Origin: Thermoplasmata archaeon
GTDB lineage: Archaea > Thermoplasmatota > Thermoplasmata > Lutacidiplasmatales > UBA184
Assembly (NCBI GenBank): GCA_022750195.1
Contig: JAKIWE010000001.1
Span: 680,672 to 744,671 of the forward strand
Reading direction: 5' to 3'
DNA length: 64,000 nt
Shown: piece by piece, positions 1 through 64,000 of the stretch
Layout: each line of letters begins with the position of its first letter
Position numbering within the stretch: position 1 is the stretch's first letter
Notes under the pieces: generated by a model
Told to the model about the DNA's origin: nothing
The model's input: the letters and a program-made list of their open reading frames with translations, nothing else
Database searches by the model: none
Program-made: the position numbers and the translations under genes

Positions 1-1
1 C

Positions 2-1336
2 CGTAGCTCCTACGCCGAAGTGATGGCCGAGGCCTCCGAGGGACGCACGGTCCGATTCGACAAGGCGCAGGTCATGGCCACGCCGTCGCCCCGGTTACGC
101 GGGGCGGTGTTCCGAGCCTGGTCCGGGGGACGTTGGGAGGAGGCGGCCTGCGGCGAGCTGTCCGGAGGGGCGTTGCGCGCGACGGCCGACGCGTTGGCTG
201 GGCGGTTGCGCACCGGCGCGGGGCTAGGCTCACCGCCGGGGGAGTCACCCACCGGCCGCATGGAGGCGGCGACCCGCGAGGTGAAACCGGTGGCGGACTT
301 CTCTCTGGAGGATCAGATCGCTCGAGCCAAGCAGCTCCACGAGTGGGGCCTCGCTGAGCCGGGGATCCAGAACGTCTTCTCTGCCGTCGGCACCGCTCGC
401 GAAGAACGGTTGTTCCTTTCGACGGCCGGGGCGCGGTGCCTGCAACAGATAGGTCGCGTCCGCGCGTTCGTCACCCCGATCGCGATGGAGAGCGGGAAGG
501 TGGAGTTCGATTTCGAGAGCATGGGCGGGACGGGGGGCGTCGAGCTGATCGACGGCATGACCGAAGAGAAGATCCGCGGCGTCGCGAAGGAGGCGAAGGC
601 GTTGCTCCAAGCCGCCGCGCCCCCGACCGGTTCGATGAACGTCGTACTCGACCCGGGAACCGCCGGCACCTTCGCCCACGAGTCGTTCGGGCATGGCACG
701 GAAGCCGACCAGTTCCTGCGCGAGCGCTCCTACCTCAAACCCCTGCTCGGCGAGCTCCTCGGCCCGGAGGAGCTCACGCTGATCGACGAGGGAGCCTACC
801 CGAGCGCGTGGGGGTCGATCTTCTTCGACGACGAGGGGCACAAGGCCCAGCGGACCGTCCTCGTCGACCACGGCCGGTTCGTCAACGTCCTTCACGACCG
901 AGAGTCGGCCGCGGCGATGCACCGGCCGGCGACCGGGAACACCCGTCGCGCGGACTTTCTGAGCCGCCCCTTCGTCCGCATGACCAACACGTACGTCGAG
1001 CCGGGCCGGTGGAGCTTCGAGGAGCTTCTCCGGGAGGCGAAGGACGGCGTGGTGTTGCAGACGTGTACGAGCGGGATCGAGGACCCGCTCGGCGGGAACA
1101 TGCAGATCAAGGTGAAGAAGGGCCACCTGATCGAACACGGCGAGCTCGGTCGCATCGTTCCGTCGCTCGCGCTGTCGGGGAAGGTCCTGGACTTCCTGAA
1201 GGGGATCCGGGGGATCGGGCGGCGTGCGGACTTCGAGATGTCCCCCGGCTTCTGTGGCAAGGGTCATACCGACCTACTCCCGGTCTCTTCCGGGGGAAGC
1301 TACCTCCTCTCCCACGCCATCGTGGGACCGGCATGA
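2..1336 (+). CDS. tldD: TldD-family metalloprotease, probably truncated at the left window edge
   Basis: HESFGHG (HExxxH-type) motif followed by GTEADQFLRERSYL; frame is open to the left edge (RSYAEVMAEASEGRTVRFDKAQ); ATGA overlap with the next gene. Confidence 0.88.
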   Translation, partial: RSSYAEVMAEASEGRTVRFDKAQVMATPSPRLRGAVFRAWSGGRWEEAACGELSGGALRATADALAGRLRTGAGLGSPPGESPTGRMEAATREVKPVADFSLEDQIARAKQLHEWGLAEPGIQNVFSAVGTAREERLFLSTAGARCLQQIGRVRAFVTPIAMESGKVEFDFESMGGTGGVELIDGMTEEKIRGVAKEAKALLQAAAPPTGSMNVVLDPGTAGTFAHESFGHGTEADQFLRERSYLKPLLGELLGPEELTLIDEGAYPSAWGSIFFDDEGHKAQRTVLVDHGRFVNVLHDRESAAAMHRPATGNTRRADFLSRPFVRMTNTYVEPGRWSFEELLREAKDGVVLQTCTSGIEDPLGGNMQIKVKKGHLIEHGELGRIVPSLALSGKVLDFLKGIRGIGRRADFEMSPGFCGKGHTDLLPVSSGGSYLLSHAIVGPA

Positions 1337-2745
1337 CGGCCCCCCCCAGCGACCCGGACACAGCGTTCCGAGTGGCGGAGCGCGTCCACGGCAAGGCCCC
1401 CGCTACCTGGGACGTCTATGCCGAACGGGTCCGTCGTTTTGAGATCCACCTGAACCGCTCCTCGATCGAAATGGTCCGAGGACCGATCACCATCGAGGGG
1501 TTCGGCCTCCGCCTGATCACCCCGAAGAACGGCGGGGTCGGGGTCGGCTTCGCCGCCAGCTCCGACCTTTCGGCGGAGGGTGTCGATGCCGCCCTCGCCT
1601 CAGCGACCGCGGTCGGTCGGCACGCGTCGTTCCCCGCGAAGAAGATGGAGTTCCCGGGCCCCACCAGCGCTGCGCCCGGCGACCTGGAGCTCGTCGACCC
1701 GGTCCTCTGGGCGGACCCGTTGAAGACGCTCGAAGCGTTCGCCGAACAGCTCGTCGAGGCCGCCAGAAGCGTTCGGAACGTCGAGCCGAGCTTTGGCTCG
1801 GTCCGAGGGACGCTCACCGAGGTCACCTACGCGAACTCGGCGGGAGCCCACGTCAGCTATCCTCACACCCAAGTGGAGCTCGAGATCGCGGTCAAGGCCT
1901 CTGGCGGGCCCGAGGGCCCCCCCCCGGGTGAGTACTGGGTCAACTCCAGGTTCCGGCACATCGACGCGCGCAAGCTGGTCCATGAGGCGCGCGGTTGGGC
2001 GAAGAAGGCCGAAGATGCCCGGCACGCCCAGGCGCCCCCCAACGGGAAGCTCCGCGTGCTGTTTCCGGCGGACGTCCTCACGGAGATCCTGCCGGTCGCG
2101 CTGGGGTACCGGTTCTCCGGCGTAGCGGAGCTGCGGAAGATGACGCCCGCGCCGGGAACCGTCGTCGCCGCCGAGTCGATCACGGTCACGGACGAAGGGC
2201 TACGGCCCCGAGCGCTCGGAAGCTCGCCGCATGACGACGAGGGAACGCCCCAGCGGCGCGGGACCCTGATCGAGGGGGGCAAGAGCCAGGAGACGCTCTA
2301 CGATCTTCTGCACGCCGAAGCCGCGGGCCACCGTACCACGGGAAACGCCCGTCGCCAGTCCCCGGCCTCTCCGTTCTGGTACAAGTTCGCCACCCCTCCG
2401 GGCCCGGGTCCCACGACCCTGGCGATTCGCCCAGGGACGGGCGGGACGGATGAGGAACTCATCGAGGCCACGGGCGATGGCATCTGGCTCGACCAGCTCG
2501 GCTGGGCATTTCCCGACCCGCTCTCGACCGCGTTCGGTGGAGAGATCCGCCTCGCCTACCGGATCCGTGACGGCAAGCTCGCCGAGCCGCTCCGCGGAGG
2601 CACGATCGGCAGCGTCATCCTGGCGGGGCCGGACGAGCCGTCGTTCCTGAAGTCCGTCACGTCAATCGGCCGCACTTCGCAGTTGATCGGCCATCTGGAC
2701 TCCCCAACGGTCCTGGTCGAGAACGTGGACGTGGCGGGGGCTTAG
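1333..2745 (+). CDS. PmbA/TldE-like partner of TldD
   Basis: TldD/PmbA-family architecture; ATG at 1333 overlaps the tldD stop (ATGA); the upstream part of the listed 436..2745 ORF is a shadow of tldD. Confidence 0.82.
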   Translation: MTAPPSDPDTAFRVAERVHGKAPATWDVYAERVRRFEIHLNRSSIEMVRGPITIEGFGLRLITPKNGGVGVGFAASSDLSAEGVDAALASATAVGRHASFPAKKMEFPGPTSAAPGDLELVDPVLWADPLKTLEAFAEQLVEAARSVRNVEPSFGSVRGTLTEVTYANSAGAHVSYPHTQVELEIAVKASGGPEGPPPGEYWVNSRFRHIDARKLVHEARGWAKKAEDARHAQAPPNGKLRVLFPADVLTEILPVALGYRFSGVAELRKMTPAPGTVVAAESITVTDEGLRPRALGSSPHDDEGTPQRRGTLIEGGKSQETLYDLLHAEAAGHRTTGNARRQSPASPFWYKFATPPGPGPTTLAIRPGTGGTDEELIEATGDGIWLDQLGWAFPDPLSTAFGGEIRLAYRIRDGKLAEPLRGGTIGSVILAGPDEPSFLKSVTSIGRTSQLIGHLDSPTVLVENVDVAGA

Positions 2746-2781
2746 GACACCCCGAGAGGCCTTCCGGGCTGCCCCGGGGAC

Positions 2782-3006
2782 CTACTTCGTGCGCACCAGG
2801 ATCGTGCGGCACTGCCGGCATCGTTCGCCGGCGAGGTTCGCCGAATAGGTACCCATGAACCCCGTGGGAACCAGGACCTCGAGGTCGTTCGGTCGGAGCC
2901 GGCTGGTCGCCGCTTCGTGCGACCAGAACAACCCCGAACCGTTCGACGAGGAGACAAACCCTTTCTCGAGCGGCCCCCCGCACGTCGCACACTGAGCCTC
3001 GGCCAT
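2782..3006 (-). CDS. Small zinc-ribbon protein (CxxC...CxxC)
   Basis: CATCGG and CRQC pairs in 74 aa; GTTATC promoter-like element about 27 nt upstream of the ATG. Confidence 0.65.
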   Translation of the reverse strand: MAEAQCATCGGPLEKGFVSSSNGSGLFWSHEAATSRLRPNDLEVLVPTGFMGTYSANLAGERCRQCRTILVRTK

Positions 3007-3066
3007 GGACGAGGCCCTCAGCCTCGACCGAGGATAACGGGTGCGCCCGAAACTTTGATCGCCCAG

Positions 3067-3112
3067 AAAAAAAAGCCGGCTCCCGTCGGGTCCGGGTCAC
3101 CCGACGGGAGCC
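3067..3112 (-). terminator. Intrinsic-terminator-like hairpin plus U8
   Basis: Perfect 14-bp arms ggctcccgtcgggt (3078-3091) / acccgacgggagcc (3099-3112), 7-nt loop, followed on the minus strand by TTTTTTTT (3074-3067), just after the minus-strand CDS ending at 3154. Confidence 0.75.
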
Positions 3113-3153
3113 CAAAACATCGTGAGGTCGGTTAAAGGGGAATGACGGACATC

Positions 3154-3369
3154 CTAGTTCCTCCGGCGCGGAGTAAGGTGCGTTCGGGTTCGCTGGCGCG
3201 TCGAGGGCGCCTCGTGCGGCGCCAGCCACGACGGCCAGAGGAAGACCGCCTCGCCCGACTGGGGGAGGCCGTCTGTCAGCGTGAAGAGGAGCTCCCTACC
3301 GTCGCCCGAAGGGGCCCGCCGGGCTCGCATGTAGCCGCCGGCCTCGGCGAAGTCGATCGCCAGCGTCAC
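3154..3369 (-). CDS. Hypothetical small protein
   Basis: GTG start overlaps the upstream stop (GTGA at 3369-3366); followed by the hairpin-U8; the longer 3154..3792 ORF start looks spurious. Confidence 0.5.
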   Translation of the reverse strand: MTLAIDFAEAGGYMRARRAPSGDGRELLFTLTDGLPQSGEAVFLWPSWLAPHEAPSTRQRTRTHLTPRRRN

Positions 3370-3704
3370 AGGTAATCCTCCGTCAGGGGAGGCGCGGGCC
3401 ACGGGATCGCCAGGCTCGAGCCCTTTCGGCTCGAGAAGAACGGCACCACGATCGGCTCGTTGCGCTCGGAACCACGCGCCTCGGGCACCGTGAGCCCCTC
3501 CGAGACCGAGTCGTGGCCCGCGGGGTGCTCGGTGAAGACGGGGAACGAACCGAGGACAACGACCGGGCAGCCGCTCTCCCGGACCACGCGGAGGCCGAAG
3601 CGCCGGGTCTTGTGCTCCTCCCCGCAGGTCGGGCAGACATCCGACTGGGAGACCATCGTTCCGATGCCTCCCAAGTAGGCGGCGCTCTCCGAATCCCCTG
3701 GCAT
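3366..3704 (-). CDS. Hypothetical protein with CPTCGEEH zinc-knuckle-like motif
   Basis: Own TATA-like ACGTTTAAATACC upstream; coupled to the next gene. Confidence 0.6.
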   Translation of the reverse strand: MPGDSESAAYLGGIGTMVSQSDVCPTCGEEHKTRRFGLRVVRESGCPVVVLGSFPVFTEHPAGHDSVSEGLTVPEARGSERNEPIVVPFFSSRKGSSLAIPWPAPPLTEDYL

Positions 3705-3728
3705 TGCAAAGGAGTCTGGGGCTTTTAC

Positions 3729-3741
3729 GGTATTTAAACGT
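3729..3741 (-). promoter_or_regulatory. TATA/BRE-like element ACGTTTAAATACC upstream of the 3704 gene
   Basis: AT-rich box about 25-30 nt upstream of the ATG on the minus strand. Confidence 0.55.
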
Positions 3742-3801
3742 CCTCGGATAGTTTGTACAAAATAGTTCTATGTATAGGGACTGCGCGTACACACGCTTGC
3801 C

Positions 3802-6240
3802 GTGCCGCGGGTGACCTACCTACCGGCGGAGATCCTCGACTATGTGGATACTCACGCCCCCCCTCCCGATTCCCCCTACGGAGTTAGCCAACGGGAGCTG
3901 GCGAAGTCCTTGGGGTCGCACCCCTGCTCGATGTCCCGGCCTCTTGCCGAGCTCGTCTCCACCGGCCTACTGTCGGTCCGACGCGGGACGGTTCGGGGAG
4001 GCGAACGAAAGCAGCTTACCTACCGCCTAACCGACCTGGGCCGCGAGCGGCTACGAAAGGAGACTCGAGACCTCCCGCTCCTTACTTCCGCCATCCCGCC
4101 GCCGCCGAACCCGTTCTTTGGTAGGAAACCCGAGCTTCGGGAGCTTCAGACACTGACGGACCCCGGCCGGTGCGTTGTGTTCATCGAGGGTCCCGCTGGC
4201 ATGGGAAAGACCGCCCTCATGGCGCGCCACGCCCGAAGATTGAAGTCGGCCCGCCTGCCGTTCTGGTTCTCCGTCAGACCGGGACACTCTCCTCGACATT
4301 TCACCAGCGCGTTGGCGCACGCCCTCGCGCCCCTAGGCAGCCAACAACTTTCCTACTACTCGCAACTACCCCGTCAGCCTCAGGGCCGGGAGGTAGCGGA
4401 TCTCACCCAGAGGGCGCTTGGCGATCGTGGGATCCTCATGGTCGTTGACAGCGCCCAGACCGCCGACAAGGACCTGCGGGGCTTCATCGCTGAGTTCGTC
4501 TCTGGGCTCGCGACCGCGAACGATCACCTTCTCTTCTTCCTGAGCGAAGAGCCGCCCTTCTTCACACCCGATCGGTTCCCGTCGCATCACGTCTTACTTG
4601 GAGGACTGGACCGACCCTCTGCTCACGAGCTCACCGACCGCCGGGGCGGGCTTGCCGACCGGTTCGAGACGATCTATCAGGCGACGCTGGGGAGCCCACT
4701 ATTGCTGCAACTTGCGGTTTCGAGCCCGGGAATCGAGGCGTCCGCTAAGGGGCTACCGGCGGCCGTCGTCGACCGGCTGTCTCAGGATGAGGTGCTCGTC
4801 CTGCTGCCGATCGCTCTCGCGAACGAGCCTCTTCCCGTGACTTTCGTCCAGGAAGGAAGTGCGGTCAGTAACGATCGTCTGAACCAGCTCATCACCTTCG
4901 GCATCGCCCAGAGATCGCACGAGGGGCGCCTCGACGTCCTACAGATCGTACGCACGGCGATTCTGGCGAGGGTCACCCCCAGGGAGGAACGCGACGCCCA
5001 CTTGCGGCTTGCCGCATTCTACTCCCGGAGCCACCGTCAGGAATCGGTCCGGGAGCGGTTCCTCCACCTCGTCTCCGCCGAGGCTTGGAGGCCCGCCATG
5101 GATCTGCTCACTCGACTCGAGCGGACTCTCCTTGCCCTCGGATACTCCGATTCGTTGCGTAACGCCCTGCGTCACTTGGCGATTGCAGTGCCGCACGGTA
5201 GCCAGCGCGTCAAGGCGCTCCGTGCCGAAGCCGCCCTACTGCGAATTCATTCGGAATACGCCGAGGCGGTACTCTCTCTGCGACGTGCGGTCGTGGAGGC
5301 AGAGGGTGACATGCGAACGGAGTCGGAGTGCCTCACTACAATCGTGGAACTCTACGTTCGACTCCATCAGCTGGACGATGCGCGCTTCACCTTCGAAGAG
5401 GCACGGCGGCGAGGTGCTCCCAGCCGGCGGGCCCAGCTATCGCTTCTGCTCAGTGAGGCCCGAATCGTTGAGGCTGAAGGAGACTTGCCTCGTGCCCAAT
5501 CGATGTTCCAGGACACGTTCGACCGTGCCCGGAGATTCCGCCTAGGCGACCTTGCGCTCGAGGCGGTGGTGGCTTGGTCTCGTCTAGCCTCGCTCGGCGG
5601 CGAACGCGAGGCGGCCCTCCGCGTGGTCGAGGAAGCTTTGCCTGCCGCTCGCCAGTCCGGTCGTCTCGACATCGTGTTCAGTCTGATGCTCGTCCGGGCT
5701 CGTACCTACTCGGATGAGAACCGCCGAGAACTCGCCGAGGCAGAAATGCGAAGCATTCGGCAGGAGGCCGAAGCCCTCGGCTATCTCAGCTACCTTACCT
5801 ACACTCTCAGCGGGCTTTGCGCGATGGCTCTCGAAGCGCAACGTTGGCCGGAAGTCATGGCCTATGCGAGGCAAGCGATCGCCCTCGCCGAGAGACTTGG
5901 GAACGACATCGCCCTCGGGCACACGCTTGGGCTGCTCTGCGAGTCCGAGGCGCGACAGGGCCTCGCCACGGAAGCTGTGGCCCATGGGGAGCGGGGGGTC
6001 ACTGTGCTCGCGCGATACCCTCCTTCCGACTCGCTCGTTCTCGCCCGGTGCTACCTAGCGGACGCCTACATGGACCTCGGCAGAAATCAGGACGCTATCG
6101 AGCAGCTCAACGAGGCATCAAAAATGGGCCGAAGTCTGGGGATGACCTCGTGGGTGGAGAGCATTCAGACACAGTTGGCCGATCTTGGCGAAGCAGGCCG
6201 ATCGGCGGGCTCGGAAAACCAGCGGGCGACCGAGACCTGA
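3802..6240 (+). CDS. STAND/AAA-type ATPase with N-terminal winged helix and C-terminal TPR-like repeats (MalT-like regulator architecture)
   Basis: N-terminal wHTH (SQRELAKSLGSHPCSMSRPLAELVSTGLLS), FFGRKPELRELQ, Walker A GPAGMGKTALM, helical repeat C-terminus. Confidence 0.78.
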   Translation: MPRVTYLPAEILDYVDTHAPPPDSPYGVSQRELAKSLGSHPCSMSRPLAELVSTGLLSVRRGTVRGGERKQLTYRLTDLGRERLRKETRDLPLLTSAIPPPPNPFFGRKPELRELQTLTDPGRCVVFIEGPAGMGKTALMARHARRLKSARLPFWFSVRPGHSPRHFTSALAHALAPLGSQQLSYYSQLPRQPQGREVADLTQRALGDRGILMVVDSAQTADKDLRGFIAEFVSGLATANDHLLFFLSEEPPFFTPDRFPSHHVLLGGLDRPSAHELTDRRGGLADRFETIYQATLGSPLLLQLAVSSPGIEASAKGLPAAVVDRLSQDEVLVLLPIALANEPLPVTFVQEGSAVSNDRLNQLITFGIAQRSHEGRLDVLQIVRTAILARVTPREERDAHLRLAAFYSRSHRQESVRERFLHLVSAEAWRPAMDLLTRLERTLLALGYSDSLRNALRHLAIAVPHGSQRVKALRAEAALLRIHSEYAEAVLSLRRAVVEAEGDMRTESECLTTIVELYVRLHQLDDARFTFEEARRRGAPSRRAQLSLLLSEARIVEAEGDLPRAQSMFQDTFDRARRFRLGDLALEAVVAWSRLASLGGEREAALRVVEEALPAARQSGRLDIVFSLMLVRARTYSDENRRELAEAEMRSIRQEAEALGYLSYLTYTLSGLCAMALEAQRWPEVMAYARQAIALAERLGNDIALGHTLGLLCESEARQGLATEAVAHGERGVTVLARYPPSDSLVLARCYLADAYMDLGRNQDAIEQLNEASKMGRSLGMTSWVESIQTQLADLGEAGRSAGSENQRATET

Positions 6241-6255
6241 GTTGGTCGCCCGCTG
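6220..6255 (+). terminator. Hairpin spanning the stop codon of the STAND gene
   Basis: cagcgggcgacc (6220-6231) / ggtcgcccgctg (6244-6255), perfect 12-bp inverted repeat with 12-nt loop. Confidence 0.5.
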
Positions 6256-6537
6256 TCGGCAGCGGAGGGGGAAGCCCCCCACTGTCAAACCGTTTACAGC
6301 TGTGCGCGCGGAACCGGCGGTGCAGCGGGGAAGTACATTCGGGGACTCACCTCCGAGGGCCGCCGCGGTTAGTGGGTATTTAAACGTAATCCATTTATGG
6401 ACGTGCAAAACCTACGGATATACAACACACATTCATAAGGATAAGTGCGCACAAAACTAAGAAAACTCAGAAGGCGGGCCACACTACGTCGAAAATAGGC
6501 TCGCGATGTGTTTGCAATGCGGACGAAGTTTACTCCC

Positions 6538-7167
6538 TTACCTCTTGGATATCACTTCGCGAAACAAGTTCTCCTTGCGCATCCGGTGGATCACTCGAAC
6601 GTCGTCCACAGTGTACCGTGTCTGCAGCCACGGGTCCGCGACGTTGGAGTAGCCGCGGACCTCCCAAAACCCCGGCTCGTCGACCGTCACGAACTTGAGG
6701 CCTCTCACCCACTTGGCACTTTTGTAGAAGTACCGCCGAGGAACGAGCATTCGCACGGGGCCTCCATGCTCCAACGGTAGCGGAGCACCGTCGACCGTGT
6801 GCGCGAGGAGGACGTCGTCCTCGAGCAGCGGCTCGACCGGAAGCGACGTGGTGAATCCCTGCTCGCATTCCATGACGACGAACCGGGCGGTCGGCTTCAC
6901 GCGCGCCGCCTCCGCGATCGCCCGGAACGGGACGCCCGACCACCGCATGTCCTGTTTCGTCCAGGAAGTAACGCAGTGAATGTCGGTCACGAGCTCGCGT
7001 TGAGGCAGCTTGAGCAGCGTCGGGAAGTCGATCCGTGTTGGGACTTCCACCTCGCCGTGCACCGCTAGGTCCCAGCTAGTGGCCGTGAGTTCCGACGGAA
7101 CGCTGCCAGCGTGGAGCACCGGCCAGCCGTGGGTCACGACCTGGCCAGGAGGCACGCGTGGGCGCAC
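6538..7167 (-). CDS. Sulfite oxidase-like molybdopterin-dependent oxidoreductase
   Basis: DIHCVTSWTK (Mo-ligand Cys context), PVRMLVPRRYFYKSAKWV; GTG start at 7167 inferred from gene boundaries. Confidence 0.8.
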   Translation of the reverse strand: MRPRVPPGQVVTHGWPVLHAGSVPSELTATSWDLAVHGEVEVPTRIDFPTLLKLPQRELVTDIHCVTSWTKQDMRWSGVPFRAIAEAARVKPTARFVVMECEQGFTTSLPVEPLLEDDVLLAHTVDGAPLPLEHGGPVRMLVPRRYFYKSAKWVRGLKFVTVDEPGFWEVRGYSNVADPWLQTRYTVDDVRVIHRMRKENLFREVISKR

Positions 7168-7201
7168 GGCGGGTCGAGTCCGCGCAACGGGATATCGGTG
7201 C

Positions 7202-8317
7202 TTACTTCGACCGTGAGGATCGTGAGCGACTCGACGGAGCGCCCGGTCGTTGGATCGTGACCTCGTCCCCCGACCAGTTGAACGTGAGCCGGGGCCGAGG
7301 TTGCCACACGGACCGACGGTCCCAGAGTGCGGCCGCGAGCAGAGGAAGTCCGATCGAGGCTTCGAGGTGAGCCATCGCGCGGGTGGCGGTCGCCGAGACC
7401 TTGCCCCAGGACTGGGCCTCATCGAGCGTGCTACCGCTCAGCCCGCCCCAGTGCGGCACGTCCGTGGTGAGCTGCAGCGCGTAGTAGTGCCCCTCGCCCT
7501 GGCGATTGAAATTGTAGTTGGCCATCACGATCCCGTCGTTCACCCAGTTCTTGGGAGTTCCTCCGCCGATGTAGATCGCGGCGGTCCGCGGGGATTGGCC
7601 AAGTATCTGCACGAGCTCGTAGTTGTCTCGGACCGCGTCGAGCAGGAACCTCGGTTTGCCCCGGTGCTTCGCGTAGTGCAGTGTCAGGCCGATCCCGATC
7701 GAGCTATCGATCAGCGCGGGCGAGAACATCGGGACGCCTCTCCGCGCAGCGGTCGCGACGATCGACTGCGGGTCGTCGAACTGTTGCCCAAGGAACTCCA
7801 GGTACTCTCGTGACGAGGCGGGGCGGGCCGGGAACTTCTCTGTGATGCGACCGATGGCCCGGTCGGTGTCCTCGAACTTGAGCTCGTCGACGTACGTGTC
7901 GTAGATCCGGTCGAGGAAGAGCCGGCGGAGCTCCACGTCATCGGCGGTCGGCGTCCCCATCCAGTGGCGGCCGCCGACGCTCTGGTAGATGTCCTGGTAG
8001 TAGACGGCCCCCGTCGAGACGACGACGTCCACGACGCCCCAGTCGATCAGGTCCCGCACCACTTTCCGAAGCCCAGCCGCGATGAGCGGGCCGGAGAGGC
8101 CGAGGAAGATCGTGGGCCGATGAGGGTCGGTGAGGGCGTTCTCCCAGACGTCGAGAGCGCGGCCGAGATTTCGCGCCTGGATCGAGGTGCGCTGGAACGC
8201 CTGCAGCAGGTCGCCGATGTTCCTCAACTTCGTGACGTCCACCGGCACGACGTCCCGGGTGAGCAATCCCCGGCGACCGGCCTTCACAGAAGTCGGCACG
8301 CGCGCGGCTACGGCCAC
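7202..8317 (-). CDS. Deoxyhypusine synthase family protein
   Basis: VVDVVVSTGAVYYQDIY, RRGVPMFSPALIDSSIG, IYIGGGTPKNW, GGLSGSTLDEAQSWGKV (catalytic-Lys region); true start may be GTG at 8299 given the promoter at 8317-8330. Confidence 0.85.
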   Translation of the reverse strand: MAVAARVPTSVKAGRRGLLTRDVVPVDVTKLRNIGDLLQAFQRTSIQARNLGRALDVWENALTDPHRPTIFLGLSGPLIAAGLRKVVRDLIDWGVVDVVVSTGAVYYQDIYQSVGGRHWMGTPTADDVELRRLFLDRIYDTYVDELKFEDTDRAIGRITEKFPARPASSREYLEFLGQQFDDPQSIVATAARRGVPMFSPALIDSSIGIGLTLHYAKHRGKPRFLLDAVRDNYELVQILGQSPRTAAIYIGGGTPKNWVNDGIVMANYNFNRQGEGHYYALQLTTDVPHWGGLSGSTLDEAQSWGKVSATATRAMAHLEASIGLPLLAAALWDRRSVWQPRPRLTFNWSGDEVTIQRPGAPSSRSRSSRSK

Positions 8318-8460
8318 TCCGAGATAACCCCTACGAGGAGAGGGCCGACCTCGCCCTGTGGGCCACCGGAACCCGAGGAATCGGCCGCGCCGGCCGAGGG
8401 TTCGGGGCGATTCGACGGTTTCCGGGCCGGAACAGGCCTCCCGGCCGAGGCGGGAGCCTT

Positions 8461-10806
8461 ATGAGCCCCCACGACGGGTACAGACCTCTACCGGTGCCAG
8501 AGTTCCCTTCGGCGGTGCTCCGTGGGTTCGCCGCCCTCGCTGACGGCAGCGGTCGAACGTTGGTGATTGCCGGCCCTCCCTTGTCGGGGAAGAGCCAGCT
8601 GTTGGAGGCCATCCAGGCCCAGGTTCGGGGGACGAACGCCGAAGTGCATGCCCTCGTCGCGTCGTACCGGGACCGCTCCACCCCCCTCGCTACGGTAGCG
8701 CCGCTCCAGGCTTCGCCGCTCGCTAGCGAACTCAACGAAGCCGCCGATGAGGACGGTGGGCCCCCGCTGGTCGCACCCGAGGTCGCTGCCTACGTGCCCG
8801 AGTACGCCCCCGTCGAGAGCCGCCGGCGCCGTGGGCCGACCTCGCGAACCTCCGTAGGCGCCGCCCTCCTCGGCGTGCCGACCCGAGCCCGTTCGGCCGC
8901 ACCGATCGATGCGATGGGTTACTGGGACAGCCTCGTCAAGCGGTTCCGGGAGCCAAAGCCGACCCCGGTGGCGATCCTCGTGGAGGACGCCGCCCTCGCG
9001 GACAGTGAGTCGCGCGACTTCCTCCTGTTTCTCTCCGAACGGGCCCGGCTGCGGCCCCTTTTGATCGTCCTCGTCCTCGACAGCTCGCTTCCGGGCTACT
9101 CGATCTGGGAGGAGCGCCTGCTCGCTCGCGGCGACGTCGACTGGGTGAAGTTCTCCCACCCGCGTCCCGACGCCCGCGAGGCGCGGAAGGTCCGCGAGAG
9201 CTTCCTGGCCCTGCCGCTGCGCACGCGGACCGTGGTCGGCTACGCGGCTCTCATGGGCGGCAGCGTGAGCGAGGTCAACCTGAGCCGTGTGGCCCGCGAA
9301 GGGTTCCGTGCCCTCGCGGAGACGCTTCTACCGGCCACCGAGGCCGGTCTTGTCAAAGTCGGCGGCGGGCGCGTCACGGTCGTCGAGGAGGGCTCGTCGG
9401 CCCTGATCGTCGACCTGTTGGCCCCGGAGTCGCGCTCGGAGATGCACCGCGAGATCGCCGAGGCGCTCTCGGCCCTCAACCCCGAACCTGTCCTCTCGAG
9501 GCGGATCGAGATCGCCGACCACTTCTTCGAGTGGAACCGGGGTCCGAGCGCCCTGCGGTACCTCCTCGAGGCCGCCGAGCTGAGCGAGCGGCTCAACGCG
9601 TACGACACGGTCGCCGAGATCCTCGACAAAGCTCTGCAGTGCGTCGCGTCGCTGCCCGCGGCCGACCGCCCCGAGGCCGAGGCCGAGCTTCGGTTCTTCC
9701 GGGCTCGCGTGCTCGTCTTCTGCGGCCGGGCCGGCGAAGCGGGGCGGGAGCTCGCCGAGGGGCTCAGCGCCGCGATCGCAGCGCACGTAGCCCGCGAGCG
9801 CGTCGAAGAGTGGGTCGAGGGGGCGATCCCGGCGCTCCGGGCAGCCGGCCCTCGGCCGGCGCTGATCACCCTACTGGGCGAGCTCGCCGATCGGTGCCAC
9901 GATGTGGGGGCGACCGGTGCGGAGGTGCTCATCCTCGCCGTGCTGACCGAACTCGAACTCGCGCGCGGACGCAAGGCCAAGGCGCGGACTGACGCGAACC
10001 GGGCCGCACGGCTCGGTCGACGGAGTGCCGACGGTGCGACGCAGGGGTTGGCCCTGTTCGCGGTCGGTCTCTCCCGGCTCGGGGGAACGCCGGCCGAGCA
10101 GGCGATGGCCTCCCGGTTCCTGCAATCGTCCTCCCTTGCTTTCCGCGGAGCGCGGCGGTACGCGCTCGAACGTCTGGTCGAGGAGGTGCGGACCCGGCAG
10201 ACGGTCCACGAGCTCGACCGGAAGAAGCTCCTCGCGGCCTGGGAGGCGGGGATCGCCGCCTCCCAACGGCCTCGCAACTTGCTCCTCGAGCTGTACCACA
10301 CCCTAGGCTTTGCCGAGACGCTGCTCGAAGGGACGCCGGACGCCCGGCTCGAGGTCGCCCTCCGCCGAGCGCGCGAGATCGTCGAACGCCAGCACCTGAT
10401 GCCCCCCTCTCCGTTGCTCCTGCGGCTCTGGTTGGCCGAGGGACGGAACTCGGCGCTGTGCGACGATGCCGCGGCCCGCGAGCGGTTCGAGGCCGTGGCC
10501 GACCTCAGCCCCGCGCTGGCGCCCCCGGCCATCCGCGCCGAGGCGCTCGAGCGACTCCTTCCGATCGCCGAGAAGGTCGGCGACGCTTCCGTCGTCGAGG
10601 CGATCGTCGATCGGTTGCACTCGGTCGAGCCGACGGTGGGTCCCCATCCGGAGTTCCACCAAAGCGGCGCCCGGAGCGCTCCGAAGCCGCCCCGCTCGCC
10701 CGCCGAGGGATCGGCCCCGGAGGATCGGGCCCCGTCAGCCCAGCAGCGGGGGAAGGAGACTCGGGTCGAGGGCGTAGGCGATCGTGACGCCGGCGACGAC
10801 GAATAG
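8461..10806 (+). CDS. Large P-loop ATPase with TPR-like C-terminus (STAND-like)
   Basis: Walker A GPPLSGKSQ, VAILVEDAALADSES as Walker-B-like segment, long Ala/Leu/Glu helical repeats. Confidence 0.65.
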   Translation: MSPHDGYRPLPVPEFPSAVLRGFAALADGSGRTLVIAGPPLSGKSQLLEAIQAQVRGTNAEVHALVASYRDRSTPLATVAPLQASPLASELNEAADEDGGPPLVAPEVAAYVPEYAPVESRRRRGPTSRTSVGAALLGVPTRARSAAPIDAMGYWDSLVKRFREPKPTPVAILVEDAALADSESRDFLLFLSERARLRPLLIVLVLDSSLPGYSIWEERLLARGDVDWVKFSHPRPDAREARKVRESFLALPLRTRTVVGYAALMGGSVSEVNLSRVAREGFRALAETLLPATEAGLVKVGGGRVTVVEEGSSALIVDLLAPESRSEMHREIAEALSALNPEPVLSRRIEIADHFFEWNRGPSALRYLLEAAELSERLNAYDTVAEILDKALQCVASLPAADRPEAEAELRFFRARVLVFCGRAGEAGRELAEGLSAAIAAHVARERVEEWVEGAIPALRAAGPRPALITLLGELADRCHDVGATGAEVLILAVLTELELARGRKAKARTDANRAARLGRRSADGATQGLALFAVGLSRLGGTPAEQAMASRFLQSSSLAFRGARRYALERLVEEVRTRQTVHELDRKKLLAAWEAGIAASQRPRNLLLELYHTLGFAETLLEGTPDARLEVALRRAREIVERQHLMPPSPLLLRLWLAEGRNSALCDDAAARERFEAVADLSPALAPPAIRAEALERLLPIAEKVGDASVVEAIVDRLHSVEPTVGPHPEFHQSGARSAPKPPRSPAEGSAPEDRAPSAQQRGKETRVEGVGDRDAGDDE

Positions 10807-11340
10807 CACCACGATCACGTACCGCTCGAGCCGGTCCGGGTCCACCCGCTTCGCGATGCGCCCGCCGAGGAAGCAGGCCGATGCCGCGACCATGACGAGG
10901 GCCAGCGCGGCCGCGAGCCCGATCGTGATGTAGGCTCCGGGGAACGTCCCGACGAACAGCACGACGAGGATCATCGTGGTGTCGCCGAGTTCGAGCAGCA
11001 AGATCGTCAGAAATCCGGCGCGAAACGCGCTCGTCGTCCCCGCGATGGGACGGTCGGCCGCCGGCACGAGCGCGAGGTAGCTCGCGTAGCCGAGCAGGAA
11101 CAGTCCTCCGCCCAGGCGAAGGTAGAACAGATGGGGGCCGACCGCGGCGAGGAAGATGCCACCGGCCGCCACCGCGATGATCGTCGTCGCGAGGAACGCA
11201 GCGGCCGCGCCCTGCCAGAGCCGGAAGGGCGGATGCTTCGTGGCGAGGCCGATCATCGCGAAGTTCGTTCGGTCGAGGAACTCCGTCGCACCGACGACAG
11301 CGAAGACGATGGCGAACACCGCGAGCGTCGACGTCGACAC
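10735..11340 (-). CDS. GDT1/TMEM165 (UPF0016)-like membrane protein
   Basis: ATEFLDRTNF and LELGDTTM motifs in a 6-7 TM protein. Confidence 0.75.
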   Translation of the reverse strand: MSTSTLAVFAIVFAVVGATEFLDRTNFAMIGLATKHPPFRLWQGAAAAFLATTIIAVAAGGIFLAAVGPHLFYLRLGGGLFLLGYASYLALVPAADRPIAGTTSAFRAGFLTILLLELGDTTMILVVLFVGTFPGAYITIGLAAALALVMVAASACFLGGRIAKRVDPDRLERYVIVVLFVVAGVTIAYALDPSLLPPLLG

Positions 11341-11364
11341 CGGTGGTCCGTCCCCTTCGGGGCG

Positions 11365-11826
11365 TCAGGCAAGGTGGCTGAGGAACTCGTCGACCGCCCG
11401 GTCGCAGTAGGCGCACCGGAGGACGACCGGTCGTCGCCGGGCGACGTCGAACTCGCTCTCCACCGGCTCGTTCTGGTTGGTGATGCAGCCCGGGTTCGGG
11501 CACTTCAGGATCCCAACGATCCGGTCGGGAAGGTCGACCGGCCGCTTCTCGAGGACCTTGAAGTCCCGGATGATCGAGATCGTCGCGGTCGGCGCGATGA
11601 GTGCTATCGCGTTCACCTTGCGGGGCGACAGCTCCATGTTCTCGACCTTCACGATGTCCTTCCATCCGATCTTCTGGCTACGGACGTGGAGGGCCACGCT
11701 CACGGTCGAGTCCTTGTCGAGCTCGCCCACCCCGATGATCCGGAGGACCTCGAGCGACAGCCCGTTGCCGATGTGGTCGATCACGGTACCGTTCTTGATC
11801 GGCGTGATCTTCAGTTCCCGGACCAT
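11365..11826 (-). CDS. pyrI: Aspartate carbamoyltransferase regulatory subunit
   Basis: ITPIKNGTVIDHIGNG, CPNPGCITNQNEP...RCAYCDR zinc site. Confidence 0.95.
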   Translation of the reverse strand: MVRELKITPIKNGTVIDHIGNGLSLEVLRIIGVGELDKDSTVSVALHVRSQKIGWKDIVKVENMELSPRKVNAIALIAPTATISIIRDFKVLEKRPVDLPDRIVGILKCPNPGCITNQNEPVESEFDVARRRPVVLRCAYCDRAVDEFLSHLA

Positions 11827-11837
11827 GGGAAGCCTCC

Positions 11838-12770
11838 TTAACCCGCCTTCCCGGTCAGGATCAGGCTGAGCAACGCCATCCGGACCGGCACCCCGAGGAA
11901 CGCCTGCCGGAAGTAGGCGGCGTGGGGCGTGGCGTCGACCTCCGGTGCGATCTCGCCGGTGCGCGGCAGCGGGTGCATGACGATGAGCCGGGGCTTCGCG
12001 CCGGCCAGAACAGCCCGGTCGATCCGGTACGAGCCTGCGACCTTCTCGTACTCCGCGAGGTCGCCAAACCGCTCCTTCTGGATTCGGGTCACGTAGAGGA
12101 CGTCGACGTCTCGAACGGCCCGGTGGATCTGGTCGACCTCGGTCACGCGTGCGCCGAGCTGGTCGAGGTGCTCACGGACCTCCTCGGGGAGTCCGAGGCC
12201 GGGCGGTGAGGAGACCACGAGCTCGACGCCGAACATCGCCAGGGCGTGGGCGAGAGAGTGGACGGTCCGGCCGTACTTGAGGTCGCCAAGCAGAGCGACC
12301 CGGAGTCCCGAAAGGGTGCCGAACGCCTCGTGCATCGTCGCGAGGTCGAGCAGCGTCTGGGACGGGTGCTGCCCCGCGCCGTCGCCCGCGTTGATGACGG
12401 GCTTCTCGCTCGTCTGCGCGGCGAGCCGGGCCGACCCTTCGTTCGGGTGTCGAAGGACGATCGCGTCGCCGTACGACGAGAGCATGTGGACCGTATCGTA
12501 GAGGCTCTCGCCTTTCCGCACGGAGCTTTGGGCTGCATCCGAGATCGAGACGCAGTGGCCGCCGAGCCGCGTGGCCGCGGACTCGAAGGAGAGCCGGGTA
12601 CGCGTCGACGGCTCGAAGAACGCCAGCGTGAGGATCTTGCCCTCGAGCGCCGAGCTCGGCTTGGTCCCCTCGGCGATCGGGATCATCCGACGAGAGGCCT
12701 TCAGGACCTCCTCGATCTCCTCACGCGAGAGGTCGCGGATGCTGATCAGGTCCCGGCCCTTGAGACCCAT
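11838..12770 (-). CDS. pyrB: Aspartate carbamoyltransferase catalytic subunit
   Basis: FFEPSTRTRLSFESA, HPSQTLLDL, LGDLKYGRTVHSL; ATG at 12770. Confidence 0.95.
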   Translation of the reverse strand: MGLKGRDLISIRDLSREEIEEVLKASRRMIPIAEGTKPSSALEGKILTLAFFEPSTRTRLSFESAATRLGGHCVSISDAAQSSVRKGESLYDTVHMLSSYGDAIVLRHPNEGSARLAAQTSEKPVINAGDGAGQHPSQTLLDLATMHEAFGTLSGLRVALLGDLKYGRTVHSLAHALAMFGVELVVSSPPGLGLPEEVREHLDQLGARVTEVDQIHRAVRDVDVLYVTRIQKERFGDLAEYEKVAGSYRIDRAVLAGAKPRLIVMHPLPRTGEIAPEVDATPHAAYFRQAFLGVPVRMALLSLILTGKAG

Positions 12771-12789
12771 TCGAGGATTGGACAAGGGG

Positions 12790-12803
12790 CTCCGAGATAA
12801 CCC
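12790..12803 (-). promoter_or_regulatory. pyrB core promoter GGGTTATCTCGGAG
   Basis: GTTATC box about 25 nt upstream of the pyrB ATG; same 14-mer precedes the DHS-family gene (8317-8330). Confidence 0.5.
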
Positions 12804-12832
12804 TTTGGCGTACGGCGGCGCAGCGGCTCCGG

Positions 12833-13801
12833 GTGACGGCGATCGACGGCCCCGAGCGGACGCGTAGCCCACCCGGGGTACCACCCGGGCAGCTCGCAGC
12901 GGGAGGGCTGTTCGTGGCGCTCGTGTTGGCGTGGGGGTTCAACTATCTCGTCGTCCGGGTAGGACTCACCGCGAGCCCCCCGCTCTGGTTGGCTACCTAC
13001 CGGGCCGGTGTCGGGGCGCTCGGCGTCGTGGCGTACCTGCTCGTCCGACGCGCGCCGACTCGGCTGGATCCTCGGGGTCGTCGGGACGCTTTCCTGTTGG
13101 GCCTCCCGAACACGGCCGCCTTCTTCGGGCTCTGGTTCGTCGCCGCGACGTACCTCCTTCCGGGCGAGACGGCGGTCGTCGTCTACACCTTTCCGCTCTG
13201 GGTGGCGATCCTGGCCGGCCCGCTGTTGGGCGAGCGGCTCCGTCCCCTGGGCGGTGCTGCCCTCGCGGGCGGTTTCACCGGGGTGTTCCTAATCGCTCGA
13301 GCGTGGACGCTGGACCTCAGCACGCCGACCGCGCTCCCGCTGCTGGCGCTGCTCGGTGGATCGATCTCGTGGGCCCTAGGGACCGTCCTCATCCAGCGCC
13401 GGTTCGGAGCGGCGACGATGATCGAAGTGAACGCTTTCCAACTTCTCGGGGGAACCTCGGCGCTCGCCGTTGCGGCGGCGATCTTCGAGGGCGTGCCGAC
13501 GACCACGGCCCCTATGACGCTCGTCCCAGTCGCGCTGTACCTCGGACTAGTCGGAACGGCGTTCGCGTACGGTGTCTGGTTCACGATGCTGGGACGGACA
13601 CCGGCGGGAGTGTTGAGCCGGTACGTCTTCCTCGTACCCGTCGTAGCGCTGGGTGCCTCCACCCTCCTGCTCGGCGAACGGCTGGACGCGGTCCAGTTGG
13701 TCGGCGTCGGCCTGGTGGTTATCGCCGTGTATCTCACGAACCGGACCCGAGCTAGCGAGCCGATGCGCCCATCGGCCTCCGTACCGCTCGCCCTCGAGTG
13801 A
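12833..13801 (+). CDS. EamA/DMT-family transporter
   Basis: Ten hydrophobic segments, ALVLAWGFNYLVVRVGL, LLGERLDAVQLVGVGLVVIAVYLTNR. Confidence 0.85.
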   Translation: MTAIDGPERTRSPPGVPPGQLAAGGLFVALVLAWGFNYLVVRVGLTASPPLWLATYRAGVGALGVVAYLLVRRAPTRLDPRGRRDAFLLGLPNTAAFFGLWFVAATYLLPGETAVVVYTFPLWVAILAGPLLGERLRPLGGAALAGGFTGVFLIARAWTLDLSTPTALPLLALLGGSISWALGTVLIQRRFGAATMIEVNAFQLLGGTSALAVAAAIFEGVPTTTAPMTLVPVALYLGLVGTAFAYGVWFTMLGRTPAGVLSRYVFLVPVVALGASTLLLGERLDAVQLVGVGLVVIAVYLTNRTRASEPMRPSASVPLALE

Positions 13802-13862
13802 ACGGGAGCGCGGGCCTCTCTCGGAACGACTCAACGGGGTCGACGGATCCCAGGCGAGTTAC

Positions 13863-13886
13863 GGCCCGGTCAGTAACGACCGGGCC
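13863..13886. terminator. Bidirectional hairpin between the DMT transporter gene and RNase P RNA
   Basis: ggcccggtc agtaac gaccgggcc, perfect 9-bp stem. Confidence 0.5.
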
Positions 13887-14204
13887 GGCCAGGTCGCGGG
13901 AGTAACCCCCATTCTGTTCTAGACGGCATTCGACTGCGCGCACACCTCGGCGTTCTCGGGGTCAGGGTCATCCCGCCGAATCGGGCTTGCTCCCGGGGAG
14001 TCGGCCGTTTCACCAGGTCCGCGAGGAAGCTCCGGCGCAACGCCTTCACCGTACCTCGCGGCTGTGTCGTTTCTGCTCCGTTGCTCAGGCTCTCGCCTGA
14101 CGGGCTCCCGCCCGTCCCCGTGACCCCCGGAGTGGGGAGTTTCCTCAGCGGGGATCCCTTTGCAGAGCACCCCACCGTCAGCCGCCCTCCGCCTCCTGGC
14201 GGCC
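13883..14204 (-). ncRNA. rnpB: Archaeal RNase P RNA
   Basis: Minus strand: CR-I-like GAGGAAACTCCCC (14146-14134), GCAGAAACGACACAG, CR-IV AGCAAGCCC, CR-V AGAACAGAATGGGGGTTACT (13920-13901); P1 GGCCGCCAGG pairs with CCTGGCCGGCC. Confidence 0.93.
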
Positions 14205-14281
14205 ATCGGGAGGCGGTCGGGCACGATAATGTGCGCGGGAAGCTCGGATACCCTCAAGACCGCCCCCGTCTGCCCGGCCGC

Positions 14282-14986
14282 GTGGCGACCCCGCCCCCGA
14301 AGGCCGGCGAACGCGGTCGGCCGCCGAGCGGTCCGGCCCTCCTCCCGACGTTCCTGTTGGCGAAGGGGAAGGTCATGATCCCCGGACCGGAAGGGCCGGT
14401 CGTCGCACGCGGGGCCGACGGTGCGCTGCCCGACGTCTTCGAGACCGCAGACGCGCTCGCCGCTCAGTACGGCGCGCTCTACGTCGTCGACCTCGACGGG
14501 ATCGAGCGAAGCGCGCCGCAGCTCGACTACCTTCAGGAGCTCTCCCGAGGGACCGAGCTCTGGGTCGACGCCGGTCCGAAGAACGGCGGGGAGGTGGCCG
14601 ACGTCCTCATCGCTGGCGCGAGTCACGCTGTGATCTCGAGCACCCGGATCCGCTCGCCGCTCGAGGTTCGCCGCGCGTGGAAGCTCTCGCCCGAGCTGGC
14701 GTTCGAGATAGAGCTCAATTCGACCGGAACCTCGGCGCGTCATGCCGATTGGAAAGGGGCCGACCCTGTCTCGGTCGCCCTTTCGGTCCGCGCGATCGGG
14801 CTGACGGACATCGTCCTCAGCCCGCGGGAGATCCCGATTGACTGGGGACTCGTCCGCCGCTTGGCCGAGGGAGGCCCGACCTGGGTCGACGGGACCTTCG
14901 AGCTCGCCGAGCAGAGAAGCCTCCTCTCCTCGGGAGCCCGAGGGGGCATCTTCCATCCGCCGCTCACGAAGGTTGGCGAAGCGTGA
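14282..14986 (+). CDS. HisA/HisF-like (beta/alpha)8 barrel protein
   Basis: LLPTFLLAKGKVM...YVVDLDGIER...ELWVDAGPKNGGEVADVLIAGASHAVISSTRI; start placed downstream of the RNase P 5' end. Confidence 0.7.
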   Translation: MATPPPKAGERGRPPSGPALLPTFLLAKGKVMIPGPEGPVVARGADGALPDVFETADALAAQYGALYVVDLDGIERSAPQLDYLQELSRGTELWVDAGPKNGGEVADVLIAGASHAVISSTRIRSPLEVRRAWKLSPELAFEIELNSTGTSARHADWKGADPVSVALSVRAIGLTDIVLSPREIPIDWGLVRRLAEGGPTWVDGTFELAEQRSLLSSGARGGIFHPPLTKVGEA

Positions 14987-15213
14987 GCCGGGACCGACAG
15001 CTCGGAGCGCCCACTTCGGTCGCCCGACCCGGTTCGGAATGGCAGCTCTTCCTTCTTACCGCACCTCCGCCCGATGGTGGCTCGCCTGGCCCCCCCCACG
15101 GTCCCCGCTGGGGCTGACCGGATCCCCGACCCACCCCTCGCCCAACCGCCCCGGTCCGAGTACCAACGCGCAAGCCCTATGCGCGCTGGGGAGGTCGCGC
15201 GAGCACCTCAACA

Positions 15214-17916
15214 ATGACCCTGCGAGCGAACAGTACGAGGGGTGCCGCGAGCACTGTAGTCGCCTCCCTGGCGGTGGCTGCCTTCGTGGTCCTCGCCGGG
15301 CAGGTCCACCCCGGGTCGACCTCCCTCGTGACCCCCGCCCTCGGCGCCCCCACGGAGCTCGCTGCCCTCGGAACGCCGAGTCCATTGTCGGCGGCCGCGC
15401 TCCCGCCGGTCCCGGGCTCTTCCGCGTTCAATGTCTCGATCTCTGTCTCTCCCCACGTCGTCTGCGACGAAGGGACTAGCTCCTGCTCCGCCGGTACGGG
15501 CGTCGCGCGAGTCACGCTCAATGCCACGGCGCTCCCCGGTGGCGCCAACCAGACGTACTCGCGCGTGAACGTTGTGTTCATTCTCGAGACTACGCCGTAC
15601 GATGGCGGTGCGGACCCGAACTCCATGGGTTTGCGCTCCTGCTCTGGCGCCTCGGACACTTCACTGTGCAACGAATCGGACGCCCTGCGGACCTTCACGC
15701 AGTTCAGCCGCACGATCCTGGGCGGGATTCAGGCGACTCATCCGGGTGCCAACGTCTCCTTCGCCATGCTCGACGGATTCGCCACGCACGATGCATACGA
15801 CGATGGGGACGGGGCGGTCGTCTGGCAGGACATCCCCCACTTCACCTCCAACACGACGGCCTTCGCCCAGGCGGTGAATACGTCGCTCACCGGCGGCCCA
15901 TGGTCCAGCGGTCCGACGATCGCCGAGTCGGACCTCAGTGACAATTTTCTGACCGGCCCATCGATCACCCAAATCTACGGGGCTTTGGCCGGTGGGTTGG
16001 TAAACTGGACGAGCGGCGCGCACCGCGTAGTTGTCTGGGTCGGGTCGGCAGCGCCACGGGACGCCAACTACCTCGAGAGCTACGCCCCGACCTACAGCCC
16101 CTACACCCCCGGGTGCGGCACCTGTTTGGCGCCGAGTTGCGAACCGTCCTGGAACTTCTCGACCGGGGCTTCCCCGGCCTGCGAGGGTTGGGTGAGCTCC
16201 TCCGACGGCACGGCAGGCGATTCGATCGCCGCGCTGGCGACCAATGGATTTGCGTGTCGGGGGACCCCGGGGCGAGAGTGCACCATCGACGTGGTGAATC
16301 CACGGACCGTACCCACCGACCCGACGCTCAAGGGCTGGCAGAGGGTGAACAGCACAACGGCACGCACGGACGCGTCGAACGTGCTCGGGGCAGGGTGCGA
16401 CCTTTCCGCCGCCACCGGAGGAAGCTGGGACGGTCCGAGTAACTACCTGTGCGCGGACGGTCGGACCGGGACGCTCCCGGTCCACTCGATCGACGCCCCG
16501 TCGATCGACACGTCGCTCATCGGCGCGTTCGAGAACGTCTCGCTCGGCCGCCCCGCCGACGCGGGTTATGCTTCACCCTCGAACGGTTCCGGGTTCCAGT
16601 TCGTTCCCGGTCCCTCGATCGCATTTGCACTACCAATCAACGCGACGACGAGTTGCCGGCTCGCCAGCGGGTTCGCGGTCAACTGCCCGGCGGTCGTTGT
16701 TGCCTCCACCACCGCTGGCTCGGCGCTGGAATGGAACTTCACCGCCAACGGGATCGTGCACGTCGGCGACCGGTGGTCGGCGTCGTTCGATGTCGAGGTC
16801 AATGCTCTCCTCCGCGGGACCGTCCCGGTCGACCGGTGCTGGGCGGCGGGGTGCTCGATCGCCGGGAGTGGGGCCCTCTCCGGGCTCGCCACCGTCGCTC
16901 AGTACATCGACCCCGCCACGGGGAACTGGAGCCAACTCACTTTCCCCCTGGACGAGGTGGAGGCGTTGCCGCCCAGCGACCTCGTGGCGTCGTTCACCTA
17001 CGATCTACGTCCGGCCGCCTCCCCGACGAGCGTCGGCTTCACCGCGGCTGCCTCCGGAGGCGTGCCCCCGTACCAGAACTTCACCTGGAGATTCGGAGAC
17101 GGTTCGATGGTCTACTCCGCCACTCCGTGGACGAACCATACATACTCGGCCGGAACCTACGCCGTTGACCTCCTGGTCCGGGACCATGCGGGTCAGGTCC
17201 AGGGGGCGCAGCGGACGGTCGACGTCCCCGCCCCCCTGGCGGTAGGGCTCACGGCGAGTCCTGCGGCCCTGACAGTGACGACCGAGACGATCCTGGATGC
17301 GGTAGCCACTGGAGGTCTCCCGAGTCCCACCTACCTCTGGAGCGGCCTGCCCCGGGGCTGCACGAGCGCAAACCTCTCGAGTCTTTTCTGCCGCCCGACC
17401 TCCTCGGGCACCTTCACCGTGACCGTGCTCGTCACCGACGCGGCCGGCTCGAACGCGACGTCGACCACCCAGCTCGTCGTGCACCCGCTCCCGGTCGTTC
17501 GGCTCACTTGGTCGGGCAACATCGTCGGTTGTACCGGCTCGGTTCCATCCCCCACCTCCTTCGTCGCGAACGGGAGCGGGGGCACGCCCCCCTTCCAGTT
17601 CGGTTGGACCTTCGGCGACGGAGGAACCGCGACCTCGAACGGGTCGGTCATCTACCAGTACCACCAGCTCGCCCGGTTCAACGTGACGGTTGTGGGGACA
17701 GACGCCTCCGGAGCCAACCGAAGCGCGATGACGGTCGTCTACGTCACCTACGCCTCGTGCCCTCCACCGACGGCGAACGCGTCGGCGTCGTTCGCCTCCA
17801 ACGATTGGATCGAGATCGGCGGGGCCGCTCTCGTTGCCGTGGCGCTGGTCGCGGCGGTACTGGTCGTTCGTCGCCGCCGACGGAGCGCCGGCCCGCCTCC
17901 CGCCGAGGAGGAGTGA
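15214..17916 (+). CDS. Large secreted or cell-surface protein with PKD/Ig-like domains and C-terminal TM anchor
   Basis: N-terminal signal-like segment, FTWRFGDGSMVYS and FGWTFGDGGTATS PKD motifs, C-terminal TM plus RRRRR. Confidence 0.8.
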   Translation: MTLRANSTRGAASTVVASLAVAAFVVLAGQVHPGSTSLVTPALGAPTELAALGTPSPLSAAALPPVPGSSAFNVSISVSPHVVCDEGTSSCSAGTGVARVTLNATALPGGANQTYSRVNVVFILETTPYDGGADPNSMGLRSCSGASDTSLCNESDALRTFTQFSRTILGGIQATHPGANVSFAMLDGFATHDAYDDGDGAVVWQDIPHFTSNTTAFAQAVNTSLTGGPWSSGPTIAESDLSDNFLTGPSITQIYGALAGGLVNWTSGAHRVVVWVGSAAPRDANYLESYAPTYSPYTPGCGTCLAPSCEPSWNFSTGASPACEGWVSSSDGTAGDSIAALATNGFACRGTPGRECTIDVVNPRTVPTDPTLKGWQRVNSTTARTDASNVLGAGCDLSAATGGSWDGPSNYLCADGRTGTLPVHSIDAPSIDTSLIGAFENVSLGRPADAGYASPSNGSGFQFVPGPSIAFALPINATTSCRLASGFAVNCPAVVVASTTAGSALEWNFTANGIVHVGDRWSASFDVEVNALLRGTVPVDRCWAAGCSIAGSGALSGLATVAQYIDPATGNWSQLTFPLDEVEALPPSDLVASFTYDLRPAASPTSVGFTAAASGGVPPYQNFTWRFGDGSMVYSATPWTNHTYSAGTYAVDLLVRDHAGQVQGAQRTVDVPAPLAVGLTASPAALTVTTETILDAVATGGLPSPTYLWSGLPRGCTSANLSSLFCRPTSSGTFTVTVLVTDAAGSNATSTTQLVVHPLPVVRLTWSGNIVGCTGSVPSPTSFVANGSGGTPPFQFGWTFGDGGTATSNGSVIYQYHQLARFNVTVVGTDASGANRSAMTVVYVTYASCPPPTANASASFASNDWIEIGGAALVAVALVAAVLVVRRRRRSAGPPPAEEE

Positions 17917-18038
17917 CCCGCCTCCTCGGACGTAACCGAACCCGCGGCGCGCGTCCTCTCGCGCGACTTCGGCGTCTCCATTAAGGGAGTGGGATTGCTC
18001 ATGAGGGGAGCTCCGGTGCCTCCGTCGAAGAATCCTCG

Positions 18039-18100
18039 CAGGATGATGACACACAGAACCAGCTGAACGGTGATGAGTGAATGGGCGAGCTGACTGCCTG
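18039..18100 (+). ncRNA. Archaeal C/D-box sRNA
   Basis: C box ATGATGA (18043-18049), 13-nt guide, D' CTGA (18063-18066), 3 nt, C' GTGATGA (18070-18076), 13-nt guide, D CTGA (18090-18093); possible CAGG/CCTG terminal stem. Confidence 0.82.
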
Positions 18101-18234
18101 GATTCCCCCAAGATCGGAAAACGCGGGGTGCCGGCACCCTGGTTGATCGCGGAACTTCGGCAGACCGGCGAGCACGTTTTCCCTCGAGCGTGCGCGTTGG
18201 CCTTATAGGACGCGCCGCGTCCATCGCGCCGACG

Positions 18235-20157
18235 ATGTCCACCTCGAAGGCGGTTCATCGAATTCGATTCCCCGACGGAACGGAGCACCCGGTACCCGAC
18301 GGGACGACCGTTCGGCACGCGCTCGCGGCCTGGCAACCGGAGCGGGCCGCGACGTACCTCGCAGCGACTTTGGACGGACGGCCCGTCGACCTGGCGGCCC
18401 CGCTCGAGCGCTCGGGTCTCCTCGCGCCTCTCAGTTTTGACGACAAACTCGGTCGGGAAATCCTCCAGCATTCTGCCGCCCACGTCGTGGCGAAAGCGCT
18501 CACCCTGGTCGAACCGGCCGCCCTGCCCACGGTCGGGCCGCCGACCGACGAGGGGTTCTACTACGACTTCGACGTACGGCCCCTGACCCCGGACGACCAG
18601 AAAGCGGTGGAGGCCGCCGTGGCCCGGATCGTGGCAGCGGCCGAGCCGTTCCGCCGCGAGGAGATCGATCATGCCTCAGCCGTCGAACAGTTCCGAAACA
18701 ACCGCCACAAGGTCGAGTACATCGAAGCGATCCCGGAGGGCGAGAAGGTCAGCACCTACCGAACGGGCGACTGGGTCGACCTGTGCCGGGGACCACACGT
18801 CCCGGATACCTCCTGGCTCGGGGGCCTCCACCTGCTCGGCTTCTCCGCAATCACCTCGGAGGAGCGGCACGGCGGCGGGTCGTTCCAACGGATCCGCGGC
18901 GTCGCCTTCCCGACGGCCAGCCAGCTCCGGGAGTACCTCAAGCTGCGGAAGGAAGCGGAGGCGCGCGACCACCGTGTGCTCGGGGCCAAGCTCGAGCTGT
19001 TCACCTTCCACGACGACGTGCCCGGTTTCCCGTTCTGGCTCCCCAAGGGCATGATCGTGATCCGCGAGCTCGAGCGGTTCGTGACCGAGCACCTGGGCGA
19101 ATCCGGCTACTCCGAGGTCCGGACCCCGCTCCTGTTCTCCAGCGCGATCTACGAGACGAGCGGTCATTGGGAGAACTTCCGGGAGAACATGTTCCTGCTC
19201 GAGGTCGATGGTCGACCGTACGGGATCAAGCCGATGAACTGCCCCGGATCGATGCTGATCTTCGGGTCCCGGGCGCGCAGCTACCGCGAGCTCCCGATGC
19301 GCCTCGCCGAGTTCGCACCGCTGCACCGTCTGGAGCCGAGCGGCACCCTCCACGGGCTGACGCGGGTGCGCGAGCTCGTCCAGGACGACGCGCACCTGTT
19401 CGTCACCGAGGAGCAGGTCGAGACCGAGATCGCCACGCTGCTCGCGTGGATCGACCGGGCCTTCTCGACGTTCCGGCTCAGCTGGAGCTACGAGCTGTCG
19501 ACGCGGCCCGCGAAGTTCCTGGGCGAGCCGGCGGAGTGGGACCGGGCCGAGGCGGCGCTCGAGCGGTGCCTCAAGGCCTCCAAGGTCGCCTACAAGATCT
19601 CGCCCGGGGAGGGGGGATTCTACGCTCCCAAGATCGATATCCACATCCGCGACAGCCTCGGACGGCCCTGGCAGACCGGCACGATCCAGCTCGACTACCA
19701 GATGCCGAAGCGGTTTCGACTCCAGTACCAGGGCGCCGACGGACAGCTGCACATACCGATCGTCATTCACCGGACCATCCTCGGAACGTGGGAGAGGTTC
19801 CTAGGGGTCCTGCTCGAGCACACCAACGGCCGACTGCCACCGTGGCTGGCCCCCGTCCAACTGCGGGTCCTTCCGGTGACGGACGTGCACGTCGTGGCCG
19901 CGAAGAGCCTCGTCGAGGAGTTCGTGGCGGCGCACGTTCGGGCCGAGCTCGCTCCGGCCGACGAGACGCTCGGCAAGCGGGTGCGGGCCGCCGAGCTGGA
20001 GCGTGTTCCCTATGTCGCGGTCGTCGGCGACCAGGAGGTCGCGAACCACACGGTCGCGCTGCGCGTGCGGGGCGAGAAGGCCCCCCTCACGCTCTCCCGG
20101 GTGGAGCTCCTCGGTCGCGTCCTGGAGCGTTTGAAGCACCGCTCCTTCGACCCGTAG
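18235..20157 (+). CDS. thrS: Threonyl-tRNA synthetase, bacterial-type architecture (TGS + N2 editing + catalytic + anticodon)
   Basis: TGS-like N-terminus, HSAAH (HxxxH) and CRGPH editing motifs, MNCPGSM, VIHRTILGTWERF. Confidence 0.95.
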   Translation: MSTSKAVHRIRFPDGTEHPVPDGTTVRHALAAWQPERAATYLAATLDGRPVDLAAPLERSGLLAPLSFDDKLGREILQHSAAHVVAKALTLVEPAALPTVGPPTDEGFYYDFDVRPLTPDDQKAVEAAVARIVAAAEPFRREEIDHASAVEQFRNNRHKVEYIEAIPEGEKVSTYRTGDWVDLCRGPHVPDTSWLGGLHLLGFSAITSEERHGGGSFQRIRGVAFPTASQLREYLKLRKEAEARDHRVLGAKLELFTFHDDVPGFPFWLPKGMIVIRELERFVTEHLGESGYSEVRTPLLFSSAIYETSGHWENFRENMFLLEVDGRPYGIKPMNCPGSMLIFGSRARSYRELPMRLAEFAPLHRLEPSGTLHGLTRVRELVQDDAHLFVTEEQVETEIATLLAWIDRAFSTFRLSWSYELSTRPAKFLGEPAEWDRAEAALERCLKASKVAYKISPGEGGFYAPKIDIHIRDSLGRPWQTGTIQLDYQMPKRFRLQYQGADGQLHIPIVIHRTILGTWERFLGVLLEHTNGRLPPWLAPVQLRVLPVTDVHVVAAKSLVEEFVAAHVRAELAPADETLGKRVRAAELERVPYVAVVGDQEVANHTVALRVRGEKAPLTLSRVELLGRVLERLKHRSFDP

Positions 20158-20201
20158 ACCAAGCTCGATGAGCCCCGGCGCCCGGTCGGGCCCGGGGGCC
20201 C

Positions 20202-20402
20202 TCAGCGGCGCGAAGCCCGCAGGGCCCTCAAGGCGTCTTTCCGCGCGCTGAGAATCCGAGTCTCAAGTTCGACGGATCCGACCTGGTGGGCCTCCCGAAG
20301 ATGCATGCGCATGCGGGAAAGCTCGACGAGGGTACCACACTTCGGGCAGGTGACCCGGGAGCGACGCGACGAGCGGGAGTCCCGCGCCAGCCCGGCCTGC
20401 AT
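20202..20402 (-). CDS. Small C2H2-type zinc-finger protein
   Basis: CPKCGTLVELSRMRMHLREAH in a 66-aa ORF. Confidence 0.5.
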   Translation of the reverse strand: MQAGLARDSRSSRRSRVTCPKCGTLVELSRMRMHLREAHQVGSVELETRILSARKDALRALRASRR

Positions 20403-20658
20403 TCAGTGGCGCCACGACCCCCCCTCTTATTCCTCTTTGCCACGAGAGGAAAACCGCCGTCTCTACAGTTCTGTCCCGTAAATTGTTGACGCGGGGGTCC
20501 CGAATCCTGTTTCCCCAGTTGTTCATGGATCTCCGGTCTTCCCCGAACCCCGAGAGCAAAGTTGGCTTCATCACCCAATTCCGGCACAGTGCCCCTGACT
20601 CTCCCACCGTTCCACGACCTCTCCTCACGTTCATTCCCCCCCGAACCGTCGATAAACC

Positions 20659-21921
20659 GTGCGTGGTCGCAATGAGACGCCAGTCCGCACCGTGGTCGTC
20701 CCATTCCGCCCTCCCTACCCTCTCCTCCGCGCCCTTCTAGATGTCCGCTCGGGCACCCAGCGACTGCTTGCCGACTGGAGATCGCGTCCCGAGGAGTGTC
20801 GGTTCGAAGCGACGAAGCGGGTCTACCCGAGCCTGCGAGCTAGCTACCCCCACCTCGCGTCCAGTTGGGTTGTGACGATGGCGAACGAAGCCTCGGCGTC
20901 CCTCCGTTCCTGGGACCGCTGGCTCCGACGGATGAAGCGGCTCGACCCGCCACGCTGGGCTCGACTCCACGACCAGATTCCCCGACGTCGTGCCGTGAAG
21001 GGGAGCCTTCATCGGGCCCTCTATCGCCTCCGCGGTCGTGTCCTCGACATCACCCTGCATCGCGATCGCCACGTCCAGATCGAGCTCGGGTTCGTCCGGA
21101 ACCCCCTCTTCGAGCGATACGGAACCGCGTCGAACTGGACGTTCGGTCTCGCCGTCACTGACCGAGCTCTGATCTTCCAGTTTCGGGTCCCTCAAGATCA
21201 GCCGATCGTCGCCGAGAGCGCCGGGGTCGACCTCAACATGCCGTCGGCCGACCTCGCTACCTCGGACGGGCGAACGAGCTCCCTCGACCTTCGACCGATC
21301 ACCGCCATCCAAGGAGCGATGGCGCGGAAACGGGCCGCCATCTCCCGCCACATCTCGAAGGATCTCCGCCATCAGCGGGCCGTGCTCCGACGGTATCGTC
21401 GACGGGAGAGGAACCGGGTCCGGCCACTCCTCCACGCCGTGGGGAACGAGCTGCTGAGGCAGGTCGGGACTAGGAACGTCGTCTTCGAAGACCTATCGAG
21501 CACGACGGAGGAGTGCCAGAAGATCACGCGCGGGGGTGATCCTGACGCGCGCCGAAGACTTTCGGCCTGGACACACGGGGAGTTCCAAAGGATCGTGCGC
21601 TACAAGTCCACGACAGCGGTTGTTCGAGTGAACGCGAGAGGGACCTCCTCGGAGTGTCCGAACTGCGGTGGGCCGCTGGCCCACCCCTCGTGGCGACGGG
21701 CGACATGCGGGCACTGCCAGGGGGATTGGCACCGGGACCGGGCGGCCGCGTTGGTCATCCTGGGCCGAGGTCACCACCTCCTACGGGGAGCGGCTCCTCC
21801 CCCGAGCGCGCGCAACGAGCTCTTGGAGGCGGCGCGATGGCGTCCGGACGACGAGAGAAGTCCGGGCCCCGCCGGCGAGCCAATGAAAGGAGACGACGCG
21901 AAAGCGAGCGGACGAGGCTGA
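20659..21921 (+). CDS. tnpB: TnpB-like (IS200/IS605 OrfB) RuvC nuclease
   Basis: RuvC-I GVDLN, RuvC-II VVFEDLSS, zinc ribbon CPNCGG...CGHC, RuvC-III WHRDRAAALVIL; basic N-terminus. Confidence 0.85.
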   Translation: MRGRNETPVRTVVVPFRPPYPLLRALLDVRSGTQRLLADWRSRPEECRFEATKRVYPSLRASYPHLASSWVVTMANEASASLRSWDRWLRRMKRLDPPRWARLHDQIPRRRAVKGSLHRALYRLRGRVLDITLHRDRHVQIELGFVRNPLFERYGTASNWTFGLAVTDRALIFQFRVPQDQPIVAESAGVDLNMPSADLATSDGRTSSLDLRPITAIQGAMARKRAAISRHISKDLRHQRAVLRRYRRRERNRVRPLLHAVGNELLRQVGTRNVVFEDLSSTTEECQKITRGGDPDARRRLSAWTHGEFQRIVRYKSTTAVVRVNARGTSSECPNCGGPLAHPSWRRATCGHCQGDWHRDRAAALVILGRGHHLLRGAAPPPSARNELLEAARWRPDDERSPGPAGEPMKGDDAKASGRG

Positions 21922-22090
21922 ACCTGTCCGTTCAAAGAGGAGTAAGAGACCCTCGCTCTACCGGCGCGGGCGATCCGGGGGGGGCGAATTCGGCGATTTT
22001 TCGAGGTGGCGGAGCCGCCGATTGACTCGGGTAACCGTTTAATAGCCCTCCCCCCCCGCCGCCCTCGGTCTTTCACGCGCGGGTCTCCCC

Positions 22091-24202
22091 ATGGAAACGG
22101 TCGAACTCCTGATCGCGCTCGCCGGGATCCTAGCGCTCGCCTACGCCGGCATCCAGACCGTGCTCGTCCTTCGCGAGGAGGAGGGGACGGAAGAGATGCG
22201 CCGCATCTCCCAAGCGATCCGGGAGGGAGCGGTCGCCTTCCTACGCCAAGAGTACACGGTGGTCTTCGCGGTCGCGATCGCCCTCGCGATCATCATCGCG
22301 GTCGCCTTCGGTATCTCCGGTCCGGGCCCCGCGCTCGCGGTCGGCTTCCTGTTCGGCGCGGCGGGGAGCGCCCTCGCGGGCGCCGCGGGGATGCTCGTCT
22401 CGGTGCGGGCGAACGTGCGGACGGCCGCGCACGCGCGCAAGGGCAACCTCGCCGCGACGATGTCCTTCGCCTTCCGGGGCGGTAGCGTCACCGGTCTCAC
22501 GGTGGCCGGGCTCGCCCTCCTCGAGCTGATTGGCTTCTACGTCGTCTTCAACGGCGATGTGACCCAAATGATCGGGCTCCTGTTCGGCGCCTCGCTGATG
22601 AGCCTGTTCGCGCGGGTCGGCGGAGGGATCTACACGAAGGGTGCCGACGTCGGCGCCGACCTCGTGGGAAAGGTCGAGGCCGGCATCCCGGAGGACGACC
22701 CGAGAAACCCGGCGGTCATTGCGGACAACGTCGGCGACAACGTGGGCGACTGCGCGGGGATGGCGGCCGACCTGTTCGAAACGTACGTGGTGACCGCCCT
22801 CGGCACGATGCTCTTGGCCTACCTGATCGACAAAGGACCCACGAACTTCCTGGCGACGTTCCCGAACGCTGTCCTGTTCCCGTTGGTGGTCTGCGCGTGG
22901 GCGATCGTCGCGACCGTGGTCGGAGCTCTGTTCGTGCGGATGCGCCCCGGCGGCTCGATCATGGGGGCCCTGTACCAGGGCCTCGGCGCCACGACCGTGG
23001 TGGGCCTCGTCGGGCTCTACTTCCTCGACGGTCAGTTGATGGGGGGTAGCGTTCCGATCTTCGTCGCGACCGCGATCGGTCTGATCGTCATGGTCCTGAT
23101 CGTCGTCGTCACCGACTACTACACCTCGGCCAAGTACAAGCCGGTCGCGCGGATCGCGGACAGCGCGCAGGCCGGCGCGGGCCCGACGGTCATCACCGGA
23201 CTCTCCGTCGGCCTGGAGTCCGCCTGGGTACCGGGGTTGGTCATCGTCGCGGGGACGCTCGGTGCGTACGCCGCCCTCGCGTCCGCGAGCCCCGCGGGGA
23301 TCGGGACCGGCCTCGCGGCCTCGTCCTACGGGCTCTACGGCATCGGCCTAGCGGCGGCGAGCATGCTCGCCGTCACCGGGATGATCATCTCGATCGACGC
23401 CTTCGGACCGATCACCGACAACGCCGGCGGCATCGCGGAAATGGCAAAACTGCCCCCCGAAGCCCGCGCGGTCACCGACCCGCTCGACGCCGTTGGCAAC
23501 ACGACGAAAGCGATCACGAAGGGGTACGCCATCGGCTCGGCCGCCCTCGCGGCGCTAGCGCTCTTCGCCGCCTACACCTTCGCCGTGGCCAACAGCGCCA
23601 ACATCGGCTGGACGAGCTTCACGTCCCAGCTCACCATCGACAATCCGCTGGTCGTCGCGGGGCTGATCATCGGCGCGATCCTGCCGTTCTTCTTCACATC
23701 GTTCCTGATGAACGCGGTCGGAGTCGCCGCGCAGTCGATCGTCTTCGAGGTGCGGCGTCAGTTCCGCGAGATCAAGGGGATCATGGAGGGGACGGCCCAG
23801 CCGGAGTACGCGAACTGCGTGCGGATCGTCACGGTCACCGCCCTGCGGCAGCTCGCGGTGCCCGCGGCCATCGCGGTCGTCACTCCTCTCGCGGTCGGCT
23901 TCCTTCTCGGCCCCATCGCGCTCGCGGGCCTCCTGCTCGGCGTCATCCTCTCCGGTTTCCCGCTCGCCCTTACCATGACCACCGGCGGTGGGGCTTGGGA
24001 CAACGCGAAGAAGTACATCGAGTCCGGCCACTACGGCGGCAAGCACTCGGACGCGCACAAGGCGGCGATCGTCGGCGACACGGTCGGCGACGCGACCAAG
24101 GACACCGCCGGTCCGGCGATCAACCCGCTCATCAAGGTCGTCAACACCATTTCCATCCTGTTCGTCGCGCTGATGGTGGCCCACTCGGTGATCGGACTCT
24201 AA
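22091..24202 (+). CDS. hppA: Membrane-bound ion-translocating pyrophosphatase, K+-independent type
   Basis: GGGIYTKGADVGADLVGKVE, DDPRNPAVIADNVGDNVGDCAGMAADLFE, GNTTKAITKG signature. Confidence 0.96.
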   Translation: METVELLIALAGILALAYAGIQTVLVLREEEGTEEMRRISQAIREGAVAFLRQEYTVVFAVAIALAIIIAVAFGISGPGPALAVGFLFGAAGSALAGAAGMLVSVRANVRTAAHARKGNLAATMSFAFRGGSVTGLTVAGLALLELIGFYVVFNGDVTQMIGLLFGASLMSLFARVGGGIYTKGADVGADLVGKVEAGIPEDDPRNPAVIADNVGDNVGDCAGMAADLFETYVVTALGTMLLAYLIDKGPTNFLATFPNAVLFPLVVCAWAIVATVVGALFVRMRPGGSIMGALYQGLGATTVVGLVGLYFLDGQLMGGSVPIFVATAIGLIVMVLIVVVTDYYTSAKYKPVARIADSAQAGAGPTVITGLSVGLESAWVPGLVIVAGTLGAYAALASASPAGIGTGLAASSYGLYGIGLAAASMLAVTGMIISIDAFGPITDNAGGIAEMAKLPPEARAVTDPLDAVGNTTKAITKGYAIGSAALAALALFAAYTFAVANSANIGWTSFTSQLTIDNPLVVAGLIIGAILPFFFTSFLMNAVGVAAQSIVFEVRRQFREIKGIMEGTAQPEYANCVRIVTVTALRQLAVPAAIAVVTPLAVGFLLGPIALAGLLLGVILSGFPLALTMTTGGGAWDNAKKYIESGHYGGKHSDAHKAAIVGDTVGDATKDTAGPAINPLIKVVNTISILFVALMVAHSVIGL

Positions 24203-24294
24203 GGGTCGGGCGGCGGGGCCCTCCAAACGGGTTATCGGTCGCGCGAACCTTTGATAACGGCGGCCGACCTCCCGCTTTCGGAGGTTGTCCGCGC

Positions 24295-24339
24295 ATGTGC
24301 GACACCTGCGGCTGCACCCCGGAAAAGAAACCCAAGTGA
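24295..24339 (+). CDS. 14-aa micropeptide MCDTCGCTPEKKPK
   Basis: GGAGG 10 nt upstream of the ATG; TTTGATAA upstream; hairpin ccaggggc-ttg-gcccctgg downstream (24381-24399). Confidence 0.55.
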   Translation: MCDTCGCTPEKKPK

Positions 24340-24380
24340 CCTCCTTGGCCACGTGTCGCGTCGTCCGGGCCGCCGACGTG

Positions 24381-24399
24381 CCAGGGGCTTGGCCCCTGG
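24381..24399 (+). terminator. Hairpin downstream of the micro-ORF
   Basis: Perfect 8-bp stem ccaggggc / gcccctgg, 3-nt loop. Confidence 0.4.
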
Positions 24400-24423
24400 T
24401 TTGGCGACGAAGGATCGGAGGCG

Positions 24424-24786
24424 TTAGGCGTAGTGGCTGAGGGAGGAGCGGTCCTTGCGTGACGCTTCGCGCTGCTCGCCGCGCTCCTCGTTGCGACGCT
24501 CCCGCTCGCAGTCGTCCTCGGTGACCCACTGGAACTGGAGGTCCTCGGGGTGCTCGTGGCTCACGTACGCCCCCGCCTCGAACGCGGAGGTGATCAGCTC
24601 TTCCAGGTTCTCCACGTCGTTCCCCTCGAGCCGGCCGGCGGTCCGCCAGAACCAGTCCGGAGCCTTGCCCGCGGTCTGGAGGTACTCCGTCACGAGGTCG
24701 TACACCGAACTTCGTCCATCGCTCAGCCGGACGTGCAGATGTTTGTGCTCCTCCGGAGCTCCCGAAGCATCCTGATCCGAAGCCAT
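24424..24786 (-). CDS. Hypothetical protein, acidic/charged C-terminus
   Basis: Intact 120-aa ORF between convergent/divergent neighbours; no family recognised. Confidence 0.55.
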   Translation of the reverse strand: MASDQDASGAPEEHKHLHVRLSDGRSSVYDLVTEYLQTAGKAPDWFWRTAGRLEGNDVENLEELITSAFEAGAYVSHEHPEDLQFQWVTEDDCERERRNEERGEQREASRKDRSSLSHYA

Positions 24787-24892
24787 GCCGGTCGATGTCT
24801 ACCGGGGCCTATAAGCGCGAGCCGGCGGGCGGAGCCTGCTCCTCGCCAGTCCCACCCTTCATGAGGAAGCGCGGGCTGGAGGGACCGTTTCG

Positions 24893-25261
24893 ATGGCCGA
24901 CGCCGACCTCGCCGCGATCTCCGCCACCAACGTACCCCCGGCGACCAGCGCGCGGTACGTCTACCTGATGACGCGCCTTCGGACCAAGCAGATCACCATG
25001 GAGGAGGCGACCGAGCTGTTCTCTCTCCAACAGGGCCTGCTGAACGCCGCGCGAGCGGCCGCAGCCCGCGCCCCGGCAGCGTCTGCGACGACCGCGTCGC
25101 GTCTGGCGGGGGTGCCGACGCTCCCGATGCCGATGGCCCTCTCCGACGATACGCTGTGGACCGGCCTTCTGTTCGCGGGCGCGGGGGCCGGCCTGCTCGC
25201 GGCCGTGCTCCGCCGCGCTACCGAGGGGCCGAAACCGGCCGAGTCCGGCCGTCCGTCCTGA
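24893..25261 (+). CDS. Hypothetical protein with C-terminal TM segment
   Basis: ORF ends just before mre11; TGLLFAGAGAGLLAAVLRRA hydrophobic segment. Confidence 0.55.
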   Translation: MADADLAAISATNVPPATSARYVYLMTRLRTKQITMEEATELFSLQQGLLNAARAAAARAPAASATTASRLAGVPTLPMPMALSDDTLWTGLLFAGAGAGLLAAVLRRATEGPKPAESGRPS

Positions 25262-25272
25262 TCGGAGGGTCC

Positions 25273-26586
25273 ATGGACCCTCGGAACTTCCGCTTCGCCC
25301 ATTTGGCCGATGCTCACGTCGGTGCCTGGAGCCGGGACGCGGCGGTCCGTCACGCCCTTCGCGCGAGCGTTCTCGGGGCGCTCGCCGAGGTAGAAACTCG
25401 AGACTGCGAGTTCCTGCTGATCAGCGGCGACCTGTTCCACACCCCGATCCCCGAACCTTCCGAGGTCGCCCCGGTCGCCGCGGCCCTGAAGCGCCTCACC
25501 GACGCCGGGCGCCGCGTGTATGTGATCTACGGCTCGCACGATTACGTGGCGCACCGGGTCAGCTGGCTCGATGTCCTCGCCGAGACCGGAATCTTCCTTC
25601 GTGCCGCCCCCGAGGCGGTGCGCGTCGAGGGAGAGCGGTGGACGCTCCCGTTCCACACCGATGGCCCCACCGGGGCCCAGATCGCAGGGATCTCGGGCCG
25701 GGCGCATGGCCTCGACCGGAGCTATTTCGCGGCCGTCGACTCCGAGGCGTTCCGGGCGGCGCCGGGGTTCAAGATCTTCCAGTTCCACGCCGCCATCGAG
25801 GAGTACCTCCCCGAGCCGTTCCGAGGTCACATCCACGGCGTGCCGGTCCACGACCTCCCCGGCGGCTGCGACTACTACGCAGGGGGCCACATCCACTACT
25901 CCTACACCGGGGAGGGGCCCGATGGCGGCCTGCTGGTCAACCCCGGCGCGGTGTTCGGCACCAGCGTCAAGGACCTCGAGTACGGGGCGGCCGGACGCTC
26001 GCATCAGGGTGTCGTCGTGGTCACCGTCCAAGACGGTCGGCCCGAGGTCGAGTTCGTCGACACCGCCCCGCGAGCTCGACTGAAGGTGTTCGACGTCGAC
26101 CTCACCGGTCGCTCCGCCGAAGAGGCCCGGGCCACGGTGGCGAAGGCGATCGAGACGCAGGCCTCCCCGGGGGCGCTATTGTTCCCCCGACTCCACGGAC
26201 GGATCTCCGACGGCTCGCTCGCAGGGCTCGGGCTGCGGGCTTCGGACGCCGAAGCCTCGGCGCTCGGCGCCGCGGCCGTTCACTGGGACGTGCAAGAGGT
26301 GGCGGTCGAGCGGGAGGCGGACGGAGCGCCCCTAGCGACCGGCGACGTGGTCGACCGCGAGGTATTCGCGGAGTTGGCCCGGAACCAGGACCCTGCCCTG
26401 CCCGAACTCGCGGGCCCCGACGGGGAGTCGAAGATGGGCGAGCTGGTGCGCCAGCTTGGCTTCGCCCGCGCGGACGGCCAGTCGCTCGCCGATTACCGGG
26501 TCGAACGGATCGAGGTGGCCCTCGAGATCCTCGGGGTGACTCGCGCGCACCGTCCACGAGCGGAGCCGAGGGCCCGTGCAACTTAG
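25273..26586 (+). CDS. mre11: Mre11/SbcD DNA double-strand-break nuclease
   Basis: HLADAHVG, LLISGDLFH, YGSHD, GGHIHYS metallophosphoesterase motifs; followed directly by rad50. Confidence 0.93.
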   Translation: MDPRNFRFAHLADAHVGAWSRDAAVRHALRASVLGALAEVETRDCEFLLISGDLFHTPIPEPSEVAPVAAALKRLTDAGRRVYVIYGSHDYVAHRVSWLDVLAETGIFLRAAPEAVRVEGERWTLPFHTDGPTGAQIAGISGRAHGLDRSYFAAVDSEAFRAAPGFKIFQFHAAIEEYLPEPFRGHIHGVPVHDLPGGCDYYAGGHIHYSYTGEGPDGGLLVNPGAVFGTSVKDLEYGAAGRSHQGVVVVTVQDGRPEVEFVDTAPRARLKVFDVDLTGRSAEEARATVAKAIETQASPGALLFPRLHGRISDGSLAGLGLRASDAEASALGAAAVHWDVQEVAVEREADGAPLATGDVVDREVFAELARNQDPALPELAGPDGESKMGELVRQLGFARADGQSLADYRVERIEVALEILGVTRAHRPRAEPRARAT

Positions 26587-29236
26587 AGAGCTCAAGCTCC
26601 GGAACATCCGGAGCTACCGCGAGGCGACGCTCGCGCTGGGCCCGGGCACGACGCTGATCGTCGGGGATGTCGGGAGCGGCAAGACGTCCCTCCTGTACGG
26701 GATCGAGCTCGCCTTGTTCGGATTCGCGGAGGTCGAGGCACCGTACCTCGTGCGCCAGGACGCGAGCGAGGCCGAGGTCACCGTCGGGCTCGCGGACGGT
26801 GACGATCGGATCGAGGTCTCGCGCCACCTCAAGCGTCTGACGCGTAAGTCCCGGGCGAGCTTCGAGGTCACCGCGGCGACGTTTCGGCGCAACGGGGCCG
26901 CCACGCAGTACTCGGCCACCGAACTTCGTCAGCGGGTCATCGACCTGCTCGGATTTCCGGACAATCCGAACCCGCGGGCGCACTCCGACCTGTGGCGCTG
27001 GGCCGTGTATCTGCCGCAGGAACGGATGCGGGACGTCCTCGACCAGGAGGCAGGGTCGCGGCTGGAGACCGTCCGCAAATCGCTGGGACTCGAACAGTAT
27101 CGGATCGCCAGCGAGAACGCTCATGATGTGGTCGCTCCGCGCCTGCGCGCGGATGCCGAGAAGCTCGAGGCCGAGGCCGAGGGACTTCGTCACCACGACG
27201 ACGAGTTCACGCGGCTCTCGGCCGAGATCGAAGCGCAGGACGCCGCCCTCCCCGAGCTGACGGAGCAGGTAGCACGACTTCGCGGGGAGCGGGACGAGCA
27301 GCGTCGGAGCCTCGAAGCGCTCGAACAACGGCGCCAGTCGGCGGAGTTCGACCGCACACGGCTCAACGAGCTCGACGGACAGATCGCGTCGGCTCGCGCC
27401 CGGACCTCGGAGGTCGAACGTCGGGCCGGGGAGCTCCGGCTCGAGTCCGAGACGCTCGAACGCGAGCTCACGAGCCTCGCTACCACGCCGGGGGAGCTGG
27501 AACGACACGACGCCGCTCTCGCCGAGCTCCGCGGCCGACGAGAGGGACTTCGTCGTCGTCAATCCGAGCTGACCTCGATACTCTCCGAACTCCCACGGCT
27601 TCGCTCCGAGCGCGCGGCGCTCGAGGCGACGCAGCGCGGGGCGCAGCGGCAGCTCATCGAGACCGCCCAGGAGGTCGAGCGGGCGGAAGCGGCCCTGCAG
27701 ACGGGCGCCGGTTCAGGCCCTCTACGGGAACCCCCGGCGCCCACGCCCCGCGGCCTCGCCGACATCGACCGTGACTCCGCGCAGATCGAGGAACGTCGAT
27801 CGGTGGCGACGTCGGAGGTGGGGCGTCTGGACGGTGCGGCCCATGAGGTCGAGGAGCTGTTGACCGTGGGCCGCTGCCCGAGGTGCCACCAGGCGGTCCG
27901 CCCGGAGGAGTTCGAAAGCCACCGCGCGGAGGCGCTGCGGGCGGTGGAGGAGGCGCGTCGAACGGCCGCTGAGCTCGAAACCTCGGCCACGTCCCTCCGC
28001 GAGGAGCGCCGTGCGCGGGAGCGTTACGAGCGGGCGCACGACCGTTGGATCGAACGGGAGCGCGCGCAAGCCGAGCTGCTCGGCCGCCGGGACCGACTCC
28101 GCGCTTCGGTGCAGGAACTCACAGCGGCGCAGGACCGGGCCGTGGCAGCGCTCGGCGCTCTCGCGCGGAACATCACCCGCCTAGAACCGAGGGAATCGGA
28201 GCTTCACGGACTTCTCGACCCCCTCGGTGAGGTCGAGCGGATGGTGGAGTCGGCCGACGGTCAAAGGGCGCAGCTGGTGAGGGACCTCGAGCGGCTCCGC
28301 GCAGGCGAGGAGCGTCGGGCCTCCGGGCGCCGTCGGACCGAAGAGCTTGCTCGGGAGCTCGTCGCCGCGGGAGAACAGATGTCGTTGCTCTCAGCACGGA
28401 GCCTAGAGCTTAGCGAACGGTTGGAGGGGGCCGAGGGCCTCGCGCAAGAGCTGGCTCACTCCCGGCAGGAACGGGACAGGATCGAAGGCGCGACGGCGCA
28501 CGCCGAACAGTCCCTCGCTCGGGCGGAGCAACAGCTCGCGGACAAGCGTGACCGTCGGGACGCTTCCGTGGCTGGGAGACGCCGTCGCGGGGAGCTCGTC
28601 GCCGACGCCGACCACCGACGAGCCCTCGCGGGATGGTTGGCCGGGCCCTTCACCGAAGCGATCGAGGTTGTCGAGCGTCGGCGCCTAGCCGCCGCTCAGG
28701 TCGAGTTTGAACGGACGCTCGCTCGTCATTTCGCGACGCTCGTCGAGGACCCGGCGATGGTGGCCCGCTGCGGAAGCTCGTTCGCCCCGGCGGTGGAGAT
28801 CGAGGGCGAGTGGACCCCGCCGGAAGCGCTGAGCGGGGGCGAACGTACCGCGCTGGCGCTGGCGTTCCGCCTGGCCCTGGGCGAAGTGGTTCGTTCCGCG
28901 GGACGCCTTCAGCTCGAAACGCTCCTGCTCGACGAGCCGACGGATGGCTTCTCGCCCGAGCAGGTGATTCGGATGGGCGAGCTCATCGAGTCCCTCCAGA
29001 TCCCGCAGGTGATCCTCGTCTCGCACGAGGGCGCGCTCGCCGCGATCTCGGACCGCGTCGTGAGGGTCCGCAAGGTCGCGGGTGAGTCGGTGCTCGAAGG
29101 GACCGACGGAGGGACCGGTCGTACGGTCGCCTCGAGCTCGCCGCCGTCCGCCACTGGTTTGGCCGCCGCGCGACGGACCCGGCGACGCAAGGCCACGCTG
29201 GACGGCGAGCCGGCCACGGCCCCGCCGGCGGTCTAG
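26576..29236 (+). CDS. rad50: Rad50/SbcC ATPase with zinc hook
   Basis: Walker A GDVGSGKTSLL, zinc hook CPRC, LSGGERTALALAFRLAL, LLLDEPTDGFS. Confidence 0.95.
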   Translation: MQLRELKLRNIRSYREATLALGPGTTLIVGDVGSGKTSLLYGIELALFGFAEVEAPYLVRQDASEAEVTVGLADGDDRIEVSRHLKRLTRKSRASFEVTAATFRRNGAATQYSATELRQRVIDLLGFPDNPNPRAHSDLWRWAVYLPQERMRDVLDQEAGSRLETVRKSLGLEQYRIASENAHDVVAPRLRADAEKLEAEAEGLRHHDDEFTRLSAEIEAQDAALPELTEQVARLRGERDEQRRSLEALEQRRQSAEFDRTRLNELDGQIASARARTSEVERRAGELRLESETLERELTSLATTPGELERHDAALAELRGRREGLRRRQSELTSILSELPRLRSERAALEATQRGAQRQLIETAQEVERAEAALQTGAGSGPLREPPAPTPRGLADIDRDSAQIEERRSVATSEVGRLDGAAHEVEELLTVGRCPRCHQAVRPEEFESHRAEALRAVEEARRTAAELETSATSLREERRARERYERAHDRWIERERAQAELLGRRDRLRASVQELTAAQDRAVAALGALARNITRLEPRESELHGLLDPLGEVERMVESADGQRAQLVRDLERLRAGEERRASGRRRTEELARELVAAGEQMSLLSARSLELSERLEGAEGLAQELAHSRQERDRIEGATAHAEQSLARAEQQLADKRDRRDASVAGRRRRGELVADADHRRALAGWLAGPFTEAIEVVERRRLAAAQVEFERTLARHFATLVEDPAMVARCGSSFAPAVEIEGEWTPPEALSGGERTALALAFRLALGEVVRSAGRLQLETLLLDEPTDGFSPEQVIRMGELIESLQIPQVILVSHEGALAAISDRVVRVRKVAGESVLEGTDGGTGRTVASSSPPSATGLAAARRTRRRKATLDGEPATAPPAV

Positions 29237-30336
29237 AGCAGCTTGTCGAACTCGGCCTCGGTCCACGGCGGCCGAGAGGCGACCGAGAGATTCTCGTCGA
29301 GGTGTTCCGCCCGCTTCTGGCCCACGAGGGCGGCGAGCGTCCCCGGCGCCGACCTCGCGAACTGGATCGCCGTTTGGGCGGGGGTGAGGTCGGGGGCCGC
29401 GATCCCCCGCCGGGCGAGCTGGCCCTGGAGCAGGGGCACGCTCGTGAAGCATCCCAGGCCCAGGGCCCGCGCGGCATCGAAGAGGGTAAGGCGCGTGCCT
29501 CCGACGACCTGGTTCCGCTCTACCGCGGCCTCGGGCATCCCGACATTGAACGGGAACTGGAGGAAGCGAAGTCCATGGTCCTCCCCGCCGACCTCCCGGG
29601 CGATGCGGAGCGCGTCCTGGACGGCGAGGTATCCCGGGTCCGTCCGTTTGGCCCGCAAGCAGTCCCAGGTGGCGAGACCGTAGGCGCCGAGCACGCCGGC
29701 ATCGCGGTATCCCTCGTACAGTTCGAACGCCGAACGGAGGCGACGTTCGAACTCCTCCCGCCCCACCACGGCGAGTTGGGCGTCCGGAGCGTTGTGCAGA
29801 TACAGGAGGTCGAGGGTGGCCAGTCCCAAATTCCTCCGGCTCCGCTCGAACTGGTCGCGCAGGTACCCGACGCTCATCGCGTGGCAGCCGTCGACGATGT
29901 CGGCGACGTCCAGGACCCCCTTCTCCACCAGTTCGCTCTCGACCCACCGGTCGGGAGCGACGCCCGACTCGGCGTCCGGAGCGAAGTAGCCGCTCTTGGT
30001 CGCGACGAACACCTCGTCCCTCGCGACCCGGCCCGAGCCGACGGCGGCCGCGAGCGCGCGCCCGACGCTTCGCTCGGCCCGTTGGTATCGGTAGTTGATG
30101 GCCGTATCGAGCACGTTGATACGTCGGCTGCTCAGGCAGCGAGCGACAGCCGCCTCGACCGCCGAGTCGGTGGCCGCGTCCGGCTCCCCGATGTAGGTGC
30201 CGAGCCCGAGCGAGGTCAGTTCGAGGCGGACGGGAGCCGTACGGAAGTGAGCGGGCGAGACCCCCTCGTCCTCGACGGCCCGGTCGCGGAATCGGCGCGT
30301 CCCGTCCGGGGTCGCCTGGCCCGGCGCAAGGTCCAC
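29233..30336 (-). CDS. Aldo/keto reductase
   Basis: LGLGTYIGE, VLDTAINYRYQRAERSVGRAL, LDLLYLHNAP. Confidence 0.85.
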   Translation of the reverse strand: MDLAPGQATPDGTRRFRDRAVEDEGVSPAHFRTAPVRLELTSLGLGTYIGEPDAATDSAVEAAVARCLSSRRINVLDTAINYRYQRAERSVGRALAAAVGSGRVARDEVFVATKSGYFAPDAESGVAPDRWVESELVEKGVLDVADIVDGCHAMSVGYLRDQFERSRRNLGLATLDLLYLHNAPDAQLAVVGREEFERRLRSAFELYEGYRDAGVLGAYGLATWDCLRAKRTDPGYLAVQDALRIAREVGGEDHGLRFLQFPFNVGMPEAAVERNQVVGGTRLTLFDAARALGLGCFTSVPLLQGQLARRGIAAPDLTPAQTAIQFARSAPGTLAALVGQKRAEHLDENLSVASRPPWTEAEFDKLL

Positions 30337-30426
30337 AACTTCGTCTGCTCCTATCGGCTATAGGGGTTGGGGAGGGCGACCGGGAAACGCCGAACGTCGA
30401 GGCCGCTCTTCAGGGCTGGCCGGAGC

Positions 30427-31128
30427 TCACCGGCGGAGACCGGCCGGGCCCGGCGTCGACGAGCGATCGAAAGGTTTGCGAGCCAGAAAGAGAGCGTGGC
30501 CCGCTCGACCTTCCGGGAGGAAGCTTCGACGCAGAAGGACAAACCCGATGCGGGCGAGCCAGCGGGCGTACGTCCTCCGGTCGGCGTGGCTCCAGTACAT
30601 GGAAGCCCCGGAGCCGAGCCAGTTTCGACCCACGCCCGTGTACGCCCCCTCGCCGAGCACGGCCAAGAACAGCCCCCCCGGTCGCAGCCACCGGTACATC
30701 GCCTTCAACAGCCGCGGTTGAGCGGTCAGCGGGACATGGATGATCGAGTAGAGGGCGACCACCGCAGCGAACGAATCGGGGCGGAACGCGACGTCGGTCA
30801 TCGAGGCGTGGAGGATTCGGGAGCTCCGCAGGCGACGCCGGGCGAGGTCCACCTGAACCTTCGAAACGTCCACGCCGGTGAGGTCGAACCGGCCCGCGAG
30901 CCACTCGCCGGCCGGGACGCCGCTGCCGCAGCCGAGCTCGAGCACCGGCGCGTGGGGCTCGACCTCCCAACGCAGGACGTCGAGCCACGCGGCGTACTCC
31001 GACCGTGTATGCCCGAACGCGTCGTGGTACGCCGCACCGGGAGGGCGGTAGAACGACGCGGCCCGATCCCAACCGCGCCGAACGAGCTCGATCGCCTCGG
31101 AGCTCCGGAGGCGAGAGGCGCGCGGCAT
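30427..31128 (-). CDS. Class I SAM-dependent methyltransferase
   Basis: VLELGCGSGVPAGEWLA, ALYSIIHVP, LRPGGLFLAVLG; ATG at 31128. Confidence 0.85.
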   Translation of the reverse strand: MPRASRLRSSEAIELVRRGWDRAASFYRPPGAAYHDAFGHTRSEYAAWLDVLRWEVEPHAPVLELGCGSGVPAGEWLAGRFDLTGVDVSKVQVDLARRRLRSSRILHASMTDVAFRPDSFAAVVALYSIIHVPLTAQPRLLKAMYRWLRPGGLFLAVLGEGAYTGVGRNWLGSGASMYWSHADRRTYARWLARIGFVLLRRSFLPEGRAGHALFLARKPFDRSSTPGPAGLRR

Positions 31129-31222
31129 CGGCGCAGGTCCACGGAGCTGCCCGCTCTTAGCGGTCGCCGGAAGCGGGGGGCCATCGTGATGAGCCGGGGC
31201 GGTACGCTCCCAAGGGTCGAAC

Positions 31223-31339
31223 TTGCCCCGCCGAAAGTACGGCCGATTGCGCAAGCCCATCCCACCGGTGCCCGTCGAGAAGTGTCGGTTCTGCCGGCTC
31301 AAGCGGCAGTGCCCGATCCACGGGCGACGTGCTTCGTAG
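31223..31339 (+). CDS. Possible 38-aa basic zinc mini-protein
   Basis: TTG-initiated frame: MPRRKYGRLRKPIPPVPVEKCRFCRLKRQCPIHGRRAS, with C-x2-C-x5-C-x2-H; below the length cutoff of the ORF track. Confidence 0.35.
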   Translation: MPRRKYGRLRKPIPPVPVEKCRFCRLKRQCPIHGRRAS

Positions 31340-31440
31340 CGTCCTGAACGGCGACGGGGCTCGGAGTCCAGTGGTCCCGAGGCCACCTCGTAACGGCCGC
31401 TCTACGCGGTGCCTTTATGGGACCGCCTTCTGGGACCGGC

Positions 31441-32304
31441 ATGTTGCGCTCCACCGCCGAGATCCTCGAGAGCCAGCCGACGATCGAAGGCGCCGGAGTG
31501 CACCTCCGGCGAGCGTTCGGCCATCGTGAGGTGCCTCGTCTGGACCCGTTCCTGATGCTCGACGATTTCCGCTCGGAGAACCCGGCGGAGTTCGTGGCCG
31601 GTTTCCCCTGGCACCCGCATCGAGGGATCGAAACGGTCACCTACATGCTCGACGGACGCGTCGACCACGAGGACAGCATTGGGAACCGGGGCGCGATCGG
31701 GCCGGGCGACGTGCAGTGGATGACCTCTGGCAGCGGCATCATCCACCAGGAGATGCCACGGCTCGGTGACGGACGGCTCGGCGGGTTTCAGCTCTGGGTC
31801 AATCTGCCGGGCGCGAACAAGATGATGGACCCACGCTACCAGGAAGTGCCGAGCCGAGGCATCCCCGAGGCAGAGCCCGCGCCGGGAGTTCGCATGCGGG
31901 TGGTCGCTGGACGCGTCGGCAACGTTCAGGGACCGGTCCAAAATATCGTGGTCGACCCGGAGTTCCTCGACGTCCGATTGTCCCCGAGGACCGACTACGT
32001 CCACCCTCTTCCGGTAGGGCACACTGCGTTCGCCTACGCCCTCGACGGAGCCGGCACGTTTGATCCGGACGCCCGCGAGGTCGTCGACGGGGGCCACCTC
32101 GTACTCTTCCGGGACGGGGAGGGCGTCCGTCTCACCACCCGGGACAAGTCGCTGCGGATGCTCCTGATCTCCGGCCGGCCGATCGGAGAGCCGGTCGCCT
32201 GGTGGGGGCCGATCGTCATGACGAATCGCAAAGACCTCGAGCAGGCCGTCGAGGAGTACCAGAACGGGACCTTCCTCAAGCGCGGCAGCCGCCCGCCCGC
32301 CTAG
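31441..32304 (+). CDS. Pirin-family protein
   Basis: FPWHPHRGIETVTYMLDGRVDHEDSIGN, MTSGSGIIHQEMP. Confidence 0.93.
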   Translation: MLRSTAEILESQPTIEGAGVHLRRAFGHREVPRLDPFLMLDDFRSENPAEFVAGFPWHPHRGIETVTYMLDGRVDHEDSIGNRGAIGPGDVQWMTSGSGIIHQEMPRLGDGRLGGFQLWVNLPGANKMMDPRYQEVPSRGIPEAEPAPGVRMRVVAGRVGNVQGPVQNIVVDPEFLDVRLSPRTDYVHPLPVGHTAFAYALDGAGTFDPDAREVVDGGHLVLFRDGEGVRLTTRDKSLRMLLISGRPIGEPVAWWGPIVMTNRKDLEQAVEEYQNGTFLKRGSRPPA

Positions 32305-32405
32305 GGTCGCTAGGACCGCGCCCCCGGACCTTGCACCTTGAACTCGGGGCCGGGACGGCTCGCCGGTCCACTCCCCAGCGCTCCGCTCGGCGGTACGACG
32401 GCGTA

Positions 32406-33026
32406 TCAGTCGATTCCGGCGAGCCGAACTACGAGGTCCGAGAGCAGGGAAGCGACCGACTCCGGCGCTCGAGCCGAGGTACATAAGACGTCGAACGTCT
32501 CGAAGCTGGTGAGCGACGTGACGAGATCGACGAGGTCTGCGCGGTCGGCGAGCTTCGCCTTGCCTCGAGTGCGCGCGATCCGAGTCAGCAACGTCTGGAC
32601 CGCCTCCCGACGCCAGGCGTCCCGGTCGCGGGGCCCCCGGTCCTGACGCGGCGCCACGACGCCCATCGCTCGCAGCCGCCGAAGGGTGACCCGGTCCGAC
32701 GCCCAGAACGATACGAACACCTCCACGAGCCGGCGCAGGGCCTTCGCCGGATCCGCCTCCAGGAACACTTCCCGCATCCGCCGCATCCCCCCGTGCTCGG
32801 CCAGATGGTCCGCGAGGGCGTCGAGGAGCTGCTCGCGGGAGTGGAACTGATAGTACACCGTCATGCGAGCGACGCCGGCCTTTCGCGCCACGGCCTCCAT
32901 CGAGAAGCTCGTGAGGTCGCCTTTGCCGCCGATGATCGCGCGGGTCGCCTCAAGGACCCGCGTCCGTGTCAACTCGACGGCTTCCTTCCGCCGGACCGAA
33001 TGGTACGCTCGCGGCGTCATGGACAC
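32406..33026 (-). CDS. TetR-family transcriptional regulator
   Basis: N-terminal HTH FSMEAVARKAGVARMTVYYQFHSREQLLDAL. Confidence 0.9.
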   Translation of the reverse strand: MSMTPRAYHSVRRKEAVELTRTRVLEATRAIIGGKGDLTSFSMEAVARKAGVARMTVYYQFHSREQLLDALADHLAEHGGMRRMREVFLEADPAKALRRLVEVFVSFWASDRVTLRRLRAMGVVAPRQDRGPRDRDAWRREAVQTLLTRIARTRGKAKLADRADLVDLVTSLTSFETFDVLCTSARAPESVASLLSDLVVRLAGID

Positions 33027-33096
33027 GGACCGGGGGTCGTCCCTCGCCTTGAGAGTATGCCGACACAGTTATTTAGGCTTACAGCCTATCCAATGA

Positions 33097-33606
33097 ATGA
33101 TGAACGCGAGCCCCGAATTTCGGCTCCCAGCGGAGGGCCCGACCCTGGGTGCAACGGCCTTCGCTCCGAACGTGCGGCCCCGCCCCCCGATCTCCTCGGT
33201 CCTCGCGATCCCCCTCCTCGGGTTGCTCGCCGTCGAGTTCCTCCTCGGCATGGCGCTCAATCTGTTCATCGCGGTCCCATCGGGGTCGCCCGCGACGATC
33301 CTGGCGACCAGTCCGTGGCTGGACGTGCATATCGCGGTCGGCGTTATGCTCCTCGGACTCCTCGGTCGTGTCCTCTCGCTCGGCGTCCGCGCGCGCGATC
33401 GTTCCACGGCGGTCGCCGGGGCGATTGGCCTGGGCTCCGGTCTCGGCGCGTTCCTCGCCGGACTCAGCTTCGCGTTCGGGGGCGGGAGCGCGGGTGCCTC
33501 CTACCTCATGTCGGTCGGGTTCGCGGGTCTCCTCCTAAGTGCGGCACTCCTCCTCCGGGCTAGCTGGACGCGTCGGCCCGAGCCGTCGTCCCCGGGAGCA
33601 GCATGA
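33097..33606 (+). CDS. Membrane protein, divergent from the TetR gene
   Basis: Four hydrophobic segments; ATGA overlap with the next gene. Confidence 0.65.
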   Translation: MMNASPEFRLPAEGPTLGATAFAPNVRPRPPISSVLAIPLLGLLAVEFLLGMALNLFIAVPSGSPATILATSPWLDVHIAVGVMLLGLLGRVLSLGVRARDRSTAVAGAIGLGSGLGAFLAGLSFAFGGGSAGASYLMSVGFAGLLLSAALLLRASWTRRPEPSSPGAA

Positions 33607-34025
33607 GCGCAAGAGCCTACCAAACGGGGGCGACGACCGAACGGACTGCTCCCCAGCGGCGCCCGCCTCTCCGCGCGCGACCGTGGCCATGGATTCTGGT
33701 CGGGGTGCTCATCGCAGCGCTGCTAGTGTCGTCCATTCTCGCGGTTTTCGGCCGTCTGCCGTCGGCCACCGAAGAGGGCCCTTTCCCGTTCTTCTGGCCT
33801 TTCTTCCCGTTCGGGTTCGTGCTGGTCGTCTTCGTATTCTTCGGGTTGGTCCGTTGGGGCTGGTGGGGCTGGGGAGGGTATGATCGCGGGTGCTACGAGG
33901 TCGCGGACGCCGCAAGCGAGATCCTTCTAGAACGATTCGCCCGGGGGGAGATCACCGTCGACCAGCTCCGGCAAATGCAGCGCGAGCTCGACGGCCAGCG
34001 GGATCTACGTCGACACGCGGCGTGA
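33603..34025 (+). CDS. Membrane protein with C-terminal SHOCT-like motif
   Basis: Two TM segments; EILLERFARGEITVDQLRQMQREL. Confidence 0.65.
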   Translation: MSARAYQTGATTERTAPQRRPPLRARPWPWILVGVLIAALLVSSILAVFGRLPSATEEGPFPFFWPFFPFGFVLVVFVFFGLVRWGWWGWGGYDRGCYEVADAASEILLERFARGEITVDQLRQMQRELDGQRDLRRHAA

Positions 34026-34235
34026 GGTCCCCACCGCGAGCGCTCGGCTGCCGACCTCCTCCGTGACCGTCGAGGCCGACCTCGCCTGTCGTTGGGCTGG
34101 CCACCGGACGTTGCAGAGGCCCCCGACGAGGAGGCCCCCGCGCCCGAGCGGGCGTTTCATGAGGTACGGAACCCTAGTAGGAAACACAAGGCCCGGCGAG
34201 GAGGCCGTGCCCTCTCTGAAGGAGTTCGTGGCTCG

Positions 34236-35798
34236 ATGACTGATGCGGAGCGGGACCACCGGCTCGACCATGTCGTCGTGCTGATGTTCGAAAACCGCTC
34301 GTTCGACAACCTTCTTGGCTATCTGTACCGACCCGACGAGGTCCCTTCGTTCGACGGAGTCGCCTTCGGCAGTCATTCGAACCCGATCCCGGCCGATGTA
34401 GCCACGCCCGGGCAGACGAGCATCCCGGTCCACGCGGCGACGAACCTCGATACTCCGGACCCGGACCCGGGGGAGGAGCATCCCCACATCAACACGCAGC
34501 TGTACGGGACCGTGGTCCCGGCGTCGAACCGGTTCCGGGACGTGCCCGAGATGGAGGCGCCGTTCAATCTCCCCCCCTCTCCGACCGTCGAGCCGACGAT
34601 GGACGGTTTCGTGGCGGACTACATCAACCGGTTCCGGGCGGAGCTCGACCGGATGCCGACCGTATCGGAGTACTCGCAGATCATGGCGTGCTACACGCCG
34701 GAGCAGCTGCCCGTCCTCTCGACGCTCGCCCGCGGGTTCGCGACATTCGACCGGTGGTTCTGCGAGGTCCCCTCGCAAACCTACCCCAACCGTTCGTTCT
34801 TCCACGCCGCGAGCTCCTCCGGGTTCGTCCTGAACGGCCCTCACGGCAAGTTCGCCGCCCGGAACGTGGCGCCCACGATCTTCGAGCGCCTCTTCGCCGC
34901 CGGTCTCCCCTGGCGCGTGTACATCGACCCCTCGCAGCTGGTGCCGGCGACCGCCCTCATCCACGCCCAACGACTCGCCCCGTTCTTCGCCGATCACTTC
35001 GCCACGCTCTACGACTTCTACGACGATGCGCGCAAGGGGACCCTTCCCGCCTACGCGTTCCTGGAGCCGAACATGCTCCATCCTCACTCCGACATGCATC
35101 CGCCCGGCTTCGGACGCCTTCGCCAGGAGCTCCATCTGCCCCCGCCGGGGGCGATGCTCGGCGGTGAGCGACTCCTCGCCGACGTCTACAACGCGGTGCG
35201 GACGTCATCGAGCAGCTCCGGCTCGAACTTCGCCAACACGCTGCTACTGATCACCTTCGACGAGCACGGTGGGACCTACGACCACGTGCCGCCGCCCCGT
35301 GTCCCGCCGCCCGGACCCCGGACCGGTCAGGAGGAGGAGGGGTTCGACTTCGGACGCTCCGGGGTCCGAGTCCCGACCGTCGCGATCTCGGCCTGGCTCG
35401 AGCCAAGAACCGTCGTCAGCCAGGAGTTCCGGGCCACGTCGATGATCCGCACGCTTCGGGAGCGCTGGTCGCTGGGCCTGCCCCTGACGCAGCGGGACGC
35501 GATCGCCGCCGACCTGGCGCCCGTCCTCGCGCGCCTCACTCCACGGCCGCCCGAGGAGTGGCCCACGGTCAATGCTCGTCCGATGGGCCTGCTCGCCAAA
35601 CTCGAGGAGGTGGTCGCCTGGCCCCTGACACGTCTGGAGCGGGATCTCGCGGGGGAGGCGCTCGCGCACGAGGCGGCGAGCCAGAAAGCGCGCCTCGACA
35701 TGGACCTTGCCGGCCTGACGCGCAAGGACGCCCTCCGCCACATGCGACGGGTGCGCGACAACATGTTCCCCGGGATCTCGCGCGGCCGCGCCGCCTAG
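34236..35798 (+). CDS. Phosphoesterase-family protein (phospholipase C / acid phosphatase-like)
   Basis: HVVVLMFENRSFDNLLGY, YPNRSFFHAASSSG, LITFDEHGGTYDHVPPP; ATG at 34236. Confidence 0.88.
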   Translation: MTDAERDHRLDHVVVLMFENRSFDNLLGYLYRPDEVPSFDGVAFGSHSNPIPADVATPGQTSIPVHAATNLDTPDPDPGEEHPHINTQLYGTVVPASNRFRDVPEMEAPFNLPPSPTVEPTMDGFVADYINRFRAELDRMPTVSEYSQIMACYTPEQLPVLSTLARGFATFDRWFCEVPSQTYPNRSFFHAASSSGFVLNGPHGKFAARNVAPTIFERLFAAGLPWRVYIDPSQLVPATALIHAQRLAPFFADHFATLYDFYDDARKGTLPAYAFLEPNMLHPHSDMHPPGFGRLRQELHLPPPGAMLGGERLLADVYNAVRTSSSSSGSNFANTLLLITFDEHGGTYDHVPPPRVPPPGPRTGQEEEGFDFGRSGVRVPTVAISAWLEPRTVVSQEFRATSMIRTLRERWSLGLPLTQRDAIAADLAPVLARLTPRPPEEWPTVNARPMGLLAKLEEVVAWPLTRLERDLAGEALAHEAASQKARLDMDLAGLTRKDALRHMRRVRDNMFPGISRGRAA

Positions 35799-35870
35799 GC
35801 CCACGGCGCTCGCTCCGCGTCGAGCGAGCGGGCCACGAGGCGGGCCGGGCGGCCCCCGTTCGGTTCGATC

Positions 35871-37379
35871 CTAACCTGGACGACCGGGAGGTGCGGAGGC
35901 GGCGGTCGGCGTTCGCGTCGGCCGAAGCGAGGGGGAGGTGGGAGGACGGGCACTCTCACGGCCGAGGATGAGGGGCGTAGCGACGCGCTCGTGGAACCGG
36001 TCGGCCGCTTCGGCGATCTGGGCGATGAGCCGGTCCGAGATCCGGCCCCGGGCACGAAGCAGCGCCGCCTCGAGGTCAAAGCGAGCCTGCTCCCATCGGT
36101 ACATCGAGCGCGGATAGGCTGCCTCGAAGAGCAGCGAGGCGCCGCCCGAACGTGGGGTGCGCCGGGTCGTCGCCTTGAGGCGGCTTTTCACCGCGTCGTA
36201 GAAACGTGTTCCTGGCACCGGGACCGCGATCGAGACGGAGTACTCCTCCGGCGAGAAACGCCGGAACAGCCGGAGCGTCGCTTCGATGTCGTCCAGGGTC
36301 TCTCCCGGGTAGCCGAGCATCAGGAACCAGAACTGGCGGATCCCTTCGCGGCGAAGGCTCTCGGCCGCGCGCTCGACCTGGGCGAGGCGGGTGCCGCGGT
36401 TCATGAGGTCGAGCATCTTCTGGCTCCCCGACTCCACCCCCACGTACACGCGCGAGAGCCCGACCGCCCGCATCCGGGCGAGCAGGTCCGGTTTCAGCAG
36501 GTCAACGCGCGCGAGGCACTCGAACTTGAGGTCGAGCGCCGCGGAAGCCATCCGGTCGAGGAGCGTCTCGAGCCAGCGACGGTCGACCCCGAAGACATCG
36601 TCGCAGAACCGAACGTAGTCGACGCGGTACCGCGCTTTGAGCGCCTGAAGCTCGGCGAGGACCCGGTCGGGACTCTGCTGCCGGAAGGTCCTCCCGAACG
36701 TCGGCTTCGAACACCACGAGCAGTCGAACGGACAGCCCCGGGAGGTGAGGACCGCCGCGCGCCTTTCGCCGGTCCGGCGCTCCCAGCGGCGAAGGTACCC
36801 CTCCATGTCGATGAGGTCCCACGCGGGTAGCGGAAGTTCATCGAGATCGCGCAGGAACGGGCGCGGAGGCCCCCGGTGAGTGCGGCCCTGCGAACGCGTC
36901 AGCAACCCGGGGGTCTCGGCGATGTCGACCCCGGACGAGTTCCTCTCCACGAGTTCAACGAGAGTGCGTTCCCCCTCACCGGGGACAACGGCGCCGTAGC
37001 CGCCGTCGAGGTACAGCTCCGGACGCGTCGCCGCGTCCGGGCCCCCGGCCACTGCGAGGACGCCGACGTCGCCGGCGAGGCCGGCGATCGTCATCGCGCG
37101 CCGGGCGGTCAACGTCTTGGTGTGGACACCGACCACGTCGGGCCGGTGGGAGCGCAAGGCGGCTCGGACCGGAGCGAGATCTCGCGCGAACGTGAGATCG
37201 ACGACCTTCGTCGCGACGCCGTGCTCTCGGGCGTACGCCGCGAGCGTCAGCAGGCCCAGCGAGGGGTAGAGTTCGACGTACTTGCGCTCCATCGGGTCTT
37301 CGCGCGCCATGTACGGATCGACGAGCAGGAGACGGCCGCCGCCGATCGCCGGGTGCGTGCCCCGAGCCGGTTCAGCCAC
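35871..37379 (-). CDS. B12-binding-domain radical SAM protein (BchE/HpnJ-like)
   Basis: RLLLVDPYMARED...PDVVGVHTKT N-terminal domain; SRGCPFDCSWCS (CxxxCxxC); YVGVESGSQKML; start GTG 37379 inferred. Confidence 0.85.
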   Translation of the reverse strand: MAEPARGTHPAIGGGRLLLVDPYMAREDPMERKYVELYPSLGLLTLAAYAREHGVATKVVDLTFARDLAPVRAALRSHRPDVVGVHTKTLTARRAMTIAGLAGDVGVLAVAGGPDAATRPELYLDGGYGAVVPGEGERTLVELVERNSSGVDIAETPGLLTRSQGRTHRGPPRPFLRDLDELPLPAWDLIDMEGYLRRWERRTGERRAAVLTSRGCPFDCSWCSKPTFGRTFRQQSPDRVLAELQALKARYRVDYVRFCDDVFGVDRRWLETLLDRMASAALDLKFECLARVDLLKPDLLARMRAVGLSRVYVGVESGSQKMLDLMNRGTRLAQVERAAESLRREGIRQFWFLMLGYPGETLDDIEATLRLFRRFSPEEYSVSIAVPVPGTRFYDAVKSRLKATTRRTPRSGGASLLFEAAYPRSMYRWEQARFDLEAALLRARGRISDRLIAQIAEAADRFHERVATPLILGRESARPPTSPSLRPTRTPTAASAPPGRPG

Positions 37380-37563
37380 GGCGGCCTCCGCGCGACCGTC
37401 CGCCAGAGAGAGCACCGACCGGGCAGTACGGAACGCACCAGCCACAGTCCGAACAGTGCGGAAGGACCTCGAGCCTCGTCGGAGTGAGGTCGAGCGCGTT
37501 CGGGGGGCAGACCCCCGTGCAGAGTCCGCAAAGCACGCAGGCGTCGTGATCGACGGCGATCAC
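37372..37563 (-). CDS. 2[4Fe-4S] ferredoxin
   Basis: CVLCGLCTGVCPPNA and CSDCGWCVPYCPVGA; GTG start overlaps the upstream stop (GTGA). Confidence 0.85.
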   Translation of the reverse strand: MIAVDHDACVLCGLCTGVCPPNALDLTPTRLEVLPHCSDCGWCVPYCPVGALSGGRSRGGRRG

Positions 37564-37988
37564 GTCGGCGTCGTCCCTCCGGGAGCCTCGATCCCGGCGG
37601 GTCGCGCCTGGGCCGCTTCGCCATAGAGCGCGCGACCGAGAGCGGCAAAACCGGTCAGCGCGCACTTCACGCGCACCGGTGAGAGCGGAATGCCCACGAG
37701 CTTGATCACGTCGTCGCGGGTGAGCTTCTGGACCGCGTCGAGCGAGAGTCCCTTCACCTTCTGCGTGAGCATCGACGCGCTCGCGACGCTGATGGCACAA
37801 CCGTCTCCAGAAAAACGGACATCCTCCACGTTCAGACGGGCGGCATCGAGCTTGAGCTGGAGCGTGATGTGGTCACCGCAGAGGGGGTTGCTCTCCTCAC
37901 CGACCAGGTCCGGCTCGACCAGGGTTCCGAAGTTCTTCGGACTCCGGTAATGCTGGAGGATGATCTCCTGGTACATGTCGTAGGCCAC
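37560..37988 (-). CDS. NifU/IscU/SufU-like Fe-S scaffold protein
   Basis: HYRSPKNFG, NPLCGDHITLQL, FSGDGCAISVASASML, RVKCALTGFAAL. Confidence 0.9.
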   Translation of the reverse strand: MAYDMYQEIILQHYRSPKNFGTLVEPDLVGEESNPLCGDHITLQLKLDAARLNVEDVRFSGDGCAISVASASMLTQKVKGLSLDAVQKLTRDDVIKLVGIPLSPVRVKCALTGFAALGRALYGEAAQARPAGIEAPGGTTPT

Positions 37989-38242
37989 CGTTCCTCCCTC
38001 CGTCGCTCCCGCAGTCCTTCACGACGCCGTCGGGTCGAAATAGCCTTTCGTGTGCGACGCCGGGCGACCCGAGCCGCCCGACCACCCCCAACGGGGCTCG
38101 GGACATCGGGGGAACTTCGGTCGGACTAGGGAACGCGGCACCGACGGCGGCGGCCGCCGCGCAGCGTGGCGGTGGCGGTCGTCGCCTCAGGTCGGTGCTC
38201 CGATTCGCGAATGTTATAACCACTCCCGAGTGTGTAAATCGA

Positions 38243-39631
38243 ATGGCTGCCGCCGCGCCCCGATTCGACACTTGGCTCGAGGGCTCGGCCGTCGCAGCGC
38301 TGTCGTCGAAGGTGGGCGACCCTCCCGCGATCGCCCGATTCCGGCAGGAATCGCACGCGGCGTTCCTGGCGCTGCCGCTCGAACCGGATCCGCTCTACCG
38401 GAAGTACGGCTACTTCGCAGGCGTTGACCTCCATGGACTGAACCCTCTCGCGGAAGGGCCGCCGGTCGTCGTTCCGGCCCCGAACCCTACTGAGCTCCAG
38501 ATCGTCCATGACGCCGCGGGGACCCATGTGGGGCTACCGTCGGTGCTCGAGCGCGCCGGGGTCCGGGTCGAGACGCTCGGTGACATCCTTCGCTCGAACG
38601 ACGGGGCCGCGGAGTTCCTCGCGGGAGGGGAGACTCCGACCGATCGACTGACCGCCCTTTCCATCGCCCTCGTGAACCGTGGAACTCGGCTCACCGTGCC
38701 CGACGACTGCCCGGTGCCCGTTCAGGTGAGGGAGCTCATCGTCCTGTCGCAGCCCCACGAAGGGCTCGCGGTCCGTCGACAGTTCCGGCTCGGCCGAAGG
38801 GCGCGGCTCCTCGCGAGCGAGCAGGTCTTCTCCACCTCGGCGCCCGATCACCAGCGTTGGTACGCCTCCTCGACGGACGTGCGGTCGGCCCCCGACTCCA
38901 CGTCGGTCCTCCTCACGCTCCACGCGCCCGACCCGAAGGTCGTCTCGGTCTACCGGCGCTCGGCCGACGTCGGGACCCACGCGCGGCTACGATGGATCTG
39001 GTCCGGGTTCGGAGGGTTCCGGACACGGTGCCGGAACTTCACCGACCTCACCGGGAACGGCAGCGACGTCGACGACCTTCAGACGTTCTACGGGGACGCC
39101 GAACAATCGTACGACAGCTACGTGAAGATGACCCACGTCGGCACGGATACCCACGCCCGGTCCATCACCCGGGGCGTCTTCCAGGGCCAGAGTCGAGGGA
39201 TGAGCCGCGGGCTCGTCCGGATCGAGAAGGAGGCGCGGCGGACGTTGAGCTACATCTCCGAGCATGCGATGCTCCTCTCCCGGGGGGCGCGGTCCGACAC
39301 CGTTCCGATCCTCGAGATCCTCTGCCGCGACGTGAAGGCGACGCACTCCTCCTCCGTGGCGCCCGTCGACCCGGAGAAGGTCTTCTACCTCGAGAGCCGG
39401 GGGATCGACCCCGAGGACGCCGTACGGATGCTCGCCGAGGGTTTCCTCTCCTACGTCCTGGAACGTTCGCCCATCGACGGACTCCGCGAGCAGCTCCTCC
39501 CGATCATGGACGCCCGCTGGGGACGGCGCCCCGTGCTCTGGACGGTCCCGAATCCGCTCGCCCTCCAGGCCCTCGCCATCTCCACCGAGGCGGGCGCGGA
39601 AGAGTGGCGGTTCGATTCGAAGCTCCTCTGA
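38243..39631 (+). CDS. sufD: SufD-like Fe-S assembly protein
   Basis: SufB/SufD fold; EILCRDVKATHSSSVAPVDPEKVFYLESRGI; ATG at 38243. Confidence 0.88.
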   Translation: MAAAAPRFDTWLEGSAVAALSSKVGDPPAIARFRQESHAAFLALPLEPDPLYRKYGYFAGVDLHGLNPLAEGPPVVVPAPNPTELQIVHDAAGTHVGLPSVLERAGVRVETLGDILRSNDGAAEFLAGGETPTDRLTALSIALVNRGTRLTVPDDCPVPVQVRELIVLSQPHEGLAVRRQFRLGRRARLLASEQVFSTSAPDHQRWYASSTDVRSAPDSTSVLLTLHAPDPKVVSVYRRSADVGTHARLRWIWSGFGGFRTRCRNFTDLTGNGSDVDDLQTFYGDAEQSYDSYVKMTHVGTDTHARSITRGVFQGQSRGMSRGLVRIEKEARRTLSYISEHAMLLSRGARSDTVPILEILCRDVKATHSSSVAPVDPEKVFYLESRGIDPEDAVRMLAEGFLSYVLERSPIDGLREQLLPIMDARWGRRPVLWTVPNPLALQALAISTEAGAEEWRFDSKLL

Positions 39632-39680
39632 GTGTTAACTCGACCCGGCTCGCACCGGCGCCTGGGTGCCGGGAGCGAGC

Positions 39681-41090
39681 CTAGCCGACCGCACCGGTCA
39701 TCTCGAGCTGGATGAGCCGGTTGAGCTCGAGCGCGTAGTCGACCGGGAGCTCTTTCGCGAACTCCGCGAGGAAGCCCATGAGGATGAGGTGGATGGCGTC
39801 ATTCTCGTTCAGGCCTCGGCTCATCAGGTAGAAGATCTGCTCCTCGCCGATCTTCCCGACGACCGCCTCGTGGGTGATCGTGGCGTCCTCCTCGTGGATC
39901 TCGTTGTAGGGGTAGGTGTCGCTGCGGCTGGACTCGTCCGGGAGCAGTGCGTCGCAGCGGACCGCCGCCTTCACGCCGGTGGCGCCCTTCGCGACGTGGA
40001 GCAGGCCCCGGTAGCTCGTCTGGCCCCCGCGGATCGCGATCGACTTCGAAACGATCTTGCTGGAGGTGTCGGGGGCGGAGTGGACCGCCTTGGCACCACT
40101 GTCGATGATCTGGCCTTCGGAGGCGAAGGCGACCGACAGGATGTCGGCCCGCGCGCCGCGACCCTTGAGGAACACCGACGGGTACTTCATCGTCACGCGG
40201 GAGCCCATGTTGCCATCGACCCACTCGACGAGGGCGTTCTCCATCGCGAAGGCGCGCTTCGTGACCAGGTTGTAGACGTTCTTCGACCAGTTCTGGACGG
40301 TGGTGTACCGGACCTTGGCGTACGGCTCGGCGATCACCTCGACGACGGCGGCGTGCAGCGAGTTGGTCGAGTAGACAGGTGCAGTGCACCCCTCGACATA
40401 ATGGACCTTCGCACCGCGGTCGGCGATGATCAGGGTTCGCTCGAACTGCCCGACGTTCTTGGCGTTGATGCGGAAGTACGCCTGGAGCGGGATCCCGACG
40501 TCGACTCCGGGCGGAACGTAGACGAAGCTCCCGCCGGACCAGACGGCGCTGTTGAGGGCGGAGAACTTGTTGTCGTTGTAGGGGATGATCTTCCCGTAGT
40601 ACTTCCGGAAGATCTCGGGGTACTCCTTGAGCGCCGTGTCGGTGTCGGTGAAGATGACGCCCTTCTTGCTGAGGTCCTCGCGGATCTTGTGGTAGACCGT
40701 CCCGCTGTCGTACTGGGCGCCGACACCACCGAAGTAGTCCCGTTCCGCCTTCGGGATTCCAAGCTTATCGAAGGTGTTGCGGATGTCCGCCGGTAGGTCC
40801 TCCCACCGCTTCTTCGTGTCCCCCTCGGCGAGGGGATTGGCGTAGTAGGTGTACGCATCGAAGTCGAGCTCGTCGAGGTTCGGGCCCCAGTCGGGCATCG
40901 GACGCTCGACGAAATGTTCGTAGGCCCGGAGGCGATACTCGCGCATCCACTCCGGCTCGCTCTTTAGATCGGAGATCGCGTTGACGACCTCTCGGGAGAG
41001 CCCCCGGGCGGTCCGGACTTTGTACGTCTCGGGGTCCTTGAAGTCGTAGCGCGTGTAGTCGAGCGGCTGGAATTCGGCACTCTGCGCCAT
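39681..41090 (-). CDS. sufB: Fe-S assembly protein SufB
   Basis: VYVPPGVDVGIPLQAYFRINAKNVGQFERTLIIAD, YVEGCTAP, NWSKNVYNLVTKR; ATG at 41090. Confidence 0.95.
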   Translation of the reverse strand: MAQSAEFQPLDYTRYDFKDPETYKVRTARGLSREVVNAISDLKSEPEWMREYRLRAYEHFVERPMPDWGPNLDELDFDAYTYYANPLAEGDTKKRWEDLPADIRNTFDKLGIPKAERDYFGGVGAQYDSGTVYHKIREDLSKKGVIFTDTDTALKEYPEIFRKYYGKIIPYNDNKFSALNSAVWSGGSFVYVPPGVDVGIPLQAYFRINAKNVGQFERTLIIADRGAKVHYVEGCTAPVYSTNSLHAAVVEVIAEPYAKVRYTTVQNWSKNVYNLVTKRAFAMENALVEWVDGNMGSRVTMKYPSVFLKGRGARADILSVAFASEGQIIDSGAKAVHSAPDTSSKIVSKSIAIRGGQTSYRGLLHVAKGATGVKAAVRCDALLPDESSRSDTYPYNEIHEEDATITHEAVVGKIGEEQIFYLMSRGLNENDAIHLILMGFLAEFAKELPVDYALELNRLIQLEMTGAVG

Positions 41091-41201
41091 CGTTGACCCC
41101 CTCAATAATTCCATCACATAATGGTATTTAAATGGGACGTAGCCCGGGACGCGACGGTCTCCCTCGGCAGGCCTTTACGCGCGGTAGGCGCGGCCTGTAG
41201 C

Positions 41202-42431
41202 TCATCGAGCGAAAACCTTCTCGGCGCGGACCAGAGAGTCGAACAACTGGTCGATCTCGCCCTCGGTGTTGTACAGGTAGGGGCTCGCTCGGGAGAGGGC
41301 CGGTACGCCGAGTCGCTCCATGAGGGGCTGGGCACAATGGTGCCCGCTTCGGATGGCCACCCCATCGGCGTCCAGCAGGCTCGCGATGTCGTGCGGGTGA
41401 ACGCCCTTCAGGGCGAAGGAGAGGACGGCCTCGTGGTCCCCGTTGGGGGGGGGACCGTAGATGGTCAGCCGTTCGCCGAACTGCTCGGCGGCCCGGTCGT
41501 ACGCCCGTTGGACCAGACGGTGCTCGTGCGCGGCGATGCTGTCGTACCCGACCTTTTCTAGGTAGCTGAGCGCCGCCGAGAGACCGATGGCCCCCGCGAC
41601 GTTGGGCGTGCCGGCCTCGAACTTTCCCGGAGGTTCCCGGTAACTGACCCGGTCCAGGTGGACCTCCCGGATCATCTCGCCGCCGCCTTCGCACGGCGGC
41701 ATCTTCTCGAGAAGCTCATGCCGCCCCCAGAGCACGCCGATCCCGGTGGGACCGAGCGTCTTGTGCCCGGAGAAGGCGAAGAAGTCAGCGCCCAGGGCGC
41801 CCACGTCCACCGGCTTGTGCGGGGCCGCCTGGGCGCCGTCGACGACGACCAGGGCCCCCACTTCGTGGGCCCGGTCGGCGATCTCCCGGACCTTGTTGAC
41901 CGTTCCCAGGACGTTCGAGACGGCCGTCACCGCGACGACCTTCGTGTTTTTCGTGAGCAGCCGGTCGAGCTCCTCGAGCCGGAGGCGGCCGTGCTCATCG
42001 ATGTCGATGAACTCGAGCTCGATCCCCTGCTCGCCTCGGAGCATGTGCCAAGGGACGATGTTGGAGTGGTGCTCCATGACGGTGGAAACGACCCGGTCGC
42101 CTTTGTGCAGGAGGCCTCGCCCGAGCGAGGTCGCGACGGTGTTGATCGCTTCCGTGGTCCCGCGCACGAAGACGACCTCCTCCGGGCCCGAGGCCCTGAG
42201 GAATCGCGCGACGTGCGCCCGTGCTCCCTCGTAAGCTTCCGTCGCCTCCTCGCTGAGAGCATAGACCCCGCGGTGCGGGTTCGCGTTCTGCTCCCGGTAG
42301 AACGTCGATTCGGCCTCGATGACCGCGGTCGGCTTTTGCGAGGTGGCCGCCGAGTCGAGGTACACGAGGGGCTTTCCGTGAAAGCTTCGCTGGAGGATCG
42401 GGAAGTCCTCCCGAATCTTCTCGACGTTCAC
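41202..42431 (-). CDS. sufS: Cysteine desulfurase SufS
   Basis: YLDSAATSQKP, VVDGAQAAPHKPVDV, FAFSGHKTLGPTGIGVLWG, RSGHHCAQPLM. Confidence 0.95.
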   Translation of the reverse strand: MNVEKIREDFPILQRSFHGKPLVYLDSAATSQKPTAVIEAESTFYREQNANPHRGVYALSEEATEAYEGARAHVARFLRASGPEEVVFVRGTTEAINTVATSLGRGLLHKGDRVVSTVMEHHSNIVPWHMLRGEQGIELEFIDIDEHGRLRLEELDRLLTKNTKVVAVTAVSNVLGTVNKVREIADRAHEVGALVVVDGAQAAPHKPVDVGALGADFFAFSGHKTLGPTGIGVLWGRHELLEKMPPCEGGGEMIREVHLDRVSYREPPGKFEAGTPNVAGAIGLSAALSYLEKVGYDSIAAHEHRLVQRAYDRAAEQFGERLTIYGPPPNGDHEAVLSFALKGVHPHDIASLLDADGVAIRSGHHCAQPLMERLGVPALSRASPYLYNTEGEIDQLFDSLVRAEKVFAR

Positions 42432-42481
42432 TCCTGCACCTCAACGAGGCGGGGGGAGTTCATCGGCGGGATCCGCGGCCC

Positions 42482-43258
42482 CTACGCGGCGTGGGCCGGC
42501 GCGACCTTGACGAAGTCGTACCCCTTCTGCTCGAGCTCTTCGGCGAGCTCCTTACCGCCCGAGCGGGCGATCACCCCGTCGACCATCACATGGACGCGGT
42601 CGGGGTTAAGGAACTTCAGGATGCGCTGATAGTGCGTGATGACGAGGATGCCGATCTTCGGGTTCTGGTACCGGGCGACCGCCTCGCCGACGGAGCGGAC
42701 CGCGTCGATGTCGAGCCCCGAATCCGGCTCGTCGAGGATCGCGAACAGTGGGTCGAGCGTCGCCATCTGGAGGACCTCGACACGCTTCTTCTCGCCGCCC
42801 GAGAACCCCTCGTTCAGCGAGCGCTTGAGGAAAGCGTTCTCGAGCCCGAGCGTCGCCATGTTGGCATCGAGCGTCTTGCCGAAGCCTTCGGCGTCAGCGT
42901 TGTCCGCGGTGTGCCGCTGCATGTAGGCGGTCCAGAGGAACTTCGAGAGCGAAAGCCCGGAGACCTCCTGAGGGTACTGGAACCCCAGGAACAGCCCGGC
43001 CCGAGCTCGCTGGTCGACGGGCATCGCCAAAAGGTCCTTGCCGTCGAGCGTCGCCGTCCCTGCGGTCACCTTGTACTTCGGGTGGCCCATCAACGCGTAG
43101 GAGAGCGTGCTCTTTCCGGAGCCGTTCGGCCCCATCAACGCGGTCAGCTCGCCCGTACGGAGCGTCAGGTCGACCCCTTTGAGGATCTCCTTTCCACCGA
43201 TCTCGCATCGGAGGCCCTTGACAACGAGGGTCTTCGGAGGGGTGTCACCGGCCGCCAT
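42482..43258 (-). CDS. sufC: Fe-S assembly ATPase SufC
   Basis: GPNGSGKSTLSYALMGHP, FSGGEKKRVEVLQMATL, LDEPDSGLDIDAV. Confidence 0.95.
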   Translation of the reverse strand: MAAGDTPPKTLVVKGLRCEIGGKEILKGVDLTLRTGELTALMGPNGSGKSTLSYALMGHPKYKVTAGTATLDGKDLLAMPVDQRARAGLFLGFQYPQEVSGLSLSKFLWTAYMQRHTADNADAEGFGKTLDANMATLGLENAFLKRSLNEGFSGGEKKRVEVLQMATLDPLFAILDEPDSGLDIDAVRSVGEAVARYQNPKIGILVITHYQRILKFLNPDRVHVMVDGVIARSGGKELAEELEQKGYDFVKVAPAHAA

Positions 43259-43310
43259 GGATCGCGCTCCGGCGTTACCACCCGATACGGTTATTTAAGC
43301 ATGGCGCGGT

Positions 43311-43327
43311 GTGTAAAATATTCATAC
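43311..43327. promoter_or_regulatory. Candidate SufR-type operator GTGTAAA-ATA-TTCATAC
   Basis: Imperfect dyad in the sufC / sufR-like divergent intergenic region; GTGTAAA half-site also 4 nt upstream of the sufD ATG (38232-38238). Confidence 0.35.
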
Positions 43328-43358
43328 TGTCCCCGGCAATAGGTGGAGTTAGAATTCG

Positions 43359-44006
43359 ATGAGCGCGGCCGACATGCGACCCGGCGAGGGGACCCGCGGG
43401 AAGATCCTCGAGGAGCTCGCGATCGCCCCGCGCACTGCCCGCGACCTCGCTCAGCAGCTCGGCATCCAGGAGAGCGCGGCTCGAGGTCACCTCGAGCGGC
43501 TCGAGCAGCGAGGGTTCGTCGTTCCGTCGTTCCGCCGGGAGGGCGTCGGGCGACCGAGGAAGCGGTACGTCCTGACCTCCGAGGGGCAGGAACTGTTCCC
43601 GCGACGCTACGAGATGCTGCTCGACAGCGTCATGAACGAGCTGCTCGCCCGCGAGGGCGAGGGGTTCGCCTCCGCGCTGTTCGCAGAGGCAGCCCGCCGA
43701 ATGGCGCGCGAGATCGCCCGCGAGCTTCCGCGCAACGCGAGCGTCCGAGAGCGGGCCAACGCCCTGGTCTCCGCCCTGAACCACCTCGGCTTCCGCTCCA
43801 CGGTCACCGAGGACCCCGACGGGACCCTGAAGATCGTCCGGACGAATTGCGTCTTCCGCCACAACGCCCTCACGCACTCCTACCTCCTCTGCGACGTCTT
43901 CGACAAGAACCTCACCGAGGAGCTCCTTGGGCAGACCGGCCTCGACCTCACGGAGACGATCGGCCGGGGTGGGATGCGGTGCACGCATCTGATTCAGCTC
44001 AAGTAG
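43359..44006 (+). CDS. SufR-like winged-helix regulator with C-terminal cysteines
   Basis: N-terminal wHTH; TNCVFRHNALTHSYLLCDVFDKN...GGMRCTHLI resembles the NCP...LC...C Fe-S-sensing region; divergent from sufC. Confidence 0.78.
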   Translation: MSAADMRPGEGTRGKILEELAIAPRTARDLAQQLGIQESAARGHLERLEQRGFVVPSFRREGVGRPRKRYVLTSEGQELFPRRYEMLLDSVMNELLAREGEGFASALFAEAARRMAREIARELPRNASVRERANALVSALNHLGFRSTVTEDPDGTLKIVRTNCVFRHNALTHSYLLCDVFDKNLTEELLGQTGLDLTETIGRGGMRCTHLIQLK

Positions 44007-44138
44007 GACTCTCACCCGCCCGTCGCGCCGTTCCCGAGTCGCCCACGCTCAGTCTCCTCGTCCGTCGATCGCCCCGGCCTCCGTCCGTCTCCCAGCCGGG
44101 CTTCCAACCATGAACGACACGACCTCCGAGGACGGTGG

Positions 44139-44636
44139 ATGCGGGTGAGCGATCTCTGGCTCCCTCCCGAAGCGCTCGTCGCCCTGCGCGCCCACGCCGA
44201 GCGCGACTACCCCGAGGAGTGTTGCGGCTTCTTGGTCGGCGAAGTCGACCCATCGACCCAACACCGAACCGTACACCGCGCTCTGGCCGCAAGGAACCGG
44301 GTGAGCGAGGACCGCGAGCGACGATTCGCCATCGTCCCTCAGGACCTGGCCGACCTCGAGGAGAGACTCGAACCCGAGGGCCTAACGGTACTCGGGTTCT
44401 ACCATTCCCATCCGGACCATCCTGCCTTACCGTCGAGCTTCGACACGGAACATGCCTGGCCGTGGTACACCTACCTCATCGTCCGCGTCGTCGCCGGTCA
44501 AGCTTCCGAGATGGGATGCTTCGAGCTCGACCCCGACCGACGAGAGTTCCGTTCGGTCCGCGCCGTTACGTTGGAGCGCCCCCTTCCGCCAGCGTCACAC
44601 CCTCCTACGACTTCCGCTGTCTCCGGGAAAGCCTGA
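44139..44636 (+). CDS. JAMM/MPN (JAB) zinc isopeptidase-like protein
   Basis: PEECCGFLVG...GFYHSHPDHPALPSSFD (HxHx10D). Confidence 0.88.
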   Translation: MRVSDLWLPPEALVALRAHAERDYPEECCGFLVGEVDPSTQHRTVHRALAARNRVSEDRERRFAIVPQDLADLEERLEPEGLTVLGFYHSHPDHPALPSSFDTEHAWPWYTYLIVRVVAGQASEMGCFELDPDRREFRSVRAVTLERPLPPASHPPTTSAVSGKA

Positions 44637-46087
44637 TGGCCGAGGTGCAGATCAAAGTCCCATCGCCGTTGCGCACGTTCACCAACGGCGAGGCGAAGGT
44701 TGTTGCGGAAGGGGCGACGGTGGGCGGAGTACTCGATGATCTGGTCCGACGTCACACAGGTCTCAAAGCGCAGCTCCTGAACGGCGAGGGCCGCCTTCGA
44801 AGCGGAGTCACCGTGTTCCTCAACGACGAGGACGTGCGGTACCTCGAACGGGAGGCCACGGCGGTCAAGTCCGGGGATGTGGTGGCCCTCGTTCCCGCGA
44901 TCGCCGGAGGTTCTTCGACCGGGTGGTCCCCCCCGCGCGCCGCGGGGGATTCCCTCACACCGGATCAACTCCGCCGGTACAGCCGGCACCTGCTGCTGCC
45001 CGAGGTCGGGGTCGAGGGGCAGCAACGTCTCCGACGGGGGAAGGTCCTTCTCGTCGGCGCGGGCGGGCTGGGGGCGCCGTCGGCTCTGTATCTGGCGGCC
45101 GCGGGCGTCGGCCAGCTCGGCCTCGTCGACTTCGACAAGGTCGAGATCTCGAACCTCCAACGCCAGATCCTGTACGGGACGACCGACGTCGGGCGGCCCA
45201 AGATCGAGGCGGCCACCGCTCGGCTCAACAACCTCAACCCGGACGTGAAGATCGTCCCCCACGAAGGCCGTCTTACGAGCGAACACGCGCTCGACATCCT
45301 TCGTGAGTACGACGTCGTCGTCGACGGCACCGACAATTTTGCGACCCGCTACCTGGTGAACGACGCCTGCGTGCTGCTCGGCAAGCCGAACGTCTACGGT
45401 TCGGTGTACCGGTTCGAGGGCCAGGCGAGCGTCTTCGATGCCCGCAAGGGCCCGTGCTACCGGTGTCTCTACGCCGAGCCGCCGCCGCCCGGGCTCGCCC
45501 CCTCGTGCGCGGAGGGAGGGGTGCTCGGGGTGCTCCCCGGGTTGATCGGAACGATCCAGGCGATCGAGACCGTCAAGATCCTCCTCGGCGCGCCCGAGAC
45601 GCTGGTGGGTAGACTTCTGCTGTTCGACGCGATGTCGATGCGGTTCCACGAGCTCAAGCTTCGGAAGAACCCCGACTGCGTCCTCTGCGGCCCGAACGCA
45701 ACGCAGACCGGTCTCATCGACTACCCCGCGTTCTGCGGAGTCGCCGATGCCGACACGGTGCCCTCGGGGATCCCGGAGGTCACGGTGGAGGAACTCAAAG
45801 CGCGCCTCGACCGCGGCGACGCACCGTTCCTGCTCGACGTCCGCGAACCCGGCGAGTACGCGATCGCCCATCTTCCGAACGCCACGTTGATCCCCCGCGG
45901 GCAACTCGGCCAGCGGGTGACCGAGCTCACCCGCGCCAGCGAGCTCGTGGTGTACTGTCGCTCCGGCAACCGGTCGGCCCAGGCGACGCGCCTGCTCCTC
46001 GACCTTGGATTCAACAATGTTCGCAATCTCCACGGGGGGATCCTCGCCTGGGCCGAGAAGATCGACCCGTCGATCCCGCAGTACTGA
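44636..46087 (+). CDS. Fusion: MoaD/ThiS-like ubiquitin-fold domain + MoeB/UbaA-like E1 + rhodanese
   Basis: MAEVQIKVPSPLRTF...VVALVPAIAGG (UBL with Gly-Gly at aa 91-92); YSRHLLLPEVGVEGQQRL..VLLVGAGGLGAP, CYRCLY, CVLCG; LDVREPGEYAIAHLPNA, VVYCRSGNRSA. ATG overlaps the JAMM stop (TGATG). The N-terminal extension of the listed 44135 ORF is a shadow of the JAMM gene. Confidence 0.9.
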   Translation: MAEVQIKVPSPLRTFTNGEAKVVAEGATVGGVLDDLVRRHTGLKAQLLNGEGRLRSGVTVFLNDEDVRYLEREATAVKSGDVVALVPAIAGGSSTGWSPPRAAGDSLTPDQLRRYSRHLLLPEVGVEGQQRLRRGKVLLVGAGGLGAPSALYLAAAGVGQLGLVDFDKVEISNLQRQILYGTTDVGRPKIEAATARLNNLNPDVKIVPHEGRLTSEHALDILREYDVVVDGTDNFATRYLVNDACVLLGKPNVYGSVYRFEGQASVFDARKGPCYRCLYAEPPPPGLAPSCAEGGVLGVLPGLIGTIQAIETVKILLGAPETLVGRLLLFDAMSMRFHELKLRKNPDCVLCGPNATQTGLIDYPAFCGVADADTVPSGIPEVTVEELKARLDRGDAPFLLDVREPGEYAIAHLPNATLIPRGQLGQRVTELTRASELVVYCRSGNRSAQATRLLLDLGFNNVRNLHGGILAWAEKIDPSIPQY

Positions 46088-46116
46088 GCGGGGAGCGAGC
46101 GCCGGGCGTCAGGCGG

Positions 46117-46809
46117 ATGCCGAGTGCCACCCTTGGGTTCGCTAGGATGCTCCCTTCGCATGCGGCCGTGCCCCTGGCCCTGTTCGTCGCGCTCGCCGTA
46201 CTTGGGAGCTCGCTCGGCGCCGCCGTCGCGGGCGTCCCTGGGTCCGCGCCGTCGGTGAACCCGACTCAACCCTCCCCGCCCGTGGTCGTCGCTACGCTGC
46301 GCTTCGACGGCGTCGACGCGTCCACCGCTGGCGCCGGGGCCTCGGCGATCCCGCTCGATCTCGGCTCGGCGCTTCCCGTCCTGTTCGTCTGGTCGGCGAA
46401 AGGTGGGAAGCTCGGAGAGCCCGGCCTGGTCGCGGTCGCCTCGGAGCGCCTTGACCTCGGCTTTCTCGGTACGGTCGCCGCGACGAGCTCTCACCTCGAG
46501 AACGGGGTCGTCCTCGCCTCGAACGGTTCGGCGACGTACACGGTCTCCTTCGCGAGCTATCGCTGGGTGGTCGAGGGCCTGTACGAAGTCACCGCCGCCC
46601 TGATCGCGCCGAACGGCACGGCGCTGTGGAGCCTCCTCTTCTTCGTCCACGTCGAGGCCCCCTTCCACGCCACGGTAACCAATGTGAGCGGGGTGGCGGT
46701 CGCTGCCTACCTCGTGTCGGTGCTCGTCCTCGGACCCCGACGGCGCCTGACTCCTACCGCCCCGAAATCTCTGGACGGCGGCGCTCTTCCTCCTCCGGGC
46801 GAACCGTAG
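46117..46809 (+). CDS. Exported/membrane-anchored protein of unknown function
   Basis: N-terminal signal-like and C-terminal TM segments. Confidence 0.6.
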   Translation: MPSATLGFARMLPSHAAVPLALFVALAVLGSSLGAAVAGVPGSAPSVNPTQPSPPVVVATLRFDGVDASTAGAGASAIPLDLGSALPVLFVWSAKGGKLGEPGLVAVASERLDLGFLGTVAATSSHLENGVVLASNGSATYTVSFASYRWVVEGLYEVTAALIAPNGTALWSLLFFVHVEAPFHATVTNVSGVAVAAYLVSVLVLGPRRRLTPTAPKSLDGGALPPPGEP

Positions 46810-46823
46810 ACGTTCGGTCGCCC

Positions 46824-47420
46824 CTACTTCGCCCCGACATCGACTTCGAGTTCCTGGTGGTAGGAGCGGGCACGGCGCGAGAGCTCTCGCGCGAAGCCGT
46901 CCACGTCCTTGGGGGAGATGAACACGGGGACTCTCCCTTCGCTCACGAGGAGCCCGCGGGAGACGGTGCTGATCGAGTCGAACGAGCCGACGACCGGACT
47001 CCACAGCCGGCCGCGCCAGCCCCATCCACCAAAGAAGCTCACCCCGCCGAGCTCGCGGAGGTTGCCGTACTCGATCTTCCGGACCTCCTCGAGCCGGACG
47101 CGGCGGGAGCCGAACAGACGGCGGGCCCGAAGGAACTCCGCGTCGAGGAGGTACTCCGTCGTGAGGAATCGAGCGAGGAAGACCATGATGACGGCGATGA
47201 GGAACGTGACGACGAACGGAAAGCCGCCGGTCGGATTGCGCGAGTCGGCGTAGAGCAGCAGGGCCACGAGCAGCATGTAGAACCCGACCGTCGACAGCGG
47301 GATCGCGGCGTGCATGCGGAAGCGGCCCTGGCGATCGAGCCCGTGGGAGTCGCCCGTCGGCTCCGCCGACGTGGCCGCGTCCGAGGCGGGGGTGCGTACT
47401 GGAGTCGGGACCGCGCTCAT
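46824..47420 (-). CDS. Membrane protein with PH-like C-terminal domain
   Basis: Two TM helices then EYLLDAEFLRARRLFGSRRVRLEEVRKIEYGN...VFISPKDVDGFARELSRR. Confidence 0.6.
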   Translation of the reverse strand: MSAVPTPVRTPASDAATSAEPTGDSHGLDRQGRFRMHAAIPLSTVGFYMLLVALLLYADSRNPTGGFPFVVTFLIAVIMVFLARFLTTEYLLDAEFLRARRLFGSRRVRLEEVRKIEYGNLRELGGVSFFGGWGWRGRLWSPVVGSFDSISTVSRGLLVSEGRVPVFISPKDVDGFARELSRRARSYHQELEVDVGAK

Positions 47421-47666
47421 TCGACCCTCGGACTCCGAGCGCCCGGGGGAAAAATCGATCGGAGCGACGTCCCGATTCGCACCTCTCGTTCAGCCCCTCA
47501 CTGTGGATAAGTCATGGCCCCGTTCCACGAGTTCGCTCCTTCGAGAACGGGATGGTGCACCGGGAGCGAGGCCCTGACGACCGACCGCTTCGGGACCCTA
47601 GTGCGACCATAGGAGCTCGTGGGAGGTCCGTCGGGCGGGATGGGGACCCCGACGCCCAGGGTCGGG

Positions 47667-49697
47667 TCAGGGATAGACAATCGCGATCGCCCCGGTCGCC
47701 ACCACGGCCACCCACAGTCGGTTCGAGAGCGGGTCGAAGACCACGCCCGCCGGATTCGATCCTGGATGGACCGTCGCGGCGACCGTGTAGCTCGAAGTGT
47801 TGACCTTGAACAGGTCGTTCGTCCCGTTCGTACCCGAAACGTACACGTCGCTCGTCGTGGGGGCCCAGCCGAGACCGCCGGGATACCCCGAGTTCCACGG
47901 GTAGATGGTCGCTGAGCCGAGCGCGGCGAGCGTCCGGGCGTTGAACGCGTTGACCCAGGCCCCGCCGTAGGCGGGGTCGTAGTTGAGCTGGTAGAGGCGG
48001 AAGTGGAGCGGGTCGACCGTCAACGCGCCGCCGAACCAGGGGCCGGTCCAGTTTCGGACGATCGAGAACGTGGACGCGTTGATCGCTCCGACCTGTTCCG
48101 CTCCGCAGTCGCAGGAGTCGTCCCACCAACTCGCCTCGATGAACGCGGAATGGGTCTGGGGGTCGAACGCGAAGCCGGTGATGACGTTCGGACCGTACGG
48201 TGACTGTCCGGAATAACCTATGAGCGAGCCGTTGAAGAACACGGTGGCGACCGTCGTGTTGGTCGCTACGCGGTAGACCGTGACGTTCTCGTCTTGGTTC
48301 GCCACCCACAGGTTCCCACTGCGCGAGTCGAACGCGAGCGCGAAGACGCCATGGGGGTCGGCGATCTGCGCGACGCGCCCGTATGTCTTGCCGTTGAGCA
48401 CGTCGATGGTCGAGCCGTGCCCTACGAAGAGGTGCCCCGTGAGGGGGTCGAAGCCGATGGGCCCGGGCGTCTCCCGGGGAACGGTGCCGAAGATCGTACC
48501 GTTCACCGCGCCCACCGTGTAGATCGCGTTCCGCAGGCCATCGGAGACGTACATCACCCCATTGGCCGGGTCGAAGGCGACCCCGTTCGCCGACGCCGCA
48601 AGCTGGACGTCTGCCCCGTACCGGTTGTGGGCCGGGGAGTAGGTGTGCACCATGGCTTCCGGGCTCCACCCGGGACCTGCATCGGTGACGAGCAGCGTGT
48701 TGCGGGTCGTATCGAACGCGAGGTACCCAGGGAATCCCCACCCGGCGTGGGTAACGCGAAGCCCGAAGGTGTTCGTGGTGGTGTTGATCCCCTCGACCTC
48801 GTACTGGTCCGAGGCGAAGAGAACCCCGAGAGCGGGGTCGATCGCGAGCGACCTCGGGTTCAGGCCGGACGCGATCGACATGAAACTGATCGAGGTGGCG
48901 ACGGCGTTCGCGCTGGCGTTGATGACGGCGACGCGGTTGGAGTTCGTCACCGCAACGTAGATCCGATTGTTGGCCGAATCGTAGACGACCGCGGTCGGGT
49001 CCTGCCCGACCTTGATGTGGGCGATCAGGGAGCCCGAGGACGCGTTGATGACACTGACATTGCACTTGCTCGTCGCGGCCCCCGGACACCCGACCGGGTC
49101 GGTGACGAACAGCTGGCCATTGCGGGTGTCGACCGCAATACCAAAGGGCCCCGGCCCCGCCGGCAGTGAACCCGCGGAACGGTCGGTAGTGGAGCGTACT
49201 TCCGTCAAGTTCCCAGAGCCGGAGTTCACGACGAGGACAACGCCCAGCGCCGCGTCCACCGCGACGCCCTCGGGCTGACTTCCGACGGGGACCGTGGTGA
49301 CCGCCTGGCCCGTCGACGCGTTGAAGACCGCCAGTCGGTCGAGCGACGGTTCGGTCACGTACAGTCGGTGGCGGGCCCCATCCACGGCGATTCCGCCGGG
49401 CGCAACCCCCAGGTAGATCTGACGGACGGACCCGGAGGATCCCGAGCCAAAGTACTCGATGAGACCAGCGGCGTCGGCCACGTACGTCATGCCGTTGACG
49501 GAATCCCAGGCGATCCCCGTCGGGTGCGGTTGGCCGCTGGCGGCGTTACCGGGAACCACGAGGCCACTTCGAAGGAACAGTGTCGATTGCACGCCGAAGG
49601 GATGGGAGTGTGCGCCCGCCCCTCCGCTCGAAGGCAACATCAACAGACCCACAATCGCAAGACTGACGCAGGGAGCCACCCAACGGTATCGCATCAT
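47667..49697 (-). CDS. Secreted YVTN/NHL-type beta-propeller protein
   Basis: Signal peptide; repeated G(I/V)AVD..N..(L/I)YV(A/T) units. Confidence 0.85.
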   Translation of the reverse strand: MMRYRWVAPCVSLAIVGLLMLPSSGGAGAHSHPFGVQSTLFLRSGLVVPGNAASGQPHPTGIAWDSVNGMTYVADAAGLIEYFGSGSSGSVRQIYLGVAPGGIAVDGARHRLYVTEPSLDRLAVFNASTGQAVTTVPVGSQPEGVAVDAALGVVLVVNSGSGNLTEVRSTTDRSAGSLPAGPGPFGIAVDTRNGQLFVTDPVGCPGAATSKCNVSVINASSGSLIAHIKVGQDPTAVVYDSANNRIYVAVTNSNRVAVINASANAVATSISFMSIASGLNPRSLAIDPALGVLFASDQYEVEGINTTTNTFGLRVTHAGWGFPGYLAFDTTRNTLLVTDAGPGWSPEAMVHTYSPAHNRYGADVQLAASANGVAFDPANGVMYVSDGLRNAIYTVGAVNGTIFGTVPRETPGPIGFDPLTGHLFVGHGSTIDVLNGKTYGRVAQIADPHGVFALAFDSRSGNLWVANQDENVTVYRVATNTTVATVFFNGSLIGYSGQSPYGPNVITGFAFDPQTHSAFIEASWWDDSCDCGAEQVGAINASTFSIVRNWTGPWFGGALTVDPLHFRLYQLNYDPAYGGAWVNAFNARTLAALGSATIYPWNSGYPGGLGWAPTTSDVYVSGTNGTNDLFKVNTSSYTVAATVHPGSNPAGVVFDPLSNRLWVAVVATGAIAIVYP

Positions 49698-49938
49698 TCG
49701 AGCTCCATTCCACCCGCGGCGTTAGGGGAGGGCCCGGACGGGGTTTTCAACCGCCGGGATACGGCCTGTCGGCCTTGTTGCGGGCTTCCCGGGTTTAGCG
49801 GTCGTGAACGCGCCTCAGCGCGTCGGCGTACGGGCCTGTCAGCGAGGCAACGTGCCCGGCCCAGGGAGGGTTCCGCTCACCACCCGCCCCGAGCACGATG
49901 GCGACCGGCCCCTGCGGAAATCGTCCGGGTCCCACTCG

Positions 49939-51726
49939 TCAGCTGGCGGCTTCGTAGTAGTACTCCCCCTCCGCTCGCTGCTCCCGGTCGAGCACCGAAC
50001 CTTCCCGGTTGATCCGAGGGCGCAACGTCTCCGCGTCCCGGCGGAACGTCACGCCGACCTCCTTGAGCAGACGGTTCATCCCCTCGCGCATCGCGAACGG
50101 CCCGTCGCCCCGACCTGCGGTCGGGACGCCCGAGCTCTCTCCGTCCGGGAGGAAGACCATGAGGCTGTCGCTGGCGAGGTCGAGAAAGTAGACGTCGTGG
50201 TCGACGACGAGGGCGCAGGCGGCCTGGCGCTCGACCTGCCGTCGGATCAGTCGCGCCATCGCCATCCGCTCGTCCGCGTCGAGGTAGGCGGAGGGCTCGT
50301 CCAACAGGTAGAGCGTCGCGGGCCGCGCGAGGGCGAGCGCGACCGCCGCTCGTTGGAGCTCGCCTCCCGAGAGGTCCGGCATCGCGACGTCGAGAAGGGA
50401 ATCGAGGTGGAGACCGGGCACGAGCTCCCGGTCGAAGAGGCCGCCGTCGAACGCCGGGTCCGCGCGAAGGGCCTCCGCCCGCTCCCGGAGGCTCTGGCGA
50501 TTGGTCGCCTTGAGATACTGCGGCTTGTAGCTGACGCTCACGCCCGCCGGGGGAGTCCCCTCCGTGGGCGGCTCCGCCCCCGCGAGCATCCTCACGAAGG
50601 TCGTCTTCCCCGTCGCGTTCGGTCCGACCACGCCGACCGTCTCGCCCCGCGTGAGCTCCCCGGCGCTCACCGAGAGCCGGAAGCTCGGGAACTCCTTGAC
50701 CAACGCCGGGAACCGGACCAGCACGTTGCGCTGGACGGCGAGCTTGGGGGGGTGGGCGACGAACCGCACCGGCTCGGTCCGAAAGCGGACGTTCTCGTCC
50801 CGCAGGTAGCCGGTCAGGTAGGTGTTGATCGCCGACCGCATCGGCAGGGGATGCGTGATCACCCCGAACGCGGCCTCCTCGCCGTACACAAGGTGAGCCT
50901 GGTCGGCGAGATAGTCGAGCAGCGCGAGGTCGTGCTCCACGACGAAGACGCTCTTCGTCGTGCCCAACCGGCGCAGGAGCCGGGCGACCTGGAGACGGTG
51001 GATGATGTCGAGATAGCTCGACGGCTCGTCGAACAGGTAAAGGTCCGCGTCGGTCGCGATCGTCCGCGCGATCGCCGCGAGCTGGAGCTGGCCGCCGGAG
51101 AGCTCTTTCACGGGCCGCGAGGCTTCGGCGGCGAGGCCGACGTCGTCGAGCGCCGGCTCCGACCCCGGACCGCCCGCAGCTACGAACTCCCCGAGGCTCT
51201 GGGCCTCCTCCGCGAGCTTGTCGACGTACTGCGGCTTGATCGCCGTCCGGAGGGCACCCGAACGTATCTTCTCGAAGTGCGCGAACAGCGCGGTACCGCG
51301 GAATCGGTCGCGCACTGCTTCCCAGCTAGGGGGCTTGCTGTACTCTCCCAGGTTGGGGACCTCGGTCCCGCCAAGGATCCGAAGCGCCGTCGATTTGCCG
51401 GTCCCGTTCGGTCCGAGCAGGCCGGTCACCCCCTGGGTCGGCGGGGTCGGCAGTCGATACAGTCGGAACCCGTTGTACCCGTAGCGGTGAACGATCTCCG
51501 CCTCGTCGGCCTGCGGGGTGTTCAGGATCTTGATCGCGTCGAACGGGCACTTGTGTACACATATGCCGCAGCCGATGCAGAGCGTTTCGGAGATGATCGG
51601 CTTGCCGGTCGGGCCCTCGATGATGCACTCCTGCCCCATCCGGACGGGGGGGCAGTAGGCCTGGCACTCCCATTGGCACTCCTTCGGGTGGCACCGGTCG
51701 TTGAGGAGGATCGCGATGCGCGCCAT
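49939..51726 (-). CDS. rli1: Ribosome-recycling ATPase ABCE1/Rli1
   Basis: N-terminal Fe-S region CIGCGICVHKCPFDAI; two ABC domains (GPNGTGKST, GPNATGKTT); LSGGQLQ, LSGGELQ. Confidence 0.97.
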   Translation of the reverse strand: MARIAILLNDRCHPKECQWECQAYCPPVRMGQECIIEGPTGKPIISETLCIGCGICVHKCPFDAIKILNTPQADEAEIVHRYGYNGFRLYRLPTPPTQGVTGLLGPNGTGKSTALRILGGTEVPNLGEYSKPPSWEAVRDRFRGTALFAHFEKIRSGALRTAIKPQYVDKLAEEAQSLGEFVAAGGPGSEPALDDVGLAAEASRPVKELSGGQLQLAAIARTIATDADLYLFDEPSSYLDIIHRLQVARLLRRLGTTKSVFVVEHDLALLDYLADQAHLVYGEEAAFGVITHPLPMRSAINTYLTGYLRDENVRFRTEPVRFVAHPPKLAVQRNVLVRFPALVKEFPSFRLSVSAGELTRGETVGVVGPNATGKTTFVRMLAGAEPPTEGTPPAGVSVSYKPQYLKATNRQSLRERAEALRADPAFDGGLFDRELVPGLHLDSLLDVAMPDLSGGELQRAAVALALARPATLYLLDEPSAYLDADERMAMARLIRRQVERQAACALVVDHDVYFLDLASDSLMVFLPDGESSGVPTAGRGDGPFAMREGMNRLLKEVGVTFRRDAETLRPRINREGSVLDREQRAEGEYYYEAAS

Positions 51727-51729
51727 GCG

Positions 51730-52431
51730 TTACGCCGCCTCCCCCGGGAGGATGCGTCCGTCCGCCATGCGCACGCGATGGCCGGCCTGCGCCGCGATCG
51801 CCGGATTATGCGTGACGAGCACGAGGGAGGCGCCGGTCGCGCGGTGAAGCTCGGTAAGGAGCGCCAGCACCTGGGCGGCGTTCACGCTGTCGAGCTCGCC
51901 GGTCGGCTCGTCCGCGAGGAGAAGCCGGGGTCGGTTGGCGAGCGCGCGCGCGATCGCCACGCGCTGCTCCTCCCCGCCGGAGAGCTGGTGGGGGTAGGCG
52001 CGGCGACGCGGAGCGAGGCCCACCTGCCCGAGCAGCTCGCTCGCGCGCTCCGCGCGTTCCCGCCGCGCGATGCCGCGGGCGCGGAGCGGTAGCTCGACGT
52101 TCTCCTGCGCGGTCATCGTCGGGATCAGATGGAATCGCTGAAAGACGAACCCGATCTCGGTCAGCCGCCGTCGGGCCCGCTCTCGTTCCTTGAGGCCGTC
52201 GACCCGCTCGCCGTCCCACTCGATCGTCCCGGAGCTGGGCGTGTCCAGGAGACCCAAGAGATTGAGCATCGTGGTCTTCCCGCAGCCGGACGGCCCCTCG
52301 ATCGCGACGAAGCTCCCCGGCTCGATGGTGAGGCTCGCGTCGGTGAGCGCTCGCACCGGCTCGGCCTCCTTCCCGCCGTAGAGCTTGGAGACCCCCTTAA
52401 GGGCGACCCGAGGGACGCGCGGGTCGTTCAC
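51730..52431 (-). CDS. ABC transporter ATP-binding protein (LolD/MacB-like)
   Basis: [45 protein letters not shown] start overlaps the permease stop. Confidence 0.92.
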
Positions 52432-53669
52432 CGAAGCACCTCCGGGATCGACAGCCGCAAGGCGAGGCGGGTCGGCAGGAGCGACGAGAGCGCCGCCAGC
52501 CCGAGGATCGAAAGCCCGAGGAGCGCGAGCGTCGCCGGGTCGAACACCGCGTCGGAGGCAACCGTCGCCACGCTGCCCGCGGCGAACCGGGCCAGGATCG
52601 CAACGAGCACCACGCCGAGCGCCACGCCGCAGATCACTCCGGACAAGGCGAGCACCAGCCCTTCTCGGGCCATCGACCCGGCGATGAGCCGCGCAGGCAC
52701 TCCGATCGCCCGTTGCACCCCGATGACCGGTCGCTCGGTCTCCACCTTTCGCACGAGCACGAGCGTCAGGAAAACGAGACCGACCACGAGGCCGACCGAC
52801 GATAGCGCGAGGTAGAACCCATTGAGGACGCCCTGCGCAGCCCGGATGGAATTCGCCTCTTCGAGCTGGGAGGAGACCCCGTAGTACGGTACGAGAGCTC
52901 CGATCGAACTTGCGACCGCGCGAATCGTTGCCGGGTCGCTGGCCACCGCAGGGAGAAGTCCGACCTGCACCGTGTCCGCCTCGTCCAAGAGGAGAGACCC
53001 GTTCGTGCCTCCCCGCGCGCTGCCGATCATCACCTGGAGGTTGGAGAGCGGAAGGACCACGGCGAACGCCGCGGTCGGGCCGAGCAGGGTCGGCGGGACA
53101 CCGAAGATGCCGGTGATGTTGTAGGCGACTGCCGCGCTCGCGTTCGGGGTGCTGGCGAGCGCGAGCTGCATGCCGGCGCGGAGTCCGTGGGCGTTGGCGA
53201 GCGGGCTCGAGATCAGGAGCTCGTTCGAAGCCGTCCCAGCGTAGCTCCCGTTCGCGAAATGGACGACGTCGGCGGGATCCCCTAGGGCCAGGTTCGGGGG
53301 GAACAGCGCCCGCTCGGTCGACCCTTCCGTGGCCGCGAACGCCGACGGGATCACCCCCTCCGCCAGCACCGGTACGAAGCTCCCGCCGGCCGTGACCGCA
53401 TCGACCGCCTCGCTGAGGATCGGCGACGCGGCTCCGACGTTCGGGAGCCGGTCGATCGCCCGCGTGAGGCGGTGGGCGTCCGCGATCCCGTGCAGCCCGG
53501 CGGCGGAGACCGAGACCTGGTACCCTGAGGAAGCCAGGGCCGCAAGCTCGTGCTGGGCCACGCCGCCCCCGACCGAGAGCAGGAGCACCGGGAGCGCGAC
53601 GGCCGTCGCCAGGGCCGCGACGGCGAGGACCCGCTGGAACTGACGGTGACGGAGGGGCCGACGCCTCAC
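52428..53669 (-). CDS. FtsX/MacB-like ABC transporter permease
   Basis: TM plus large extracytoplasmic domain, C-terminal FtsX-like TM region; GTGA overlaps on both sides. Confidence 0.85.
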   Translation of the reverse strand: MRRRPLRHRQFQRVLAVAALATAVALPVLLLSVGGGVAQHELAALASSGYQVSVSAAGLHGIADAHRLTRAIDRLPNVGAASPILSEAVDAVTAGGSFVPVLAEGVIPSAFAATEGSTERALFPPNLALGDPADVVHFANGSYAGTASNELLISSPLANAHGLRAGMQLALASTPNASAAVAYNITGIFGVPPTLLGPTAAFAVVLPLSNLQVMIGSARGGTNGSLLLDEADTVQVGLLPAVASDPATIRAVASSIGALVPYYGVSSQLEEANSIRAAQGVLNGFYLALSSVGLVVGLVFLTLVLVRKVETERPVIGVQRAIGVPARLIAGSMAREGLVLALSGVICGVALGVVLVAILARFAAGSVATVASDAVFDPATLALLGLSILGLAALSSLLPTRLALRLSIPEVLR

Positions 53670-54973
53670 GGGGCTCGCAGCTCCCCCGCGATCGGCAGGC
53701 GCATCGCGTAGAACGCCGGACCGATGCTTGCGACGAGGCCAATCGCGGTCACCTCGGCGAGGCCGCTGCCGATCACGAACGGATCGACCGCGACGAAGGT
53801 GAACCCGGCCGGTAGCCCGTTCACGAGATGGACCAGGAAGGAGTTGACCAGGAACGCGCCCGCCAGGCCCGTGGGAAGCCCCACGCAAAGGCCGAGGACC
53901 CCGAGGACCAGCGCCTCCTGCACGACCAGCCACCCGACCGCCCGTCGCGGAAAGCCGAGGGCCCGGCGCACCGCGATCTCACGGCTCCGCTCGTCGACCG
54001 AGATGCCGAGGACCGTGGTCGTGAACAACGTGGCCACGACGACCCCGACGAGCCCGATCAGCGTCCCAAAGGTCCGGTAGAGCGAGACCGCCTGTTCGAC
54101 CGCCCCGAGGATATTGCCGAGGCTGAAGACGGTCAGGGTGGGGAAGGCGGTGGCGAGCCGCGCTTGGTCGTGGTCGGCCTGCGTCGGGTCGTTCAGATGG
54201 ATCAGGATGAGCGACGCCTCGTCGCCCCGAGTCGAGCCCGGGCCGAGCAGCCCTTGGAGCTCCGAGAGATAGAAGAAACCGAGGGAGCTCGACGGAAACA
54301 GCCAGTACGGGCCCGAGAGCCCGACGACCCGGAACGAAGAGGCGTTGGCGTACCATCCGGCGACCTCGGCCGGCCCGGCCGCGGACTGAGGGCTGGCCCA
54401 GACACTCGCGCCGACGCTCACGTTGAGCAGTCCAGCAAGACCCTGGTCGAGCACGATCTCGTGCGTCGACGGCCCGGCGTAGCTTCCGTTGGCGTAGTGC
54501 GGGTCTCCCGGCGAACTGAATCCCGGCCCGGCATACACCGCGGGAACCTCGAGTCCGGCGTTGCGACCCGGGATCCAGCCGATCGACGCGGCTCCGGCGA
54601 GCCCCCAGCCGGGAGGGATCGACCCTCCCCGCGGCGAGGCGTTCGCGGCGGCGCGCAGTGATGCGTTGCCAAACACGAGAGGGGCGACGAGCCACGGGCT
54701 CGCCGTCGCAACGTTCGGATCGCTGCGGGGAAGCGAGGCGGCGAGCGTGTGGGCGGACTCGACCGGAGGGAACGACCCGCTCGTGATGGAGGTGTTGGCG
54801 CTCGCCGCCAACAGGTCGACGCCGCTCGCGGTCGCGAGTCGGGCCGAGCTCTGCTGGATGCCGGTCGACAGGCTCAGCAGGAGGACCACGAGGGCGGTCG
54901 CCAGCCCGATCCCGAGCGCGGTCGCCGCGGTGCGCCCGGGCCGCCGTCGGAGCCCGGTGAAGGCGTCGTGCAC
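53666..54973 (-). CDS. FtsX/MacB-like ABC transporter permease
   Basis: MHDAFTGLRRRPGRTAATALGIGLATALVVLLLSLSTGI; RSREIAVRRALGFPRRAV. Confidence 0.88.
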   Translation of the reverse strand: MHDAFTGLRRRPGRTAATALGIGLATALVVLLLSLSTGIQQSSARLATASGVDLLAASANTSITSGSFPPVESAHTLAASLPRSDPNVATASPWLVAPLVFGNASLRAAANASPRGGSIPPGWGLAGAASIGWIPGRNAGLEVPAVYAGPGFSSPGDPHYANGSYAGPSTHEIVLDQGLAGLLNVSVGASVWASPQSAAGPAEVAGWYANASSFRVVGLSGPYWLFPSSSLGFFYLSELQGLLGPGSTRGDEASLILIHLNDPTQADHDQARLATAFPTLTVFSLGNILGAVEQAVSLYRTFGTLIGLVGVVVATLFTTTVLGISVDERSREIAVRRALGFPRRAVGWLVVQEALVLGVLGLCVGLPTGLAGAFLVNSFLVHLVNGLPAGFTFVAVDPFVIGSGLAEVTAIGLVASIGPAFYAMRLPIAGELRAP

Positions 54974-54995
54974 CCTTCCCGCCCCCGGCCGGCGT

Positions 54996-55922
54996 TTACG
55001 CCGCGACCTGGCGGCGCAGCTCGCCGAGGGTGAGCTCGTTGGCGGCGATCACGTCGTACTTGTGGATCGACTCTTCGCTGACCGTGCTGGCCCGCACGTT
55101 CACGTCGTCGGGCAGCCCCGGGAACCGTCGGACGACCCCGCTGAGCAGGCTCCGGAGGACATCCTCGACGAACTTGGGGTTCCGGTGGGCGTTGAGCACA
55201 ACCGTCGCCTCGTCGCCCCGCTTCAAGATCGCGTAGGTCGGCGAGGACTGGCCCTCCTCGATCGCGTCGAGCACCGCATCCGCCTCGATCTCCACCTTCT
55301 CGGGGATCTCGAAGACGAGCCGGGTCCGGTTCCGCTGGTTGTGGGTGATGATCGGCAGCTCCTTGAGCGACGGGTCGGCGAGGAGCGGGAACTCCTCGAC
55401 GAGCCGGGCCCGGCAGGTCGACATCGCGCACGGACAGGCGGTCATCCCCACCGCTTCGGCGCCGATCGACCGGAACAGTTGGACCCGATCGCCGTTCCGA
55501 ACGGCTCGGGCTTCGGCGATCAGCAGGTAGTCCTCGTAGCTGCGACGATCGTCCGAGATCCCTCGGCTGAGGAAGTACTCCGCGCGGGAGGCGACCTCGG
55601 CGACGCGCGCGTACGGATGCCGGCGGAGCAGCTCCGCGGCGATCTCCGAGCACGCCGATTCCAAGCTCGCGACCGGCCGCGTCGCCGTCGCGTCGACGAC
55701 CTCGGCGAGCAGCTCGGCGTTCCGGGAGAGGTCCGAGCCTTTCCGGTCGGAGGGAAGGTCGACGGCCACATCGAAGGAGGCGGTGAGCGTGACGACGCGG
55801 TCCGGCCGCTGTACGGCGAGCGGCTTCTTGATCCCCGTGACCCCCACGCGACGCAGGCTGAGCCGGCCGAACCTCGGGAGCTGCGCGTGGACGTCGATCA
55901 CGGCGCGCCGACCCGGGCGCAA
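54996..55922 (-). CDS. mptA: GTP cyclohydrolase MptA / FolE2 family
   Basis: VGVTGIKKPL, GMTACPCAM, THNQRNRTRL. Confidence 0.88.
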   Translation of the reverse strand: MRPGRRAVIDVHAQLPRFGRLSLRRVGVTGIKKPLAVQRPDRVVTLTASFDVAVDLPSDRKGSDLSRNAELLAEVVDATATRPVASLESACSEIAAELLRRHPYARVAEVASRAEYFLSRGISDDRRSYEDYLLIAEARAVRNGDRVQLFRSIGAEAVGMTACPCAMSTCRARLVEEFPLLADPSLKELPIITHNQRNRTRLVFEIPEKVEIEADAVLDAIEEGQSSPTYAILKRGDEATVVLNAHRNPKFVEDVLRSLLSGVVRRFPGLPDDVNVRASTVSEESIHKYDVIAANELTLGELRRQVAA

Positions 55923-55998
55923 GATAAACGGCTTGCGCGCGCTCGGAGTTACGGCACACTCAGCGGGACGTTATGAGGCCGGGCGCCGTCGAAGGTCC

Positions 55999-56424
55999 AT
56001 GAGCGCCACGAACGGAAGCGAGGCCGCGACGCCGCCCGTAGCCGCCGTCGCGCCCCCGCCCGCAGCCGCTGCCGCGCCTCCGCCCGCCTCTGCCAGCGGA
56101 GCCCCCCCGACGACGGGCCCGCACGCGGAGAGCGAGAAGAAGATCCTGGAGAACCTCAAGAAGGTCTACGACCCCGAGATCCCGATGAACATCGTCGACC
56201 TGGGTCTGATCTACGGCTTCGACTGGCACGACGACAAGCTGACGCTTCGGATGACCCTGACGGCGCCGGGCTGTCCGGTCGCTGGGATCCTCGCCGAGGA
56301 GGTCAAGGCCGCGGCGGAGAAGGTCCCCGAGGTCAAAGAAGCGACGGTCGACATGGTCTGGGAGCCCGCGTGGACCCCGGACCGGATGAGCGAGTTCGCG
56401 AAACGCCAGTTCGGCTACCTGTAG
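55999..56424 (+). CDS. MIP18/SufT-like (DUF59) protein with Ala/Pro-rich N-terminus
   Basis: VYDPEIPMNIVDLGLIYGF...MTLTAPGCPVAGIL; ATG at 55999. Confidence 0.88.
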   Translation: MSATNGSEAATPPVAAVAPPPAAAAAPPPASASGAPPTTGPHAESEKKILENLKKVYDPEIPMNIVDLGLIYGFDWHDDKLTLRMTLTAPGCPVAGILAEEVKAAAEKVPEVKEATVDMVWEPAWTPDRMSEFAKRQFGYL

Positions 56425-56431
56425 GCGCGCC

Positions 56432-58918
56432 CTACTCCGACCACGGCTGCGCCGCATAGGCCGAGCGTTCCGTCTCGGCTGGCGGCCGCCGACGTCGCGA
56501 GCGGACTCCGGCCGCAATCCCGATGACCGCGGCCGCCAGCAGGATCACGATCAGCAGCGGGAGGAACAGCGAGTTGCCGCCGAGCCCGCCCGCGGGGGCC
56601 GGGGGCGCGGGAAGGACGGTGAAGGTGGTCGTGGCCGTCCGCGTCACTCCGGTGCTGTCGACGACCGTCACCGTCACGGTATAGCTTCCCGGCGCGGCCC
56701 CGGCGCAGGTCGCCGTGAGGTCGTTCGGATTCAGCGTGCAGACGGCCGGGAGCCCGTTCCAATGGTAGGCCAGGTTCGGGATGCCCCCCGTGGCGTTGAG
56801 CGAGAGGACCGTGGTCGCACCCGCGGTCACGGAGCTGGGCTGAGCGAGCAGCTGGGCCTGAAGCACGGCGAAGACCCGGACCTCGACGTAGAGAGCGCGG
56901 GCTCCGAACCCGGCGCCGTCCCGGACGCTGGCCCCGATGTTGAAGAGGCCCGGACCGGAGACGACGCAGGTGAGCTGCGAGCGGTTCGTGGCGGGACAAC
57001 CGAGGGGAAGTCCGGTCCAGCTCAGCGTCATCGTCCCGCTGCCCCCTTGGACGAGGGCGGTGACGTTCAGGCTCTCCCCGACCTCGATCTGAGTCCGATT
57101 CAAGCGGATGCTGACGGTCGGATCGGCCGCGATGGAGAACGAGGCCGGCCCCCCGAACGTCGAGAATCCCGCCGTGTCGTTCGCGGTGACGTAGACTCCG
57201 TAGCCGCCCGGCGAGGTGGGGACGCACCGGATGCGGCTCCCGTTGAGCGACGTGCACCCCGCCGGTAGGAACGACCAGGTGAACGAGTAGATCCCCGTCC
57301 CTCCCGACGCGCTCGCGGTGAGGATGACGGCCTGTCCGAGGTCGAACGCCTGGCCGCTGGCACTGACCGAGACCGCGGGGTCGGGGGTGACGACGATCGT
57401 CGCCGGTCCCGCGGCGCGCACGGAGCCGTTCGCGTCCCGGACGGAGACGCTCACGGAGGAGGTTCCGGTGGCGCTGGGAATGCAGGTCAACGTCGCTCGG
57501 TCAGGGGCGGGACACCCGGCGGGGAGCCCGGTCCAGGTGAACTGGTAGGGCGGAATGCCGCCGGAGTAGACCACGCTCATCGTGATCGTCTGACCCAGGT
57601 CGATCGTGCCGGCACCCGGCGCGAGGAGGAGGCCGTGCGTGTACAAAGGACCCGCAACGCTGACGATGACGTCCGGCGCAGGACCGGCCACGTCCTTCTG
57701 CGCGTCGACGCCGTAGACCGAAAAGACGTACTGCCCCGGGACCGCGGGCGCGGTCCAGGTCCAGCTCGCCGACTGGTAGCCCAGCAAGGTGCCGTTCAGG
57801 CTCCAGAGGGGTTGGTACGGCGTGACGCCACCGGCGATCGTCGTGTTCATCTGGACCGGCTGGCCCGGGGAGACCAGGGTGGGGTAGGCGCTCCCGCTCA
57901 CGCTGGTGATCGGGTTCGGGTCGGTCTGGTACCGCCAGCCGTAGCTGGGGTTGACGACCGAGTAGTTCTGTGCGCCGGACCAGTGGGGGCCGTAGCCCGT
58001 GCCGCTCGCCGTGTCGAAGTAGTGCGTCGTCATGTCCCCGGGCGAGAACGTGTCGAGGCCGTTCCCGCTCGTGTAGCAGGCCCCGCTGAGCAGGTCGAAC
58101 TCGTCGGACCACGGGGTCTCTTGCGTCACCACGAAATTCGTGGGATAGAGGTAGGAGAGCTCGGGCATGACGGTGTAGTCGGGGCAGGAGGAGGCCGTCT
58201 GGTTGAGGATCTCCGTCATCGGCCCGGTGTAGAATCCGTTCGAGTCGGAGATCGTGTTGAGGAAGACCCACTTCGTCCCGCCGCTGTCGGGGGGCGCCTG
58301 ACAGACGATGTGCGTGGTGGACGTCGCGAGCTTAGTGAAGTCCATGCAGACGTTGCCGCCGCTCGTGAAATTCAGCTCGAGCTCGATCATGTCGCCGGCG
58401 GAATAGCTGACCGTCGAGTCGCAGACGACCGGACCGCTCCCTTGCGTGTTCGACCAGACCTCCATGAGCTCCTGAAAGCCCGAGCAACCCGGCCAATTGT
58501 CGTCGAGGGTGATCTGAAACCAGTCGCCGACGTCGGTGAGTCCGTTCAATTCGTAGGCGATCGGGTAGGGGCTGGTGACCGCCTTGATGTCCTCGATGAT
58601 CTTCGTGACGCCGACCGAGTTCCCCCCGTTGATCTGCGCGACGGTCATCCCTTGCTGGGTGTAGAACTCGCCCCCCTGCAGAGGGTGGACCCCGCGGAGA
58701 GTCACGGTGCGGGACGAGCCCGGGATGCCGAGGTGCCCACGCGGGTGAAACGTCTGGGCCAACGGATGGACCACCGACCGCGCTGGGGTGGCCGCCGCGG
58801 GGGACGACGCTGGCGGGACGAACGATAGGAACAGGAGCAGGATTCCGACGACGATCAGCGCATTCCTCAGCCGGAAATGCTGCAGAGCTCCCGGTGGCGA
58901 CGCCCCGCGTATGCGCAC
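56432..58918 (-). CDS. Large secreted/cell-surface protein with Ig-like repeats and C-terminal TM
   Basis: GTG start 58918 about 25-30 nt after TATA-like GGTATATGAA; signal-like N-terminus; repeated F.WTGLPAGC..-type units; C-terminal TM. Confidence 0.78.
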   Translation of the reverse strand: MRIRGASPPGALQHFRLRNALIVVGILLLFLSFVPPASSPAAATPARSVVHPLAQTFHPRGHLGIPGSSRTVTLRGVHPLQGGEFYTQQGMTVAQINGGNSVGVTKIIEDIKAVTSPYPIAYELNGLTDVGDWFQITLDDNWPGCSGFQELMEVWSNTQGSGPVVCDSTVSYSAGDMIELELNFTSGGNVCMDFTKLATSTTHIVCQAPPDSGGTKWVFLNTISDSNGFYTGPMTEILNQTASSCPDYTVMPELSYLYPTNFVVTQETPWSDEFDLLSGACYTSGNGLDTFSPGDMTTHYFDTASGTGYGPHWSGAQNYSVVNPSYGWRYQTDPNPITSVSGSAYPTLVSPGQPVQMNTTIAGGVTPYQPLWSLNGTLLGYQSASWTWTAPAVPGQYVFSVYGVDAQKDVAGPAPDVIVSVAGPLYTHGLLLAPGAGTIDLGQTITMSVVYSGGIPPYQFTWTGLPAGCPAPDRATLTCIPSATGTSSVSVSVRDANGSVRAAGPATIVVTPDPAVSVSASGQAFDLGQAVILTASASGGTGIYSFTWSFLPAGCTSLNGSRIRCVPTSPGGYGVYVTANDTAGFSTFGGPASFSIAADPTVSIRLNRTQIEVGESLNVTALVQGGSGTMTLSWTGLPLGCPATNRSQLTCVVSGPGLFNIGASVRDGAGFGARALYVEVRVFAVLQAQLLAQPSSVTAGATTVLSLNATGGIPNLAYHWNGLPAVCTLNPNDLTATCAGAAPGSYTVTVTVVDSTGVTRTATTTFTVLPAPPAPAGGLGGNSLFLPLLIVILLAAAVIGIAAGVRSRRRRPPAETERSAYAAQPWSE

Positions 58919-59025
58919 GGGCTGTTCTTTGGTCGTCGGTTCATATACCTTTTCCTCTGTTTCATGACGTGACCGCCGAAGGCCGCCCACCGAGAGCGGA
59001 AAAGGAGGGAGTCGATGGCGCGGCC

Positions 59026-59766
59026 GTGACCGACTGCCTGTACCTGACGGATGCGTACCTCGTCCAGTGCGACGCGACCGTCGTCGGCCTCCGCGACGGT
59101 GGCGTGATCTTGGACAGGACGGTCTGCTACCCCGAAGGGGGCGGCCAGCCTTCCGATACCGGGACCCTGACCTCGTCTGACGGAGGGGTGTGCGCGATCT
59201 CCGGCGCCAGCAAGTCTTCCGAGGGCGTCGTGCATGCAGTCGCCGGGACCGCACCTCCCGCGGTCGGGACCCCCGTTCACCTGGCCATCGACTGGCGCCG
59301 GCGGTACCAGCACATGCGGTACCACTCTTGCTTGCACCTCCTCAGCGGCGCGGTCTTCCGGAGGTTCGGGGCGGGGATCACCGGCGGCCAGATCTACGAG
59401 GACCGGGCCCGCACCGACTTCTCGATGCCCGAGTTCAACCGGGCCGTCGCCGAGGAGCTGATCGCCGAGGTCAACCGCGTGGTCGCCGAGGACCATCCCG
59501 TCCGCGTGCGCTTCCTTCCTCGGGCGGAGGCCGAGCGGGACCCGTCGCTGGTCCGCGTCGCGGCCGAACTGATGCCGGAGGTGGACCAGGTACGTCTCAT
59601 CGACATCGAAGGGTACGACGTCCAAGCCGACGGCGGAACGCACGTTCGTTCGACGAAGGAGGTCGGGACCGTGCGGCTCGACCGCATCGAGAACAAGGGC
59701 GCGAAGAACAAGCGCGTGTACCTCGTCCTCGACGCGCCCCCGGACGGACCGACGGCCCGCGGGTGA
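59026..59766 (+). CDS. alaX: Alanyl-tRNA editing protein AlaX
   Basis: FYPEGGGQ-like CYPEGGGQPSDTG, HSCLH (HxxxH), GGTHVRSTKEVG; GTG start at 59026. Confidence 0.9.
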   Translation: MTDCLYLTDAYLVQCDATVVGLRDGGVILDRTVCYPEGGGQPSDTGTLTSSDGGVCAISGASKSSEGVVHAVAGTAPPAVGTPVHLAIDWRRRYQHMRYHSCLHLLSGAVFRRFGAGITGGQIYEDRARTDFSMPEFNRAVAEELIAEVNRVVAEDHPVRVRFLPRAEAERDPSLVRVAAELMPEVDQVRLIDIEGYDVQADGGTHVRSTKEVGTVRLDRIENKGAKNKRVYLVLDAPPDGPTARG

Positions 59767-59858
59767 CCGGCTTCGATCGTCGGCGGCTCAGCACAGCTCG
59801 TCGAGAATCCTTCCTGCGACCGCCCAGGTGGGGATCGAGCCGGAAGGGACGGTAGGCG

Positions 59859-60821
59859 ATGACGCTCCGCATCGATGGCCGAAGGGCGGAGAACCTGCAA
59901 CGCTCCTGGAGGAGCGACCGAGAGCCCATCCTGGTCGTGGAGCCCGGCGCGGTCGTCGAGATCGAGGTTCCCGATTCGTCCGGCGCGCAACTCACAGAAA
60001 CCTCGACCCGGGCCGACCTGGCGTCGATGGACCTGACGCGCGTCGACCCCGCCGTGGGCCCCATCGACGTGCGAGGCGCCGAGCCGGGCGACGCGCTCGT
60101 CGTCGAACTGTTGGAGATCGTACCCGGAGGTTGGGGCTGGTCCGGCATCTTTCGCGAGTTCGGGTTGATCCAGGGCCGGTTCGATCCGGATCTCGTCCTC
60201 TGGAAGCTCCGGGACGGGTGGGCCACCCCCGCCTCCGGGTTCCTGCGGGACCTCCGTCTGCCGCTTCGACCGATGTTGGGCGTCATCGCCGTGGCCCCGG
60301 CGTCGGGGGAGTACCCCATGATTCCGCCCGAACGGTTCGGCGGCAACATGGACAACCCGCTCCAGTGCGCCGGTACCCGGGTCGAACTCCCGGTACTCCG
60401 GGCCGGGGCCGGGCTATCGGTGGGCGACCCGCACGCGCTGCAGGGGAACGGCGAGGTCTGCGGGACCGGGATCGAGACGTCGGCCCGGGTGCGACTCCGG
60501 GTCGACCTGCGACCCGGTCAGGCCCCTCCGTTCCCGCGGATCGAGGGCCACGAGGAGACGCTCCCGTCGCGCGAGATCGTCAGCGCCACCGGCATCGGAC
60601 CGGACCTCCACGCCGCCGCGCGCGCAGCGGTCGAGAACCTCCTGGACCGGCTCGTCGAGCTCGGTTGGAGCTACGAGGAGGGGTACCTCCTCACGAGCTT
60701 GGTCGGGGACCTCCGAATCGCCGAGATCGTCGATGAACCCAACTTCGTCGTCTCCGCCGTCTTTCCGGCAGAGCTCGCGCGGCTCCCCGAACGGAGCGCC
60801 CGGCCCGCGGGGCGGAGTTAA
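59859..60821 (+). CDS. Acetamidase/formamidase family protein
   Basis: GNMDNPLQCAGTRVELPVLRAGAGLSVGDPHALQGNGEVCGTGIE. Confidence 0.92.
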   Translation: MTLRIDGRRAENLQRSWRSDREPILVVEPGAVVEIEVPDSSGAQLTETSTRADLASMDLTRVDPAVGPIDVRGAEPGDALVVELLEIVPGGWGWSGIFREFGLIQGRFDPDLVLWKLRDGWATPASGFLRDLRLPLRPMLGVIAVAPASGEYPMIPPERFGGNMDNPLQCAGTRVELPVLRAGAGLSVGDPHALQGNGEVCGTGIETSARVRLRVDLRPGQAPPFPRIEGHEETLPSREIVSATGIGPDLHAAARAAVENLLDRLVELGWSYEEGYLLTSLVGDLRIAEIVDEPNFVVSAVFPAELARLPERSARPAGRS

Positions 60822-60842
60822 GAAAGGCCGCACCTCGGCGGG

Positions 60843-61532
60843 GTGTCCATGGGCGAGGAGTACGAGAAGGAAGTCGCCACCGAGCGACGCATGAAGGACG
60901 AGTTCATGGGCCGGCATCCCGAGTCGCCGTTCGTCGCCGAAGCCGTGGGGGGGTTCCAGGGCCTTCACTACTTCCCGGTCGACGAGCGATACCGGATCCC
61001 CGCCGCCCTCAAGCGGCTCGAGGCTCCGCGCGAGGCGTTCCTCCGCACCAACCGCGACGGCGAATCAACGATGCGATTCCTCGGCGAGCTCGAGTTCACG
61101 GTGACGAAACGTCGGCTGCACCTTCGGGTCTACCACGCCGGCGAGGGGGTCGGGCTCTCCGCCTTCGTCCCGTTCCGCGACGGTACTTCCGGACGTGAGA
61201 CCTACGGGCCTGGGCGCTACCTGACGATCGAGCTCAACGAGACCGACGACTACGAGCTCGACTTCAATCGGGCGTTCAACCCGTACTGCGCGTACACCGA
61301 CGCCTACGAGTGCGCCTTCCCCCCGGCCGAGAACGACCTACCGGTGCCGATCCCGGCCGGCGAGAAGGTCTGGTCGGCCGACCGCAACCCGCGGACGCCG
61401 AACACCGTGGTGATCGACATGGTGAAGAAGGCCCGCGCGCGAACGGCGGCCTCCAAAGCCGTCCAGCCCGCCCCGCCCGCCCAGGCGAAGGCCGCTCCCC
61501 GGGAGCGACCCACGAACAAGCGTCGGAAGTAG
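60843..61532 (+). CDS. DUF1684-family protein
   Basis: GRYLTIELNETDDYELDFNRAFNPYCAYTDAYECAFPPAENDLPVPIPAGEK. Confidence 0.88.
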   Translation: MSMGEEYEKEVATERRMKDEFMGRHPESPFVAEAVGGFQGLHYFPVDERYRIPAALKRLEAPREAFLRTNRDGESTMRFLGELEFTVTKRRLHLRVYHAGEGVGLSAFVPFRDGTSGRETYGPGRYLTIELNETDDYELDFNRAFNPYCAYTDAYECAFPPAENDLPVPIPAGEKVWSADRNPRTPNTVVIDMVKKARARTAASKAVQPAPPAQAKAAPRERPTNKRRK

Positions 61533-61552
61533 TCCCCGCCGTCCGGCGTGAC

Positions 61553-62206
61553 TCACGCTCCGCCGTGGAGAATCATGAGGTACGTCGCGACGGCGCCGTT
61601 GATCACGAACTGAACCCCCACCGCCGCCAGCACGAGCCCCATCACACGGGTGAGGGCCATCACCCCGAGTCGGCCCATGGCCCGGAAGATCCGTTGGCCG
61701 AACGTCAGCACCACGAACGTCGAGCCGGTCGTGATCGCGACGGCGATCAGCGTAGAGGTCAGCGCGACGGGGTCGGAGCCGGCGGTCGCTGCGTAGATCA
61801 TCGTGGTGGAGATCGCTCCCGGGCCCGCCAGCAAGGGGATCCCGAGCGGGACCACCGAGATCTCGTCACGGCGGGCGAGCGCCTCGTCCTGGTCCTGGGG
61901 GGTGAGCTTCGACCGAGCGAGGCGGCCCTGGAGCATCTCGTACGCGACCAAGAACAGGATGATGCCGCCGGCGATCTCGAACGCCGCGAGCGTGAAGCCG
62001 AACGCCGCGAACAGGAACCGGCCGGCGATCGCGAAGATCCCCAACGTGGCGCCCAACACGACGACGGCGCGGCGGAGCACGACCGCGCGGTCGACGTCGG
62101 TGAAGCCGTCGGTCAGGCCCACGAAGAACGGGAGCGTTCCGAACGGGTCGACGATGGCGAAGATGCTCACGGTCACCGCGAGGAAGAATCCGATCTCGTT
62201 GATCAT
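61553..62206 (-). CDS. MarC-family membrane protein
   Basis: IVDPFGTLPFFVGL, VVPLGIPLLAGPGAISTTMI. Confidence 0.92.
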   Translation of the reverse strand: MINEIGFFLAVTVSIFAIVDPFGTLPFFVGLTDGFTDVDRAVVLRRAVVVLGATLGIFAIAGRFLFAAFGFTLAAFEIAGGIILFLVAYEMLQGRLARSKLTPQDQDEALARRDEISVVPLGIPLLAGPGAISTTMIYAATAGSDPVALTSTLIAVAITTGSTFVVLTFGQRIFRAMGRLGVMALTRVMGLVLAAVGVQFVINGAVATYLMILHGGA

Positions 62207-62260
62207 CGCGTCGGCCGCCGCGCCCGTGGGGGCGGCACGGGTATTGACCGTTGCGAGGGC

Positions 62261-63151
62261 CTACTTGGAGGTCGACGGGAGAGGCGGGGATCCCCGGCGG
62301 TGGGCTCGTCGATGGTACACCACCACCGCCAGCGCGCCTCCGAAGACGGCGGCAAGCACCACACAGGGGAGGACCTCCAGCACGATGACCGTCGAGCGGA
62401 CGGTGCTGAGGTCCTGGAGGTCGGCCGAGCCGAATTGGGTCGGCGGGCCGCCGCCGAGGAGACCGGAGAGGATAGCGGTCGTGTCCACGGCCCAGTACAT
62501 GACGTCGTTCGGGTCGGCGGAGTGGTACGGATGCGCGGGGTCCTCGTTCGGCGCGGAGCCGACGATCCCGACCAGCCCGAGCTCGTGTCCGAACTCGTGG
62601 ATCATGACGGTGCTCGTCACCGCCGCCGACCCGCCAGCGGCGGCGATCGTCGCGGGGAACACCGCGATCGAGCTCCCGAAGTACGCGAGCCCGATCACTG
62701 AGGAGTCCCCGGCGTAGCTGCCGGGGACGAACAGGTAGAACAGCGACATTTGTCCCGGTCCCGGCCACGTGGTCCGAGTGGCGGCTTCCAAGTTCCAGAG
62801 GTCGGCCGTCGTGAACGAGGTGGCCGTCGAATGGATCGTCTCCACCTCGAAGCTGATCGACATCTTGCTGAGCGTCTCGTTCATCCGCATCCACAGTAGC
62901 CCGACCGAAGCCCCCGTCGGCCCTTCGCCCGGCGGAGCGGCGATCTCCACGACGAGTCGGTCGTCGGGAAAGCCGTTCAGCAACTGGTGAGCCTCCGAGC
63001 CGACCGGCGCTAGTCGTTCTGCCTGGGGCGGGTCGAGGCCGTACCACCCGAGCACGACGCCGAAGAGGACCGGCACGAGCAACAGGCCAAGGACGTACAG
63101 GATCACGGTCCGCCGACGGAAGAGGCGGGGACGCCGGTTCGTCGATGCCAT
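62261..63151 (-). CDS. Membrane-anchored zinc metalloprotease-like protein
   Basis: MIHEFGHELGLVGI (HExxHxxG), DVMYWAVD Met-turn-like; N- and C-terminal TM segments. Confidence 0.7.
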   Translation of the reverse strand: MASTNRRPRLFRRRTVILYVLGLLLVPVLFGVVLGWYGLDPPQAERLAPVGSEAHQLLNGFPDDRLVVEIAAPPGEGPTGASVGLLWMRMNETLSKMSISFEVETIHSTATSFTTADLWNLEAATRTTWPGPGQMSLFYLFVPGSYAGDSSVIGLAYFGSSIAVFPATIAAAGGSAAVTSTVMIHEFGHELGLVGIVGSAPNEDPAHPYHSADPNDVMYWAVDTTAILSGLLGGGPPTQFGSADLQDLSTVRSTVIVLEVLPCVVLAAVFGGALAVVVYHRRAHRRGSPPLPSTSK

Positions 63152-63234
63152 TCGCCCGGGTCTAGGCGCGCCAGCCCCCTATAGGACCCCCGCGAACCAC
63201 ACTCAAATTAAGTTGCAGGTCTGATAGGAGTCCG

Positions 63235-63621
63235 GTGGCGGACCGGCGGTACAAGGGCTATCGGATCTACGCCTACATCGCCCTGGCCCGGTTGTTCGCC
63301 GAGCTCAACCTGGACCTGCGGCAGGACGATGTGGTCCACCGCGCCGAGGCCGCGCTCGCTTCCTACTCAGGCCGGATCTCGAAAGAGGAGGTTCTGCACG
63401 CCATCCGCTCCAACTCCCACATGACCGAGAAGGTCCTTGAATTCCTGACCTCCGAGGGGTACGCCACCGTCCAGCGTGACGACCGCGGCTACGACATCCG
63501 GATCACGCCCGCCGGCGTCGACCACCTGAGGAAGTACAATCAATTCTACCGCGACCTGTACCGCTCCGAGCTCGACCAACACTACCGGTTCGTGCGACCG
63601 CCGGAGTGGATGAAGGGCTGA
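63235..63621 (+). CDS. Small protein with winged-helix-like C-terminal half
   Basis: SHMTEKVLEFLTSEGYATVQRDDRGYDIRITPAGVDHLRKYNQFY; GTG start. Confidence 0.65.
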   Translation: MADRRYKGYRIYAYIALARLFAELNLDLRQDDVVHRAEAALASYSGRISKEEVLHAIRSNSHMTEKVLEFLTSEGYATVQRDDRGYDIRITPAGVDHLRKYNQFYRDLYRSELDQHYRFVRPPEWMKG

Positions 63622-63633
63622 GCCCTGCGGCGC

Positions 63634-64000
63634 TTACGGCACGCCGAGGACATGAGGGACGAAGTCGTAGCTCCCGTCCGCGTTCTCGCTGATCACTTCG
63701 AGGCTGGCCCGATAGCTCCCGAGCCCCCGACGGAAGACGACCGGGTGACCGACCGCGTACTCGTACGCGTCCTCGGGTAGGGGCGCGGTCTTCGGCCGGA
63801 GCAGGATCAGTCGGACCACCGCCCCGGGAAGCTGGGGGGCGACGGCGAGAGCGTCGGTCTCCATCCGCCGAAGGTCGTCGATGCTCACCGTCTCCGGCGC
63901 GATGCGCCCGAGCACGGAAAAGCCCCGGTCCCCTCGACCGAGGGCGCGCCAGAGCGTCCCTCCGCGGCGGGTGACCACGATGTCGAAGGGCCGCGCCGCC
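63634..64000 (-). CDS. Hypothetical protein, 5' end cut by the right window edge
   Basis: Frame open through the edge (GGAARPFDIVVTRRGG...). Confidence 0.55.
   Translation of the reverse strand, partial: AARPFDIVVTRRGGTLWRALGRGDRGFSVLGRIAPETVSIDDLRRMETDALAVAPQLPGAVVRLILLRPKTAPLPEDAYEYAVGHPVVFRRGLGSYRASLEVISENADGSYDFVPHVLGVP

What the first reader, a model, noticed from the sequence alone, without database searches (positions are those of the whole stretch)
20659..21921. TnpB-like RuvC nuclease without TnpA
All three RuvC acidic motifs (GVDLN, FEDL, HRDRAA) and the CxxC..CxxC ribbon are present, so catalysis is probably retained. No TnpA-type transposase gene lies nearby, and flanks are thrS and hppA. 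TnpB proteins are RNA-guided nucleases (established); here the family is divergent and high-GC, with a C-terminal tail rich in Pro/Arg/Asp.
Basis: partly seen in the sequence, partly recalled or inferred. Interest (0 to 1): 0.6.

Follow-up and report, generated by a model that had tools for sequence, protein, structure and literature searches.

The report
TnpB-only element with predicted omega-RNA
This is a small mobile DNA element in a Thermoplasmata archaeon that carries an apparently intact RNA-guided nuclease gene (tnpB) and, overlapping the end of that gene, the guide-RNA gene it should use; such "TnpB without TnpA" elements are a known, common kind.

Summary
ORF 20659-21921 is a TnpB-family protein with D191, E277, D360 and four zinc-ribbon cysteines, invariant in its relatives, between thrS and hppA, with no tnpA nearby or detectable in the genome assembly. 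It is not a domesticated host gene. It lies in a mobile element of about 1.37 kb (left end about 20574, right end 21944): a 91% identical copy sits at another site in the same genome, about 30 relatives have thrS-hppA without it, and the second copy has an uninterrupted orthologous site in the nearest relative. The 3' end encodes a predicted omega-RNA (21780-21944). Across 13 members it has a conserved, covarying fold, a pseudoknot joining the first hairpin loop to the element's last bases, and a sequence-variable but structure-conserved hairpin just before the tip; conservation stops at the tip, so the guide should start at 21945. The 'Pro/Arg/Asp-rich tail' is the reading frame running through this RNA: tail dN/dS is mostly above 1, against 0.15 in the protein core. 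Best reading: an IS605-group TnpB-only (IS1341-type) element, a new member of a known kind. Activity, TAM and the mobilising transposase are unproven.

The parts
20574..21944 (+). Whole mobile element (about 1.37 kb). Right end firm; left end estimated to about +/-10 bp.
   Evidence: Copy 2 (G000:C32) shares 20606-21945 at 91%; right-end conservation collapses at GAGGAGTA in all members; copy 2 versus the uninterrupted site in G038 puts its left end about 35-40 bp upstream of the shared block.
20583..20593 (.). Candidate left-end palindrome GGCACAGTGCC
   Evidence: Read directly; a short palindrome also lies about 5 nt inside the left end of L048 (TTTTCAGTTGAAAA). Weak.
20608..20613 (+). Conserved left-end motif RTTYCA (here GTTCCA)
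   Evidence: Recurrent in most of the 9 left ends aligned; function unknown.
20659..21921 (+). tnpB ORF, 420 aa: N-terminal WED/REC-like part (about 9-170), RuvC D191/E277/D360, zinc ribbon C333-C353, non-conserved tail from about 373
   Evidence: dN/dS 0.15 for residues 1-320.
21780..21944 (+). Predicted omega-RNA scaffold overlapping the 3' end of tnpB; the 5' end may lie further upstream
   Evidence: Alignment A3; RNAalifold; 25 double-changed pair cells vs 9.3 +/- 2.1 shuffled and 2-8 in slid controls.
21784..21804 (+). Omega-RNA hairpin H1 (CGGGG..CCCCG); its loop carries the 5' strand of the pseudoknot, GCUCCU(C) 21793-21799
21809..21900 (+). Omega-RNA multi-part stem: 21809-21824 pairs with 21888-21900; inner helix 21836-21846 pairs with 21863-21873
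   Evidence: Compensatory changes in 10 pairs of the structure.
21906..21933 (+). Right-end hairpin (sequence-variable, structure-conserved)
   Evidence: A stem-loop is predicted at this place in 20 of 20 copies examined, z from -0.8 to -9.0 against shuffled sequence.
21937..21944 (+). Right tip GAGGAGTA: 3' strand of the pseudoknot, last bases of the element
   Evidence: Pairs with the H1 loop, 6-7 bp in 11 of 13 non-redundant members, covarying (cp3 ACUAUC/GGUAGU, L175 GACUGUU/GACAGUU); permutation 13/10000.
21945..21960 (+). Predicted guide segment (first 16 nt of right flank: AGAGACCCTCGCTCTA)
   Evidence: Conservation ends here in all members; role inferred from ISDra2 TnpB (PMC8612924).

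Best explanation
The locus is a TnpB-only insertion element of the IS200/IS605 group (IS1341-type) in a Thermoplasmata archaeon. [quoted passage not shown] Proposed mechanism: a Y1-type transposase supplied in trans (not present in this assembly) excises or copies the element; TnpB with its omega-RNA then cuts the resulting empty site beside a TAM, and repair from an intact copy restores the element. Shown here: TnpB family membership by sequence, purifying selection on the protein core, element ends (right firm, left approximate), past mobility, and a conserved covarying RNA structure ending at the right tip. Inferred: transcription, processing, cleavage, TAM and mobilisation.
For: TnpB/Cas12f family by profile and fold (AlphaFold model, best PDB hits Cas12f and ISDra2/ISFba1 TnpB, E 4.7e-10 to 6.5e-6). 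Catalytic and zinc residues invariant. Second copy with defined ends, thrS-hppA without the element across the genus, uninterrupted site of copy 2 in G038. Omega-RNA; a covariance model finds the same RNA in 20 of 106 genomes of the order, several of those hits weak. Tail under RNA rather than protein constraint. A subterminal right-end hairpin within about 10 nt of the scaffold end and a non-conserved C-terminus overlapping the omega-RNA are described for known TnpBs (PMC10278001; PMC10097598).
Against: No transcription or cleavage data. Score under NCBI's guided_TnpB cut-off (83.4 vs 100 bits). RuvC-III lacks the Asn of DRDxN. Left end and TAM not fixed: the three best-placed left ends read CTTA, CCTA and CCTA, and the window's own left flank has no such motif at the estimated boundary. 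No Y1 transposase in this genome and only 5 of 78 in the genus, so the assumed helper is unseen. The structure model is poor beyond residue about 320.
Confidence: 0.85

Rival explanations
1. A host-domesticated TnpB used for another purpose (for example an RNA-guided repressor or defence nuclease), no longer mobile.
For: Intact ORF under purifying selection; no transposase partner.
Against: Absent from the thrS-hppA gap in about 30 relatives; second and third copies at other sites; RuvC residues intact, unlike nuclease-dead TnpB-derived repressors; element right end maintained.
Confidence: 0.06
2. A dying relic: the element no longer moves and the protein persists by chance.
For: Copy 2 has an in-frame TGA, L052 a frameshift and L090 is interrupted; several relatives keep only the 3' part. 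Copies 1 and 2 differ by 11% outside the 3' end, so their split is not recent.
Against: Window copy intact, dN/dS 0.15; catalytic residues, pseudoknot and hairpin all kept.
Confidence: 0.2
3. Element moved by a different kind of transposase that duplicates TA (IS630/Tc1-like) rather than by a Y1 enzyme.
For: Copy 2: CTTA|element|TAATCCC versus empty CTTAATCCC, which can be read as a TA duplication; the L048 and L052 left ends also read TA; copy 2's ends are partly inverted (CCCTCTTTGGCGC / GCTCAAAGAGGAG).
Against: The same bases fit an element ending in TA with no duplication; the inverted match is not seen in the window copy or most members; the conserved right-end hairpin is an IS605 trait.
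Confidence: 0.05

Closest known systems
ISDra2 TnpB and its omega-RNA/reRNA (IS200/IS605; PMC8612924, PMC10097598)
   Same: Size (420 vs 408 aa), WED/REC-RuvC-zinc ribbon order, D-E-D catalytic residues, omega-RNA from the 3' end of tnpB plus right end, pseudoknot in the scaffold, non-conserved C-terminus over the RNA.
   Different: No tnpA in the element; RuvC-III HRDRA rather than DRDxN; low sequence identity (13-16% in structural alignment); TAM unknown here.
IS1341-type / TnpB-only elements
   Same: tnpB alone between IS605-like ends, more than one copy, no transposase of its own.
   Different: No helper transposase found in this genome; a lineage-specific family in Thermoplasmata with its own omega-RNA structure.
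Cas12f (type V-F)
   Same: Best structural hits are Cas12f1 chains; Cas12f2 profile match 8e-5.
   Different: No CRISPR-like repeat array in 14000-30000; the guide is predicted to come from the element flank.

Membership tests
TnpB | RuvC D/E/D catalytic residues | tested here: met
   D191, E277, D360 invariant.
TnpB | Cys4 zinc ribbon (TNB domain) | tested here: met
   PF07282 44.4 bits, cut-off 26.3.
TnpB | Passes NCBIfam guided_TnpB curated cut-off | tested here: not met
   83.4 vs 100 bits, E 1.9e-23, profile 177-387 of 389. A divergent member by this yardstick; a naming threshold rather than a defining trait.
TnpB | WED/REC N-terminal lobe | tested here: inconclusive
   N-terminal 170 residues confidently modelled, full-length Foldseek matches to Cas12f/TnpB, but global TM about 0.4.
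TnpB | Omega-RNA overlapping tnpB 3' end and element right end | tested here: met
   Comparative evidence only.
TnpB | RNA-guided DNA cleavage next to a TAM | not testable with these tools
   Needs biochemistry.
IS200/IS605 group | Subterminal palindrome at right end | tested here: met
   Hairpin predicted in 20 of 20 copies.
IS200/IS605 group | Subterminal palindrome at left end | tested here: inconclusive
   Short palindromes in some copies; left ends not all placed.
IS200/IS605 group | No target-site duplication | tested here: inconclusive
   One usable uninterrupted site; TA ambiguity.
IS200/IS605 group | Y1 TnpA (own or helper) | tested here: not met
   PF01797 absent from own genome (95.65% complete, 52 contigs); hence filed only as TnpB-only (IS1341-type), a recognised sub-type with isolated tnpB.
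IS607 | Serine recombinase TnpA with N-terminal HTH | tested here: not met
   Only recombinase in the genome has the catalytic domain at residues 3-145 of 210.
Cas12f / type V CRISPR | CRISPR array nearby | tested here: not met
   No repeat array in 14000-30000.

The most novel reading that the evidence does not exclude
3'-only copies of this element in relatives, which keep the omega-RNA with pseudoknot and hairpin but lack most of tnpB (for example 238 bp in G123, 97.9% identical to the full copy of the same genome), act as stand-alone guide RNAs loaded in trans by the full-length TnpB.
Probability: 0.07. Interest if true: 0.6.

Novelty: new member of a known kind. Interest (0 to 1): 0.33.

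Why it matters
It adds a TnpB/omega-RNA family from Thermoplasmata (no paper in the open library searched holds both words TnpB and Thermoplasmata), with a predicted scaffold, pseudoknot, right end and guide start that can be tested directly. The dN/dS contrast between core and tail gives a simple sequence-only way to see where a TnpB gene turns into its guide RNA.

Tried and rejected
Known RNA families: no credible Rfam match to the 3' end. Single-sequence folding is weak (z -1.5); the signal is comparative. 3' hyperconservation between copies 1 and 2 (about 225 identical nt, 21630-21854; 3% vs 11% difference, p 8e-6) was considered as proof of RNA constraint but begins about 150 nt inside the protein-coding part with no synonymous change there, so gene conversion fits as well; not used as proof. 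Empty site of the window's own copy: locus found in G038 but the intergenic DNA is too diverged to place the junction. Empty site of L048 in a sister species: not found. TAM by aligning left ends: not conclusive. The dN/dS lines for L174 used a wrong region and are ignored. Alignment A2 had wrong ranges for some sequences and was replaced by A3.

Full report
What is there. The ORF at 20659-21921 (420 aa, GTG start) is real and belongs to the TnpB family: PF07282 at 1.9e-11, over its cut-off, NCBIfam guided_TnpB at 1.9e-23 but under its cut-off, and profile hits to Fanzor2, Cas12f and ISDra2 TnpB chains in the PDB. An AlphaFold model from five family members is confident over most of residues 7-180 and poor after about 320; its best structural matches are Cas12f1 and TnpB chains along nearly their full length (E down to 4.7e-10, global TM about 0.4). 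D191, E277, D360 and C333, C336, C350, C353 are invariant in the relatives aligned. In RuvC-III the family has RD-x-A/G/V where typical TnpBs have RD-x-N (clade motifs as given in PMC10278001).

It is a mobile element. The same genome holds a copy at G000:C32 with 92% protein identity and one in-frame TGA, and a third at G000:C11:589672 with 55%. DNA similarity between the window and copy 2 runs from about 20605 to 21944 and stops on both sides. thrS and hppA are neighbours in about 30 relatives without the element. For copy 2 the closest relative, G038, has the uninterrupted site: left flank CCCCTTA, right flank ATCCCGCC, joined as CGCTTAATCCCGCC in G038. That puts the left end of copy 2 about 35-40 bp upstream of the block shared with the window; the equivalent in the window is near 20574 (an estimate by eye). 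For the window's own copy the intergenic DNA is too diverged to place the junction exactly.

The guide-RNA gene. An alignment of the 3' ends of 12 members shows strong conservation that ends at the tip GAGGAGTA and then collapses. In a 13-member alignment RNAalifold finds a hairpin and a long compound stem with 10 pairs showing compensatory change. With the pseudoknot added, 93.3% of cells are paired against 86.7% in shuffles and 42-54% in slid controls, and 25 cells have changes on both sides against 9.3 +/- 2.1. The loop of the first hairpin pairs with the tip: GCUCCUC/GAGGAGU in the window, ACUAUC/GGUAGU in cp3, GACUGUU/GACAGUU in L175 (permutation 13 in 10000, not corrected for relatedness). 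Between the conserved core and the tip every copy folds into a hairpin whose sequence changes freely. Both features match published omega-RNAs: a right-end hairpin within about 10 nt of the scaffold end (PMC10278001) and a pseudoknot shared with Cas12 guides (PMC10097598). The guide should therefore begin at 21945.

The tail. Between the window and copy 2, dN/dS is 0.15 for residues 1-320, while residues 373-420 have dS 0.028 and dN 0.048; the tail ratio is 1.5 against L050 and 1.3 between L048 and L050, and 0.70 between the window and L048. The tail thus tends to keep its nucleotides rather than its amino acids. In ISDra2 the corresponding C-terminus overlaps the omega-RNA, is disordered and dispensable (PMC10097598).

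The missing TnpA. No Y1 transposase is found in this assembly (95.65% complete, 5.57% contamination, 52 contigs), and 5 of 78 genomes of the genus have one. The one serine recombinase has its catalytic domain at the N-terminus, unlike IS607 TnpA (IS607 layout from general knowledge). The genome has seven TnpB-type zinc-ribbon matches in all. Isolated tnpB elements are a recognised type (PMC8612924), so this absence is not surprising by itself; which enzyme moved the element remains open.

Spread. Relatives encoding the protein are Thermoplasmata MAGs. A covariance model of the RNA matches 20 of 106 genomes of the order, several only weakly. Some copies are full length, others are interrupted or keep only the 3' part. 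The 3'-only copies could be decay products; because the searches were made partly with 3' sequence or a 3' model they are over-represented, and no functional claim is made.

Verdict. Observation confirmed, interpretation supported and sharpened: an IS605-group TnpB-only element with a well-supported predicted omega-RNA. New member of a known kind; interest modest.

Noticed in passing
L172:2826-3063 (G123:C43); also L094, L091, L093, L139, L176: Copies reduced to the 3' part of the element. The G123 one is 97.9% identical to the full copy in the same genome and keeps hairpin and pseudoknot with a different flank as guide; L139 lacks the pseudoknot loop and L176 lacks the 5' half of the RNA.
   Followed up: partly
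L134, L135, L136 (G032); L137, L138 (G058): Contigs start or end inside a right end of the cp3 subfamily, as expected if these genomes hold several near-identical recent copies that broke the assembly.
   Followed up: partly
window 20202-20402 (-): Small ORF with a CxxC..H zinc-finger-like motif between thrS and hppA; similar sequence persists at the same place in relatives.
   Followed up: no
window 21630-21854 versus L097: About 225 identical nucleotides between copies 1 and 2 inside an otherwise 11% diverged element, starting upstream of the predicted RNA: gene conversion or constraint.
   Followed up: partly
G000:C11:1203469, C11:77801, C44:70764, C44:133547: Four further TnpB-type genes in the same genome, outside this close family.
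   Followed up: no
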